The notes under the pieces are model-generated. The model was not told the origin of the DNA. It did no database searches and saw only the letters and a program-made list of their open reading frames with translations. A stretch of DNA of 64,000 bases from Serripes groenlandicus (Eukaryota; Mollusca; Bivalvia; Cardiida; Cardiidae), in the NCBI GenBank assembly GCA_031761405.1, contig JASEVX010000011.1:25159238-25223237 (forward strand). The letters are read 5' to 3'. Shown here in pieces: positions 1 through 64,000 of the stretch; the first letter of the stretch is position 1; every line of letters starts with the position of its first letter. Made by a program: the position numbers and the translations under genes.

Positions 1-95
1 AGGAATCGTCTCACTGAGACGATTCTTTTGAGTACTCACTTCATATGGTTAGGTTATCAAATAATGGTTTTAGAATTTGAAATACTCATTGTATT
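1..95. repeat. Family G palindromic element, right part
   Basis: The hairpin GAATCGTCTCACTGAGACGA and the following TTTTGAGTACTCAC match other G copies at 1.4, 9.8, 45.1 and 61.5 kb. The left part lies outside the window. Confidence 0.6.
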
Positions 96-251
96 TATAA
101 CTATGTTACAATATCGCGTTGTATCCGCAGATATTTACAAATGTCCTTGAGCCAGCTCTTAGTTCACAGGTTGTCACGGGCATGTTGTCACGAAATGGTG
201 ACATTTTCCGGAACATTTTTAACGAGTTCGGTTGATTCACGGATCGTTAAT

Positions 252-466
252 TTAACTCTTTTAGCGCCAAAGGCAAATATTAAGCTTTTTTGCAAACAAT
301 GCAGATTCAGGTGAGTCAGCTCGTAACGAGCTGTCTCGCCTGAAATCTGCATTGTTTGGCTGTGAGTTAAAAAAATATTCCAAAAATCCTATAACATGAA
401 AATAGAGTCGTCCGAGTTTGAACATGGAAGAGTCTACTTTAAATAATTCGGAGCTGAAAGTGTTAA
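252..466. mobile_element. P2 MITE
   Basis: Starts TTAACTCTTTTAGCGCC and ends in the inverse, flanked by TTAA on both sides. The core at about 309-345 is a hairpin around CAGCTCGTAACGAGCTG. It has TTAA target sites as in the piggyBac superfamily and no coding capacity. Confidence 0.75.
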
Positions 467-858
467 CACGCTCCACTAACGTAAAAGCTTATAAATCATT
501 GTGATATCTAATTTTATAATTTTAGAGAAATTTTCGTTACACATTAAAATCGATAAAAATCGCATTTTTGTTGATGTGTTTAATTTCTAAAAACGTCAAA
601 ACCTCACCAAATAGTTAAATATACTAAATATGTTTGCAGATAACATTCAAACAGGCGTATCTACTTCGAAATACGGTATGTGGTTATACCACTGTTGAAT
701 TAATCTATCGGTTTGTCAAAATGTGGATTGATTTGATAAGAAATGTGTTTTCTATGTTGATAATATACTTTACTTGTACTTTATTTGTACAATTTGAAAT
801 AGGTTTTATTCAATTTTCGACATACACATCTTATATAAATGAAATTGTCTTTCTTTGT
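467..858. other. No recognisable feature
   Basis: AT-rich sequence. A short open stretch here has biased, low-complexity translation and no recognisable domain. Confidence 0.5.
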
Positions 859-1088
859 TTAACCATTTCCCTCATATAGACGCGTTCTGACGCCTCTGCA
901 GCAGACGGATTTTTGAAAACATAGTGACAAAAGAAGAAATTGCACAAAACGTGCAATTTCTTCTTTTGCCACAATGTTTTCCACTTTTTGTCATAGGTTA
1001 TCCATTCAATTATGGAGATTTTCTATTTTTTGACAAAATACGTTCAAAGTCGTCTGCTGCAGAATTGCTGTATGAGGGACAGGGTTAA
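859..1088. mobile_element. P1 MITE
   Basis: TTAA-flanked. Left end AACCATTTCCCTCATATAGACG, right end ATGAGGGACAGGGTTAA. The central hairpin of GAAATTGCACAAAACGTGC type sits at about 929-965. This is the commonest family in the window. Confidence 0.75.
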
Positions 1089-1095
1089 GTACATG

Positions 1096-1330
1096 TCAAC
1101 CTTTTTCCTCATGTAGACACATTTTGACGCATCTGCATCAAACGACTTTTGATGACATTTTGGCAAAAGGAGAAATTGCCTAATTAATTTAGATTAATTT
1201 GTCCTTTTGCCACAATGTCTTCAACTCTATTTAATGGTAAGACACCCATCTAAAGAGATGTTCCATAATTTTGCCTAGATGTTTCCAAAGTCGCCTGTTT
1301 ACCTATGTGTTGTATGTGGGAAAGGGTTAA
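1096..1330. mobile_element. P1 MITE, second copy in a row
   Basis: Left end TCAACCTTTTTCCTCATG is degenerate; right end GTGGGAAAGGGTTAA is intact. The central palindrome is partly decayed. It lies 8 bp after the preceding P1 copy. Confidence 0.65.
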
Positions 1331-1370
1331 AAGGTGTCAACATAATTGAACGACACTATCAGAGGTCAAG

Positions 1371-1545
1371 ATAACAACGGATATACAGCTCTTTTCCCCC
1401 ACAATATCTCTCTTATTATACAACCAAACCCTATGATGTGGGTACTCAAAAGAATCGTCTCAGTGAGACGATTATTTTGAGTACCCACATCATAGGGTTA
1501 TATGGTCAAAACGCCCCTTATCTAGAGCTCTGCAATATTGAGTCT
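1371..1545. repeat. Family G element with 72-bp palindrome
   Basis: Positions 1428-1499 form a near-perfect palindrome: ACCCTATGATGTGGGTACTC, a hairpin, then its complement. Flanks (CAATATCTCTCTTATTA; CTAGAGCTCTG) match other G copies. Boundaries are approximate. Confidence 0.65.
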
Positions 1546-2263
1546 GCATTTCTCTCAAAAGACACTGAAACTTAGCACAGTAAGGAAATTTACCGTAGAA
1601 AACGCTCATAACGAATAATTTAGTGTTTTTAACACTAACGAATATGTACTTTATGGCGGTGTTCCATTATTGTTTTCTATATTCCTCAACTACAAAGAAA
1701 AAAATGAATAAACTAGCTAATTATATATCTTTGGCAACAAAACGTAGAAATAGTAATATATAACCATTATTCTATACATGTTTAGCATGCATATAATCAT
1801 AGTTATATACGAAATTGTTCATCCTCTATGTAGTATATATAGTATAACAATTTATGTACTGCAGTTAACATTCTTACTAAGTGTCTTGATGTAACCGTGT
1901 TTGATTTGTGTTAATTCATGTATAAATATGTTTTGTATGACGAGATGCATGTATTTTGTATAAGTCAAATTAAATATGTTCTGTTCTGTTATATACTTCT
2001 TTTTGTTGCATGTGGGAACGGGTAAAAGGTGTCAATCATAATCAACATACATACATGAAAAACATAGTAATTCAACATGAAAAACCCTATACCTATTTTG
2101 AAGATTACTAGCACAGATGGATGGTGAGAGAGAATACTTCCAAGATAAAAACAAACACATTTATAAGTGTATCAGATATTCGTATTCATCATGAATGTAT
2201 TTCTCAGCTTACAATCATATTTACAATAAAGAGCAAGTTTATTTAGCGATTTCTTGATGAAAA
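1546..2263. other. No recognisable feature
   Basis: AT-rich DNA. A short P1-like right end (TGTGGGAACGGGTAAAAGG) sits near 2010-2030; nothing else is recognisable. Confidence 0.5.
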
Positions 2264-2546
2264 GGGTCCAATTCAAACCAACATTGCTTAGGCCTTAGTA
2301 ATACTTTTTTAAAAATACTTAAAAGCGTATTTCATTATTTTTCTTTCCCTTATAAAAATCCTAAAATATTTCATTTCTTTATAGGTATTGTTTGTCTGCA
2401 AAGTAACTATTTATGTCAACTCTGTTAATTACTTAAATACATTCCAGCGTTCATGTTTTACAAAATAAAAGGGAAACACAACTGATGAAATATGCTTTTA
2501 AGTATGTAAGCACATGTATAACTTAGCGCTAAATAAGGTTGGCGGA
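2264..2546. mobile_element. Family H element
   Basis: Left GGTCCAATTCAAACC; inner arms carry TACTTAAAAGCGTATTTCAT and its inverse, ending TTAGCGCTAAATAAGGTTGG. It is palindromic and non-coding. Confidence 0.55.
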
Positions 2547-2676
2547 CATGAACCCAGACTCCATACACATTATGTGGGGGATCTTTAACTGGCGAGTCGA
2601 CTGATAGTGTTTACAGCGTGGTTTAAACCCCATATTGAATAAAAAACAACCCTTACTATATTACTATTAATAACAT

Positions 2677-2750
2677 AGGGTTTGGCTGAGTAATAAGAGA
2701 TATATAGTTTGGTCAATACCAGTTTACTCCTCCAGATTTAGGCCTCTGTT
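2677..2750. repeat. Family G fragment
   Basis: CATAGGGTTTGGCTGAGTAA, then AAGAGATATATAG and TTTACTCC, match the right half of the G copy at 61.5 kb. Confidence 0.45.
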
Positions 2751-2985
2751 GTTTATATATATGTGAGTTCGAACCCCAGCACGGCCAACATTCTTTCCAA
2801 CGTTTAATAAAAGTCAATGCGACAATCGTTATTCTTCTTCCACAAATGGGCTAACAGGTTATATGAAAATGCAGCCAGTGGCATGAAAAGACTGTTGTGT
2901 GGAGTACTGGTGTGGGAAAACCAGGAAACATATGGGTAGGTAAACTGGCCGCCGTAACGGCGTTAAACCAAAATCGATCAATTGT
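2745..2985 (+). mobile_element. S1 SINE, 5'-truncated
   Basis: Starts inside the tRNA-like head at GTGAGTTCGAACCCCAGC (B-box), then the S1 body and the tail GGCCGCCGTAACGGCGTTAAACC. The tail has a short deletion between CCGT and AACGGCG. Confidence 0.7.
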
Positions 2986-3119
2986 TTATATTTCACCAAT
3001 ATATGTGGACACTCTTTTGTATTGTAATGTTCACATGGAATTGGTTGTAATATTGTGGCATATGTTTTGTAGCGAGTTGAATCTTAGTATAAAGCCTTGT
3101 AATGGTCCTATGGCCTGTT

Positions 3120-4470
3120 ATCAATAAAATGTGTGTATTGTATTGCATTATTCACACCTTTGTCCTGCTATCAATAAAGTGTGTGTATTGTAATACATTA
3201 TTCACATGGAAAAGGTCCTAATATTGTTGCAATTGTTTTGTAGCTAGTTGAATCATAGTATATCGCATTGTACTGGGCCTATGGCCTGCTATTTATAAAG
3301 TGTGTGTAGTGTATTGTATTATTCGCATGGAATTTGTTGTAATATTGGTGCAAAGGTGCTGTAGCTAGTTGAAACATAGTGTATCGCATTGTACTACACA
3401 CACTTTATTGATAGCAGGTCATAGGCTCAGTTCAATGCGATGTACTAAGATTTAACTAGCTACAAAACCTTTGCACCTATATAAAGACCTATTCGTTGTG
3501 AATAATACAATACATTACAAACACTTTATTGATAGCAGGTCATAGGCCCAGTAGTACAATGCGATACACTATGTTTCAACTAGCTACACAACCTTTGCAC
3601 CACTATTACAACCGATTCCATGTCAATAATGCAATACAATACACACACTTTAATAATAGCAGGTCATAGGACCATTACACTGCGATATACTAAGATTCAA
3701 CTAGCTACAAAACAATTGCAGCAATATTAGGACCTTTTCCATGTGAATAATGCATTACAATACACACACTTTATTGATAGCGGGACAAAGGCCCAGTAGT
3801 ACAATGCGATACACTATGTTTCAACTAGCTACACAACCTTTGCACCACTATTACAACCGATTCCATGTGAATAATGCAATACAATACACACACTTTAATA
3901 ATAGCAGGTCATAGGACCATTACACTGCGATATACTAAGATTCAACTAGCTACAAAACAATTGCAGCAATATTAGGACCTTTTCCATGTGAATAATGCAT
4001 TACAATACACACACTTTATTGATAGCGGGACAAAGGCCCAGTAGAACAATGCGATACACTATGTTTCAACTAGCTACACAACCTTTGCACCACTATTACA
4101 ACCAATACAATACAATACACACACTTTAATAATAACAGGCCATATGACCATTACAATGCTTTTTACTAAGATTCAACTAGCTACAAAACAATTGCAACAC
4201 TATTAGGACCTTTTCCATGTGAATAAAGCAATACACTACACACACTTTATTGATAGCAGGTCAAAGACTCAGTTCAATGCGATGTACTAAGATTCAACTA
4301 GCTACAAAACTTTTGCACCTATATAAAGACCTATTCGTTGTGAATATTACAATACACTACACACACTTTATTGATAGCAGGTCATAGGCCCAGTAGTGTA
4401 TTGTATTATTCACATGTACAAGGTCGTAATAGTATTGCAATTGTTTTGTAGCTAGTTGAAGCTTAGTATA
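3120..4470. repeat. Dimeric satellite with orientation switches
   Basis: Units around ACACACTTTATTGATAGC and TTCAACTAGCTACA recur. Two monomers of about 122 bp make a 243-bp dimer (compare 3601 with 3844). Orientation flips at about 3394/3395, where inverted units meet head to head, and again near 4395. No coding potential. Confidence 0.75.
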
Positions 4471-4788
4471 TGGCATTTCAAAGATTTCAGAAGCATGATG
4501 TAGTAAGTTAGACTATACAGTAAACGAATTTATTGAGTAAATGTGAAAAACCGATCCTGTTTATATAGGCACACATCGACGTACAGTCATTATAAACTAA
4601 CGATGCTCATGGAATTATAACATCAGGGTTTTCATTTATATGATGACTTATATAAACTTAGAAGAGCTACATCTCTAAATTTGTGAATTTATTTATTAAA
4701 AATAAGCTTTTACAGTAGTGGGGATTATTCATGTCCGGATAATAAAATGAATGTTCAAGGACCCAAATAGTTTTTGACATTCCGCTCA
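4471..4788. other. No recognisable feature
   Basis: Unremarkable AT-rich sequence between the dimeric satellite and a P2 copy. Confidence 0.5.
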
Positions 4789-5001
4789 CACAAACTCTTT
4801 CAGCACCGAATTGTTTAAAGAAGACTCTTCCATGTTAAAAATCAGGCGAGTCTATTTTTCATGTAATAAGAGTTTTGGGAATATTTTGGATAACTGAAAG
4901 GCAAGCAATGCTGATTTCAAGTGAGACAGTTCGTTACGAGCTGACTGACTCACCTGGATCTGAAAACATCCCTATATTGCCATTGGCGCTGAAAGAGTTA
5001 A
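4789..5001. mobile_element. P2 MITE
   Basis: Left end AAACTCTTTCAGCACCGAA, right end TTGGCGCTGAAAGAGTTAA. Central GACAGTTCGTTACGAGCTG hairpin, slightly eroded. Confidence 0.7.
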
Positions 5002-5263
5002 GAACACTTAGTACCTTTTATTGGTAACGCAGTAATGGCATTGAGCGTTAGAAAGCAATAATGGGGATTTTTAGTTGATAGTTTTACCAGCATTACTGTT
5101 ATGTTAGAAGATTCGGAATTCTTTCACCTACCTACCACGGTTTTTAGCACAGACAATATTTACACCTGTTTTGAAAACAGTAATTGTTTGAAAATGTGTG
5201 CCAAAGAAAAACCCAATCCATTACAAAGGCTAAGGTAAGCAGGAGTAAATTGAGCAATTGATA

Positions 5264-7340
5264 TAGAAATGCTACTGTATACCAGGGTATAACATGAATT
5301 GATTAAGAGACGTGTCACTGTAAACCAGGGTATTATATGAATTGATTAAGAGACGTGTCACTGTAAACCAGGGCATTATATAAATTGATTAAGGGACGTG
5401 TCACTGTAAACCAGGATATTATATAAATTGATTAAGAGACGTGTCACTGTAAACCAGGGCATTATATAAATTATTAAGAGACGTGTCACTGTAAATCAGG
5501 GCATTAAAATGATTAGGGGACGTGTCACTGTCAACTAGGGTTTTATATAAAATGATTAAGAGACGTGTCACTGTAAACCAGGGTATTATATAAATTGATT
5601 AAGAGACGTGTCACTGTAAACCAGGGTATTATATAAATTGATTAAGAGACATGTCATTGTAAACCAGGGTATACAGTAAATTGATTAAGAGACGTGTCAC
5701 TGTAAACCAGGGTATACAATAAATTGATTAGAAGACATGTCATTGTAAACCAAGATTTACAATAAATTGACTAAGAGACGTGTCACTGTAAACGAGGGTA
5801 TACAGTAAATTGATTAAGAGACGTGTCACTGTAAACCAGGGTATACAGTAAATTGATTAAGAGACATGTCACTGTAAACCAGGGTATCATATAAATTGAT
5901 TAAGAGACATGTCACTGTAAACCAAGATATTATATAAATTGATTAGGAGACATGTCACCGTAAACCAGGATATTATATAAATTGATTAGGAGACATGTCA
6001 CTGTAAACCAAGATATTATATAAATTGATTAGGAGACATGTCACTGTAAACCAGGGTATTATATAAATTGATTAAGAGACATATCATTGTAAACCAAGAT
6101 ATTATATGAATAGTTTTAAAGACAGGTCACTGTATACATTGATTAAGAGACATGTCACTGTTAACCAGGGTATCATACAAATTGATTAAGAGACATGTCA
6201 TTATAAACCAGGGTCTAAATAAATTGATTAACAGACATGTCACTGTAAACCAGAGTGTTATATAAATTGATTAGGCGACATGTCACTTTAAACCAGGGTG
6301 TTATATACATTGATTAAGAGACATGTCACTGTAAACCAGGGTATTATATACATTGATTAAGAGACATGTCACTATAAACCAGGGTAGTATATAAATTGAT
6401 TAGGCGACATGTCACTTTAAACCAGGGTGCTATATACATTGATTAAGAGACATGTCACTGTAAACCAGGGTATTATATAAATTGATTAAAAGACATGTCA
6501 CTATAAACCAGGGTATAAATAAATTGATTAACAGACATATCACTGTAAACCAGGGTGTTATATACATTGATTAAGAAACATTTCGCTGTAAACCAGGGTA
6601 TTATATTAATTGATTAAGAGACATGTCACTGTAAACCAGGGTATTATATAAATTGATTAAAATACGTGTCACTGTAAACCAGGGTATACAATAAATTTAT
6701 TAAGAGACATATCATTGTAAACCAGTGTATACAATACATTGATTAAGAGATATGTCACTGTAAACCAGGGTATACAATACATTGATTAAGAGATATGTCA
6801 CTGTAAACCAGGGTTAAAATAAATTGATTAACAGACATGTCACTGTAAACCAGGGTATAAATAAATTGATTAACAGAGATGTCACTGTAAACCACAGTGT
6901 TATATAAATTGATTAAGAGACATGTCACTGTAATCCAGGGTGTTATATAAATTGATTAAGAGACATGTCACTGTAAACCAGGGTATACAATAAATTGATT
7001 AACAGGGATGTCACTGTAAACCAGGGTATTATATGAATTGATTAACAGACATGTCACTGTAAACCAAGGTATTTATAAATTGATGAGGAGACATGTCATT
7101 GTAAACCAGGGTATTATATTAATTGATTAAGAGACATGTCAGAGTAAACCAGTGTATTATATAAATTGATTAAGAGACGTGTCACTGTAAACCAGGATAT
7201 TATATAATTACTTTAAAAGACATGTCATTGTATACGTTGATTAAGAGACATGTCACTGTAAACCAGGGAATACCGATAAATAGTTTAAAAGACATATCAC
7301 TGTAACCAAGGAATACCGATTATTAGTTTAAAAGACATGT
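5264..7340. repeat. 43-bp tandem satellite, subfamily A
   Basis: About 48 units of 43 bp (compare 5581 with 5624). Core words: TTGATTAAGAGACGTGTCAC, TGTAAACCAGGGTATTATAT. Copies diverge mainly by GACGTG/GACATG exchange and by TATTATATA versus TATACAATA ends. It grades into a second subfamily near 7.3 kb. Confidence 0.9.
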
Positions 7341-8995
7341 CACTGTATAAATTGATTAAGAGAAGTGTCACTGTATACCATAGAAATATGAGCATTTGTT
7401 TCATAGATTTGTCTCTGTAAACAAGTGGAATCATGATAAATTGTTTTAGAGACTTGTCATCGTAAACCAGCGAATTTCGAGAAATTGCAAGAATTGCCAC
7501 TGTATCTCAGGGAGGTCCGCTAATTTGTATATATAGACTGCCCACTGTATACCAAGGGGGTTTAGTAATTGATGTTATGGTATGGTCACTGTCAACTAGG
7601 GAATTCTGAGAAATTGTTTCAGAGACTTGTCACTGTATACCAGGGAAGTATTTAAACTTGTTCCTTTCATAGACTTGTCACTGATCAATTGTTTTAGAGA
7701 CTTGCAATTGTATAGCAGGAAGGTTTGAGAAATTGTTGTTGAGACTTGAAACTGTATAACAGGGTGTTCTAAGAAATTGTTTTAGAGACTTGTTATGGAA
7801 TAGTAAGAAGGTCTGATCAATTGTTTTAGAAACTTGCCGCTGTATAGCAGGGAGATCTGATAAATTGTTTCAGAAACTTGCTGCTGTGTAGAAGCGAGGT
7901 TCGAGAAATTGTTTTAGAAACTTGCCAATTGTGTAGAAGGGAGGTCTGAGAAAAAGCTATAGAGACTTGCCGCTGTGACGAAGGGAGGTTTGAGAAATAG
8001 TTTTAGAGACTTGTCACTGTATAGCAGTGATGTTTTAGAAATTGTTTTAGAGACTTGTCACTGTATGACAGGGAGATCTCATAAGCTGTTTTTGAGACTT
8101 GCCACTGTATAGCAGGAAGGTCTAAGAAATAGTTTTAGAGACTTGTCATTGTGTAGCAGGAAGGTTTAATGAATTGATTTAGAGACTTACGACTGTATAG
8201 CAGGGGGTCTGAGGAATTGTCTAAGAAACTTGCCACTCTATAACATGGATATCTTAGAAATTGTTTTAGAGACTTGTCACTGTATAGCAGGGAGGTTTGA
8301 GAAATAGTTTTAGAGACATGCCGCTGTGTAGAAGGGAGGTTTGAGAAATTGTTTTAGAAACTTGCCAATTGTATAGCAGGGAGTTCTAAGAAATAGTTTT
8401 AGAGACTTGTCACTGTATAGCAGTGATGTTTTAGAAATAGTTTATGAGACTTGTCACTGTATAGCAGTGATGTTTTAGAAATTGTTTTAGAGACTTGTCA
8501 CTGTATAGCAGTGATGTTTTAGAAATAGTTTATGTGACTTGTCACTGTATAGCAGTGATGTTTTAGAAATTGTTTTAGAGACTTGTCACTGTATAGCAGT
8601 GATGTTTTAGAAACTGTTTTAGAGAATTGTCACTGTATGACAGGGAGATCTCATAAGATGTTTCTGAGACTTGCCACTGTATAGCAGGAAGATCTAAGAA
8701 ATAGTTTTAGAGAAAAACCTGTATAACAATGATGTTTTAGGAAGTGTTTTAGAGGCTTGTCACTGTATAGCAGGGAGGTCTGAGAAAATGATTACGAGAC
8801 TTACCACTGTATAGCAGGGTGGTCTGAGAAATTGTGTAAGAGACTTGCCACTATATAACATGGAGATCTCAGAAATTGTTTTATAGACTTGCCGCTGTAT
8901 AGCAGGGAGGTCTGAGAAATAGTTTTAGATATTTGCCACTGTATAGCATGGAGGTTTGTGAACTTGTTTTAGAGACTTGTCGCTGTATACTATAG
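7341..8995. repeat. 44-bp tandem satellite, subfamily B
   Basis: About 37 units of mostly 44 bp (8461 to 8505 to 8549). Core: TTGTTTTAGAGACTTGTCAC then TGTATAGCAGGGAGGTCTGA. It shares the word GAGAC.TGTCACTGTA with subfamily A, so both descend from one unit. At 8400-8600 two variants alternate, giving a local 88-bp period. Confidence 0.88.
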
Positions 8996-9692
8996 TCATT
9001 TCTGAGACATTTTGGGTCCTGTTCTACTACAAACCAAAAGACCTACACAAACCATACACACGCTACTGTAATTTGTATTTTGTGGAGTATCTTGTTTTCA
9101 TCAATTGAGACGATTAGTGTCAACTCCGGCCACGGGGGTAAAGTCCCGAACAGCGAATGATGGAGAGGGCAAGTGGTCAGTGGCGTGTACTGGTCACTCG
9201 TACTGGACGTTAATATCCGTAACAATGACAAATGAGTTGCGCAATAGTCTTGTCTACTTGTTGAATTATACTGTTGTCAGTTAAGTTAGGCTTACCTCGT
9301 CTACGAATTTGTATCTACGAGCAATGTCTAGCAATATGGGGTATTAAGGCGATTTTTCCGTTTTGCACCATCTAGAATGATTGAGTCCATTTATTTACAT
9401 ATATGGCTTGAACACATTTATGCATGACAATACAATACAATACATTGTTAACAAACACAAAGGAAATAAATAATTACACAACTTTATATCAACATGTGTA
9501 ATAGTATTATCAAACATTAATATCACATTATACATATCGAATATTAATATCAAATACTATTATCAAATGCGGAAGTCTGCAAAATACTGAAGAAAATGCT
9601 TAAGTAAAATATATTTAGATAGAGATAAACTGGAGTTAACCTAATGAAGGTTACACTTTCAGGTTTGTATCAAAGGATGCACATTGAACTAT
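8996..9692. other. No recognisable feature
   Basis: AT-rich with short TAATATCA repeats near 9510-9560. Small open stretches show no protein family I recognise. Confidence 0.5.
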
Positions 9693-9892
9693 CAGAGATT
9701 TAGATAAGGAGGAGATTGCATCTCTTTTACCCCATAATATCTCTCTTATTATCCAACCAAACCATATGTTGTAAATACTCAAAAGAATCGTCTCACTGAG
9801 ACGGTTATTTTGAGTACCTACAACCTAGGGTTAGCGGATAAAGTAAGGATTTTAGAACAAGCAAAACGCTCCTTGTCTTGAACTCTGGTTAC
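9693..9892. repeat. Family G element
   Basis: Left end CAGAGATTTAGATAAGG and right end CTTGTCTTGAACTCTG are inverted. The central hairpin AATCGTCTCACTGAGACG is at 9787-9810. Confidence 0.65.
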
Positions 9893-10389
9893 TACGTTTT
9901 ATGTAGACGGACAATGAAGACTTGGATATGCCTTCAATTTCCGTACAGGCAACTAGAACCAAAAATAGTCCGTCTCGTTTTTATACTCTATATTAATGTT
10001 TGGCGCCGTCTACTTTAGAAAAACAACATGACAGGAGTAGCATCTTACATCTAGACAATTTGAATAAACATATGCTGCATAGTTGAAAAAGAAAAACAAC
10101 AACACCATCATACCAAAGGTAGTCGTCAGATAATCTAAATATTACATTTTTCGAGTAAATGTTTCAAGAATATCATAGTATATATAACATACAAGTATTT
10201 ATTATTTCCTTTCCTACTCGAGATTACAATGATATTGCGATACTGTAGACAATGATGAACCTCCACATACTTGACCACTGAGCATGGTCACTTACTGTTC
10301 TCTGTGATGTTATCAGCCATCATGTCCCAGTGAAACAGAGTCGGATTTCGCAAGAAAAAATACTGGGTTTTTGCTTAACATGTTGCAAT
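9893..10389. other. No recognisable feature
   Basis: No ORF, tRNA or repeat recognised. Confidence 0.45.
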
Positions 10390-10600
10390 TTACCCTATCC
10401 CACATACAACAACTCTAAAGAAGGCGACTTTGAAAACATCATTGCGAAAATGTCTCCATAAATGTCGGTTAATTTATTAAATATAATTGAAAAAAAATGA
10501 CAAAAGTAGAAATTGCTCATCACGAGCAATTCCTCTTTTTGCCACAACGTTTTCAAACATCATCTGCTGCAGTTGCGTCAAAATGCGCACTAAACAACAC
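10390..10600. mobile_element. P1 MITE, right end decayed
   Basis: Left TTTACCCTATCCCACATAC; central GAAATTGCTCATCACGAGC hairpin at about 10507-10540; right arm TCTGCTGCAGTTGCGTCA without a clean terminus. Confidence 0.65.
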
Positions 10601-10758
10601 ACATTTAATCAAAAGTGTCTTAGTATATGTTCTATCTTTTAATATCTCAGATATCCTTGAAGCAGGAAACTCTTACAAGTTGTAATGAGGTATATGGTTT
10701 TACCTAAAATAAAGTGTGATGATATCCTCCCCCCACCCCCTCGGGTTATGACGAATGT

Positions 10759-10930
10759 GTAACCCTTTACCTATAAACAACACAACTGCAGTATGCGACT
10801 TTAAACACATTAAGGCATTACTATGTACAATCTCCATATGACATTACGATTATAGAATACAGTTGAAATAATTGCGTCTGAGCACTTTCTGCGTTTGTCA
10901 CACTGTTTTCAGAATTCGTCATGTGTAGAT
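10759..10930. mobile_element. P1 MITE, degenerate
   Basis: Left GTGTAACCCTTTACCTATAA, arm word CTGCAGTATGCGACTTT, right word GTTTTCAGAATTCGTC. The central hairpin is lost. Confidence 0.45.
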
Positions 10931-11984
10931 ACGTGAAAATAATGTGCGAAAGAGATAAACAAAAAAGAAGGCAAACTGGACATGCAAATAAATAATCACA
11001 ACACGTCAGCGTGCGGTTGTCCGATTCCAGAATGGTGTAACTATATGGGATAACTAGTTGTCGTTACGGTTTGTTGGAATTGAAACATCACAAAGTGTTT
11101 TACATACTCCCTCATTTGACCCTTATATAAAAAAACACTACATCTTTATTTTGCATAAAATATGATTTATTTTTGGTATGTTTTGTCTCCATCAATGCGT
11201 TGCAGAATGCTATGACTATTTAGTGTTAAACTTTCGAACAAAAGGGTTTGTGTTTCATTAGTAAACATTTGCGAATTGGCGGCAATATTATGTATTGATA
11301 TCGAAATACATGTTTATGATGTTGCTTTCCCGCAGAGGAAATCTGTCACTTCTTGAAGGAAAAGATTTGATGAATTGAAAAGGCAAATTAAACTAACTTG
11401 TGATGAACAATTTCCCCTTTTTTTAACAGTGTTTTAAGTCTGTATCTAATGTATGTGTCCATCTATCCAAACGAAAAACAGTGTTTCGTCTGATTTCTTA
11501 TAACAGCTACCATGTGTATTCGGCTAAAGTATTTAGCGTTAAATAAGTGTTGTGATCAATGATGTTTTCATGACACTTCATGACATTTCATGACATTTCA
11601 AAGTTTCAATCCTGATCAAGACCGTGCGTTTTAACACGGTGTATTTTCAGGTAACACGTGCTTGTCTGTCGTATTTATGCCTATTTGAAAAGAGAAGGGC
11701 TATTTTCCTAGAATAGTACCACCAATTTCAATGGCATCGAAGTTTTAATTCAACTCTTCGTACCTTTAACCATTTTTAACGCACAACAAATCTGCAGCAA
11801 ACGATTTGTAAACACCGAGACAACCATATGGACAATATCTGTAAATGAAAGTATAACGTTATGACAATGCTTCGTTATCAATTTACAGAGGGACACAACA
11901 CATGTATATGTGCTAACCTGACAAAGGACAGCAAACTATAAAATAAGTACATATTTAAGGTAATTAACCAATAGCACGATGCGT
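10931..11984. other. Mostly featureless
   Basis: A triple TGACATTTCA repeat lies near 11575-11600 and a P1 left-arm fragment (CAAATCTGCAGCAAACGA) near 11763-11820. Nothing else is recognised. Confidence 0.45.
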
Positions 11985-11994
11985 TAGAGCAGTT

Positions 11995-12190
11995 AATACA
12001 GTGGTACAGAGGTAGAGAGTATGCCTCTTGTACTAAAGGTCCTAGACTCGAATCCCGTGAAAAGCGGGTTCTGCTTTTGAGAATTTCAATACAAATGGCG
12101 CGACTACTGGTTACTTCTCTAGGAAGCAGACCTTGATCGTGTATAATATTTAAGCTTAAACAAAAGCTTGTTTCGCTATCGTAGTAAAGA
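11995..12190 (+). mobile_element. S5 SINE
   Basis: tRNA-like head AGTGGTACAGAGGTAGAGAG ... GACTCGAATCCCGT, followed by the S5 body words CTACTGGTTACTTCTC, GGAAGCAGACC and AAGCTTGTTTCGC. It is diverged from the copy at 41.9 kb. Confidence 0.65.
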
Positions 12191-12559
12191 ACATTGGCCA
12201 ATGGAAGAACATGACAAATGGTATATCATCTTACTGTGAAATGCAATACAAATGTAATTGCAGTTGACAAAGTAATGGCTGTGATATTCCAATCATTTGA
12301 GATTGTATGCATGAAGTTTGAATTAAGTAACAAGACATTGAGTTATGTGAGTTATCTAGTCAAATAAGACAATGATATTTTTACTGTCTCTTGCGGTTTG
12401 GAAATATTGTCCATGGGTTTGTTAAATAAAGGCAATAACTCATGACATAGCCTTATGCGAGTGTATAAATCAGTTGGACAAGTGGACAGAACATGACACA
12501 TACAGCGATGTTTACATTACTATGTACATTGTTTACAGACTGTCAATATTATGCATGTT

Positions 12560-12745
12560 TTAACCATTCCCCACATATAACAAATCTTTAAAAAAAAAAC
12601 GTATTGGCAAACATATAACAGAAATAATTATTTTGAAAATATTGTGACAAAAGGTAAAATTGCTCAATAAGAGCAATTTTACATCTTGCAAAAAGTTGTT
12701 TGCTGCGGATGCATCATAATGCGTCTATATGTTGGAAATGGTTAA
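12560..12745. mobile_element. P1 MITE
   Basis: TTAA at both ends; left TTAACCATTCCCCACATA, right TATGTTGGAAATGGTTAA. Central hairpin of AAATTGCTCAATAAGAGCAA type. Confidence 0.75.
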
Positions 12746-12770
12746 ACAAACATATGTGGATACTCTACCA

Positions 12771-13293
12771 TTTGAGAAAAAAACGAAAAAAAATTGCTAT
12801 TTCCTTGATGTTTTTGCATGTAAGGCATTGAGATTTTGCTGACTGATGTACTACAATATATGCACACTATTAATATTGCGGAGATTTTTTGTTATTTTGC
12901 ATTGTAAAATCTATTGGGTTAGTAACCCATTAAATCTAAAAATATCTTTGTGTATTTATCACGTGATCACTACAACCGAATTGACAATCTCCTTCGCAGA
13001 GATGTCGTTCCTTACACTCACGCATACATGAATGTAATGAGTCGATAGTGTTAGAGAATGCCGAATTGAATCCACAAATTCAAATGAGCAAGAGGAAATT
13101 CCACGGTATTTTTAAACGGGAAAAAAAGGAGCAGAGGTTTTTTTAACTGCTTATTTCCTATGAAATAATGAAAAACAAGACTTGTACGACCTTCTACAAC
13201 ATTCTGTTACATATAAAGCGACGTATTTTGGATTAATTAGAATAAGTAAAAAATATAACGATTTTGGACCATTATGGTGTTCAGTCCCTTTAA
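12771..13293 (+). mobile_element. Family F element, copy 1
   Basis: Matches the inverse of 27186-27747 over nearly its full length. Right terminus TTCAGTCCCTTTAA; the left terminus is truncated. An open stretch at 12846-13031 is nearly the same in the other copy, but repeat identity alone explains this. Confidence 0.7.
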
Positions 13294-13471
13294 ATGTGTC
13301 AACGAGAATAGAAAGAATGGTATAAGAGTTGCAACTCACTGTTATTACAGTTATCATAATACTGCAATCATTAGAGCATCTTCAAAGTGCATGTATATCT
13401 CAGTAGTTTGATTAAAAATGACTGGACATTGATTGGTAAGGAGTTTACCTGAATGTATACGTACCTTTTAA

Positions 13472-13821
13472 GGGTGCTGAACTCCAGATTACAGATAGTA
13501 TATGTAGTCAAAGTTTTAAAACTGATCAAAGTTGTCTTGAAATATTAGAATCATAATTCTGGAATAACATTAGAGTAATAATGTTACTTTCCAGTACTAA
13601 AACCATATAACTATGAATCGTTTATGCCTCATTCTAACTAGGCATACCGAATAAGTCAAATTATGTACATCTTCATGACTTTCAATTGACTGCGTTTCGA
13701 CATTTACTTTCAAAATAGTTTTGAACTATTTATTACTTACTTTGTTGTCACAATTAGCAATATTTGCAGAAATTTCAACATTTCAAAATTTTGATCTCCA
13801 TCTGGAGTTCAGCACATTTAA
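13472..13821. mobile_element. Family E element
   Basis: Inverted termini GGTGCTGAACTCCAGA and TCTGGAGTTCAGCAC next to TTAA-like flanks. Interior words: TTACTTACTTTGTTGTCAC, TTTGCAGAAATTTCAACA. Non-coding. Confidence 0.7.
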
Positions 13822-14210
13822 AGTAAACTGTATATCAATTGCAGATTATACACCAATTAATGTTCCTATTCATAGGTCATATCAATATTTTCATTTATCT
13901 ACATTTATTATTATAGGAGAATACAATTTTATTTGTAATTTGATTCTGATTTTTTTTTTTTCTATTTTTAAAAAGAAAGATATTTACGCAAAGCCGATAT
14001 CCTCTATGGTAGGGCGAGTGACACGCATGAGTTCTGTGAAATCTACAACCTTTTTATAAATACGAATGTAACAGTTCATATATTTTTTGATGAAAAGTTT
14101 AAATCGTGAAATAGATCACATATGTTTGTGTTATTAGAGACGAAGTCATTTTCCTGGTACCAGTTTGAGATATCATCTAAGACAACCTTTATTTTCTTAA
14201 ATCCTTTCAG
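13822..14210. other. Intron upstream of Wnt4 exon
   Basis: AT-rich DNA leading to the duplicated splice acceptor. An acceptor-like CTTTCAG ends at 14210. No coding signal of its own. Confidence 0.5.
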
Positions 14211-14356
14211 CGGACTTTCTAACTTTTCTTTTTATTTCTTGCATTTCAGAGCAATTGCCAAACTGTCCAGTGTTTTAAAAAACCTTGAAAAGGACTTTCT
14301 AACTTTACTTTTCATTTCCTTCATTTCAGAGCCCTTGCCAAAATGTCTAGCGTAGC
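14211..14356 (+). repeat. 80-bp tandem duplication of the Wnt4 3' splice site
   Basis: GGACTTTCTAACTTT...ATTTCAGAGC..TTGCCAAA occurs at 14212 and again at 14292, offset 80 bp. Each copy has a pyrimidine tract, a TTTCAG acceptor (AG at 14248-49 and 14328-29) and the first codons of the exon. The upstream copy reads AIAKLSSV and then leaves the Wnt frame. Its use would add 80 nt and reach a stop within the exon. Confidence 0.85.
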
Positions 14357-14565
14357 GTCCATAGAAGTTCCAGAGATGTGTAAGACAATAGTGGGATTAG
14401 CGAAACGACAACAGAAGATATGTCGGCGGAACATCGAGGTGATGGAAAGCGTCCGGTACGGGGCGCACTCGGCTATAGACGAATGTCAGTTCCAGTTCCG
14501 GAACAGACGTTGGAATTGTAGCACAGTAGATCCAGTCAAAGTGTTCGGAAATTTTCTCAAATTAG
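14330..14565 (+). CDS. WNT4: Wnt4-like secreted ligand, internal exon
   Basis: Wnt proteins are secreted, Cys-rich, lipid-modified ligands for Frizzled receptors. This exon follows a TTTCAG acceptor (AG 14328-29) and ends before GTAAGT at 14566. It starts with the third base of a split codon, then reads ALAKMSSVAS, MCKTIVGLAKRQQKICRRN, IEVMESVRYGAH and the Wnt signature QFRNRRWNCS. LAKMSSV just before the first Cys, and VFGN before the junction, are the basis for Wnt4 rather than another subfamily. The ATG at 14343 is internal: in-frame residues ALAK precede it, so it is not the start. The exon ends in phase 1 (K-L-G...) and joins the exon at 31783 to give ...[12 protein letters not shown], as Wnt4 should. 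The signal-peptide exon upstream was not found. Both exon edges are locally duplicated. Confidence 0.93.
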
Positions 14566-14668
14566 GTAAGTTAATATCATTGGACTAGGTAAACGGGATT
14601 CTGGTCCTTTTTTCCCAACACCATCTCGTATGACTCAACAAATCCTATGCTTTGGTTACTCAAAAAAA

Positions 14669-14824
14669 TGGCAGTTTCAGTTTCGAAACGGACGGTGTAA
14701 TTGTAGCACAGTAATCCCGTCAAAGTGTTCGGAAATGTTCTCAAATTAGGTAAGTTAATATCATTGAACTAGATAAAGGGAATTCTTTTCTTTTCTCCAA
14801 CAATATCTATTTTATAACTCAAGC
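14669..14824 (+). pseudogene. Pseudo-exon: duplicated 3' half of the Wnt4 exon
   Basis: A second copy of 14484 onward (offset 184-185 bp) contains CAGTTTCAGTTTCGAAACGG, AATTGTAGCACAGTA, the donor TTAGGTAAGTTAATATCATT and the start of the intron. Reading in the Wnt frame gives QFQFRNGRCNCSTV. A one-base deletion (GTAGATCC to GTAATCC) then shifts the frame, ending at TAG exactly where the donor lies. The conserved Trp of RRW has become Cys. There is no acceptor of its own, so it is a non-functional relic. Confidence 0.88.
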
Positions 14825-14825
14825 C

Positions 14826-14990
14826 GGTCAAGGTTGATTGGCCTTGGGCAAGGCACATTTCCTAGCCTAGTACTGGTTTCTTTACCCAGGGATCACGAAT
14901 AAGTGTACTGTTACCGTGATATAACTAAACTAGTGTTGAAAACGAAGTAAAAACCCATAGAAAAAATAAAACAAATTTATTTCTTAACAA
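14826..14990 (+). mobile_element. S2 SINE, 5'-truncated
   Basis: CTTGGGCAAGGCACATTTCC, CTAGCCTAGTACTGG and ACCCAGGGATCACGAATA match the S2 body at 31.0 kb, followed by the CCGTGATATAACT tail, which is decayed. Confidence 0.65.
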
Positions 14991-15530
14991 ACCAACACTT
15001 TGGCCCTTTGCTGAAATATACTGGTAGCACTCCAGTTAGATTCGAGCAAGGCCCTAACAATATAAAAACTTTAATCTGTGTTAAGAAATTGTGCTCAAGT
15101 ATCTGATTCGTCAGACGTTAATTCGTTCTCCAAATTGATCAATCAGAAGCCTTAATTGGAGCATGGAGTTCATGTATGTGCACTTAGCACGTTTTCAGAG
15201 ATGTATTGTTTCAGACCGGCCTATTCCGTCCACAAATCGTAACGAATGGTTGAATACCGATTCAGAGTTATTAGGAGTTATTTTGACGTCCATGTCGCGT
15301 TTAACATGACCGTTACGTTGCTAGCAAACAATTAACAACAATGTCCTGATTCATAGTTTGGCTCTTAATATGTACGAATGACTCGCTTTTGTTAGGATAC
15401 ATGGATCAGTAGTACTGGTGACCTTGCCAAGACACGAATATATAACTGATCAATTGTTGAAATCGTCGTAAAGCAGCATACGAACTAAACGACCAATCAA
15501 ATAAACACATTATGGAAGCGCCAATTGGGA
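14991..15530. other. Intron, mostly featureless
   Basis: A decayed S3-type SINE tail (GGATCAGTAGTACTGGTGAC ... TATATAACTGA) lies at about 15400-15480. Otherwise nothing is recognised. Confidence 0.45.
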
Positions 15531-15760
15531 TTAACCCTTTGCCTCATACGACAATTCTGCAGCAGACGACTTTGAATATATTTTGTCAAAAAATAGAAAA
15601 TCTCTATAATTGAATGGATAACCTATGAGTAAAAGTGGAAAACATTGTGGCAAAAGGAGAAAATGCTCGTTTTGAGCAATTTCTTCTTTCGTCACTATGT
15701 TTTCAAAAAGCCGTCTATTGCAGAGGCGTCAGCAATCGTCTATATGAGGGAAAGGGTTAA
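15531..15760. mobile_element. P1 MITE
   Basis: Intact TTAA at both ends; left TTAACCCTTTGCCTCATACG, right TATGAGGGAAAGGGTTAA. Central hairpin AAATGCTCGTTTTGAGCAA. Confidence 0.8.
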
Positions 15761-15899
15761 GGTATACTGTGTGTATTGTCTGATATCGGTATTCGTAACT
15801 GAAGTATATATACACTTAGATCGGTAACGAAAAACTTGTGTGAGTCCATGCAGGACGATCTTGATTTACACAGGGTGTACATACTAACACATTCAAACT

Positions 15900-16160
15900 T
15901 AGCTTAAAAAGTAGATTCTTTCAAATAATGAAATGTTATTTTTTTTTCAAAGTTCAGCATTTTATCTGAAAATATCTTGCTTTTTAACTTTTTCATTTAC
16001 TTATTTTTTCTTATTTTTTTTTAATATTTTATCTTCCCATCTCCCCCTTTTTCAAACCCAAGTGTCTGTACATTTTGTATATGAATTGATGTTTGTCAAT
16101 GTCTATGTACATTGTATAGGTTGAAATAAACGTTCTGTTCTGTTCTGTTCTGTTTTTAAC
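15900..16160. repeat. T-rich stretch and TTCTG microsatellite
   Basis: Long T runs at 15935-16050, then about five TTCTG units at 16131-16155. Confidence 0.6.
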
Positions 16161-16457
16161 AGAGCGTTACCGTCCCCTGCTGTTGGGAGGTTCATTTATG
16201 GATAGGGACGCGTATTCGTGTATTCCCATCTCATCTACATATAAAGACTCTTATTTATATTACATTTCATTCACATTACATATATTTCAGTTCTGTCAAA
16301 TCATTTCACATCATCTTTGTGTTAATCAATATACTTAATTTTTGAATATTGTTACTTCTCATTTCTTATGTTATATGCGCGCTAAATGAACTAAATTGTG
16401 AATGCGCCATAAAACACTGTACATTCATTCATTTTTAACGGAGTCAGGGTAGACATT
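16161..16457. other. No recognisable feature
   Basis: AT-rich, no repeat family recognised. Confidence 0.4.
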
Positions 16458-17358
16458 CAGGGGCGTAGCTCCCTTTAGGCACTGTAGGCACGTGCCTACA
16501 CATTTTTTTCTAAAAATGCCCCGAAATGCAGCTGCGGCGATAGACATCTTCGTAATGTATCGACCAGATCAGCCTGCGCTTTCCGCGCAGACTGATCCGC
16601 CCGACACATTCCGTCTTAGGGGGATAGATGTATAGAGTAGTGATTCCTGAAATAAAAAAAATCCGGAGGAGGCGAAAAGTGTCTATCCGGGTAGGCCTAT
16701 GTGGCATGCTTAGGCTGATCCGGGTAGACATTCAGGGGCGTAGCTCCCTTTAGGCACTGTAGGCACTACACATTTTTTCTAAAAATGCCCCAAAATGCAG
16801 CTGCGGACATAGATATCTGCGTAATGTATCGACCAGATCAGCCTGCGCTTTCCGCGCAGACTGATCCGGCCGACACATTCCGTCTTAGGGGGATAGATGT
16901 ATAGAGTAGTGATTCATGAAACAAAAAGAATCCGCAGGAGGCGAAAAGTGTCTATCCGGGTAGGCCTATGTGGCATATTTAGGCTGATCCGGGTAGACAT
17001 TCAGGGGCGTAGCTCCCTTTAGGCACTGTAGGCACGTGCCTACACATTTTTCTCTAAAAATGCCCCAAAATGCAGCTGCGGATATAGACATCTGCGTCAT
17101 GTATCGACCAGATCAGCCTGCGCTGTTCGCGCAGACTGATCCGGCCGACACATTCCGTCTTAGGGGGATAAATGTATAGAGTAGTGATGCCTGAAACAAA
17201 AAAAAAAATCCGCAGGAGGCGAAAAGTGTCTATCCGGGTAAGCCTATGCGGCATGCCTAAGGCTGATCCGGGTCGATACTTTTACGCATAATCCACAATG
17301 TGTTTTTTTTTTCACGAGACGGCCCTACACAGTGATTATTGGCAAAGCTACGCCCCTG
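16458..17358. mobile_element. Family R MITE, three tandem copies
   Basis: CAGGGGCGTAGCTCCCTTTA begins at 16458, 16733 and 17002 (spacing 275 and 269). Only the last copy reaches the matching end AGCTACGCCCCTG at 17358. Each unit carries an embedded piece of family D (CAGCCTGCG...CGCGCAGACTGATC). Short open stretches here are repeat by-products. Confidence 0.8.
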
Positions 17359-17585
17359 CCATGATTCTGACAGGGGGCGTGTGGATGTTCCGTAACTTGG
17401 AAGACCTACAAATCGTGCACATAAAGATGTTAACGAAAAGCAGTGTACGGGAAATTATCGGCTCGTTAATCGTCGGGGTGTTGAACGGCCCTTTATTGCT
17501 TTAACATTGACAAAAAAAAATTCTCCAGACCAACACACATGCCAAATGCATTTTTTTTCTCTTCTTGTCGAATCCTTCGTTTTAG

Positions 17586-17802
17586 TACGGTGTTCCATTA
17601 GGGCCATCGTTGTTTCGCGGTTTCGACCTAGGGTCGACAGTACGATAACGCGATGCGAAGGTGCGAAAACGCGATGCGAAACTGCGAAAACGCGATGCGA
17701 AACTGCGAGACCACGATGCGAGGTGGCGATATTAATATCGTACTTTCGCATCGCACTTTCGTACTATCGCATCGCGTTATCGTACTATCGACCTACACCG
17801 TA
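17586..17802. mobile_element. Family Q CpG-rich palindromic element
   Basis: Ends TACGGTGT and ACACCGTA, flanked by TTTTAG at 17580-17585 and 17803-17808. The interior consists of GCGATGCGAA and inverse words, centred on GATATTAATATC near 17730. Its CpG content contrasts sharply with the AT-rich surroundings. Confidence 0.72.
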
Positions 17803-17808
17803 TTTTAG

Positions 17809-18325
17809 CATTCGTAGATCCTGCAAATAACTTTGTCTATATATAAAAAAAAAAAAGTGCTGAATAAAATCCTATGGTTATACTAGTTACGAAAATCTAA
17901 TTTCTGGTTAACCTGCATATCAACCAAGTGTAATTGGGATCCATGTGAATACTCAATTGCTCTACAATTAATTAATTATTTCAAAATCACTTAATTAACA
18001 TGATGAACTCCACTCAACTCAATTTTATTTGGCATTGGCCATTTACAAGTATATACACGTAAAAAAAATGGCTGACGGACAATACATTCATTTACATGAT
18101 ATATGAAATTATGTATATATATATAAATACAAAACTCAATTATAATATGTAAGAGAAGTACAATTAGGTTATCATTATGACTAGACTAAAACAAAAAGCG
18201 GAGCACAGTTTTGCTGTACTAGATCTACGTGATAAATGTTTTAATCGTTCTTTCACTAGGACAACTGTTCTATGAATTATATATAGGACACTACAACTTG
18301 TTTGGTATATTGGTGCTTTTGGTAG
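17809..18325. other. No recognisable feature
   Basis: AT-rich with short A and TA runs. Confidence 0.45.
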
Positions 18326-18445
18326 AACTTAATCCGTTCTCACGTATAACAAATCCGCAGCAGACGCATTTGAAAACCTTGTGGCAAAGGTTTGAAAGTA
18401 TAATAATTAAATACAGTTGAAAACATTGTGGAGAAAGGAGACATT
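18326..18445. mobile_element. P1 MITE, partial
   Basis: CTTAATCCGTTCTCACG, AATCCGCAGCAGACGCATTT and AACATTGTGGAGAAAGGAGA are P1 left-arm words. The right arm is missing. Confidence 0.55.
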
Positions 18446-18659
18446 TATGAGATAACAACATACATACACGAGATATAGAAGCGGTGATTGCCGAGTGTTC
18501 TTATTGTAAATAAAATTAAATGTATTGTGTAAATTCGAGACAACCTTTTATGCAGTGTCGTCAGTTCCAATATACGTACAGCGAACTATTTAGGTCTGAT
18601 TTTAATAATACTGTAACAGATAACGTGGGGCCTCAAATCATAAATGGCCTATTGGGAAT

Positions 18660-18824
18660 TACAGTCGAACCTGTGCTTAAGACCACCTTTGAATAGCAAT
18701 TCCCTGTTTATAGTGACCACATCTTTAGTATCGCTAATACTCGCAAATAAAGACCACCTGTAAAACAAAGACTAGAGTGTTGTCTTCCACTGACTGGTGT
18801 TTATACACGGGTCCCACTGTACAT
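18660..18824. mobile_element. Family K element
   Basis: Left ACAGTCGAACCTGTGCTTAA, right TATACACGGGTCCCACTGTA, with AAGACCACC words next to both ends. A non-coding inverted-repeat element. Confidence 0.6.
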
Positions 18825-18835
18825 ACGATCTAGCT

Positions 18836-19346
18836 GAGCCCCGGTAGCTCAGTCGGTAGCGATGCGAGCTGTCAATCCAGGGGTTGTGAGTTCGAACCCC
18901 AGATCGACCAACATTCTTTTTCGACGCTTGACAAAAGTCACTGTGACAAGCGTAATTCGTCGTCCACCAAAGGGCTAACAGTCTATGTGGAACAGCATCC
19001 AGTTGCTTGGAAAGAATATTGTTTGGAGTACTGGTGTTAGAAAGTCAGAAAACGCACGAGTAGGTAGTACTGGCCGCCGTGATATGACCACCAAAGGGCT
19101 AACAGTCTATGTAGAACAGCATCCAGTTGCTTGGAAATAATGTTGTTTGGAGTACTGATGTTAGAAAACGCACGAGTAGGTAGTACTGGCCGCCGTGATA
19201 TGACTGGAAAAGGGCTAACAGTCTATGTAGAACAGCATCCAGTTGCTTGGAAATAATGTTGTTTGGAGTACTGATGTTAGAAAACGCATGAGTAGGTAGT
19301 ACTGGCCGCCGTGATATGACTGGAAAAGTGTTGTAAACAGCCGTTT
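18836..19346 (+). mobile_element. S1 SINE with internal triplication
   Basis: Head GCCCCGGTAGCTCAGTCGG ... GTGAGTTCGAACCCC with A and B boxes, then the S1 body. The body block from GGGCTAACAGTCTATG to GCCGCCGTGATATGA occurs three times (18972, 19096, 19212). No (AATC)n tail remains. Confidence 0.8.
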
Positions 19347-19395
19347 ACACCAATCGACAGACGACCTATGATGTACGAAAACCCACCTTAGAATA

Positions 19396-19740
19396 AAGTG
19401 TGTGAAGTTGGCAGAGCATTAGACGTTAGACATTAGACATTCAAAAAAACTAATGTCTAATTGGTCAGTTAGACATAAGACATTCGATTAGACATTCGCA
19501 AATTTAGGGATTTAGGTACCAAATTCGTCGGAGGTCATTGTACATGCAAAAAACGAATGTCTAATCGGTCAGTTAGACATTAGACATTCGATTAGACATT
19601 CGCGAATTACGATATTTAGGTTCCAAATTCGTCGTAGGTCAACGTACAATAAAAAAAACGAATGTCTAATTGGTCAGTTCGATTTTTTTTTTTGAATGTC
19701 TAATGTCTAACGTCTAATGCTCTGCCAACTTCACACACTT
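19396..19740. mobile_element. MU1: MITE with 9-bp target duplication
   Basis: A perfect TIR of nearly 50 bp starts AAGTGTGTGAAGTTGGCAG. It is flanked by CTTAGAATA at 19387-19395 and 19741-19749. The interior is made of TAGACATTCG-like words and two CAAATTCGTCG.AGGTCA blocks. Length 345 bp. Long TIRs and 9-bp duplications are typical of Mutator-like elements; no transposase is present. Confidence 0.88.
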
Positions 19741-19971
19741 CTTAGAATAGAGTATTGAAGACACTTGTTGAATATAGTCAATTTGAACAGCCACACGTTT
19801 TGACATATACATACATAATTATTTGTGTAGTTACGTAAAATTTACATAGTTCCTAGATACATACAAATAAGTATAGATAAATTAACAAAGTAATTTTGCC
19901 TTTATCCGTTATAACGCATACCTATACTAGGATGAAAAAAACACAAATATATTTAAATTATATTAACTTTG

Positions 19972-20153
19972 TACAGTCCAACCTGTGTTTAAAGACCACC
20001 CATGGGAAAAGTATAATATGGTCTTTGTTCACAGCTGGGCTTTAATTACAGGGTCATTTATGCAGAAATGAGTAATTGGGAAATTAAAAACGTGGATGTT
20101 ATAGATAGGGAATCGCTATACTGAGTGGTCTTTAGCACAGGTTTGACTGTATA
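19972..20153. mobile_element. Family K element, complete
   Basis: Left TACAGTCCAACCTGTGTTTA then AAGACCACCCATGGG; right GTGGTCTTTAGCACAGG then TTTGACTGTATA. It is the best complete K reference in the window. Confidence 0.75.
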
Positions 20154-20784
20154 TACATCATGTTCTGTTAATGTTCAATCCAATATCATATGAGAATCAA
20201 TTATCTTTAAATCGGGCCAGTACTCATATAAAAATGAACACTGCATGTCAGGGCCTTCCATGTTGCTTCTAATTTACTAAAAGTACAGATTAGAATCAGA
20301 TTGCGATGATTCGCAGGAGGATCTGTGATGTACACTGTTTGCAATTATCCTACGGTTGGATTTATACCGCATCCTTCTCATATCAGGTTTTCGTCTTCCT
20401 CGGTACTCACGCTATTATACAAAAGTATGAATAGCCTGGGTATACCGAGGATAATTTTCATCGGCATAAATGGAATTCTCAAAATGTAAGGCAGGCACTA
20501 GGTATATCGTACATCGTGTGTCGGCTATCACTATCATGTCGAAATAAAAAGGTTCATGTAGGAACGTATGGGCTTGTACTCTTGATAAAATGGTATATCA
20601 TAGATCAGTTAAGTCCTTTGACAAATAATCGGCTTGGCTTCTGTGGCTTTGTCTTATGTGTTCGTGACCCTTAGCATTCCATGTACGACTTTCAACTACC
20701 TTAAGGATTTCAATCCGTACGATTTGCTTCATTCTTTATTAGTCATAAAAAGGTCTCATGAGAACTCGAATTTGAAAGGGTTGA
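20154..20784. other. No recognisable feature
   Basis: About 630 bp of intron without recognised repeats or coding signal. Confidence 0.45.
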
Positions 20785-21035
20785 TTAATTGATTTGGTGT
20801 TTTACGGCGCTTTCAACAATGTTCGCGGTCGTTTCCTGAGTAAGTTATCGGTACTACTGGTCCAATTATCCTGTCACCAGCCCGTCCGTCGTAATGCTTA
20901 ACCCCGTAACCCCGACCACCAAGGACGGCTGCCATTACTACCAGTTTAAAAGTATTTGGTATGACCCGGCGGCCGGGGAGTAAACCCACGACCCCGAGGC
21001 GGACGATCTACCCCTACACCGACGAGGCAGTACTC
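20785..21035 (-). mobile_element. S3 SINE
   Basis: Reversed tail TTTTACGGCGCTTTCAACA, then body CACCAGCCCGTCCGTCGTAA and GGACGGCTGCCATTACTACC, then the reversed head TATGACCCGGCGGCCGGGG ... GCGGACGATCTACC. Confidence 0.7.
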
Positions 21036-21538
21036 GAAGTTGAAACTGACACACACTTTGAACCGAATTATGGGCATGTACAAATGAACCCTCGGTTTAT
21101 GCTAATTCATTAATGCATCTAGGCTTCGTAAATCATTCATACCTTAAAGTGTATCATGAAAAGCAAGTCAGTGATAAAAGCATATCAAAAAAGCAGCATA
21201 GCAGCAGTTCTGAATGTGCGTCAGAGCAACCAAAAAACAATGCTACGCTGTTTTTGAAAAGACAGATCCGTCCCAAAATTGGATTCGAGTAAAACAATTC
21301 GCTCGAATTATCAAATGTTCGGGTTATCGCGATTTCACAGTACATTTAAACTTATCTTAGGCAGCCGACCACGGGAGAGTCAATGTATGGCTGTTGAATA
21401 CAGGTGGCTGCTTAATACAAGTCCAATAAAAAAGAACATGTTGTTTTGGTTCAACTTCAAGCGGCTGCTTAATGCAAATTGGCTGATGAACGGAGATGAC
21501 TTATAACACAAGTTTAACTCAAATACTTGATAGGAATC
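21036..21538. other. Intron; short shared fragment only
   Basis: GGCAGCCGACCACGGGAGAG ... AACATGTTGTTTTGGTTCAA at 21355-21475 is shared with 24200-24300, so it is an unnamed interspersed repeat. Nothing else is recognised. Confidence 0.45.
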
Positions 21539-21690
21539 CGCTGTGGTCGAGTGGTTAGCGTCGGGGATTTGAAACCGGGTGTCCCAGGTTCGATACCGTG
21601 TCGCGGCATGAATAAATGAACTGTCGACGTGATATAACTGAAATAATGATGAAACCGGCTTAAAACCCCAATAAAACAAACAAACAAACA
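21539..21690 (+). mobile_element. S2 SINE, short form
   Basis: Head CCGCTGTGGTCGAGTGGTTA ... CCCAGGTTCGATACCG, then directly the tail CGACGTGATATAACTGAAAT and (ACAA)n. The middle body is deleted compared with the copy at 30.9 kb. Confidence 0.75.
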
Positions 21691-21845
21691 TATACTTGAG
21701 AACTCACTATACTATAGATGGCATGTACGGTGGAGTATTATACTTGAGAACTCACTTTATAACATACTATAGATGGCATGTACGGTGGAGTATTATACTT
21801 GAGAACTCACTTTATAACATACTATAGATGGCATGTACGGGTGGA
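21689..21845. repeat. 55-bp tandem repeat, about 2.7 copies
   Basis: TACTTGAGAACTCAC recurs at 21689, 21741 and 21796 with CTATAGATGGCATGTACGG in each unit. The first unit lacks the TTTATAACA segment. It starts directly at the S2 A-rich tail. Confidence 0.8.
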
Positions 21846-22429
21846 GATTTCAGATTCATTGCCGGATTGATAAGGGTCCAAACATTCCACTTGTTAATAA
21901 TTGAACTTAACTAAGGACACGAGATAGGATAACTACAATTAAAACGTTATTAACAACTACCCTTCTAAAAGGGACGTACTTTAAAATGCATTTTGGACAA
22001 TTTTCCCAGTACGTTTTGGGATTCCTTTGATTCAATATGATATACAGTATACCACACATAGTTAGTTGTAAGACGTACATTGAAGAAACAGGTTCACCAA
22101 AATTTCTTGAACACTCAGGTCTAGATATTTTAAAAGTTCTGAACATTTATTTTTTTATAGTGGCATAATAACAGCATTTTAAATCGTTGTATCAACAATT
22201 GTTCAAAGAGAATTAGTGTTCCACTATGTTTCATGCACGCTTAATACGTATTGCGTGTGGAACTCGCAATTTCAGTCAACGAGAGTTGTTGTTGTCCGTA
22301 ATCTCTCCACCTATCTTGCATCTAAAATACAACGAATATCAAAGTGTTCAGTCTCATTATATAGATCCCAAAACAAAAAGATAGACTTAGTTAACAAGAC
22401 GACTTTAACAATGGTAGCAATGGCCGCCC
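21846..22429. other. No recognisable feature
   Basis: AT-rich intron, no repeat family identified. Confidence 0.45.
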
Positions 22430-22560
22430 TCATTGGCGTCCAGGGTTGCGGGGTTAGCAGTACGACTGACTACCTGATGTCAGGATAAATGGACCAGTAG
22501 TACTGCTAACCTTCCAAGGAAACGTCGTGATATAAGTGAAATTATTTACAACACCAAACC
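22430..22560 (+). mobile_element. S3 SINE, 5'-truncated
   Basis: GGGTTGCGGGGTTAGCAGTA, GGACCAGTAGTACTGCTAAC and CGTCGTGATATAAGTGAAA match the S3 body and tail. Confidence 0.65.
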
Positions 22561-22650
22561 AACTAGTAATCAACTACACGTATATGTATAAATGTATCGC
22601 AATTTTCTTGAACTGATCCCAGTCCAACTCTCCACATGCTGCGACCTGTA

Positions 22651-22825
22651 TTAACCCTTTCTCACACACATACACTCTTTGGTGCTTATGCTGCAACAGA
22701 ATACTTTTGAAACAATTGTGGCAAAATGAGAAAGTTCTCATGATGAGCAATTTTTTCTTTTGTCACAATGGTTTCAACACTCTACTTAATAAATATACTT
22801 TCAATTAAAGAAAGTTTCTATATAC
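22651..22825. mobile_element. P1 MITE, cut by K
   Basis: Left TTAACCCTTTCTCACACAC; hairpin GTTCTCATGATGAGCAA at about 22735-22755. The right arm stops where the K element begins. Confidence 0.65.
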
Positions 22826-23010
22826 AGTGGAACCTGTGTATAAAAGACCACCCAAAGGAACACAATAATTGTCTTCGTTCACATGTTGTCTTTGATTACA
22901 GGGTTATTTGTGCAGAAAGGGAATAATTGGAAAATCTAAAGTGTGTTTTCCATAGACAGGGAAAGGTGGTCTTGAGCACAGGTTTGACTGTATATACAAT
23001 TCTTCAAAGG
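22819..23010. mobile_element. Family K element, parent of the 45-bp array
   Basis: Left TATACAGTGGAACCTGTGTA, interior GATTACAGGGTTATTTGTGC, right GGTGGTCTTGAGCACAGG then TTTGACTGTATATAC. The array begins at this right end. Confidence 0.75.
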
Positions 23011-24105
23011 TGGTCTTTAAGCACAGGCTTGACTGTATATACAATTCTTCAAACGTGGTCTTTAAGCACAGGCTTGACTGTATATACAATTCTTCAAACG
23101 TGGTCTTTAAGCACAGGCTTGACTGTATATACAATTCTTCAAACGTGGTCTTTAAGCACAGGCTTGACTGTATATACAAGGTCTTTACGCACAGGCTTGA
23201 CTGTATATACAATTCTTCAAAGGTGGTCTTTAAGCACAGGTTTGACTGTATATACAATTCTTCAAAGGTGCTTTTTAGCACAGGCTTGACTGTATATACA
23301 ATTCTTCAAAGGTGGTCTTTAAGCACAGGCTTGACTGTATATACAATTCTTCAAAGGTGGTCTTTAAGCACAGTTTTGACTGTATATACAATTCTTCAAC
23401 GGTGGTCATTAAACACAGGTTTGACTGTATATGTGATTCTTCAAAGGTGGTCATTTAGCACAGGTTTGACTGTATATACAATTCTTCAAAGGTGGTCATT
23501 AAGCACAGGTTTGACTGTATATGTGATTCTTCAAAGGTGGTCATTAAGCACAGGTTTGACTGTATATACAATTCTTCAAACGTGGTCTTTAAGCACAGGC
23601 TTGACTGTATATACAAGGTCTTTACGCACAGGCTTGACTGTATATACAATTCTTCAAAGGTGGTCTTTAAGCACAGGTTTGACTGTATATACAATTCTTC
23701 AAAGGTGGTCATTAAGCACAGGTTTGACTGTATATACAATTCTTCAAAGGTGGTCATTAAGCACAGTTTTGATTGTATATACAATTCTTCAAAGGTGGTC
23801 ATTAAACACAGGTTTGACTGTATATGTGATTCTTCAAAGGTGGTCATTTAGCACAGTTTTGATTGTATATACAATTATTTTCTTCAAATGTGGTCATTAA
23901 GCACAGTTTTGATTGTATAAACAATTCTTCAAATGTGGTCATTAAGCACATGTTTGACTGTATATGCGATTCTGCAAAGGTGGTCATTTAGCACAGGTTT
24001 AACTGTATATACAATTCTATAAAGCAGGTCTTTAGCACAGGTTTGACTGTATAAACAATTCTTCAAATGTGGTCTTTAGCACAGGTTTGACTGTATATGC
24101 GATGG
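22965..24105. repeat. 45-bp satellite made of the K right end
   Basis: About 25 units of GTGGTCTTTAAGCACAGG, CTTGACTGTATATACA, ATTCTTCAAAG. A short variant unit (GGTCTTTACGCACAGG) occurs at 23181 and 23618, 437 bp apart, showing a block duplication. Because 45 is a multiple of 3, long open frames exist on both strands (up to 296 codons). Their 15-residue repeats are artefacts. Confidence 0.92.
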
Positions 24106-24306
24106 TGTTTTCAAAGTGAGTTGTCTCCTGAAGTATTGATGTATGTTTGACAGGGTTGACTTCTCGAAATGACCTGCGTTTCTTGAAACGTGTCTAAAGC
24201 AGCCACCCAAGGGAGGGTCCAAATTTGGTTGCTGAACACAGGTGATTGCTTGACATTAGATAAGCAAAGAAAACATGTTGTTTTGGTGAATCTTCAAGAG
24301 TTTTCT

Positions 24307-25002
24307 TAAATGTGCTGAACACCTGAAAATAGATATTATAGTCAAAGTTTTAAAACTGTTTAAAAAATGACTTGAAATATTTGAATCAAAATTCATGGAT
24401 ACAATTAGAGTAATAATGTCCCTTTCCAGTACCATAAACATCTGAATAATGATCGTCTATGCTTCATTTTTACTGGGTAGACATACCCAGTAAACCGAAT
24501 TGTGTACATTTTCATGACTTTCTATTGACAGCTTTTCAACATTTACTGCCAAAATAGCTTTGCACTACTTATTACTTACTTTGTTGTCACTATTATCAAT
24601 ATTTGCAGAAGTTTCAACATTTCAAAATTTTGATCACCAAGGGCGTAGCTCCCTTTAGGCACTGTAGGCACGTGCCTACACATTTTTTCTCAAAATGCCC
24701 CAAAATGCAGCTGCGGCGATAGACATCTGCGTAATGTATCGACCAGATCAGACTGCGCTTTCCGCGCAGACTGATCCGGCCGACACATTCCGTCTTAGGT
24801 GGATAGGTGTATAGAGAAGTGATTCCTGAAACAGAAAAAACCACAGGAGGCGAAAAGTGTATATCCGGGTAGGCCTGTGCGACATGCTTAGACTGATCCG
24901 GGTCGATACTTTACGCAGAGTCCACGATGTTGATTTTCTCACGAGACTGGCCTACACATTAAATATTGCAAAGCTACGCCCCTGATCACCATCTGGTGTT
25001 CA
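24307..25002. mobile_element. Family E element, interrupted by R
   Basis: Left AAATGTGCTGAACACCTG, right ATCTGGTGTTCAGCATCTT. Interior words match E1, with a TACTGGGTAGACATACCCAG hairpin. An R element splits it at 24639. Confidence 0.75.
24639..24973. mobile_element. Family R MITE nested in E
   Basis: Ends AAGGGCGTAGCTCCCTTTAG and AGCTACGCCCC. The host word TGATCACC is duplicated at 24631-24638 and 24974-24981. Intact E copies have one copy of the matching word (TGATCTCC). Inside is a family D segment. An 8-bp duplication suggests hAT. If the element is read as CA...TG, the duplication shortens to 5 bp. Confidence 0.8.
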
Positions 25003-25323
25003 GCATCTTAAATACAAGTTGGTACATAAAGCTTTACAGAGGTAACGGCTGACATAAATTTGAATGTACAGTTGTACTCGAAAACATTTCTAGACTGTCC
25101 CCCCGTTCATTCATAAAATATAACCACTATCTGTGAAATCAAACATGTGATGTATACGCAGACAGAGTTGTTGGGTGTATATCAATGAAATAAATGCGGA
25201 AGGATCAGAGCTGAATTAGAGTCCCAATCCGTTCTATCATATTCGTAATGCCAAACCCTTAAGAAGGAATCAGTTTACCGATTTATTCTAAATCATTTCG
25301 TGGCTAACTGCCAATGATTCCGT

Positions 25324-25893
25324 AAAGTGCTGAACTTTCAGATACTAGATAGTATGATCAAAGTTTTAAAACTGTTCAAAAGTTGTCTTGAAATATTAGG
25401 ATCATAATTCTTGGATAAGATATAAGTAATGATTTCACTTTCTAGTATGATAAACATCTCAATATTGATCGATTATGCTTCATTTTTACTGGGTAGACAT
25501 ACCCAGTAAGCGAAATTTTGTATATTTTTAATATGACTTTTAATTGACTGTTTTTCAACATTTACTGCCAAAATAGTTTTGAGATATTTATTACTTACTT
25601 TGTTGTCACTATTATCAATATTATTTTAGGATAAAATTAGAGCAATCATTTCACAATCCAGTACAATAAACATCTAAATATTGATCTTTTATGCTTCATT
25701 TTTACTGGGTAGACATACCCAGTAAGCCAAATGTTGTATAATTGTATGACTTTCAATTGACTGTTTTTCAACATTTAATGCCAAAATAGTTTTGAGCTAT
25801 TTATTACTTACTTTGTTGTCACTATTAGCAATATTTGCAGAAGTTTCAACATTTCAAAATGTTGATCTCCATCTGGAGTTCAGCACCTTTAAA
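25324..25893. mobile_element. Family E element with internal duplication
   Basis: Left AAAGTGCTGAACTTTCAGA, right TCTGGAGTTCAGCACCTTTAA. The interior from GGATAAGAT at 25413 is repeated at 25629 (offset 216), including both TACTGGGTAGACATACCCAG hairpins. Confidence 0.75.
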
Positions 25894-25959
25894 AGGTGAT
25901 TTGGTTTGGTAATATCATAAATTCACACACTCAGAATACATTTATTCAATAACAATTTC

Positions 25960-26392
25960 GTAAATTATGAATTCCGATATAAATCATCTATTTCCCTGTA
26001 TATGTTGATATATTTAATTAATAAATTACCAAAAGTAAAATACCTTTGTCTCGCCAAAACTCAACGTCGAAGAGGACCCACAATATACTTCGAAATCCCT
26101 GCATATTTTGATATATTTACTTAATTACATTGTAATTACATTACATTACATTACAGTACAATTACATTACATTACATTACAATTACATTGTAGTTACCAA
26201 CAATAAATACCTTTGTCTCGCGATACTCGACGTCGAAATGGACCCACAAAAACTTCGAACTCCCTGTATATGTGGATATATTTACATTACATTGTAATTA
26301 CATTAAATTACATTACATTACAATTACAGTGTAGTAATAGATACCTTTGTCTCGTGATAACTCGACGTCGAAAATGACCCACAAAGAACTTC
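25960..26392. repeat. Tandem units with ACATT microsatellite
   Basis: CCTTTGTCTCG...ACTCGACGTCGAA recurs at 26043, 26210 and 26343. Between the units lie CCCTG.ATAT.TTGATATATTTA and runs of ATTAC/ACATT. Unit length varies (167, 133) with the microsatellite. Confidence 0.75.
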
Positions 26393-26397
26393 GACAT

Positions 26398-26497
26398 ATC
26401 GACTGATTTCAGGTGAGTCAGCTCGTTACGAGCTGACTCACCCTAATCTGTATTGTTTGCAAAAACCTGAATATTGCCATTGGCGCTGAAAGAGTTA
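26398..26497. mobile_element. P2 MITE, right half only
   Basis: Starts at the core GTGAGTCAGCTCGTTACGAG and ends TTGGCGCTGAAAGAGTTAA. The left arm is missing. Confidence 0.65.
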
Positions 26498-26498
26498 A

Positions 26499-26888
26499 CT
26501 GATTTAGGTTTAACGCCGTTTTCAAAAAGAATCACCACGGTCATATCACATACACATGTGTTCCTGGTTTTCTCACACCAGTACTGAACACATCAGTACT
26601 GAACACACCAGTACTGAACACACCAATACTGAACACACCAGTACTGAACACATCAGTACTGAACACACCAGTACTGAACACACCAGTACTGAACACACCA
26701 GGATTTCAAAGAAACTGACTGATCCGTTTTTTCCATATAGAGACTATTAATATAAGCCCATGTGTAGAAGAAGAAGAAGAATGTCGCTTTTTATCATTCT
26801 CCTGTTTCAAACGCAAAGCTGGGGCTTGAATTCACAATCCATGGATTCATAGCCCACGTTATACCGACCGAGCTAACAAAGCTCGGGA
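26499..26888 (-). mobile_element. S1 SINE containing a minisatellite
   Basis: Reversed tail TTTAACGCCGTTTTCAAAAA, body GGTCATATCACATACACATG and TTCCTGGTTTTCTCACACC, and a reversed head ending TACCGACCGAGCTAACAAAG. The middle of the body is replaced by a 15-bp array. Confidence 0.7.
26571..26701. repeat. 15-bp minisatellite inside S1
   Basis: About nine units of CAGTACTGAACACAC. The unit derives from the S1 body word (AGTACTGGTGTGAG reversed) at this very place. The short open frame it creates is an artefact. Confidence 0.88.
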
Positions 26889-26892
26889 TTGA

Positions 26893-27165
26893 TTGACTGT
26901 TTGTTAATTTTACGCCGCTTTCAACAATAGTTCAGTTATATCACGGCGTTTCTTTGGTAAGTTACCAGTTCTATTGGTGCATTTTTCCTGACACCAGCCA
27001 GTCAGTCGTAATGCTTACCCCCGCAACCCTGGGAGCCCAAGAAGGCAACCATTACTACCATTACTACCATTACTACCATTTTCAAAGTATTTGGTATGAC
27101 CCGGCCTTGGCGGGCACTCTTCCACTATAATACTGAGGCGGTGGATACAAAGAAGCACAACCTTT
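26893..27165 (-). mobile_element. S3 SINE
   Basis: Reversed tail TTTTACGCCGCTTTCAACAA, body CACCAGCCAGTCAGTCGTAA, a triple TACCATTAC expansion near 27050, and decayed head TATGACCCGGCCTTGGCGGG. Confidence 0.7.
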
Positions 27166-27185
27166 TATAGAGAGGTTTCTGATCT

Positions 27186-27747
27186 TAAAGGGACTGAACA
27201 CCATAATGGTCCAAAATCGTTATATTTTATACTTATTCTAATTAATACAAAATACGTCTATATATATGTAACGGAATGTTGTAGAAGGTCGTACAATTCT
27301 TGTTTTTCATTATTTCATAGGAAATAAAGCAGTTAAAAAAACGTCCGCTCCGTGTTTTCCCGTTTAAAAATACCGTGGAATTTCCTCTTGTTCATTTGAA
27401 TTTGTGGATTCAATTCGGCATTCTCTAACACTATCGACTCATTACATTCATGTATGCGTGAGTGTAAGGAACAACAACTCTGGGAAGGAGATTGTCAATT
27501 CGGTTGTAGTGATCACGTGATAAATATACAGCGATATTTTTAGATTTACTGGGTTACTTACCCAGTAGATTTTACAATGCAAAATAACGAAAAATCTCCG
27601 CAATATTAATAGTGTGCATATATTGTAGTACATCTGTCAGCAAATCTCAATGCCTTACATGCAAAAACATCAAGGTAATAGCAATTTTTAACAATTTTCT
27701 TCTTTTTTTTTCGCTTTTTTCTCATATGGGATTCAGTCCCTTTAAGC
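27186..27747 (-). mobile_element. Family F element, copy 2 (complete)
   Basis: Termini TTAAAGGGACTGAACACCAT and GGGATTCAGTCCCTTTAA. About 560 bp, matching 12771-13293 in reverse. An internal hairpin ACTGGGTTACTTACCCAG lies at 27549-27567. Confidence 0.78.
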
Positions 27748-27761
27748 TATTACTCCATCCC

Positions 27762-27845
27762 TAGTCCAAATTCCACTAACTTTACTTAGCGCTAAGTAAT
27801 ACTTAAATACCTAAATACTTAGAAGAATATTTCATCACGTTTTAC
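27762..27845. mobile_element. Family H fragment, left arm
   Basis: CTAGTCCAAATTCCACTAAC, then TTAGCGCTAAGTAATACTTA and AATATTTCATCA. Confidence 0.55.
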
Positions 27846-29119
27846 TCGGCATTGAATGAAGTGAGTGAATCTGAAGAGACGTAGAGAATCATGATGTAAT
27901 GAGACATAATTTATTCCCTGAAATAAATTGATTTCGCAATACTTGAAGTACGTGCTCTATACTTGATGTTTACAAACTCATTGAGACATCTCCCTTTGGT
28001 TCCTAAGATGGTGGAAATATACCTGTCGACACCAAATGTAATATAACATCACAGCTTGCTCATTCGTACTCAAGACTGAACGTGTCCGTTGTATTCATAC
28101 ACTCTTTAAAAAATTACAAAATATACATGTTTGAGGCGTTTTCTGGAAAAATATTAAGAGATGTGACGGATTAAAATGGCACTTTTATTAACTTATCAAA
28201 TAAAGGGTTAAATGCACGAAATGCAATATTTCTGATGGGAAAGGGTAAAATGTCACTAATTTGCATTCCTTTTCGTGGGACTCCTCCCATTGCGTATAAA
28301 TTACTCAACTCATTGTCCAATTTGACATCCGGGCAATTAATGACTGGTACCCATTTCCTGAATTGAATTCCGCCGTCTCTTTGGACTGTACACACTTTCC
28401 GATAATAGCGCAATGTGATCAAATAAACAAATAAATAAATGAAAAGAAAAAGGGAATTGATACAGTTGACGCGTTGTTTAGATTAGTTTGCAACATTATA
28501 AAGCGATTTAATTCAACAAAACTCGTCTCTTGACTCAGCTTGCGTTCTATTGATGTGACTAAAGAATTCGCTGTCAAAAGAGGTAAATTGTTACACCCGG
28601 CTTTGCGTTAAAACATAAACATACACTGATCTAAGTCATTGAGTCAAGTACTTTCGGGAACAACATGTCAACCAAAACATGTCTTCCACAATACCCTACT
28701 TCATCAATCTAAATGCGAATAATGTATAGCTTTTTGAGTGGCTTTAAACGTCATTTAATCCCATTCACTGCCGAGGTTTTGTGCGAGTTCATTCTGTCCT
28801 TCGATTTGTTGAATATTTTGATTCGGTGTCACTTCGTCTACTTTTTTATGTTTTGGTCGAAATGTTATTCTCACTTTGCAAACCAATTAGTTTTAACACT
28901 GCAGTCGTACATGCAATTACAAGTGTTGAAAATGGACGTCTCTGTCTACATAGTTCTATGTAAATGTAAAAATGCATGATGTATTTTTATAGGAATGAAA
29001 TGAAAAGTGATTGAAGCAATATTTAATATATGAATTATTTAGGGTAGGTAGTATGACAATTCTGTCCGACATACAGACAGACGCATGTTGGCCGACATCG
29101 CATATGTTATACTACCATG
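27846..29119. other. Long stretch without a recognised gene
   Basis: A minus-strand frame at 28171-28422 (83 codons) has a mixed, protein-like composition but no family I recognise and no supporting splice context. A plus frame at 28713-28979 looks random. A small inverted repeat around GGTAGTATGAC lies at 29046-29106. Confidence 0.35.
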
Positions 29120-29348
29120 TCAACCCTTTCCACATATATACGAATTCTGACGCCTCTGCAACATACGACTTTTGAAAAAATGTTGAAACAGATGCCATTG
29201 CTCATGATGAGGAATTTATCCTTTTGCCACCACAATGAGTTCAACTCATTTTGAAAATTAAATTCCTATTTATAAAGAGTTTTTCCATTTTAACAGAGAT
29301 TTGTTCAAAGTCGTCTGCTGCATATATCTTGTATGTTGGAAAGAGTTA
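29120..29348. mobile_element. P1 MITE
   Basis: Left TCAACCCTTTCCACATATA, right TGTATGTTGGAAAGAGTTA; arms TCTGCAACATACGACTTTT and GTCGTCTGCTGCATAT. Confidence 0.65.
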
Positions 29349-29387
29349 TAGAACAATGGATAGAAACTCAAATGGGTTCGATCAGAA

Positions 29388-30600
29388 AATGATGGCATAT
29401 ACAGTTAAACTTGTGTTTAAAGAATATGATGGCATATACAGTTAAACTTGTGTTTAAAGAATATGATGGCATATACAGTTAAACTTGTGTTTAAAGAATA
29501 TGATGGCATATACAGTTAAACCTGTGTTTAAAGAATATGATGGCATATACAGTTAAACCTGTGTTTAAAGAATATGATGGCATATACAGTTAAACCTGTG
29601 TTTAAAGAACATGATGGCATATACAGTTAAACTTGTGTTTAAAGAATATGATGGCATAAACTGTAAAACCTGTGTTTAAAGAATATGATGGCATAAACTG
29701 TAAAACCTGTGTTTAAAGAACATGATGGCATATACAGTTAAACCTGTGTTTAAAGAATATGATGGAATATACAGTTAAACCTGTGTTTAAAGAATATGAT
29801 GGAATATACTGTTAAACTTGTGTTTAAAGAATATGATGGCATAAACTGTAAAACCTGTGTTTAAAGAATATGATGGCATAAACTGTAAAACCTGTGTTTA
29901 AAGAATATGATGGCATATACAGTTAAACCTGTGTTTAAAGAATATGATGGAATATACAGTTAAACCTGTGTTTAAAGAATATGATGGAATATACTGTTAA
30001 ACCTGTGTTTAAAGAATATGATGGAATATACTGTTAAACCTGTGTTTAAAGAATATGATGGAATATACAGTTAAACCTGTGTTTAAAGAATATGATGGAA
30101 TATACTGTTAAACCTGTGTTTAAAGAATATGATGGAATATACTGTTAAACCTGTGTTTAAAGAATATGATGGCATAAACGGTTAAACCTGTGTTTAAAGA
30201 ATATGATGGAATATACAGTTAAACCTGTGTTTAAAGAATATGATGGCATATACGGTTAAACCTGTGTTTAAAGAATATGATGGCATAAACTGTAAAACCT
30301 GTGTTTAAAGAATATGATGGCATATACGATCAAACCTGTGTTTAAAGAATATGATGGCATATACGGTTAAATCTGTGTTTAAAGAATATGATGGCATATA
30401 CGGTTAAACCTGTGTTTAAAGAATATGATGGCATATACGGTTAAACTTGTGTTTAAAGAATATGATGGCATATACGGTTAAACCTGTGTTTAAAGACTAT
30501 GATGGAATATACAGTTAAACCTGTGTTTAAAGACTATGATGGCATACACAGTTAAACCTGTGTTTAAAGAATATGATTGCATATACAGTTAAACCTGTGT
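29388..30600. repeat. 37-bp satellite made of the K left end
   Basis: About 33 units of GAATATGATGGCATATACAG then TTAAACCTGTGTTTAAA (29461 to 29498). Variants: GGAATATACAG, ATAAACTGTAAAA, ATACGG. The last unit runs straight into an otherwise normal K element. Confidence 0.92.
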
Positions 30601-30770
30601 TTAAAGACCACCCATGGGAAGTGAACAAGCGGGTCTCTTGTCAAAGGTGGTCTTCAATTGCATTGGCATATACAGTATACAGAAAATAAGTATTTAGGAA
30701 ACGAAAAATATAGTCGCTATAAACAGGGAATTGCTATTCCAACGTGGTCTTTAAAACAGGTTCGACTGTA
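30601..30770. mobile_element. Family K element, parent of the 37-bp array
   Basis: Continues from the last array unit with AAGACCACCCATGGGAAGTG and ends GTGGTCTTTAAAACAGG then TTCGACTGTATA at about 30768. Confidence 0.8.
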
Positions 30771-30908
30771 TATGAAGGATCCTGTTTGGGTATAGTGAGT
30801 GCGTGAGTGGTTTTAGGTCATGCAGAGTAAGATAAATTTAACCACCTTCATTATACGTGAAATAACTGATACGGGGTATAGTTCGGTCCATTTCATTAAT
30901 GGTAAAGT

Positions 30909-31140
30909 AATCCACCGTGACCGAATGGTTAGCGTCGGTAGATTTTGAACCGGGCGTCCCGGGTTCGATCCCAAGCCGCGGCAATGTGGTCATGGCGGGG
31001 TGCTCTTTGGTAAGGCACACTTCCTAGCCTAGTACTTGTTTGGTTACCCAGGGATCATGAATATGGGAACTGTCGCCGTGATATAACTGAAATAATGTTA
31101 AGAAACGGCGAAAAACCCCAGCAAAACAAACAAAACAAAT
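30909..31140 (+). mobile_element. S2 SINE, full length
   Basis: Head CCACCGTGACCGAATGGTTA ... CCCGGGTTCGATCCCAAGCC, body GGTAAGGCACACTTCCTAGC and ACCCAGGGATCATGAATA, tail CGCCGTGATATAACTGAAAT and an A-rich end. Confidence 0.8.
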
Positions 31141-31244
31141 CAATCAATGATATCATTCACCTTCATCATATAAAGGTTATTGACATTACGGCATACCTTT
31201 TAATGGTAGTCAAGTATACGTAATAAGAATTGCATGGCATTGGT

Positions 31245-31441
31245 TTAACCCTTCCCCACACATACAAACAATTTACAGCAAAATACGTTGAAAACGTCTG
31301 GGCAAAAAAATGAAAAGCCATTATAAATGAAATTTCATTATTGAATAGAGTTGAAAACACTGTGACAAAAGGAAAAAATGCTCATTATGATAAAAGATTG
31401 CCACCTGCAGAGGCGTCAGAAGGATTGTGGGAAATAGTTAA
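31245..31441. mobile_element. P1 MITE
   Basis: TTAA on both sides; left TTAACCCTTCCCCACACAT, right GTGGGAAATAGTTAA. The hairpin is partly lost. Confidence 0.7.
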
Positions 31442-31507
31442 TGTTAGAGCTTGACTTTATTAAATGAGCAAAACATTATTCTAGCCAGTAATCTTGTCAT
31501 CGCGATA

Positions 31508-31680
31508 TATACAGTCAAACCTGTGCTTACGATCACCTTGGACTAACGATTCCCTTTCTTTGGGAACCATACTCTTAGTTGCCCAATTACTACATTTCTG
31601 CATAAATGACTCTTTATGTTTCAACCAATCACCTGTCACTTTCTTTCCAAGCAACTGGCTGCTTGCATTTCCATATAGGC
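31508..31680. mobile_element. K left half joined to an S1 fragment
   Basis: TATACAGTCAAACCTGTGCT through TACATTTCTGCATAAATGAC is K; CTTTCCAAGCAACTGGCTGC to about 31680 is reversed S1 body. Confidence 0.55.
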
Positions 31681-31689
31681 TATAAGTCG

Positions 31690-31782
31690 AAGACATATAC
31701 ATCATCATCAAAGCATGTTTTATTAAAATCATAATCATTATTAATATTATTATTATCATTATTATCATAATTATCATTTCAG
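31690..31782 (+). repeat. ATT/ATC microsatellite before the Wnt4 acceptor
   Basis: Imperfect TTATTATCATTATTATCAT runs up to the ATTTCAG acceptor (AG 31781-82). The usual pyrimidine tract is replaced by this repeat. Confidence 0.75.
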
Positions 31783-32063
31783 GTACCCGGGAGGTAGCTT
31801 TTGTTCACGCAATATCGTCAGCGGGTGTGGCGCACGCGGTAACACGTGCGTGCAGTAAGGGTGATCTTGAAAAGTGTGGTTGTGATAGGACAGTGAGTGG
31901 TCGCAGTTCGGAGGGCTTCGAGTGGTCGGGGTGTTCGGACAATATAGCTTACGGCACAGCATTCTCACAAAAATTCGTCGACGCCCGGGAACGGCGACGG
32001 AAAAACAATAAAAATATTAAACGTATGTTTATGAACTTACACAACAATGAAGCCGGTAGAAAA
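31783..32063 (+). CDS. WNT4: Wnt4-like secreted ligand, next internal exon
   Basis: It follows the acceptor at 31781-82 and ends before GTAAGT at 32064. Its 281 nt enter in phase 1 and leave in phase 0. It reads [67 protein letters not shown] and [11 protein letters not shown]. The five Cys and the WSGCSDN and [10 protein letters not shown] motifs are Wnt hallmarks. Together with GTREVAF they fit Wnt4. The next residues in any Wnt (Cys-rich region with the acylated Ser) are not encoded before the donor. I saw no TGYCAYGG candidate for them in the remaining 32 kb, although this scan by eye is not exhaustive. The ATG at 31827 is not a start, because in-frame Wnt sequence precedes it. Confidence 0.95.
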
Positions 32064-32483
32064 GTAAGTATGACACTATTTTAGTTAGTTAACATAGTTT
32101 ATTGAGGAAACACATGTGTAACGCATAGAACAAAACAAAAATGTTAGAAAGTTATATAGATCATTTGTGAGTGCATATTACCTTCCATAATGTTATTGTT
32201 TTCGTCTTGCCAGAATGGATAAGTTTGAAATATGAAGTGTGTAAAACATAGCATACCACGAAGTCTTGGACTAAGTATTATATTTGCTACTCAAAATGCG
32301 ATTTCAAATGAAGATCAGTGTTTGTGTAGACTAATTCTTTGCCACGTTTGCTCGCTATCAATTTGAACTAAGGGTAATGATACAATGTTTTCTTAGCCTT
32401 CGTCGGTGGAATAATTACTATTAGACTCTTACCATTCCCTATAATTCAAGTATATATCAGCGCTGAAGTAATATGCTCAAATA
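32064..32483. other. Start of following Wnt4 intron
   Basis: The GTAAGT donor is at 32064. The remainder is unremarkable AT-rich DNA. Confidence 0.5.
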
Positions 32484-32857
<374 letters not shown>

Positions 32858-33061
32858 TTAACCCTTTCTGACAAACATATGCTGTCTGACGCCTCTGCAT
32901 TAGATGTTTCTTGAACACCTTGTGGCAAAAGAAGAAATTGCTCATGATGACCGATTCTTTCCTTTCCTACAATGTTTTCAACTCGATCCAATATTTGAAC
33001 TTTCATTAAAAGTGGTTTTTCAACAGATTTGCTGTTTTGTTTGTATTGGGGAAAGAATTAA
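32858..33061. mobile_element. P1 MITE
   Basis: TTAACCCTTTCTGACAAAC to GGGGAAAGAATTAA, with TTAA flanks and a decayed hairpin. Confidence 0.72.
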
Positions 33062-33156
33062 CATATTTTCTACATTGCTTTATTTTATCATTATTTTAAA
33101 TTCGTACATGAACACTATAATGATTTGAAAAGTATGTATCCATGCACATATATATA

Positions 33157-33422
33157 TGAGCCGTCTCGAGAGCAAACCAACACTGTGGCTTCTGCGTAAA
33201 GTATCGACCCGGATCAGCCTAAGCCTACCGCGCAGGCGTACCCGAACAGACACGTTTCGCCTCCTGTGGATTTTCCGTTTCAGGAATCATTACTCTACAC
33301 CTCTATCCCACTGAGACGGAATGTGTCGGCCCGGATTAGCCTGCGCGGACTGCGCAGGCTGATCTGGGTCGATACATTACGCAAATGCCACAATGTTGGG
33401 TTTTTCGCGGGACGGCTTATAC
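33157..33422. mobile_element. Family D MITE, complete
   Basis: TA, then TGAGCCGTCTCGAGAGC, to CGCGGGACGGCTTA, then TA. The arms carry ACCCGGATCAGCCTAAGC; the centre has TTTCAGGAATCATTACTCTA. TA flanks suggest Tc1/mariner-type insertion. Confidence 0.75.
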
Positions 33423-33429
33423 ACTCAAT

Positions 33430-33632
33430 TACAAAGGATCATACCGAAGACTTTAAACCTGGTACATGTAGTAATGGCTGCCCTCCATGGCGCTCAGGGC
33501 TGCGGGGTTAGCATTACGACTGAATGGCTGATGTTAAGATAAATGGACCAGTAGTACTGTACTGTAGTACTGATAACTTACCTAGGAAACGCCGTGATAT
33601 AACTGAAAAAATATTTGAAAGTGGCGTAAAAT
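33430..33632 (+). mobile_element. S3 SINE, 5'-truncated
   Basis: GGATCATACCGAAGACTTTA, GGCTGCGGGGTTAGCATTAC, GGACCAGTAGTACTGTACTG and tail CGCCGTGATATAACTGAA. Confidence 0.75.
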
Positions 33633-34652
33633 TAATAACAATGTTATTTATGTATGCTTTTACGCAAAATGTTTATTAATAATATAGTATGACTATTAAG
33701 TCCAGAAAGACATGTTTGGTTTTAATTTTCAAAGTAAGATAAACTATTATTATCCCTTATCAAATTTTAATTACAAGAAGGAGCATGTACTCTTATATAT
33801 ATCTACACTTATATCACTCACGGTGTAGATTAACGTCAGTTAGCACATTTGCGCAATGGAATCTTCTTGTCTACTATGTCTAGAGTGTACGCATTTTAAT
33901 CATCAGTGTTTATTAAAAATCTAATCCGTAGCTATATCAGAACTGTCATCAATCCGTTAACATGATACCACTTGTAGGAACTGAAAGAGATAAATGCTGA
34001 TTGAATTGGCGAACTAAAGTATCGAACGTTATCTACGTAGAGCCTTTTTTTTTATATAAATTATGAGCATGCTTCCTGAAGACTTCATATGAATGCGTTC
34101 CCCTAAACGGACGGTAAATGACGCCATTGCATCAGTAAACTTTCACATTAAACATATTTTATTTCAATGATTTACAACATATTTTTTAACACAAGAGAAA
34201 ACACAAAAATAATGGAATGGAAGCTTAATCTAGCGTATGTATAAGGTTCCTCTCCTGTTCATGGTTATATTTACAAAAGGGTTGATATATACACATATGC
34301 AAATTGAAATGTTTAAATCTAAGTACAACGTAATGTTATAAGAATGAAAAGATAAGTAATCCTATATTAAGCTATGAAAAGATAAGTAATGCTATATTAA
34401 GCTATGATAATTTAAGGTGGTGTGGATAGGAAAATTAGAAACATTTTGAAAAGGAAACTTGGTTTTAATGATGAATCAACTTTTTCTCAGTGAAATATTT
34501 TTTATCGAAGTTTAAATGGGGAGACATCGTGTAAATGAAAGTTTCCTATCCGATTTTTCATGTCGTTTTCAACAATTGGTAACATTGCGCGAAAAGTTTT
34601 CTAGCGCCGCCTGTTATTAATCAAAGTATTCCGTCGTCGAAGTAGGACATGC
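33633..34652. other. Intron without recognised repeats
   Basis: About 1 kb of AT-rich DNA. A short direct repeat (AAGATAAGTAATNCTATATTA) at about 34349-34405 is the only structure seen. Confidence 0.45.
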
Positions 34653-35372
34653 TTTAACCCTATCAGCTCCGAATAGCCAAAAATAGATTCTTCCATGGTC
34701 AAATCCGTTCTATTCCATTTTAAATATAAGAGCCGTCCCGCGATAAAATCAACATTGTGATTTCTTCATAAAGTATCGACCTGGATCAGCCTAAGCATGC
34801 CGCGTAGGCTAACATGGACAGATAATTTTCGCCTCCTGTAGATTTTCTGTTTCAGGAATCATTACTCTATACCTGTATCCCCTTCAGACGGAATGTGTCA
34901 GCCCGGATCAGTCTGCGCGGACTGCGCAGGTTGATCTGGGTCAATACATTACGCAGAGTCCATAATGTTGGTTTTATCGCGGAACGGCTCATATCAATAT
35001 ATCTGCGTAATGTATCGACCAGATCAGCCTGCGCTGTCCGCGCAGACTGATCCGGCCGACACATTCCGTCTTAGGGGGATAGATGTATAGAGTAGTGATT
35101 CCTGAAACAGAAAATCCACAGGAGGCGAAAAGTGTCGGTCCGGGTAAGCCTGTGCGGTATGCTTAGGCTGATCCGGGTCGATACATTACGCAGAGTCCAC
35201 AATGTTGGTTTTATCGCGGGACGGCTCATAATAAGATGTAGGAATATGTTGATCACTAAAAGGCTAACAACGCGGATTACAGATGAGACAACTTATTACG
35301 AACTGACTCACCTGAATCTGTATAATTTGTACAAAAAAGACCTAATATTTCCATTGTGGCTGAAATAGTTAA
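34653..35372. mobile_element. P2 MITE split by family D
   Basis: The left arm (AACCCTATCAGCTCCGAATA, ATTCTTCCATGGTCAAAT) stops near 34730. The right arm (ACTAAAAGGCTAACAACG, GACTCACCTGAATCTG, GTGGCTGAAATAGTTAA) resumes after 35232. The halves together match P2 at 62.1 kb. Confidence 0.7.
34732..35232. mobile_element. Family D, two copies in tandem
   Basis: Copy one runs TA, AGAGCCGTCCCGCGATAAAA to GCGGAACGGCTCA, TA at about 34993. A second, left-truncated copy follows and ends GCGGGACGGCTCA, TA. Confidence 0.75.
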
Positions 35373-36721
35373 ATAGTATTGACATTATAATACTTGATAA
35401 GAAATTATGATATGAGAGAAGTACGTTTGATACGGCCATTATTTGTGTAAACATTCAAATGAGATAGATCAAAAAACACCATTGAAAAAAAGAGATTGGA
35501 ACAACAAACTGATTTTACAACAACGAAAAGTTTGACATTACCAAGTGCAAAAACGTTAGAAAACGGTCGGAATGCCTAGATATTTAATAGGGAGAGATAC
35601 TAAATGTGACATGTAGCACGGGAAAAAACCTCTACCATATTGGTTATATCTACAGTCCGAATACATAAAGTCTTAAAATCGATTTTAACCAATTTGATCG
35701 AACGATCAGGGGCCAGTGAAGTCTTTGACAACATTACGCCGAGGTGTGAACGCTAGTATTGTCTCTCCACCGGTCGTCGCTAACGCCTAAAGGCACGACT
35801 GTCTATGGTGTGCCACATTGATTCGACTCGACATTTTTATTAACATTGTTACAGACAATTTATATGCATCCAGTGCCCTTAATTGAATAACTGCACCATA
35901 AAACATCCGAATCCCATCGGCATTTCGTCCCATCTATTGTTCCCCCCGTGCATTAAGACCTGATTTCGGAATTTCTCGAGTGCTTGTCAATGAAAGGCGT
36001 AAAATTGTCCATGAATAGAGAGACAGATTTTATTGCGTTTTCATAAGTATCCATGAACAATAGCTTATCGGTTAAACCGGTCATTAGAAGAGTTACAGTC
36101 CTTTTTCAAGGCCATAAAACGCGTCCGACCTTTTCTCCTGCGGTTATTAAATGTGACCAATAATCGGCTATACCCTATAATCGGACAGTGCGAATATTCT
36201 CGTAAATACCAGCATTAACTTGATTAGATTAAATCCATAAACACGAAATTGACATTTTTATGACGAATGCTGGTCATTTTGTGATAGTTTGATGACGTAG
36301 TTCCAAACAGACTTATTATTCTCTACAGATAAAATGACGTTAAGTGTGTCTAGCGCTAAACACTAGATTTTGTTAAACGGTCACGCGGAAACGTTCTTGT
36401 AGTTACATAGTAGCGCAATCGCAATAAATAGGCTTACACTTAAGCTGGGCTTTGTTAATAGCTTTTAGTAAGAAGTTGTCGAAATTGTTTTATTAGTTAT
36501 ATCTGCAACATTGATCGCTGTATTGAGTCCCTCTGATATACAGGGTCGTTTAAGTCTTTACCGATCAATCCATGAGTATCGCCTCCTTTTTGTGTAGCAG
36601 GAACACTTTATTTTTTTATTTCACTTCTGATTGCATTTTTGGTCAGGGTAACGGACGGGTAACCCATTGTATGTTGTCCGACCATATTTAGATTGTCTCT
36701 AAATGGTGCCCTCGAGTCATT
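35373..36721. other. Longest repeat-poor stretch
   Basis: About 1.35 kb with no copy of any family in this window and no long open frame. Base composition is more balanced than in neighbouring introns. It could be a regulatory region of Wnt4 or just unique intron. Confidence 0.4.
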
Positions 36722-36810
36722 TTTAACCATTTCACTAACCCAAACGACATTAAACGCCTGTGCAGAAGACGGACATGGGAAACATTATTAACCAAATGAG
36801 AAACTATTAG
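36722..36810. mobile_element. P1 fragment
   Basis: TTTTTAACCATTTCACTAAC and GCCTGTGCAGAAGACGGACA resemble a P1 left arm. Confidence 0.4.
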
Positions 36811-36905
36811 TGTGTTAGCGGTCACCTCTGTTTAGCAGACAACTTGTATTTACCAGCCACTTGAAGATAACTCAAAACAACATTTGTTTCTATTTTTGAC
36901 TTGTA

Positions 36906-37123
36906 TTAACTCTTTCAGCGCCAAAGGCAATATACAGGTTTTTGCAAACAATACTGATTCAGGCGAGTCAGCTCGTAACGAGCTGTCTCACCTGAAATCA
37001 GCATTGTTTGCCTTTTAGTTATGTTATCAAGATAGTCCAAAATTGTATTACATGAGAAATGGAGACGCCCGATTTTGAACATGGAAGGGTCTACTTTAAA
37101 CAATTCGGCGCTGAAAGAGTTAA
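36906..37123. mobile_element. P2 MITE, complete
   Basis: TTAACTCTTTCAGCGCCAAA to TTCGGCGCTGAAAGAGTTAA with a central GTCAGCTCGTAACGAGCTG hairpin. One of the best copies. Confidence 0.82.
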
Positions 37124-37129
37124 GTTTTA

Positions 37130-37278
37130 ACTTATTTATTGTACATCGATTGAGAAACAAGCTTCAGCTCAATAGCGCTCGATGTCTGTTTCCTGGAGAC
37201 TTAACCAGCGCCGTTTGTGTCGACAAATCCCATAAGCAGAACCCACTCCTTATGGGTTTCGAATCAGGGTCCTTATGG
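37130..37278 (-). mobile_element. S5 SINE, head truncated
   Basis: Reversed body ACATCGATTGAGAAACAAGC and TGTTTCCTGGAGACTTAACC, up to the reversed B-box GGTTTCGAATCAGGGTCC. It starts right after a P2 copy. Confidence 0.65.
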
Positions 37279-38083
37279 TTTTGTATTTAATAGGAAGCTA
37301 CCGTTGTTAACGCCAACCCCCCCACCTCCGCCCACCCCCCACACACACACGTGTTGCTGCTTAAGACAAGTGTTTGCCTTTAGTTACAAAGTCGAAAGAT
37401 ACACCGATTGAAACATCCACGTCAAGTGATGGAGGACACATTTTCCACTCAACCTTAAAAATGTATTTTATCCAACCACATTAAGATTTTCGTATTAAAC
37501 CATAAAAAAAGTAATAATAAATTGAGTCGGCGTCAGGCAAATTGGGGTCGTGTTACAAAATCGGCCTGCACAGTCTGACCAGAGTCTTCACTGTCCTCTT
37601 GCATTTAGATAAGCCGCAGTTTCAACTGTTGAAGAGCCAGATGTGCGGTCATAATTATTGCGTATTCATACCCCTTAATGGTATGATAACACGGGACTGC
37701 AATAAGACAATATACATTTCTCTGGTGGCGGTCCCTTTCTACATGACTGTTTATAGTGGTGGTTTGATCAGTCAAATATGGCAAAAATATGGTTATAAAA
37801 CATCTCTGTAAAAAATAACTCTTTTGACAGAAATATTTACATGGGTGGATTTTTACATTTAATATTTCGGGCTCTATTATTAAACCCTGTAAGATACTTT
37901 ATATTACCCGTAAATCAAGTCCATCCATCCCCGGGGGTAATGGACCCTCTTTTTTATGATTAACTTTTTTTTCGTCAAAAGGTATTTTGGGTAATTGAGT
38001 TTTGTCGTTGAAAATGGTTTCCTTCTTTTGCTGTTTGTAACTTGGGTTTTTGTCAACGTGATAACTCCACAGAACTAAATGTT
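37279..38083. other. No recognised gene
   Basis: A C-rich run (CCCCCCCACCTCCGCCC) with (CA)n lies at 37316-37350. A plus frame at 37542-37811 (89 codons) has no recognisable domain. The rest is AT-rich. Confidence 0.4.
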
Positions 38084-38095
38084 GTACGGGAACCA

Positions 38096-38393
38096 GCCGA
38101 GCCCCGGTAGCTCAGTCGGTAGCGACGCGGGCTGTCAATCCAGGGGTTGTGAGTTCGAATCCCGGCTCGGCCATCTTTCTTTCCGACGATTGACAAAAGT
38201 CAATGCGACATGCGTCATTCGTCTTCCACCAATGGGCTAAGTCTATGTGGAAAAGCAGCCAGTTGCTTGGGAAGATTGTTGTGTGGAGTACTGGTGTGAG
38301 AACACCAGGAAATGCATGAGTAAGTGAACTGGCCGCCGTGATATAACTGAGAAATTGTTAAAAACGGCGTTAAACCCCAATCAATCAATCAAT
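38096..38393 (+). mobile_element. S1 SINE, full length with target duplication
   Basis: Head GCCGAGCCCCGGTAGCTCAG ... GTGAGTTCGAATCCCGG, body AGCAGCCAGTTGCTTGGG, tail GCCGTGATATAACTGAGAAA and (AATC)n. Flanks GTACGGGAACCA (38084) and GTACGGGATCCA (38394) are a 12-bp duplication with one mismatch. Good reference copy. Confidence 0.9.
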
Positions 38394-38675
38394 GTACGGG
38401 ATCCAGAATGCCATATTTATCCTTACTCGGTTACACGCGTATTTATACAAAATTTACGTATGTCTTCATGACCCACTTTTAACAGTGTATATGTGTACAA
38501 TATAGACAAAGATCATTGTGTACGTTCGTGCAGTCTACATTGTTTACTTCTATAAGAAACCTTCTACGAAACTTTGGAGAACATTGTCTAATGCGCTGGC
38601 TGTTCTGGGTCTACGTTACGGTTGATTTTCGTTGAACGCATTCGTTTGGATTAACTACGGCATGAAATTAACTTC

Positions 38676-41600
38676 ATTTCGTCGAGTATTTACTGCTAGA
38701 TCTATGTTTTAACGCTCCCCTACATTGAACAACTGTGGAAGACAGTGGTGTAGTGGTAGAGCGTCGGCCTCTCATATGTCCCGCGTTCGAATCCCATTTC
38801 GTCGAGTATTTACTGCTAGATCTATGTTTTAACGCTTCGTACCATAGGTCCCTGGTTCGAACCCCATTTCGTCGAGTATTTACTGCTAGATCTATGTTTT
38901 AATGCTTCGTACCATAGGTCCCGGGTTCGAATCCCATTTCGTCGAGTATTTGCTGTTAGATCTATGTTTTAACGCTTCGTACTATAGGTCCCGGGTTCGA
39001 ATCCCATTTCGTCGAGTATTTGCTGCTAGATCTATGTTTTAACGCTTCCCCAGATTGAACAACTTTCGAACACAGTGGTTTAGTGGTAGAGCGTCGGCCT
39101 CTCGTACCATATGTCCCGGGTACGAATCCCATTTCGTCGAGTTTGTACTGCTAGATCTATGTTTTAACGCTTCCCCAGATTGAACAACTTTCGAACACAG
39201 TGGTGTAGTGGTAGAGCGTCGGCCTCTCGTACCATAGGTCCCGGGTTCGAATCCCGTTTCGTCGAGTATTTACTGCTAGATCTATGTTTTAACGCTTTGT
39301 ACCATAGGTCCCGGGTTCGAATCCCATTTCGTCGAGTATTTACTGCTAGATCTATGTTTTAACGCTTCGTACCATAGGTCCCGGGTTCGAATCCCATTTC
39401 GTCGAGTATTTGCTGTTAGATCTATGTTTTAACGCTTCGTACTATAGGTCCCGGGTTCGAATCCCATTTCGTCGAGTATTTGCTGCTAGATCTATGTTTT
39501 AACGCTTCCCCAGATTGAACAACTTTCGAACACAGTGGTGTGGTGGTAGAGCGTCGGCCTCTCGTACCATATGTCCCGGGTACGAATCCCATTTCGTCGA
39601 GTTTGTACTGCTAGATCTATGTTTTAACGCTTCCCCAGATTGAACAACTTTCGAACACAGTGGTGTAGTGGTAGAGCGTCGGCCTCTCGTACCATAGGTC
39701 CCGGGTTCGAATCCCATTTCGTCGAGTTTGTACTGCTAGATCTATGTTTTAACGCTTCCCCAGATTGAACAACTTTCGAACACAGTGGTGTAGTGGTAGA
39801 GCGTCGGCCTCTCGTACCATATGTCCCGGGTACGAATCCCGTTTCGTCGAGTTTGTACTGCTAGATCTATGTTTTAACGCTTCCCCAGATTGAACAACTT
39901 TCGAACACAGTGGTGTAGTGGTAGAGCGTCGGCCTCTCGTACCATAGGTCCCGGGTTCGAATCCCGTTTCGTCGAGTATTTACTGCTAGATCTATGTTTT
40001 AACGCTTTGTACCATAGGTCCCGGGTTCGAATCCCATTTCGTCGAGTATTTACTGCTAGATCTATGTTTTAACGCTTCGTACCATAGGTCGCGGGTTCGA
40101 ATCCCATTTCGTCGAGTATTTGCTGTTAGATCTATGTTTTAACGCTTCGTACTATAGGTCCCGGGTTCGAATCCCATTTCGTCGAGTATTTGCTGCTAGA
40201 TCTTGAACAACTTTCGAACACAGTGGTGTAGTGGTAGAGCGTCGGCCTCTCGTACCATATGTCCCGGGTACGAATCCCGTTTCGTCGAGTTTGTACTGCT
40301 AGATCTATGTTTTAACGCTTCCCCAGATTGAACAACTTTCGAACACAGTGGTGTAGTGGTAGAGCGTCGGCCTCTCGTACCATAGGTCCCGGGTTCGAAT
40401 CCCGTTTCGTCGAGTATTTACTGCTAGATCTATGTTTTAACGCTTTGTACCATAGGTCCCGGGTTCGAATCCCATTTCGTCGAGTATTTACTGCTAGATC
40501 TATGTTTTAACGCTTCGTACCATAGGTCCCGGGTTCGAATCCCATTTCGTCGAGTATTTGCTGTTAGATCTATGTTTTAACGCTTCGTACTATAGGTCCC
40601 GGGTTCGAATCCCATTTCGTCGAGTATTTGCTGCTAGATCTATGTGTTAACGCTTCCCCAGATTGAACAACTTTCGAACACAGTGGTGTGGTGGTAGAGC
40701 GTCGGCCTCTCGTACCATATGTCCCGGGTACGAATCCCATTTCGTCGAGTTTGTACTGCTAGATCTATGTTTTAACGCTTCCCCAGATTGAACAACTTTC
40801 GAACACAGTGGTGTAGTGGTAGAGCGTCGGCCTCTCGTACCATATGTCCCGGGTACGAATCCCGTTTCGTCGAGTTTGTACTGCTAGATCTATGTTTTAA
40901 CGCTTCCCCAGATTGAACAACTTTCGAACACAGTGGTGTAGTGGTAGAGCGTCGGCCTCTCGTACCATATGTCCCGGGTACGAATCCCGTTTCGTCGAGT
41001 TTGTACTGCTAGATCTATGTTTTAACGCTTCCCCAGATTGAACAACTTTCGAACACAGTGGTGTAGTGGTAGAGCGTCGGCCTCTCGTACCATATGTCCC
41101 GGGTACGAATCCCGTTTCGTCGAGTTTGTACTGCTAGATCTATGTTTTAACGCTTCCCCAGATTGAACAACTTTCGAACACAGTGGTGTAGTGGTAGAGC
41201 GTCGGCCTCTCGTACCATATGTCCCGGGTACGAATCCCGTTTCGTCGAGTTTGTACTGCTAGATCTATGTTTTAACGCTTCCCCAGATTGAACAACTTTC
41301 GAACACAGTGGTGTAGTGGTAGAGCGTCGGCCTCTCGTACCATATGTCCCGGGTACGAATCCCGTTTCGTCGAGTTTGTACTGCTAGATCTATGTTTTAA
41401 CGCTTCCCCAGATTGAACAACTTTCGAACACAGTGGTGTAGTGGTAGAGCGTCGGCCTCTCGTACCATATGTCCCGGGTACGAATCCCGTTTCGTCGAGT
41501 TTGTACTGCTAGATCTATGTTTTAACGCTTCCCCAGATTGAACAACTTTCGAACACAGTGGTGTAGTGGTAGAGCGTCGGCCTCTCGTACCATATGTCCC

Positions 41601-41931
41601 GGGTACGAATCCCGTTTCGTCGAGTTTGTACTGCTAGATATATGTTTTAACGCTTCCCCAGATTGAACAACTTTCGAACACAGTGGTGTAGTGGTAGAGC
41701 GTCGGCCTCTCGTACCATATGTCCCGGGTACGAATCCCGTTTCGTCGAGTTTGTACTGCTAGATCTATGTTTTAACGCTTCCCCAGATTGAACAACTTTC
41801 GAACACAGTGGTGTAGTGGTAGAGCGTCGGCCTCTCGTACCATATGTCCCGGGTACGAATCCCGTTTCGTCGAGTTTGTACTGCTAGATCTATGTTTTAA
41901 CGCTTCCCCAGATTGAACAACTTTCGAACAC
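38676..41931 (+). repeat. tRNA-head satellite, 125/70-bp higher order
   Basis: The unit is the S5 head plus a spacer. A-box part GTGGTGTAGTGGTAGAGCG, B-box part GGGTTCGAATCCC, spacer CGTCGAGTTTGTACTGCTAG then CTTCCCCAGATTGAACAAC. From 40671 to 41921 the word CTTTCG recurs 11 times at exactly 125 bp. Upstream, 125-bp units alternate with blocks of three 70-bp units that lack the 55-bp A-box segment, giving 335-bp spacing (39188 to 39523, 40336 to 40671). Many units carry a B-box change, GGTTCG to GGTACG. The array grades into a complete S5 SINE. Repeated identical open frames here are artefacts. Confidence 0.93.
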
Positions 41932-42112
41932 AGTGGTGTAGTGGTAGGGCGTCGGCCTCTCGTACCATAGGTCCCGGGTTCGAATCCCGTAAGGAGGGGG
42001 ATCTGCCTTTGTAAATATTCCACACACACGGCACGAGTACTGGTTATGTTTCGAGGAAGCAGACACGAAACGTGATTAATATAAACTTTAAGCTTGTTGC
42101 GCAATCGATCCT
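41932..42112 (+). mobile_element. S5 SINE, array parent
   Basis: Head AGTGGTGTAGTGGTAGGGC ... GTCCCGGGTTCGAATCCCGT, then S5 body CACGAGTACTGGTTATGTTT, GAGGAAGCAGACACG and AAGCTTGTTGCGCAATCGAT. It is the only unit of the tract with a body, and its B-box is intact. Confidence 0.82.
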
Positions 42113-42137
42113 AAATGAATAAGTTTAAATTAAACTG

Positions 42138-42264
42138 ATACATTTGCTGCAGGCGACTTTGAAAAAATCTTGAGTTGAACAAAGTGTATTGTTTCACAAA
42201 AGCGCTATCAAAAGGTCGTCTGATGCAGAGACCTAAAACACGTCTGCATATTAGATAGTGTTAA
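42138..42264. mobile_element. P1 MITE, degenerate
   Basis: TTTGCTGCAGGCGACTTTGA and AAAGGTCGTCTGATGCAGAG arms; termini lost. Confidence 0.5.
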
Positions 42265-42360
42265 CGTCTCTGTATTTAAAGCTGCATATAGCAACAACAA
42301 TAATACTTTAATATTACTTGAGGGCAATATTGACCTGGCACAGAACTATATGAAAATATA

Positions 42361-42583
42361 TTTAAACCTTTCCCACAGACAAAAGAATCTGCAGCAGACG
42401 ACTTTAATAACATCTACGTAAATATATATATTTAACTTAAGGCATTATTACTGAAATGAGTTGAAAACATTGTGACAAAGGGAGCTGTTGCTCGTTTTGA
42501 GCCATTTCTCCTTTTGTCACATTGTTTTCAGAATTCGTGTGCTGCATAGGCGTAAGAAAGAGTCTGCATGTGGGACATATTGA
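42361..42583. mobile_element. P1 MITE, hit by M
   Basis: TTTAAACCTTTCCCACAGAC, hairpin TTGCTCGTTTTGAGCCATTT, right arm TGTGCTGCATAGGCG and GCATGTGGGACA. An M element begins at the right end. Confidence 0.7.
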
Positions 42584-42824
42584 GGGCTTGGCGTGAAACG
42601 GTTGTAACTAAAAATCTATTTTGAAAACCCTGGATTAGGGGCAATTTTGACCTTTTTGTAAACAATGCAAATTTAGGTGCCGTTGCTCAGAACGAGCAAT
42701 GGCACCTAAAATTACATTGTTTACCAACAAAAATGATTTAACGCTTATAAAGACTTTATGGCGAGGTGATTAACCTTGGTGAAAAAAATACCAATTTTAG
42801 TTACAACCGTTTCACGCCAAGCCC
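42584..42824. mobile_element. Family M MITE
   Basis: Ends GGGCTTGGCGTGAAACGG and its inverse, flanked by TTGA at 42580-42583 and 42825-42828. Central hairpin GTTGCTCAGAACGAGCAA within AGGTGCC arms. Length 241 bp. Confidence 0.87.
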
Positions 42825-42981
42825 TTGATATGTAACTTGACATGCTTGTATATTTATAAACCTGTTGTGCTTTGTATTACTTATGGTAGAATGTACGGCT
42901 CACTGGTTGACATTGATGCACCTGCATTTTAAAGAATTTCATGACTGTGGGTCAGATCAGTATATTCTATTAGTAAAACAG

Positions 42982-43284
42982 GCCGAGCCCCGGTAGCTCA
43001 GTCTGTAGCGACGCGGGCTATCAATCCCGGGGTTGTGATTTCGAATCCCGGCTCGGCCAACTTTCTTTCCGACGATTGACAAGAGTCAATGCGACATGCG
43101 TCATTCATCTTCCACCAATGGGCTTAGTCTATGTGGAAAAGCAGCCAGTTGCTTGGGAAGATTGTTGTGTGGTGTACTGGTGTGAGAAAACCAGGAAATG
43201 CATGAGTAGGTGAACTGGCCGCCGTGATATAACTGAGAAATTGTTAAAGACGGCGTTAAACCCCAATCAATCAATCAATCAATC
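42982..43284 (+). mobile_element. S1 SINE, full length
   Basis: GCCGAGCCCCGGTAGCTCAG head, complete body, GCCGTGATATAACTGAGAAA and (AATC)n. Approximate target repeat TAGTAA on both sides. Confidence 0.87.
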
Positions 43285-43805
43285 TAGTAACAACGCGGTT
43301 TAGAAAAGTGGACATGCGTATTTGTCCGAATCTATTGTTTATATATATATATTAATTCAGTAGTATGTTATCCTGTGATATTTCTTATTGATGCGTGTCA
43401 TATACATGTATACAAAAAGAAAACAGTATGACTGACTTAATCACAAAATATATATGGAAATATAACTTACACACATTTAAGTACATATTGGCAGCGTGTA
43501 AACCAACCGTAAGGCATTTGCGACCATTGTATATTCATAGTAATCTGCCAACGCATCCACGTTGACTGATTTAGCTCTGCACTTTTCGCCATTTGGTTAT
43601 AGAAGGGGTTAACAACAGTTATGTTAAGCAGTGTCCATTTCATGTCCGTTAGCATGGAAATGGAATCAAATCCTCTTCCACACGTGTAACAATTACGTTA
43701 AAGTTGGTTTTCACAAAGCACCGCTCATATACATAGGGCGAGTCTCTAGGATAGAGAACTGTACGTCATGTCTAAACATACATTCAGAAAACAGGCACAC
43801 TAATG
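43285..43805. other. No recognisable feature
   Basis: AT-rich; a 62-codon minus frame at 43467-43655 has no recognised family. Confidence 0.4.
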
Positions 43806-44058
43806 CTTTCCATTTGAACGGTGTTTCCTCGTCTTAGTAGTAAACCATTCGGAACTACTCGGGGATTACCGTAATCCTTCATCATCCATTGGTGAAGCAT
43901 TCATCACCGAGGATTCCGAATGAGTAGTAAACATCGTTGGTCGCCATTTTGAAATGCTAGTAACCCCATGCTTGAGGTGGGTTATAAGGATTTGGGTCAA
44001 AAGGTAAAAATGACGTCACTAAGGTTAAAAGTATCACCGTTCAAATGGATTCCGAGTG
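43806..44058. mobile_element. Unnamed inverted-repeat element
   Basis: TCCATTTGAACGGTG near 43807 and CACCGTTCAAATGGA near 44034-44050 are inverted. The interior has nested inversions around GGAACTACTCGG and CCGAATGAGTAG. Confidence 0.5.
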
Positions 44059-44246
44059 CACTCGGGCTGTTCTCGGATCCCATATGAACTCGCCCATATG
44101 TACCGCATCAGGCGGTAATGGGGCCTTGTTGCATGCTTGTTCTGCCATACCTATACGTACTGTATAGTGTCGTGTTCCCATCATTATTACATTCAAAGAT
44201 ATTTGAGGACTTATTTAGTTGATGTTGAAAAAACTGCAGTGCATCT

Positions 44247-44432
44247 CTTTTACGCTTTTACACATACCAGATATTTGCAGCAAACGACTTTGAACACATC
44301 TCTGGTTAATAAGTGGAAAATGATTTGAAAATAGGTGAACACGTTGTTGCAATAGGAGATTTTGCTCAAAGTAGTCTACTGCAGTGGCGACAGAAAGCGT
44401 CGTTATGTGTGAATCAGTTTAACATCCATCTA
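44247..44432. mobile_element. P1 MITE, degenerate
   Basis: ATTTGCAGCAAACGACTTTG, ATAGGAGATTTTGCTC, GTCTACTGCAGTGGCGACAG, end GTGTGAATCAGTTTAA. Confidence 0.6.
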
Positions 44433-44890
44433 TTCGACTTACACATTAGATAGAGCTGAATGTAGCACGGTTTATATTATGCCGTAATGTTTTGTTATCT
44501 ATCTCTATTGCACTTCTTGAGATGTTATTGCACATGTAACGTATAACAAACACGGGGATATCGTCTTATTAAACAGCCACTTTATTCGACGAACACAAAT
44601 AATATGTAACACATCAATATTTGGAAGGACAAGAATTCATTTTTCGGTAGATAGTTTACGAGTTTTAGGAATCCTCCCTGGCAACTATAGCCCCACTTAA
44701 CACGGCGTCTTGAATTCAAATGAACCCACGACAAAAGCCCTTATATCCCGAGACCTCCTTTAATTGGGTTACTTGAAATGTTTCGGTACTCCCAAATAAC
44801 CAACAGGGCAGTCCACTTACCTGAGATATGTGAACAATGTGAATTATTAACCTGCTACAATTACCGCTAGTCATGGAATGCTATGAAAGG
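44433..44890. other. No recognisable feature
   Basis: No repeat or coding signal recognised. Confidence 0.4.
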
Positions 44891-44891
44891 T

Positions 44892-44975
44892 GCCGAGCCC
44901 CGGTAGTTAAGTCGATAAAGACGCGGGCTGTCAATCCAGGGATTTTTGAGTTCGAACCCCAGCTCGGTTAACACT
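44892..44975 (+). mobile_element. S1 SINE head only
   Basis: GCCGAGCCCCGGTAGTTAAG ... GAGTTCGAACCCCAGCTCGG; sequence changes directly after the head. Confidence 0.7.
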
Positions 44976-45087
44976 ATACAGTTACTGAATGGGTATTTGT
45001 GTCACAGTCAGATTCGTTGTTCCGATGTCTAGGAGATGACTTTTAAAATGTTGTCCCGAGACCGATATATAGTCCATCACGTAATCA

Positions 45088-45250
45088 GAGCTCTAGATAA
45101 GGGGCGTTTTGCATGTTCTAAAATCCTTATCTGACCATCCTACCCCATGTTGTAGGTCCTCAAAAGAATCGTCTCAGTACCCACAACATAGGGTTTGCTT
45201 TAATAATAAGAGAGAAATTGTGGAAAAAGAGCTGAATACCCCTCCTTATC
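45088..45250. repeat. Family G element
   Basis: CAGAGCTCTAGATAAGGGGC to CCTTATCTGGATCACTG. The central hairpin has lost one arm (AATCGTCTCAGTACCC). Confidence 0.6.
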
Positions 45251-45284
45251 TGGATCACTGAGGTCATAATATGTCTTACGTTTT

Positions 45285-45455
45285 ACAAAAGTCAATACGA
45301 CAAGCGTCATTCGTCATCTACTAGATGGGCCAGCAGTCTACGTGGAAACGTAGCCAGTTGCTTTGAGACAGAACTTGTGTGAGAAAGGAAGGAGACACAC
45401 TGGTAGCCGTGATCTCTCTTATGAATGTTTTAAAACGGCGTTAACCCCAACTTAA
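45285..45455 (+). mobile_element. S1 SINE, 5'-truncated
   Basis: TTTTACAAAAGTCAATACGA, ACGTAGCCAGTTGCTTTG, tail AAAACGGCGTTAACCCCAA. Confidence 0.6.
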
Positions 45456-45659
45456 TGATCCATTCAAGGTAGAGACTTTGTGCTAAACAAATAATTCGGA
45501 GTCAGTGCTTTTCTCCTAAGTACTGATCACGCAATGTTGAATTTAATTTTTAAAATGCATTGTGTTGCCTTCCTATGTGAAATAATACTTAGGGCTCTCT
45601 TGACCGTGGTCAGACCATTTTTCTGTATATCAAACTGTCCACTACAATTTGACATTGGT

Positions 45660-45952
45660 CAGGGCCTCTGTAGCTCAGGCGGTAGCGACGCGGGCTGTCA
45701 ATCCATGTGTTGTGTGTTCGAACCCCAGTTCGGTCAACATTCTTTCCGACGTTTGATAAAAGTTACTATGACACGCGTCATTCGTCTTCCACCAATGGGC
45801 TAACTGTTACAGTATATGTGTTAAAGCAGCCAGTTGCTTGGAAATACTGTTGTGTTGAGTATTGGTGTGAGGAAGCCAGAAAACACATGAATACGTGATA
45901 TGATTAAACACTTGTTGAAAACGGCGTTAAACCCCAATCAATCAATCTTTGA
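45660..45952 (+). mobile_element. S1 SINE, full length
   Basis: Head GGCCTCTGTAGCTCAGGCGG ... GTGTTCGAACCCCAG, body and tail AAACGGCGTTAAACCCCAAT with (AATC). An open frame crossing it is an artefact. Confidence 0.8.
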
Positions 45953-46859
45953 CATAGGTTGTACATGTAGTTATGTCCTAACGGCAGACTATACAAGTAT
46001 TCTTTCAAACAGTGTTGTTACATAGACGAGTGAGAAATGAAATAATGGTGTCAATTAGAAGGTAGCAGGTCGACGAATTGCAGCTATTATAAATAGAAAC
46101 GTGTCCTGTTTCAAAGATGGGTATTTTACACTGTATTATTTCGAACTAATAAACATCGTGCGTTTCAGTTTACAGTTATAACGGACATTTAAGCATCTGA
46201 AATTAATCCGGTGCCAGGATTCTCCTGAACTATCTATGTTTAATGTCTTAAACATTTCTTAATTGATAATAAATTATAATAACACTGTCATTTGTACAAC
46301 AGTTATATCCCAGATCTGACATCAAATTACTATATAACGAAAACCGACTCGCTGTATGATTCGTAACTTTATCACGTTTAAACGGTTCAAGCACGCTCTC
46401 TTATTTTTAACTTAATAACATTCAGAGTTTATTCAAGTTGATAGTTCGAAAAGACCCTTTAGAAAAATTATCCAAATGCCTATTCGTCGCATAGACATAC
46501 ATCAAATAGTTGAGATAAACTTTGAAATATAAACTATAATTTGATTGGATAATCACAGACAGTTTGATGTGATTTAGATTTATTTGGTCTTTGTCCTTGT
46601 ATGACTTTCTAATATGGAATGTTTAAAATGGGACATGTTTCTATATGTTGACTTGTCAATGAATTGCAAAGTATCATTTCATGAAATTCTTGTTCACAGA
46701 TACGTTATAATGCTTATATCAATATTTGCCAAACAGTAAACAGGTAGACATGAGGAAATAAAACGAGCAATATATTCACGGATTACATGACGTCATTACA
46801 AAATAGCATATCAGTTACATATATATATGCATTATGATCCCCTTCTAGTGAAATGGGGG
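45953..46859. other. No recognisable feature
   Basis: About 900 bp of AT-rich unique-looking DNA. Confidence 0.45.
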
Positions 46860-47095
46860 TCTAAACGCTTTCCCACACATAGACGATTTCTAAAGCCTAT
46901 GCAGCAGGTGACTTTTGTAAACATTGTTGCAAAAGGAGACATTAATCATTATGAGCAAAATTTTCTTTTTTCTATAATGTGTTTAACTCTATATTCAATT
47001 ATCATACTTTTATTTACACTTATGTTCCACATTTTTTTATCAATATGTTTTCAAAGTCGTCTGCTTCAGATTAAAGTATACGGGAATAAGGATAA
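46860..47095. mobile_element. P1 MITE, ends decayed
   Basis: AAACGCTTTCCCACACATAG left, CAAAGTCGTCTGCTTCAGAT right arm, hairpin remnant AATCATTATGAGCAA. Confidence 0.65.
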
Positions 47096-47144
47096 ATTCA
47101 TCTGCGTCCAGTGAAGACACTGGCGAGCTTTTGCACCCGGGCAG

Positions 47145-47320
47145 TCCTACCAGAGTCTTCCCCGTCCCAGACAATGGGCTAACAGTCTATATGGAAAAGC
47201 AGCCAGTTGCTTGTAAATGATAGTGTGTGCAATACTGGTGGGAGAAAGCCACGAAACACATGCGAAGGTGAACTGGCCGCCGTGATATGATTGAAACATT
47301 GTTGAAAACGGCGTTTAACC

Positions 47321-47352
<32 letters not shown>
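47145..47352 (+). mobile_element. S1 SINE, 5'-truncated
   Basis: CAATGGGCTAACAGTCTATA, AGCAGCCAGTTGCTTG, GGCCGCCGTGATATGATTGA and about eight AATC units. Confidence 0.75.
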
Positions 47353-47353
<1 letters not shown>

Positions 47354-47824
47354 GCCCGTCCGCATATATGGTACACACATACCGAAATACACCTTCTGAC
47401 AAACATTGTTCAATTCGTTTATACGAAACACAAACATTAACAGATACCCTGTCTATTTTAGAGGTGCTCCGTGAAAAACAAAGTTATCGTAATATTTACA
47501 ATTAATCTGCCATGGTATCCAAATTGACTGTTACGGTTAGTAGTTTCTTGACATACTTTGTAACTAACTGGCAATAAAAGTGTAAAGCTTGACCATACTG
47601 CTCGGAAGTGCATGTTGATCTGGATCTACACGGGTAGCATATTGTTTTCGCAGAGTAACGGTCATAAATACTGCTAACTTACGTAAACTGTGATCATTAT
47701 GAGGTAAAGTAGGGAATAACCTGTATCTGTGGAATACCATGACTCAGTATTGAAATAATTTTCAAAAAAACATCCACTTGTACGGACGAGCGCCTCTGCT
47801 TGTAGTAGTGGAACGCCGGGTCAT
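47353..47824. other. No recognisable feature
   Basis: No repeat family or gene recognised. Confidence 0.4.
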
Positions 47825-47898
47825 TTTTGAAAACATAGTGACAAAAGAAGAAATTGCACAGAACGTGCAATTTCTCCTTTTGCCACAATGTTTTCCAT
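47825..47898. mobile_element. P1 MITE core only
   Basis: The central hairpin of AAATTGCACAGAACGTGCAA type with ACATAGTGACAAAAGAAG and TTGCCACAATGTTTTCC arms. Both outer arms are gone. Confidence 0.65.
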
Positions 47899-47999
47899 AA
47901 AAAATACTTAAATAAATGGAAGTAATTGCTTTCCTTCATTGGCTCTCAAGCATTTGGGGGTTATCATTTCGACTGTCTCGCTTAATTTAAACATCATTT

Positions 48000-48205
48000 A
48001 TTTTACATCGATTGCGAAGCAAGCTTTCAGCTGATATTAATCACGCTCGTTGTCTACTTCCCGGAGACTTTTTAAAACCAGTACTCGAGCCGTTTGTGTG
48101 GGAAAATCCCAAGGTCAGGACCCGCTCATTACGGGACTCGAACCAGGGACCTTTGATACGAGAGGCCGACGCTCTAGCCCTGCACCACTGTCTTCAACAC
48201 GACTG
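48000..48205 (-). mobile_element. S5 SINE, full length
   Basis: Reversed body TACATCGATTGCGAAGCAAG and CCCGGAGACTTTTTAAAACC, reversed head GGACTCGAACCAGGGACC ... CCGACGCTCTAGCCCTGCAC. It shows what the parent of the 38.7 kb array looked like. Confidence 0.8.
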
Positions 48206-48499
48206 TCTCGCTTGTGACATTTTAAAAAAAAGATCAGTAGTCCTGGTAACTGAACCCAAGAAACGCCTTGATATAAACGATGTTGGAAGTGGCTTAAAAC
48301 ACTATCAATGCAAAGAAAAACAATAATTATTTTCATATGAATAATCATTCGGGTAGTTCGATAACTCGAACTTGTGCTAATTTGAAAATAACGCTTATCA
48401 CAACCAATTCACGGAACGGCTCTGACGAGAAATGAGTGCTGCTGCTGCTTCGTTTTCTTTATATGATTTCATCACTGAATTTCTTTTCATACTAAACGA

Positions 48500-48808
48500 T
48501 TGATTGATTGATTGATTGATTGATTGGGGTTTAACGCCGTTTTTAACAATTTCTCAGTCATATCACGGCGACCAGCTCACCTACTCATGTGTTTCCTGGC
48601 TTTCTCACACCAGTATTCCATACAACAATCTTCCGAAGCAACTGGCTGCTTTTCTACATAGACTTAGCCCATTGGTGGAAGACGAATGACGCATGTCGCA
48701 ATGACTTTTGTCAAACGTCGGAAAGAAAGTTGGCTGAGCCGGGATTCGAACTCACAACCCCTGGATTGACAGCCCGCGTCGTTACCGACTGAGCTACCGG
48801 GACTCGAC
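48500..48808 (-). mobile_element. S1 SINE, full length, 13-bp target duplication
   Basis: (GATT)n, reversed tail GGGGTTTAACGCCGTTTTTA, body, reversed head ending CGACTGAGCTACCGGGACTC. Perfect TCATACTAAACGA at 48487-48499 and 48809-48821. Confidence 0.93.
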
Positions 48809-48897
48809 TCATACTAAACGAACGAATGAATCGAAAGTACGAATTGGTTGCGAAGCTGAAACTACATAAATGACTTAAGCAGAAACTCGATTAACAC

Positions 48898-49148
48898 GTC
48901 AAGCCCCGGTAGCTCAGTCGGGAGCGACGCGGGCTATTAAAAGAGGGGTTGTGAGTTCGAATCCCAGCTGGTCAACATTCTTTCCAACGTTTGACAACAT
49001 TCTTCCACCAACGGGCTAACGGTCTTTGTGGAAAAGAAGCCAGTACTTTGGGAAGTATGTTGTGTTGAGTGCTCGTGTGGGACAGCCAGAAAACACATGA
49101 GTAGGTGAACTGGTCGACAGGATGCGACTAAACCATTGTTGAAAACAG
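48898..49148 (+). mobile_element. S1 SINE
   Basis: AAGCCCCGGTAGCTCAGTCG head, GTGAGTTCGAATCCCAGC, body with a deletion after TTTGACA, tail stopping at TTGAAAACAGCG. Confidence 0.75.
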
Positions 49149-49156
49149 CGAAATGT

Positions 49157-49452
49157 GAAAGATGCTGAACTCCAGATGGAGATCAAAGATTTGCAATGTT
49201 GAAACTTCTTCAAATAATGCTTAAAGTGACAACAAAGTAAATAATAAATAGTTCAAAACTATGCTGACAGTAAGTGTTGAAAAACACTCAATTGAAAGTC
49301 ATGAAACTGCACAAAACATGGCATACTGGGTACATGTATGTCTATCCGGTATAACTGAAACATACTCGATCAATATTTAGATGTTTATCGTACTGGAAAG
49401 TGACAATTATTACTTTGATTATACTATCTATAATCTGGAGTTCAGTACCTTT
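49157..49452. mobile_element. Family E element
   Basis: GAAAGATGCTGAACTCCAGA to TCTGGAGTTCAGTACCTTTA; interior in the opposite sense to E1. Confidence 0.7.
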
Positions 49453-49636
49453 ACCTTGTACCCAAATCAATCAATCAAAATAACTCGAGTGATCACTCGA
49501 TCACTTCCATAACTCGAAGTAATTAATGGGGCCTTTTCGACTCGGAGTTATCCCGAGGTCACTGCACTTCGTCTATAAAAAAGTAGATAGAACCAGCAAT
49601 GCAATTCTAGTTCCAGGTAATAACAGTTCCTGGAAT

Positions 49637-49848
49637 TTAACTCTTTCAGCGCCGAATTGTTGAAGTAGACTGTTACATGGTCAAAATCGGGCGTCTTCAT
49701 TTCTCATGTAATACAAGTTTGGACTATTTTGATATCGAAAATGCAAACAATGCTGATTTCAGGTGAGACAGCTCGTTACGAGCTGACTCACCTGAATCAG
49801 TATTGTTTGCAAAAACCTTAAAATTGCCTTTCGCGCTGTAACAGTTAA
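49637..49848. mobile_element. P2 MITE
   Basis: TTAACTCTTTCAGCGCCGAA to GCGCTGTAACAGTTAA; TTAA flanks; GACAGCTCGTTACGAGCTG core. Confidence 0.8.
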
Positions 49849-50060
49849 AGGGAGTGGGCTAGGTTCCATCCTTAAATGTATCACACAAATGAAGCCTTCA
49901 ATTTTGAGTGCACTAAATTTGACCACTGCAAATTCTATTATGCATCTCTTGTTCCAAAGTCGTTCCTAATGTATGTAAATCGTAGTGGTAACCTGTATGA
50001 ATTCCCGAACCTGATTAATTTACTGGGGTGTTCAACGATTTTCCTCTCGTGTGTTTTTTA

Positions 50061-50215
50061 TTGATTGATTGATTGATTGATTGGGGTTTAACGCCGTTTT
50101 CAACAATTTTTTTCAGTCATATCACGGCGGCCTGTTCACCTACTCATATGGTTCTTGACTTTCTCAAATAAGTACTTCATACAACATTCTTTCCAAGCAA
50201 CTGGCTTCTTTTGCA
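50061..50215 (-). mobile_element. S1 SINE, tail and part of body
   Basis: (GATT)n, GGGGTTTAACGCCGTTTTCA, TCATATCACGGCGGCC, up to CCAAGCAACTGGCTTCTTTT. Confidence 0.75.
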
Positions 50216-50389
50216 AATGTGTGTTTTTGAAATAGTGTATTACGTTATAAAAAATACCCGAAAAAAAGTTAATATGTAATATATATATATATATAGACAT
50301 ACATTATTTGATATAATACAATCAAACAAAATGTTACTGTAAAACTTGACGATATTTCTTGGAAGACATTTTCAATAGACCCTGTAGAT

Positions 50390-50621
50390 TTAACCCTTTA
50401 CCACATACAACAAATCTGCAGCAAACGACTTCGAAAATGATATTCAGAATAACGTGAACAATCTTCATAAACTCGAGTTGAATCCGCTTTAAATTGATTG
50501 AAAAACACTGTGGCAAAAGAAAAAAATGTTCTTTAGCAGCAATTTCTTCTTTTGCCACAATGTTTTCAAAAGTCGTCTACTGCAGAGACGTCAGAAAGCG
50601 TCTGTATGTTTGAATCGTTAA
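50390..50621. mobile_element. P1 MITE
   Basis: TTAACCCTTTACCACATAC to GTATGTTTGAATCGTTAA; arms CAGCAAACGACTTCGAAAA and AAGTCGTCTACTGCAGAGA. Confidence 0.75.
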
Positions 50622-50835
50622 GGATGGTTTTAGCACGTTAAGGGTTGAAGAGCATTTTTTTCAGTGAAAGGAAATTATTACGCAATCGCCTGGAATCGTG
50701 AAGAGTTAAAGTCGAATATTTGATCAATGTTGTATATCTAACGTGAATGATTTGGCAATGAGTGGGATTGTTTTAATTAAAATAATGATCAAATTGATAC
50801 CACTTGGCTCGCAAGTTTGTCTGACGCGATGATCC

Positions 50836-51063
50836 TTGAACCCTTTCCCACAAACAGATGATTGCTGATGCCCCTGAAGCTTACGCCTTTAGAAAACATT
50901 GTGGCAAAAGGAGAAATTGCTCATATTGAGCAATTTCTCCTTTTGTCACAATGTTTAACTCTATTCAATGATTAAACTTTCATTTATAGATGTTTACCAT
51001 ATTGTTAAACGAATATGTTTGAAGTCGTCTGCTGCAGATTAGATGTTTGTGGGAATGGGTTAA
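50836..51063. mobile_element. P1 MITE with intact hairpin
   Basis: TTGAACCCTTTCCCACAAAC to TTGTGGGAATGGGTTAA. The core around ATTGCTCATATTGAGCAAT, with GGCAAAAGGAGAA arms, is a nearly perfect 59-bp hairpin. Confidence 0.8.
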
Positions 51064-51075
51064 CTGCACACATGC

Positions 51076-51295
51076 TTAACTCTTTTCAGCGCCGAATTGT
51101 TTAAAGTAGACTCTTCCATGTTCAAAATCGGGCGTCTCCATTTCTCCGGCATGTAATACAATTGCTGGACTATTTTGATAATTAAAAGGCAAACAATGCT
51201 GATTTCAGGTGAGACAGCTCGTTACGAGCTGACTCGCCTGAATCAGCATTGTTTGCAAAAACCTGAATATTGCCTTTTAGCGCTAAAAGAGTTTA
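51076..51295. mobile_element. P2 MITE
   Basis: TTAACTCTTTTCAGCGCCGA to TTAGCGCTAAAAGAGTTTAA; 12 bp after a P1 copy. Confidence 0.78.
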
Positions 51296-51396
51296 AGTCA
51301 TATTGCAAGATAGTAAGGTTACGTCTGTTTGGAACTAACCAATCCACGCGTTTAACGTTAAACAGAAAACACTGGGCAGAGGACTCGATAAGAAGG

Positions 51397-51915
51397 AGTT
51401 TTTGGTTTGTTTGGTGTTTAACGCCGCTTTCAGCAATGTTTCAGTTATATCAAAGCGTTTCCTTTGTAAGTTACCAGGGTCCAATTCCACCAACATTACT
51501 TAGTGCTAAGTAATACTTAAATACTTAAAGGCATAATTCATGATTTTTGTAATATTTTGTAATACATGAAATGTGAAATAAATTTAAGTATATGACTAAA
51601 TGGACATTAATAGTTACCTTGCTGACAAATAATTCTTTTTAAGAAAGGAAATTGTTTGCCATCTTTATTAGGGAAACAAAAATGATGAAATATGCGTTTA
51701 AGTATTTAAGTATTACTTAGCACTAAGTAATATTAGGAATTGGACCCAGTACTTCTGATCCATTTATCCAGACACGAGCCAGTCAGTAGTAATGGTAACC
51801 CCGTAAACCTGAGCGCCTAGGAGGGCAGCCACTTTCACCATTCACAAGTCTTTTGTATGACCCTGTCGGGGATTGAACCCGAGGCGCACGATCTACCACT
51901 ACACCACCGCGCGGT
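51397..51915 (-). mobile_element. S3 SINE interrupted by H
   Basis: Reversed tail GGTGTTTAACGCCGCTTTCA, body resuming at AGTACTTCTGATCCATTTAT, reversed head TATGACCCTGTCGGGGATTG ... ATCTACCACTACACCACCGC. Confidence 0.8.
51478..51746. mobile_element. Family H element, nested in S3
   Basis: GGTCCAATTCCACCAACATT to TATTAGGAATTGGACC, flanked by CAG at 51475-51477 and 51747-51749. Both arms carry CTTAG.RCTAAGTAATACTTAA. Length 269 bp. Confidence 0.87.
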
Positions 51916-51929
51916 ATAAGAAGGAGTAA

Positions 51930-52085
51930 ACTCGGTTTTTCTCCCCGTAATTATATCTCTTTTGACTCAACTTAATCCTATGTTGTGGGTACTCTAATTA
52001 ATCGTCCCACACCATAGGGTTAGCGGGTCATATAATGATTTAGGTATTTGAAGTACACTTCTTATCTAGATCTCTGACTGGTTCT
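51930..52085. repeat. Family G element, reduced hairpin
   Basis: CCTATGTTGTGGGTACTC, shortened AATTAATCGTCCC, CACCATAGGGTTAGCGGGTC, then CTTATCTAGATCTCTG. Confidence 0.6.
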
Positions 52086-52139
52086 AGGTACACTTGCTGA
52101 TATATGTCAAAATGAGGTTATTTCTACATATAAGCGAAA

Positions 52140-52480
52140 AGCGAACATTTAAAATATATCGATCGGTTCATTGATTTTGATATTTTTATAGGCGTCTTCT
52201 GCAGATTTATCCTGCTTGGCCAACATTCTTTCCGACGTTTGACAAAAGTCATTGTGACCTGCGTCATTCGTCTTTCACCAATGGGCTGTTTAACTGTCTA
52301 TGTGGAAAAGCAGCCAGTTGCTTGGAAGGTATGCTGTGTTGTGTACTGGTATGGGAAAAGCAGGAAACGCATGGGTAGGTGAACTGGTCGCCGTGATATG
52401 TCTGAAAAGTTGTTGAAAACGGCGTTAAACCCTAATCAATCGATCAATCTGCAGATTTGATGGTATGTGGGAAAGGGTTA
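52140..52480. mobile_element. P1 right arm with nested S1
   Basis: P1 words GGCGTCTTCTGCAGATTT and GTATGTGGGAAAGGGTTAA surround an S1 insertion. Confidence 0.65.
52209..52447 (+). mobile_element. S1 SINE, 5'-truncated, with target duplication
   Basis: Begins in the 3' end of the tRNA head (TGCTTGGCCAACATTCTTTC), full body, tail AAACGGCGTTAAACCCTAAT. TCTGCAGATTT repeats at 52198-52208 and 52448-52458. Confidence 0.85.
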
Positions 52481-52545
52481 AACTCAAAGCGACCGTTAGT
52501 TGTATATTCCATAGCAGGAGTAAAGATGAAAGTAAGGATGTGTTT
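52481..52545. repeat. Inverted copy of 54905-54980
   Basis: AACTCAAAGCGACCGTTAGT, TGTATATTCCATAGCAGGAG and TAAAGATGAAAGTAAGGAT recur inverted about 2.4 kb away, next to a P1 terminus in both places. Confidence 0.75.
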
Positions 52546-52749
52546 TCCGGTTTCCACGCTACTTCCGATGCAACTTGCTGCCAACTCATTGAAACTATTT
52601 TTATCGCAGACGAGACGGGTTCGATCTCAAGACCCCAATAGCGTATAGCCCCTGTCGTTGCCGACCAAGCTAATGCAGCTCAACATATTTGAAAGATCAA
52701 AGGATGTAGCTTACGATGAAAATCGAGATTTTAGCTACGCAAGTTCAGT

Positions 52750-52965
52750 TCATATTAGCTGGACAGAAGCCAATGCGACAAGCGTCATTCGGCTTCCGCC
52801 AATGAAGCACCCGTTAATGTTGAAAAGCAGCTAGTTGCTTGAAAAATACTGTTGTGCTGATAACTCCTGTGGAAACGCCAGCAAATCATAGGTACGTTGA
52901 TTGACTGACCGGCGTGATATCACTGCAAAAGTGTTAAAAGCGTCGTTAAAGCCGCAACCAATAAA
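52750..52965 (+). mobile_element. S1 SINE, 5'-truncated, diverged
   Basis: GAAGCCAATGCGACAAGCGT, AAGCAGCTAGTTGCTTG, GACCGGCGTGATATCACTGC. Confidence 0.6.
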
Positions 52966-53198
52966 TGTATCAGTTCACACTCACCGAGCTCATTACCGAA
53001 TAGACAAAATAAAGAATGGACTCAATTCCAATAATGATAAAAAAAAGTAAATACTATAAACGCGATAGCAGGATGATTAATGTAATTTCCCCCAAAGCCA
53101 ATGTAAAACCCTAGAGGCAGAACATAGATAATAAGATTAAATACAACAAAGCAGTTTACACCAAATGACTCAATGCAACAAAACACCATTAACAACAA

Positions 53199-54350
53199 AT
53201 GATTCGATACCAGTGTAGCAGTATAAAAAAAATGGTTATATACCAATGTAGCAGTATAAAACAAATGGTTATATACCAATGTAGCAGTATAAAACAAATG
53301 GTTATATACCAATGTAGCAGTATAAAACAAATGACTCGATACCAATGTAGCAGTATAAAACAAATGACTCGATACCAATGTAGCAGTATAAAACACATGA
53401 CTCGATACCAATGTAGCAGTATAGAACAAATGACTCGATACCAATGTAGCAGTATAAAACAAATGACTCAATACCAATGTAGCAGTATAAAACAAATGAC
53501 TCGATACCAATGTAGCAGTATAGAACAAATGCTTCGACTACAAAACGCTACAAAACATTAACAACAGATGACCCGGCACCAATGTAGCAGTATAAAACAA
53601 ATGACTCGAGGCCAATGGAGGAATATAGAACAAATGACTCGATACCAATGTAGCAGTATAAAACAAATGATTCAATACAAAAGCAGTAAAATATAAATGA
53701 CTCAATACCCCCAAAAAGCATCTAAAACATATGACCCGATACCAATATAGCAGTATAAAACACATGTTCAGCGCAAACGGCTATATAAAACAAATTAATC
53801 AATACACAAAGCAGTATAAATCCCATTATTTGAAACCAAAAGATTAGTATGAAACAAATGTCTCAATACTTAAAAACAGCAAAAAAAAACAATTAGACAG
53901 TACCCCCAAAGCAGATCAAGAACATATGACTCATGAGCAATGTAGCAGTAAAAAACAAATGATTCAAAACAAAACGCAGCATAAAACAAATGAATAAATA
54001 CAACCACAAAAAAACTACAGTGTAAAACAAAATAGCTCAATAACAAAAGTAGCAGTATAAAACAAATGACCCAATACAAAAAAGCAGTAAAAGACAAATG
54101 ACCCAATATAAAATGCAGTAAAAAACAGATGACCCAATATAAAATGAAGTAAACAACAAATGACCCAATACAAAAAGCAGTTTGAAGCAAATGACTCAAT
54201 ACTAAAAGTTGTTAAAAGCAAATGACCCAATACAAAAATAAGCAGTATAAAAAACGACTCGATATTCCCATGAGAGCAGTACATTGCAAATGAACCAAAC
54301 CCTAAAAAGCAGTATAAAATAAATGACTCAATACGTAAAGCTCAATACCA
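53199..54350. repeat. 33-bp satellite, clean core and decayed flank
   Basis: Core 53199-53560: about 11 units of ATACCAATGTAGCAGTATAA, AACAAATGACTCG (53241 to 53274). After 53700 the units decay but ACAAATGACYCAATA and GCAGTAAAA persist to about 54350. Since 33 = 3 x 11, frames stay open on both strands, giving 11-residue repeats; probably an artefact. Confidence 0.88.
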
Positions 54351-54375
54351 AAACAGTCAATACATAACAACAATA

Positions 54376-54587
54376 TTAACTATTTCAGCGCCAAAGGTAA
54401 TATTGAGTTGTTTGCTAACAATACTGATTCAGGCGAGTCAGCTCGTAACGAGCTGTCTCACCTGATATCAGCATTGTTTCCATTTTAGTTATCAAAATAG
54501 TCCAAAATGTTATTACATCATAAATGGAGACGCCCAATTTTGAACATGGAAGAGTCTACTTTAAACAATTCGGCGCTGAAAAAGTTA
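54376..54587. mobile_element. P2 MITE
   Basis: TTAACTATTTCAGCGCCAAA to TTCGGCGCTGAAAAAGTTAA; TTAA flanks; core GTCAGCTCGTAACGAGCTG. Confidence 0.8.
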
Positions 54588-54904
54588 AAAATATCCAAGA
54601 GCTGACTCACTACACAATTCATGAATACAGTAGAATTGTTTCAAAACAACCAAAAGAGTAGCATACTTAAAGAATGGACAAACACCCCAAACAGAGTAAT
54701 ACAGACGAAATGTTGAGGGGTGAAAACAGATATCATGTTCTCCCTCCCCGAATATCGTGTCCCGTAATCAGACATGAATCGGTATGCAAGCATTAAGAAA
54801 ACACCTGTTACGCTGTTCAAAAACCGATTATTGGATTAACGTTTCGCGGTTATAAATACGGGCGGCTTATCTCGGCCCGGATTATAATCTGATAGCCCGA
54901 AATG
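54588..54904. other. No recognisable feature
   Basis: Nothing recognised. Confidence 0.4.
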
Positions 54905-54980
54905 ATAATAAATGCAAGGTGGATCCTTACTTTCATCTTTACTCCTGCTATGGGATATACAACTAACGTTCGGTTTGAGT
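54905..54980. repeat. Inverted copy of 52481-52545
   Basis: ATCCTTACTTTCATCTTTAC, CTGCTATGGGATATACAACT, AACGTTCGGTTTGAGTT; see the partner entry. Confidence 0.75.
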
Positions 54981-55193
54981 TTAGCCCTTTCCCGCAAACC
55001 ATCAAATCTGCAGAAGACGACAATGAAAATATCAAGATTAAAATATGTTAAATCTCTTTGAATAAAGGTACAGTTACTCCAAAAAGCTAAACCCATTGTG
55101 GCATTTTGAGCAATTTCTCTGTTTACCACAATGTTTTCAAAAGTCGTCTGCTGCAGCGGCGTCAGAACGCATCTGGTTGTGGGAAAGTGTTAA
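54980..55193. mobile_element. P1 MITE
   Basis: TTAGCCCTTTCCCGCAAAC to TTGTGGGAAAGTGTTAA; arms AATCTGCAGAAGACGACAA and AAGTCGTCTGCTGCAGCGG. Confidence 0.72.
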
Positions 55194-55334
55194 ACGGGCT
55201 CTTGTGCAAATTACTTATATGAGCTGCGCCAGGCATAAATCGATATATCGTTAAATTGATAATATTTCGTGTGTGAAAAGGGACATGGTTATAGTCTTAC
55301 CAGCACGATCGATGTCCATAACGTTCGACTGGGC

Positions 55335-55520
55335 TAATGCGACATCCACCAATGGGCTAAGTCTATGTGGAAAAGCAGCCAGTTGCTTGGGAAGATTGTT
55401 GTGCTGAGTACTGGTGTGAGAAAACCAGGAAATGCATGAGTAGGTGAACTGGCCGCCGTGATATAACTGAGAAATTGTTACAAAAACATCGTTAAACCTC
55501 AATCAAGCATTCAATCAATC
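55335..55520 (+). mobile_element. S1 SINE, 5'-truncated
   Basis: AATGCGACATCCACCAATGG, AGCAGCCAGTTGCTTGGG, GGCCGCCGTGATATAACTGA, AATC-rich end. Confidence 0.75.
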
Positions 55521-55577
55521 CATTGGGCTACCTTCTAACGGAGACTTGGAGATATGACTGAACTCATTCAATACCAA

Positions 55578-55933
55578 CCGCCCCGGTGCTATAGTGATAG
55601 AGCGTCCGCCTCGGATGCCGGAGGTCGCAGGTTCGATCCCCGGCCGGGTCATACCAAAGACTTTAAAAATGGTATTAACGGCTGCCCTCCTTGGTGGTCA
55701 GGGTTGCGGGGTTAGCATTACGACTAACTGATCGGTGTCAGGGTTGCGGGGTTAGCATTACGACTAACTGATCGGTGTCAGGACAAAAGGGACCAGTAGT
55801 ACTGGAAACTTACCCAGGAAACGCCGTGATATAACTGAAACATTGTTTAAAGCGGCGTACTTACCAAGGAAACGCCGTGATATAACTGAAACATTGTTGA
55901 AAGCGGCGTTAAACACAAAACAAACAAACAAAC
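55578..55933 (+). mobile_element. S3 SINE, full length with two internal duplications
   Basis: Head CGCCCCGGTGCTATAGTGAT ... GCAGGTTCGATCCCCGGCC, body. GGGTTGCGGGGTTAGCATTA is repeated 50 bp later (55710, 55745 area). The tail ACGCCGTGATATAACTGAAA is also present twice, then (ACAA)n. Best S3 reference. Confidence 0.85.
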
Positions 55934-55962
55934 ATTCAATACCATCCCTTATTACATAACCA

Positions 55963-56453
55963 TTTCCCCCTTGCAGACCCTTTCTGACACATCTACATTA
56001 GTAGACATTTGCAAACACTTTGGCAAAAGAATATATTGCTCATGGAGAGCTATTCGAGGGCTTGGCGTGAAACGGTTGTAACTAAAATTGGTAATTTTTT
56101 ACCAAGGTTAATCACCTCGCCATAAAGTCTTTATAAGCGTTAAATCATTTTTCTTGGTAAACAATGGAAATTTAGGTGCCATTGCTCGTTCTGAGCAATG
56201 GCACCTAAATTTGCATTGTTTACAAAAGGGTCAAAATTGCCCCTAAACCAGGGTTTTCAAAATAGGTTTTAAGTTACAACTGTTTCACGCCAAGCCCTCG
56301 AATTTCTCCTTTTGCTTAATTGTTTTTAACTTCTTTTTCATTCAATAATTAAACAACTTTCATTTATTATGATTTTTCATATTATCACCTAGATATTTTC
56401 GAATTCGTCTGCTGCAGATTTGTCGTATGGAGTAAAGGGTTTAAATGATGCCA
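55963..56453. mobile_element. P1 MITE interrupted by M
   Basis: ATAACCATTTCCCCCTTGCA left; right arm AATTTCTCCTTTTGC, TTCGTCTGCTGCAGATTT, GTAAAGGGTTTAA resumes after the M insertion. Confidence 0.72.
56058..56297. mobile_element. Family M MITE nested in P1
   Basis: GGGCTTGGCGTGAAACGG and inverse, flanked by TCGA at 56054-56057 and 56298-56301. Length 240 bp; core hairpin TTGCTCGTTCTGAGCAA. Confidence 0.88.
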
Positions 56454-56556
56454 AGGGTGTAAACAAAAGCTATCGGTAATTCTGGAGAAAGAAAGAGACA
56501 ACTAGAGAGCAAGAGAAACGAGAGAGAGTGTCAGATTTTTGATGAAAAAAAACTAG

Positions 56557-56628
56557 TTCCGATGCCGGGAATCGAACCCGGGCCGCCTGGGTGAAAACCA
56601 GGAATCCTAACCACTAGACCACATCGGA
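56557..56628 (-). tRNA. tRNA-Glu (UUC)
   Basis: On the minus strand a 72-nt cloverleaf: acceptor TCCGATG pairs with CATCGGA, discriminator A; D-arm with A-box TGGTCTAGTGGTTAGG; anticodon stem CCTGG/CCAGG with loop TTTTCAC (anticodon TTC); T-arm GGGTTCGATTCCC with intact B-box. A T run (TTTTTTTT) follows 4 nt downstream as a pol III terminator. Unlike the SINE heads it has matched stems and no SINE body. Confidence 0.96.
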
Positions 56629-56694
56629 GTCTATGTAGCCACGAATCTATTTATAATATTGTTTTTATGTTAATAATTATAAATCAAAATGTGT

Positions 56695-56757
56695 TTGCTA
56701 ACAAACAGGGAATTGCTATACAAGTGTGATCTTCAGCACAGGATTAACTGTACATGT
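56695..56757. mobile_element. K right-end fragment
   Basis: AACAGGGAATTGCTATACAA and CTTCAGCACAGGATTAACTG match the K right half. Confidence 0.55.
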
Positions 56758-56862
56758 ATCAATAACAAACATACATTGGTCCTTTTTCGATTGTAGCGAC
56801 TCAATCATTTGTACAAGCAACAATCAAATTCAAACAACTCATAGTTTTCTCTCGTATACTCT

Positions 56863-56945
56863 TTGCCGAGCCCGCAGGGTGTCAATTCAGGGACTGTGAG
56901 TTCAACCCCCAGTTCTGCCAACGTTCTTTCTCACGTTTGACAATA
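56863..56945 (+). mobile_element. S1 head, deleted
   Basis: GCCGAGCCCGCAGGGTGTCA lacks the A-box region; then GTGAGTTCAACCCCCAG and CGTTCTTTCTCACGTTTGAC. Confidence 0.55.
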
Positions 56946-57480
56946 CCGAAAATGATCAAATATACCGTTTCTAGTGCATCTTATACACATTTACAATGAA
57001 TTTAAACTCATTTTCACATATTCAATGCATTCTGGTGAAGGTATACGCTCATTTCTAAGCAAACACATCGGTTTTTAGGGACTGTTTGACTATTATATTT
57101 AAAAACTCGAAACACACTGCAAACAGTTACTAATTGCTCAACTTTTAGATGATGCGGTATACGTTTATACTATATGTAATTAATCGTAAAAATATCCCAA
57201 AAAAGCGGCTCATATATATTAATTTATTGAAGATATACTTTTATTGGCTGGTAACACTTTGGCATATGTAGCAGCTGTCAGTGTTCTTTTTAATACTGCT
57301 CCTGTGGCTGGGGTCGCTCATTAAGAATGGCGACCACAACCAGACCCTTGCTTGGACCGTAAACAAATGCCAATTGGGTTTGACTGATTGGAGTCAATGC
57401 ATCTTTGGAGATTCAACAGGTGGAGTGGTATTGGTTTCATACCTTTTATATTTCTATCACCATGTTAATATAAGATGTGG
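56946..57480. other. No recognised gene
   Basis: An open plus frame at 57281-57520 starts with a hydrophobic stretch, but its 3' end runs into a SINE tail, so I do not call it a gene. Confidence 0.4.
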
Positions 57481-57489
57481 GACCAATAT

Positions 57490-57555
57490 CACCTATCCTG
57501 TCCGCCGCGATATAACCTAGCTGTTGAAAGCGGCGTAATCCCCCAAACAAACAAA
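57490..57555 (+). mobile_element. SINE tail fragment
   Basis: GCCGCGATATAACCTAGCTG, TTGAAAGCGGCGTAATCCCC, (ACAA)n: the common tail without an identifiable head. Confidence 0.6.
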
Positions 57556-57730
57556 GTCCTTTTAACAATAGTATCTAAATTGGGTATGCATTTCAGTGGT
57601 CAACGAGTGATTTTGATCACTGCAAGTTGTTAGTCAAGTCAGACATTTTTTATTGACGAAAAACATTACAGGCGGAGAATACAATGTTAGTGTATCTACT
57701 GAGATCGGATCAACACACACACATGTGTGA

Positions 57731-57943
57731 TTAACTCTTTCAGCGCCGAATTGTTTAAAGTAGACTCTTCCATGTTCAAAATCGGGCGTCTCCATTTATC
57801 ATGTTATACAATTTTGGACTATTTTGATACCTAAAAGGCAAACAATGCTGATTTCAGGTGAGACAGCTCGTGACGAGCTGACTCGCCTGAATCAGTATTG
57901 TTTGCAAAAAGCTGTATATTGCCCTTGGCGCTGAAAGAGTTAA
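57731..57943. mobile_element. P2 MITE
   Basis: TTAACTCTTTCAGCGCCGAA to TTGGCGCTGAAAGAGTTAA, both TTAA intact, GACAGCTCGTGACGAGCTG core. Confidence 0.82.
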
Positions 57944-58796
57944 CCACACTGTGGGATATTCAATTTACCTCGGGAGTATTTTAAGAATCGCCTGCTTGGT
58001 TATAACTGTCGAATCATAACAGTGCATACAAAGTAGGAATTAGATTAAGAGTTGAATATATTGTTAGTAAGCGACACATTTCAAATGTTGGGGAAGCGTC
58101 AAACCTTAAACGCAAACGATTAAGTACAAAGCCATCTAAATCAAGCCACAACCAAATCATGAATAAAATAGTTTGACACAAACTTCTACTTCTATATACT
58201 TCTACAGATACCTAAATATTTGTAATATTATTTATAAACTTAGAACATTCAAATCGTGAGAGCCTGTGTCCTTTTCAGTAAAGTTTTATAAAACGTATTT
58301 TCCCAAAAAGATTTGGAAGTTAGTTCAATCCAGGAGAGGGTTAAAACAAACAAACTGTACACATATGTTGAAAAGTCTGTCTACAGCAAACGTATTATAA
58401 ATGGGACGATTTAAAAAGCCATTTATTAACGCTGGGCTCTCCCCAACCCCGGATTGAATAAATAAAACGTCGCCTCCACTGGCTCTCAGACTCATTTGAT
58501 TTAGTCTTGTCTCGTTTTGGTGACAGGTGGCCACATGACTTTCGAACACATGTCACAGTGAGTCGGCCATATTAAACATGACAATTATGTTTTTATGCAC
58601 ACGTGGTTAAATGTTTGAGATGAATAAAGTTATTTTTTTATTCCAATTTCTAGTATCTTAATCACCGGCCTATAGAATATACATGTGGGCATATTAACAC
58701 ATGTACCTTTGTTATTATGATGACATTCCATATACTACGGTAGACAATCAGAGATCGCATACAACATGTCTAATGCTTAACTCCAAATACGCTTAA
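57944..58796. other. No recognisable feature
   Basis: About 850 bp without recognised repeats; a short minus frame at 58325-58549 has no recognised domain. Confidence 0.45.
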
Positions 58797-58880
58797 CCGC
58801 CTTCGTGGTCTAGTGGTAAAGCGTGCGCTTCGGGTGCGGGTGGTCGTTGGTTCGATCCCCTGTCGGGTCATACCATAGAC
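58797..58880 (+). mobile_element. tRNA-like SINE head
   Basis: CTTCGTGGTCTAGTGGTAAA ... GTTGGTTCGATCCCCTGTCG; ends TCATACCA as S3 heads do. Stems do not fully match, and no body follows. Confidence 0.6.
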
Positions 58881-58887
58881 TCTTAGA

Positions 58888-59025
58888 CTCAAAACGAGGA
58901 ATTTCTCCTTTTGCCACAATGTTTTCCACTTTTAGGCATAGGTTATTCATTCAATTATAGAGATTTTCTAATTTTTGACAAAATATGTTTAAAGTCGTCT
59001 GCTGCAGAATTGTCGCCAGAAGTTA
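58888..59025. mobile_element. P1 MITE, right half
   Basis: AAAACGAGGAATTTCTCC, TTTTGCCACAATGTTTTCCA, AAAGTCGTCTGCTGCAGAAT; left half absent. Confidence 0.65.
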
Positions 59026-59029
59026 TGCA

Positions 59030-59290
59030 CCAGGGTACAATTCCACTAACCTAACTTATCGCAAAGCAATACTTTAATACTTACAAGCATATCTCATCAT
59101 TTTTGTTTCCCTAATATTGTATAAAACATGAACGCTTGATTGGAATGGATTTAAGTAAATGACGAAGTTGACATAAATAGTTACCTTTCTGACTAAAAAT
59201 ATTTGTTTAAAAATGAAATATTTTAGCCTTTTTATTAGGGAAACGCAAATGATGAAATACGCTTTTTTAAGCCCCGAGTAAGATTGGTAG
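59030..59290. mobile_element. Family H element
   Basis: CAG, then GGTACAATTCCACTAACCTA; inner TACTTACAAGCATATCTCAT and its inverse; right end decayed (CCCCGAGTAAGATTGG). Confidence 0.65.
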
Positions 59291-59459
59291 AATATAATAT
59301 CCCCATCAAAATATATCTATTAGATAGACCGTATCAATGCCCTTGTCTTTAGCGCCGTATCGTTAGAAATTAAGACAATAAATCTTCGCACCGATAAGCC
59401 TTTATGTCAGATATAGATGAGAGTTTCCGAACGGGTCATAGATCACAGCTTACCACACG

Positions 59460-59690
59460 TTAACCCTTTCCCTAATACGACAATTCTGCAGCAAACGACT
59501 TTGAACATATTTTAACAAAAAGTAGAAAATCAGTCTATAATTGAATGGATAACCTATGACTAAAAGTGGAAAACATTGTGGCAAAAGGAGAAATTGCTCG
59601 TTTTGAGCAATTTCTTCTTTTGTCACTATGTTTTCAAAAAGCCGTCTGCTGCAGAGGCGTCAGAAAGCGTCTAAATGAGGGAAAGGGTGG
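59460..59690. mobile_element. P1 MITE, well preserved
   Basis: TTAACCCTTTCCCTAATACG to ATGAGGGAAAGGGTGG; core GAAATTGCTCGTTTTGAGC. Directly followed by E. Confidence 0.78.
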
Positions 59691-60037
59691 TTAAAGGTGC
59701 TGAAATCCCGATGGAGATGAACATTTTGAAATGTAGAAACTTCTCCAAATATTGCTAATAGTGAAAACAAAGTAAGTTATAAATAGCTCAAAACTATTCT
59801 GGCTGTAAATGTTGAAAAACAGTCAATTGAAATTCATGAAAATGTACAAAATGTTTGACTTACTGTAAAAATGAATCATAAACGATAGATATTTAGATGT
59901 TAATTGTAATGGAAAGTGAAATTATTACTCTAATTCTATCCCAAAGATTATGATTATAATAATTCAAGACAGCTTTTGAAGAGTTTTTTAAAAATGTTTG
60001 ACTATATTATCAATAATCTGGAGTTCAGCAACTTTAA
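59691..60037. mobile_element. Family E element
   Basis: TTAAAGGTGCTGAAATCCCG to TCTGGAGTTCAGCAACTTTAA. Confidence 0.72.
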
Positions 60038-60159
60038 GCTTCCCATTTGCGTTAATAATTTCCGTCACACACACACACACGTTTTGGATGCTCCACAATT
60101 TTAAAAAAATCACTGGAGAAAAATGCGACATTAAGGTGATCCAAGTATGCCATCCGTAC

Positions 60160-60532
60160 GAATCCGGGACATAATGTCCACGGACAAAATAGCCAGGGAC
60201 CTCATGTCCACGGACCTAATGTCCACGGACAAAATGCCACAATATGAAAAGTGGACAAAATGCCATAGTTTATTTCGAAAACATTGTTATTGTGAATTAT
60301 AATGTTAAAGCAGCACACCACAAGTGTTATGGGATGCCAGGATGTTAAATGGGATGTGTGGATAGCTGATACAAGTGATAGATCATGAACTGTTTCACTC
60401 AAATACTGTTGCCACTTGTGGTGTGCTGCTTTAACATTATAATTCGCAATACAATGTTTTCGAAATAAACTGCGGCATGTTGTCCTCTTTTCATATTGTG
60501 GCATTTTGTCCGTGGACATTAGGTCCGGATAC
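60160..60532. mobile_element. MU2: inverted-repeat element with 10-bp duplication
   Basis: GAATCCGGGACATAATGTCC to GGACATTAGGTCCGGATAC; long arms (GACAAAATGCCACAATATGA; TGTTAAAGCAGCACACCAC) are inverted. CCATCCGTAC occurs at 60150-60159 and 60533-60542. The left end carries an internal duplication of GTCCACGGAC. Confidence 0.8.
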
Positions 60533-60829
60533 CCATCCGTACACCTGGGTCCGAAACTGTAATACTCTGATAAAAGTTCACTGTGCTCTGAAATGAACTC
60601 CATGCTCTAAACAAGTAATCTGATCGGTCATTTTCGAGAAAGAAATTGTTTCTGACAAATGATTTACTTGAGAATATGTTATGGATACAGAGTACATTGT
60701 ATAGTTTTACAACTTTGGAGCCTGGTTCGTTAACGTATGAACAGTTAGTTATATGTGAATGATATCTTATTGAATTCTGACGCGCTTCGAACAGATGACA
60801 ATTCAGGCTCTTTCCAGTTCACATGGCGA

Positions 60830-61120
60830 ATAGCAATTGCTCGGTCCCCAACGACGAGGGCTTTTGATCCAGGTGTCGTGCGCTCGAATCCCGACCCGGT
60901 CATTCATACGGTCCTATAATTTACACAAATTATTGTCACAAAAGTTTCTTAAATCTTCCATCGATGGGCTGCCGATCTATACAGGACAGTAGCCTAGCGC
61001 TTGGGAAGAATGTTGTGAGCTGTTCTAGTTCGAGTGAGTCAGAAAAACGTTCAGTCGCACAGTTTGTACTGAACTCCGGGATACAATTACAATACTGTAG
61101 GAAAAGGCGTTAATCATCCC
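60830..61120 (+). mobile_element. Diverged SINE
   Basis: CCCCAACGACGAGGGCTTTT ... GTGCGCTCGAATCCCGACCC resembles a tRNA head. The body words (GATGGGCTGCCGATCTATAC, GCCTAGCGCTTGGGAAG) parallel S1, with an AAAGGCGTTAATC end. Confidence 0.5.
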
Positions 61121-61135
61121 GCTAGAACTCAGGAT

Positions 61136-61430
61136 GCCGAGCCCCTGGTAGCTCAGTCGGTAGCGTCGCGAGCTGGCAGTCCAAGGGTATGTGAGTTCAA
61201 ACCCCAGCTCGTCCAACATTCTTTCCGACGTTTGACAAAAGTCACTGTGACAAGCGTCATTCGTCTTCCACAAATGAGCTAATAGTTTATGTGAAAACGC
61301 AGCCAGTTGCTTGGAAAAAATGTTGTGTTGAGTACTGGTGTGAGAAAGCCATAAAATACATAAGTAGGTGAACTGGCCTCCGCGATATATATGAATTGTC
61401 TGTGTAAACGGCGTTAAACCCCGATCAAGT
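61136..61430 (+). mobile_element. S1 SINE, full length
   Basis: GCCGAGCCCCTGGTAGCTCA head, GTGAGTTCAAACCCCAG, body, tail AAACGGCGTTAAACCCCGAT. Confidence 0.8.
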
Positions 61431-61443
61431 AAGAACTAAGGAC

Positions 61444-61640
61444 AAAGCTCTCTCTATATAAAGTTCGTTTTTGACATTCTAAACTCCTTATTTGACACAC
61501 TCTAACCCTATGTTGTGGGTACTCAAAAGGGTTGTCCCGGTGAGACGATGCATATGAGTTCTTACAGCATAGGGTTTGGTTGAGTAATAAGAGATATATT
61601 GTTGGGGGGACGATGCAAGTTTACTCCCCTATACCGAGTC
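61444..61640. repeat. Family G element
   Basis: AACCCTATGTTGTGGGTACT, modified hairpin GGGTTGTCCCGGTGAGACG, CAGCATAGGGTTTGGTTGAG. Confidence 0.62.
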
Positions 61641-61842
61641 CTCTGTTAGGGGCAGTTAAAACTAGTGCCTTATAGCCCCTCCTGTCACTATGTTACAAAG
61701 TCAATGAACAGATCTATAGGCTATTATTGTAATCAAGATAATTTATTGGGCTGATAAAAAGACGCAATTATCTCAATCTTTGAGGGTTATTTAAACATGA
61801 CAATAGATGGTTGCTAGGTCAGCGCTGTCGGACCAGGATCTA

Positions 61843-62074
61843 TTAACCATTTCCCTCATACAGACGCTTTTTGACGCCTCTGCAGCAGACGGTTTTTTAA
61901 AAACATAGTGACAAAAGAAGAAATTGCTCAAAACGAGCAATTTCTCCTTTTGTCACAATGTTTTCCACTTTTAGTCATAGGTTATCCATTCAATTATAGA
62001 GATTTTCTATTTTTTGTGACAAAATATGTTCAAAGTCGTCTGCTGTAGAATTGTCGTATGAGGGAAAGGGTTAA
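61843..62074. mobile_element. P1 MITE, well preserved
   Basis: TTAACCATTTCCCTCATACA to ATGAGGGAAAGGGTTAA; core GAAATTGCTCAAAACGAGC. Confidence 0.8.
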
Positions 62075-62278
62075 CTCTTTCGGCGTCGAATACCCAAAAC
62101 TAGGATCTTCCAGGCTCTAAATTCGAATGACTTTTCATTTGTCATTTAATAGGTTTTTATTGTTCATTTTGATAACTAAAAGAATAGCAGTTTTGATTTC
62201 AGGTGAGACAGCTGACACACCTGAATCTGGATTGTTTTCAAATACCTCAATTATTGACATTGGCGCTGAAAGTGTTTA
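62071..62278. mobile_element. P2 MITE sharing a TTAA with P1
   Basis: TTAACTCTTTCGGCGTCGAA to TTGGCGCTGAAAGTGTTTA. Its left TTAA (62071-62074) is also the right TTAA of the preceding P1. Confidence 0.75.
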
Positions 62279-62367
62279 GCCGCACAGGTCAAAAATGAGT
62301 CCTTCTAGTCGAAGGATCACACTAGCCATAGGTTTTATTTCCCACCTACATATATCACGTGATCAGA

Positions 62368-62369
<2 letters not shown>

Positions 62370-62406
<37 letters not shown>

Positions 62407-62438
62407 CGATCGATTGGGGTCCAACGCCATTCTCAACA
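62370..62438 (-). mobile_element. S1 tail-only insertion
   Basis: Only (GATT)n and GGGGTCCAACGCCATTCTCA, 69 bp, flanked by perfect ACGTGATCAGATA at 62357-62369 and 62439-62451. Confidence 0.9.
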
Positions 62439-62451
62439 ACGTGATCAGATA

Positions 62452-63110
62452 ATCTACAGAATTGTTCAATCTTAGATATGTAGGAATCGTGATAGTATAG
62501 TGCGTGCTCTTTTATTTGAATACGACATGCGTATATTAAACGGACACCTTTTGCCATGGCCGGCTTACGTTGATATATGTATGTTGCTTTATCTTGTTAC
62601 ACATGGTATGTTAATTTGAAGCTCTAAATACATCAAATGTACGGAAAATGATTGCAGAAATTCTGCACCGAGGAACGTGTAACAATCGGTATTAAATAGT
62701 CTTGCTTTAGCATATCTTTTTTTCGAGAATCAAAATGACTAGGTCATTGTTCCGTTTGACGCTGTATTTTTAACTAGAAAAAAGAAAATATCCTTACGAA
62801 AATATATATAAACGCATAAATATAGTTCGGAAACAATTCATCTTTTTATTGTTATTCCATAAAGATTGAGTATGTTTTCAAATTGTATCAATACTTGAAA
62901 TTATACCCTTCTACAGATACCTAAATAAGTGTTATTGTTGTTTTGTTTTTTGTTTTAAAAAATCGAAGTAGTGAAATACGTCTGAATCAACTAATGCATT
63001 CTGCTCAATACTATTGGAATTTTTATAAAAGCTAATTCAAAAACTCAAACATTGGTTTTTATTTAACTACGTCTTATCTTATTTCAAACAATATTCACTG
63101 CAAAACTATA
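62452..63110. other. No recognisable feature
   Basis: AT-rich, with T and A runs; nothing recognised. Confidence 0.45.
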
Positions 63111-63640
63111 TGAGCCGTCCCACGATAAAACCAACATTATGGTCTCTGCGTAATATATAGACCCAGATCAGCCTGCGCAGTCCGCAGATGCCACGCAGGC
63201 CTATCCGGATAGACACTTTTCGCCTCCTATTGATTTTCTGTTTCAGGAATCACTACTCTATACATCTATCCCCCTAAGACGGAATGTGTCGGCCGGATCA
63301 GTCTGCGCGGACAGCGCATGCTGATCTGGTCGATACATTACGCAGATGTCTATCGCTGCAGCTGTATTTTGGGGCATTTTCCCCGAGAAAACCAACATTA
63401 TGGACTCTGCGTAATGTATCAACCCGGATCAGCTTAAGCGTACCGCGCAGGCTAACCCGGACAGACACTTTTCGCCTCCTGTGGACTTTATGTTTGAGGA
63501 ATCATTACTCTATACCTATATCCCCCTGAGACGGAATGTGTCGACCCGGATTAACGTACGCGGACTGTGCAGGCTGATCTGGGTCGATACATCACGCAGA
63601 GTCCATAATGTTGGTTTTCTCGTGGAACGGCTCATATTTA
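63111..63640. mobile_element. Two joined D elements with an R scrap
   Basis: TA, TGAGCCGTCCCACGATAAAA starts copy one. At about 63350-63385 it passes into CGCTGCAGCTGTATTTTGGG, a word otherwise found in R. A second D then ends GTGGAACGGCTCA, TA. Confidence 0.72.
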
Positions 63641-63645
63641 CAAGC

Positions 63646-63915
63646 AGGGTCGAATTCCACAAACCTTACTTAGCGCTAAGTATTACCTAAATTCTTAAAA
63701 GCATATTTCGTCATTTTTGTTTCCCTAATATTGTGTAAAACATGAATGGTGGAATGTTTCTAAGTAAATGACAAAGTTGACATAAATAGTCACCTTTCTG
63801 ACAAACAAAAACTTGATAAGAAATGAAATATTTTGGTATTTTAATTAGGGAAAGAAAATTGATGAAATATTCCGTGAAGTTTTTAAGTATTTTTAGCCCT
63901 TAGTAAGGTTGGTTT
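63646..63915. mobile_element. Family H element
   Basis: CAG, GGTCGAATTCCACAAACCTT, TTAGCGCTAAGTATTACCTA; right end decayed (CCCTTAGTAAGGTTGG). Confidence 0.65.
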
Positions 63916-64000
63916 ATCTTTGACTCTGAACAGAACGGTGAAAGCCGATGATACCGATGATACCATTATTCGCTAGAACTGACCATCAAATTTCTTTGCC

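What the first reader, a model, noticed from the sequence alone, without database searches (positions are those of the whole stretch)
38676..42112. SINE tRNA head turned into a higher-order satellite
The head of an S5 SINE plus a spacer forms 125-bp units, with a 70-bp deletion form lacking the A-box arranged in triplets (335-bp steps). The array ends in the only complete S5 element, so the SINE is the likely seed. Eleven heads sit at exactly 125 bp, indicating recent homogenisation.
Basis: partly seen in the sequence, partly recalled or inferred. Interest (0 to 1): 0.78.

Follow-up and report, generated by a model that had tools for sequence, protein, structure and literature searches.

The report
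SINE-seeded tandem array, one locus
A small mobile element that landed in an intron of an animal Wnt gene had its front part, plus a bit of neighbouring DNA, copied head to tail about thirty times at that one place, a clear example of an already known way for a jumping element to turn into a tandem repeat.

Summary
The array is real. Window 38677-41989 holds 32 head-to-tail units (18 of 125 bp, 12 of 70, one of 120, one of 103). The 70-bp units share one 55-bp deletion that removes the A box, and form four triplets inside a roughly 460-bp higher-order repeat.

The seed claim is supported. S5 is dispersed in this 1.76-Gb genome, and 10 of 20 fetched copies have target-site duplications. All 31 spacer matches in the assembly lie at this locus. 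The outermost unit keeps the exact S5 consensus 5' end.

Corrections: this is a single-locus array, not a genome-wide satellite. The higher-order period is about 460 bp; 335 bp is a head-to-head step in 2 of 4 cases. S5 here is not the only complete copy (48199-47984 is complete). The array lies in a 40.6-kb intron of a Wnt gene.

SINE-derived satellites are in print for squamates and a limpet, so this is a new member of a known kind. Transcription and function are untested. A genome-wide search for other S5-head arrays did not complete.

The parts
38677..41989 (+). tandem array of 32 units (18 x 125, 12 x 70, 1 x 120, 1 x 103 bp)
38677..38796 (+). u1, left-edge unit (120 bp, lacks 5 bp of the head); its head, from 38734, keeps the S5 consensus start TGTGGAAGACAG; 11 differences from the canonical 125-bp unit
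38677..39131 (+). higher-order block H1 (455 bp): u1 + three 70-bp units + one 125-bp unit; 95.6-96.0% identical to H2-H4
39132..39591 (+). higher-order block H2 (460 bp): 125 + 70 + 70 + 70 + 125
   Evidence: 99.8% to H4
39592..39841 (+). two 125-bp units (u11, u12) between blocks
39842..40279 (+). higher-order block H3 (438 bp; its last unit has a 22-bp deletion)
   Evidence: 99.3% to H2 and to H4
40280..40739 (+). higher-order block H4 (460 bp)
40740..41864 (+). nine 125-bp units u23-u31, eight of them identical, one with one substitution; the youngest-looking part
40740..40796 (+). example of the 57-bp spacer (5' flank of the original S5 insertion; found only at this locus in the assembly)
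   Evidence: query 40740-40803
41922..42131 (+). terminal S5 element: head 41922-41989 with A box at 41934 and B box, body and tail 41990 to about 42131; no target-site duplication recognised
47984..48199 (-). second complete S5 copy with exact 14-bp target-site duplication (47970-47983 and 48200-48213)
11995..12181 (+). diverged S5 copy
37118..37279 (-). diverged, 5'-damaged S5 copy

Best explanation
A single-locus SINE-derived tandem array. An S5 SINE was retroposed into single-copy DNA inside a long Wnt intron. A later DNA-level duplication joined the end of its tRNA-like head to a point 57 bp upstream of its start, making a 125-bp unit of flank plus head. One unit then lost 55 bp (rest of the spacer, start of the head, A box); three such 70-bp units became fixed in a 460-bp block, and the block and single units were multiplied by unequal exchange, slippage or conversion. 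The S5 body at the right end and the least homogenised, S5-like unit at the left end are remnants of the founder. No function need be assumed. Shown: the layout, the S5 family, the single locus, the order of states. Inferred: the duplication mechanism and the order of the steps.
For: Unit layout and variants. Of 78 matches to the terminal S5 region, 39 lie in the array and 39 are dispersed; 33 of those 39 begin at query position 76-78, where S5 starts and the spacer ends (40 of 2890 candidates scored). The spacer query gives 31 matches, all at C113:25197914-25201165, with 2 of 2 candidates scored. In 20 of the 39 dispersed copies, own flanks share a word of 8 or more bases in 10 of 20, against 4 of 380 for swapped flanks. 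Left-edge unit u1 has 0 differences from the S5 consensus in the first 9 bases; the other 19 A-box-bearing heads all share the same 3 changes. Blocks H2-H4 are 99.3-99.8% identical and H1 95.6-96.0%, the usual picture of a less homogenised array edge. S5 copies in the window are 66-78% identical to the terminal one, older than the divergence inside the array (at most 11 of 120 aligned positions between u1 and the canonical unit). 70-bp units at the same place in different triplets are more alike (mean 98.8%, 18 pairs) than neighbours in one triplet (95.5%, 12 pairs), so the triplet was copied as a whole. The first junction (AATCCC / ATTTCG) shows about 1 bp of overlap and the 55-bp deletion 2 bp (read by eye).
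Against: The terminal S5 has no recognisable target-site duplication (P 0.37-0.72 for three flank choices), so its own insertion is inferred from the family. The terminal head carries the array's three leader changes, so it is not a pristine founder. u1 also carries derived changes and a 5-bp loss, so it is not one either. The assembly's copy number was not checked against reads.
Confidence: 0.9

Rival explanations
1. The array came first and S5 heads were derived from it: the SINE picked up its promoter head from a pre-existing satellite.
For: The last S5 is physically part of the array and shares the array's derived leader.
Against: S5 copies occur on many contigs without the spacer, with target-site duplications, and are far more diverged from one another than the array units are. 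The spacer occurs only here.
Confidence: 0.02
2. The units were spread as RNA: tandem S5 transcripts were reverse-transcribed into this locus, or SINEs inserted repeatedly one beside another.
For: SINE multimers are known (PMC10702118, Discussion). Each full head keeps A- and B-box-like sequences.
Against: The unit contains single-copy flanking DNA, lacks the S5 body and 3' tail between units, and joins at the same base each time. 30 of 32 units contain TTTT in the spacer, a likely Pol III stop, so read-through tandem RNA is unlikely.
Confidence: 0.03
3. The array has been kept because it does something: the B-box units bind TFIIIC and act as an architectural or regulatory element in the Wnt intron, or intact heads make short Pol III RNAs.
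For: 17 of 32 units have a perfect B box and 12 of these lack any A box, a layout like extra-TFIIIC sites; TFIIIC binding to B boxes of SINEs near genes is reported in mouse (PMC3744447, passages). 5 of 32 have both boxes perfect. The array lies in a Wnt intron.
Against: The commonest unit (GGTACG form, 14 of 32) has a damaged B box, and this is the form that spread most recently. No tRNA fold is recognised. The box states are explained by descent from a few mutations. No expression, chromatin or comparative data.
Confidence: 0.04

Closest known systems
SINE-derived satellites (sSat1-3) of squamate reptiles (Vassetzky et al. 2023, PMC10702118; outline, Background, Results parts 1-2 of 3 and Discussion read)
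   Same: Tandem unit made of part of a tRNA-derived SINE, shorter than the SINE; an end unit that runs on to the SINE terminus; extra nucleotides of unknown origin in some units (about 30 nt in sSat3Gja2); alternating sub-variants in long loci; many small one-off loci besides the abundant ones.
   Different: Other SINE family and an organism outside squamates; one locus for this unit here against up to thousands; the unit contains 57 bp that can be shown to be single-copy flank; fixed triplets of an A-box-less deletion unit inside a 460-bp block.
PcH-sat of the limpet Patella caerulea (PMC11121367; abstract and Discussion read)
   Same: Satellite containing a piece of a SINE, in a mollusc.
   Different: 179-bp monomer containing SINE sequence without boxes A and B, about 10% of the genome, pericentromeric; here a tRNA head, one locus, in an intron.
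tRNA-head tandem families of amphibians: Hydromantes Hy/Pol III and Xenopus satellite 1 (table of PMC9659126, passages; criticised as inconclusive in the Background of PMC10702118)
   Same: Tandem units said to contain the tRNA-related region of a SINE.
   Different: Abundant families with a disputed link to a SINE; here the SINE body is still attached and the family is shown.

Membership tests
tRNA-derived SINE (for S5) | A box and B box at tRNA-like spacing in the 5' head | tested here: met
   Terminal S5: perfect A and B boxes; in 50 mononucleotide shuffles of the rest of the window no such pair arose, against 3 observed there.
tRNA-derived SINE (for S5) | Dispersed copies with common 5' start and 3' end | tested here: met
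   39 dispersed matches, 33 starting within 76-78 of the query; 20 aligned to a common start and AAGTTTAAA-type end.
tRNA-derived SINE (for S5) | Target-site duplications | tested here: met
   14-bp exact at 48 kb, 0 of 1000 shuffles as good; 10 of 20 genome copies with 8 or more shared bases, 4 of 380 in the swapped control. Not found for the terminal S5 itself.
tRNA-derived SINE (for S5) | Head recognisable as a tRNA by a tRNA model | tested here: not met
   ARAGORN finds only the tRNA-Glu at 56556-56628; Rfam finds no tRNA match in 41700-42200 or 47940-48240 up to E = 5.
SINE-derived satellite (sSat) | Tandem units derived from part of a SINE, at least four middle units | tested here: met
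   32 units.
SINE-derived satellite (sSat) | A terminal unit extends to the SINE terminus | tested here: met
   u32 runs on into S5 body and tail to about 42131.
SINE-derived satellite (sSat) | Same unit at several or many loci | tested here: not met
   Spacer search: 31 matches, one locus. The tool warns that very common words are skipped.
SINE-derived satellite (sSat) | Subtelomeric preference | tested here: inconclusive
   Locus lies 25.2 Mb into a 66.1-Mb contig; the contig's relation to the chromosome ends is unknown.
Higher-order repeat | Multi-unit blocks more alike between blocks than units within a block | tested here: met
   H2-H4 99.3-99.8%; 70-bp units 98.8% at the same place against 95.5% within a triplet. 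Only four blocks, one of them an edge copy, with 250 bp between H2 and H3.
Classical satellite DNA family | Abundant, many arrays, heterochromatic | tested here: not met
   One array of 3.3 kb, in a Wnt intron. Chromatin state not tested.

The most novel reading that the evidence does not exclude
The array is a domesticated cluster of B-box-only TFIIIC sites: the A-box-less triplets carry 12 perfect B boxes without a Pol III start, and the array acts as an architectural element in the 40.6-kb Wnt intron.
Probability: 0.04. Interest if true: 0.7.

Novelty: new member of a known kind. Interest (0 to 1): 0.3.

Why it matters
The locus shows the stages of SINE-to-tandem-repeat conversion side by side: the element with its body, the founder-like edge unit, the deletion unit, the higher-order blocks and the freshest identical run. 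A single-copy spacer proves that the unit arose at one insertion site. PMC10702118 called earlier SINE-satellite examples inconclusive and left open whether such satellites are restricted to squamates. Together with three further SINE-derived tandem stretches within 124 kb of the same chromosome, this suggests that the process is frequent in this genome too; how frequent was not measured.

Tried and rejected
Chance or simple repeat: rejected, TRF and exact unit decomposition agree. S5 as an invention of the array: rejected. Target-site duplication around the whole array or the terminal S5: not found. Hidden inverted repeats in the array region: none at 14 bp or more. tRNA or other known RNA in the array: none (one sub-threshold snoCD11 match on the other strand, 16.4 bits against a cut-off of 60, treated as chance). 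Coding function: no Pfam hit for the open frame 41775-42110 (-) or for 47991-48323 (+) over the second S5. Relatives in prokaryote-genome and viral contigs: S5 head 20-mer and S5 body pattern gave 0 in both, as expected for an animal SINE; the core of the other common SINE gave 0 in viral contigs. An idea that u2 keeps an ancestral base was dropped when 20 S5 copies showed otherwise. The box tally at the end used a faulty expression and was replaced; the mismatch counts at the end were off by one and were replaced. Species not identified: 'mollusc' is only my recollection of the common SINE's core and was not tested. No protein search and no structure job was run.

Full report
What is there. 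Window 38677-41989 consists of 32 head-to-tail units: 18 of 125 bp, 12 of 70 bp, one of 120 bp and one of 103 bp. Tandem Repeats Finder reports the same stretch with periods 70, 125, 438 and 460. A full unit is a 57-bp spacer and a 68-bp tRNA-like head.

Higher-order order. All twelve 70-bp units share one 55-bp deletion (unit positions 41-95: the end of the spacer, the start of the head and the A box). They occur as four triplets. Triplet and neighbouring 125-bp units form blocks H1 (38677-39131), H2 (39132-39591), H3 (39842-40279, with a 22-bp deletion) and H4 (40280-40739). H2, H3 and H4 are 99.3-99.8% identical; H1 at the edge is 95.6-96.0% identical to them. 70-bp units at the same place in different blocks are more alike (mean 98.8%, 18 pairs) than units within one triplet (mean 95.5%, 12 pairs). 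So the block was copied as a unit of about 460 bp; triplet-to-triplet distances are 460, 710 and 438, and the head-to-head steps across triplets are 330, 335, 313 and 335. To the right stand nine 125-bp units, u23-u31, of which eight are identical and one differs by one base. Recent duplication and recent homogenisation cannot be told apart here.

The SINE. Three further S5 copies lie in the window, 66-78% identical to the terminal one. The copy at 48199-47984 (-) is complete and is flanked by an exact 14-bp repeat; 0 of 1000 dinucleotide shuffles did as well. The genome search was answered for two queries. With the terminal S5 region (genome of 1,758,966,737 bases in 1739 contigs; 40 of 2890 candidates scored) it gave 78 matches: 39 in this array and 39 dispersed on other contigs or elsewhere on C113. 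Of the 39 dispersed, 33 begin at query position 76-78, that is window 41925-41927, where the SINE begins and the spacer ends; the six others begin at 48, 65, 68, 81, 84 and 95. I fetched the first 20 of the 39 and aligned them: they share a start (TGTGGAAGACAG) and an end (AAGTTTAAAC-type). In 10 of 20, the two flanks share a word of at least 8 bases, against 4 of 380 with swapped flanks. The terminal S5 itself shows no duplication of this kind. No tRNA model recognises the head; it is tRNA-like by its A and B boxes only.

Which came first. The spacer alone (window 40740-40803) was searched in the whole assembly: 31 matches, all in C113:25197914-25201165, this array, with both first-look candidates scored. 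The tool warns that very common words are skipped, so this shows that no other copy was found rather than proving there is none. The unit thus contains SINE head plus local DNA, which only a duplication at an S5 insertion site can make. In the first nine bases of the head, u1 at the left edge has no difference from the S5 consensus, while the other 19 A-box-bearing heads, u32 included, share the same three changes. So the founder's start survives at the outer edge and its body at the other edge, and the interior is derived. Against a simple picture: u1 also has derived changes and a 5-bp loss, and u32 has been drawn into the array's variant.

Promoter boxes. A perfect A box is present in 18 of 32 units, a perfect B box in 17 of 32, both in 5 of 32 (u6, u11, u13, u18, u32). 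The GGTACG form of the B box is present in 14 of 32. The twelve 70-bp units have B only. 30 of 32 units have TTTT in the spacer, and the terminal S5 has none from 41932 to 42131, so a transcript from an array head would probably stop in the next spacer. That is inference; no expression data were available.

Surroundings. Pfam finds Wnt exons on the + strand at 14289-14585 (E = 3.1e-17) and 31686-32081 (E = 2.4e-34); the second matches solved Wnt proteins. Read-through Pfam scans of the + strand from 32082 to the window's end found no further Wnt match. Beyond the window, the next Wnt motif (CKCHGVSGSC) stands at window coordinate 72689. A GTAAGT donor at 32064 and a TTTCCAG acceptor before 72662 give an intron of about 40.6 kb that holds the array. 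The exon limits are read from the sequence and were not checked with transcripts.

The same process nearby. Three other SINE stretches within the 124 kb examined (window plus 60 kb) carry tandem duplications: a copy of the other common SINE at 18839-19355 with a 116-bp segment three times; a third SINE-like element at 55586-55931 with a 40-bp and a 51-bp segment duplicated; and, in the same Wnt intron, L059:4509-5151, 8.1 copies of 79 bp from the core of the common SINE, whose last unit runs on into the SINE's tail.

What is known. SINE-derived satellites are described for squamates (PMC10702118; outline, Background, Results parts 1-2 of 3 and Discussion read) with the same anatomy: part of a SINE, sometimes with extra DNA of unknown origin, and an end unit that reaches the SINE terminus. 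Those authors left open whether such satellites are restricted to squamates. In a limpet, PcH-sat contains a SINE piece (PMC11121367, abstract and Discussion). A review lists amphibian tandem families said to come from tRNA-related regions (PMC9659126, passages), which the squamate paper calls inconclusive. Text searches listed no paper that I recognised as describing this array or an A-box-less triplet structure; they cover open-licence papers only, and I read none but those named. The finding is therefore a new, unusually readable member of a known kind.

Verdict. Array, triplets and seed confirmed; period, uniqueness of S5 and 'satellite' corrected; function unlikely and untested.

Noticed in passing
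L059:4509-5151 (about window coordinates 68509-69151, beyond the window end): A second SINE-derived tandem array in the same Wnt intron: 8.1 copies of a 79-bp piece of the other common SINE, with the last unit running on into the SINE tail.
   Followed up: partly
18839-19355: A copy of the common SINE with an internal 116-bp segment in three copies.
   Followed up: partly
55586-55931: A SINE-like element with two internal duplications, 40 bp x 2.2 and 51 bp x 2.
   Followed up: partly
14289-14585 and 31686-32063 (+); next exon at window coordinate 72662 in L059: Exons of a Wnt gene; the array lies in its roughly 40.6-kb intron.
   Followed up: yes
3157-4394: Tandem arrays of a 121/245-bp unit whose two halves (3157-3395 and 3395-4394) look like reverse complements of each other (consensus units).
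   Followed up: no
5274-8989, 22962-24103, 29384-30607, 53194-54252: Several other minisatellite arrays with units of about 31-45 bp, one (29384-30607, 37 bp x 33.1) with 95% matches.
   Followed up: no
56556-56628 (-): The only tRNA gene that ARAGORN and Rfam report in the window, tRNA-Glu (TTC).
   Followed up: no
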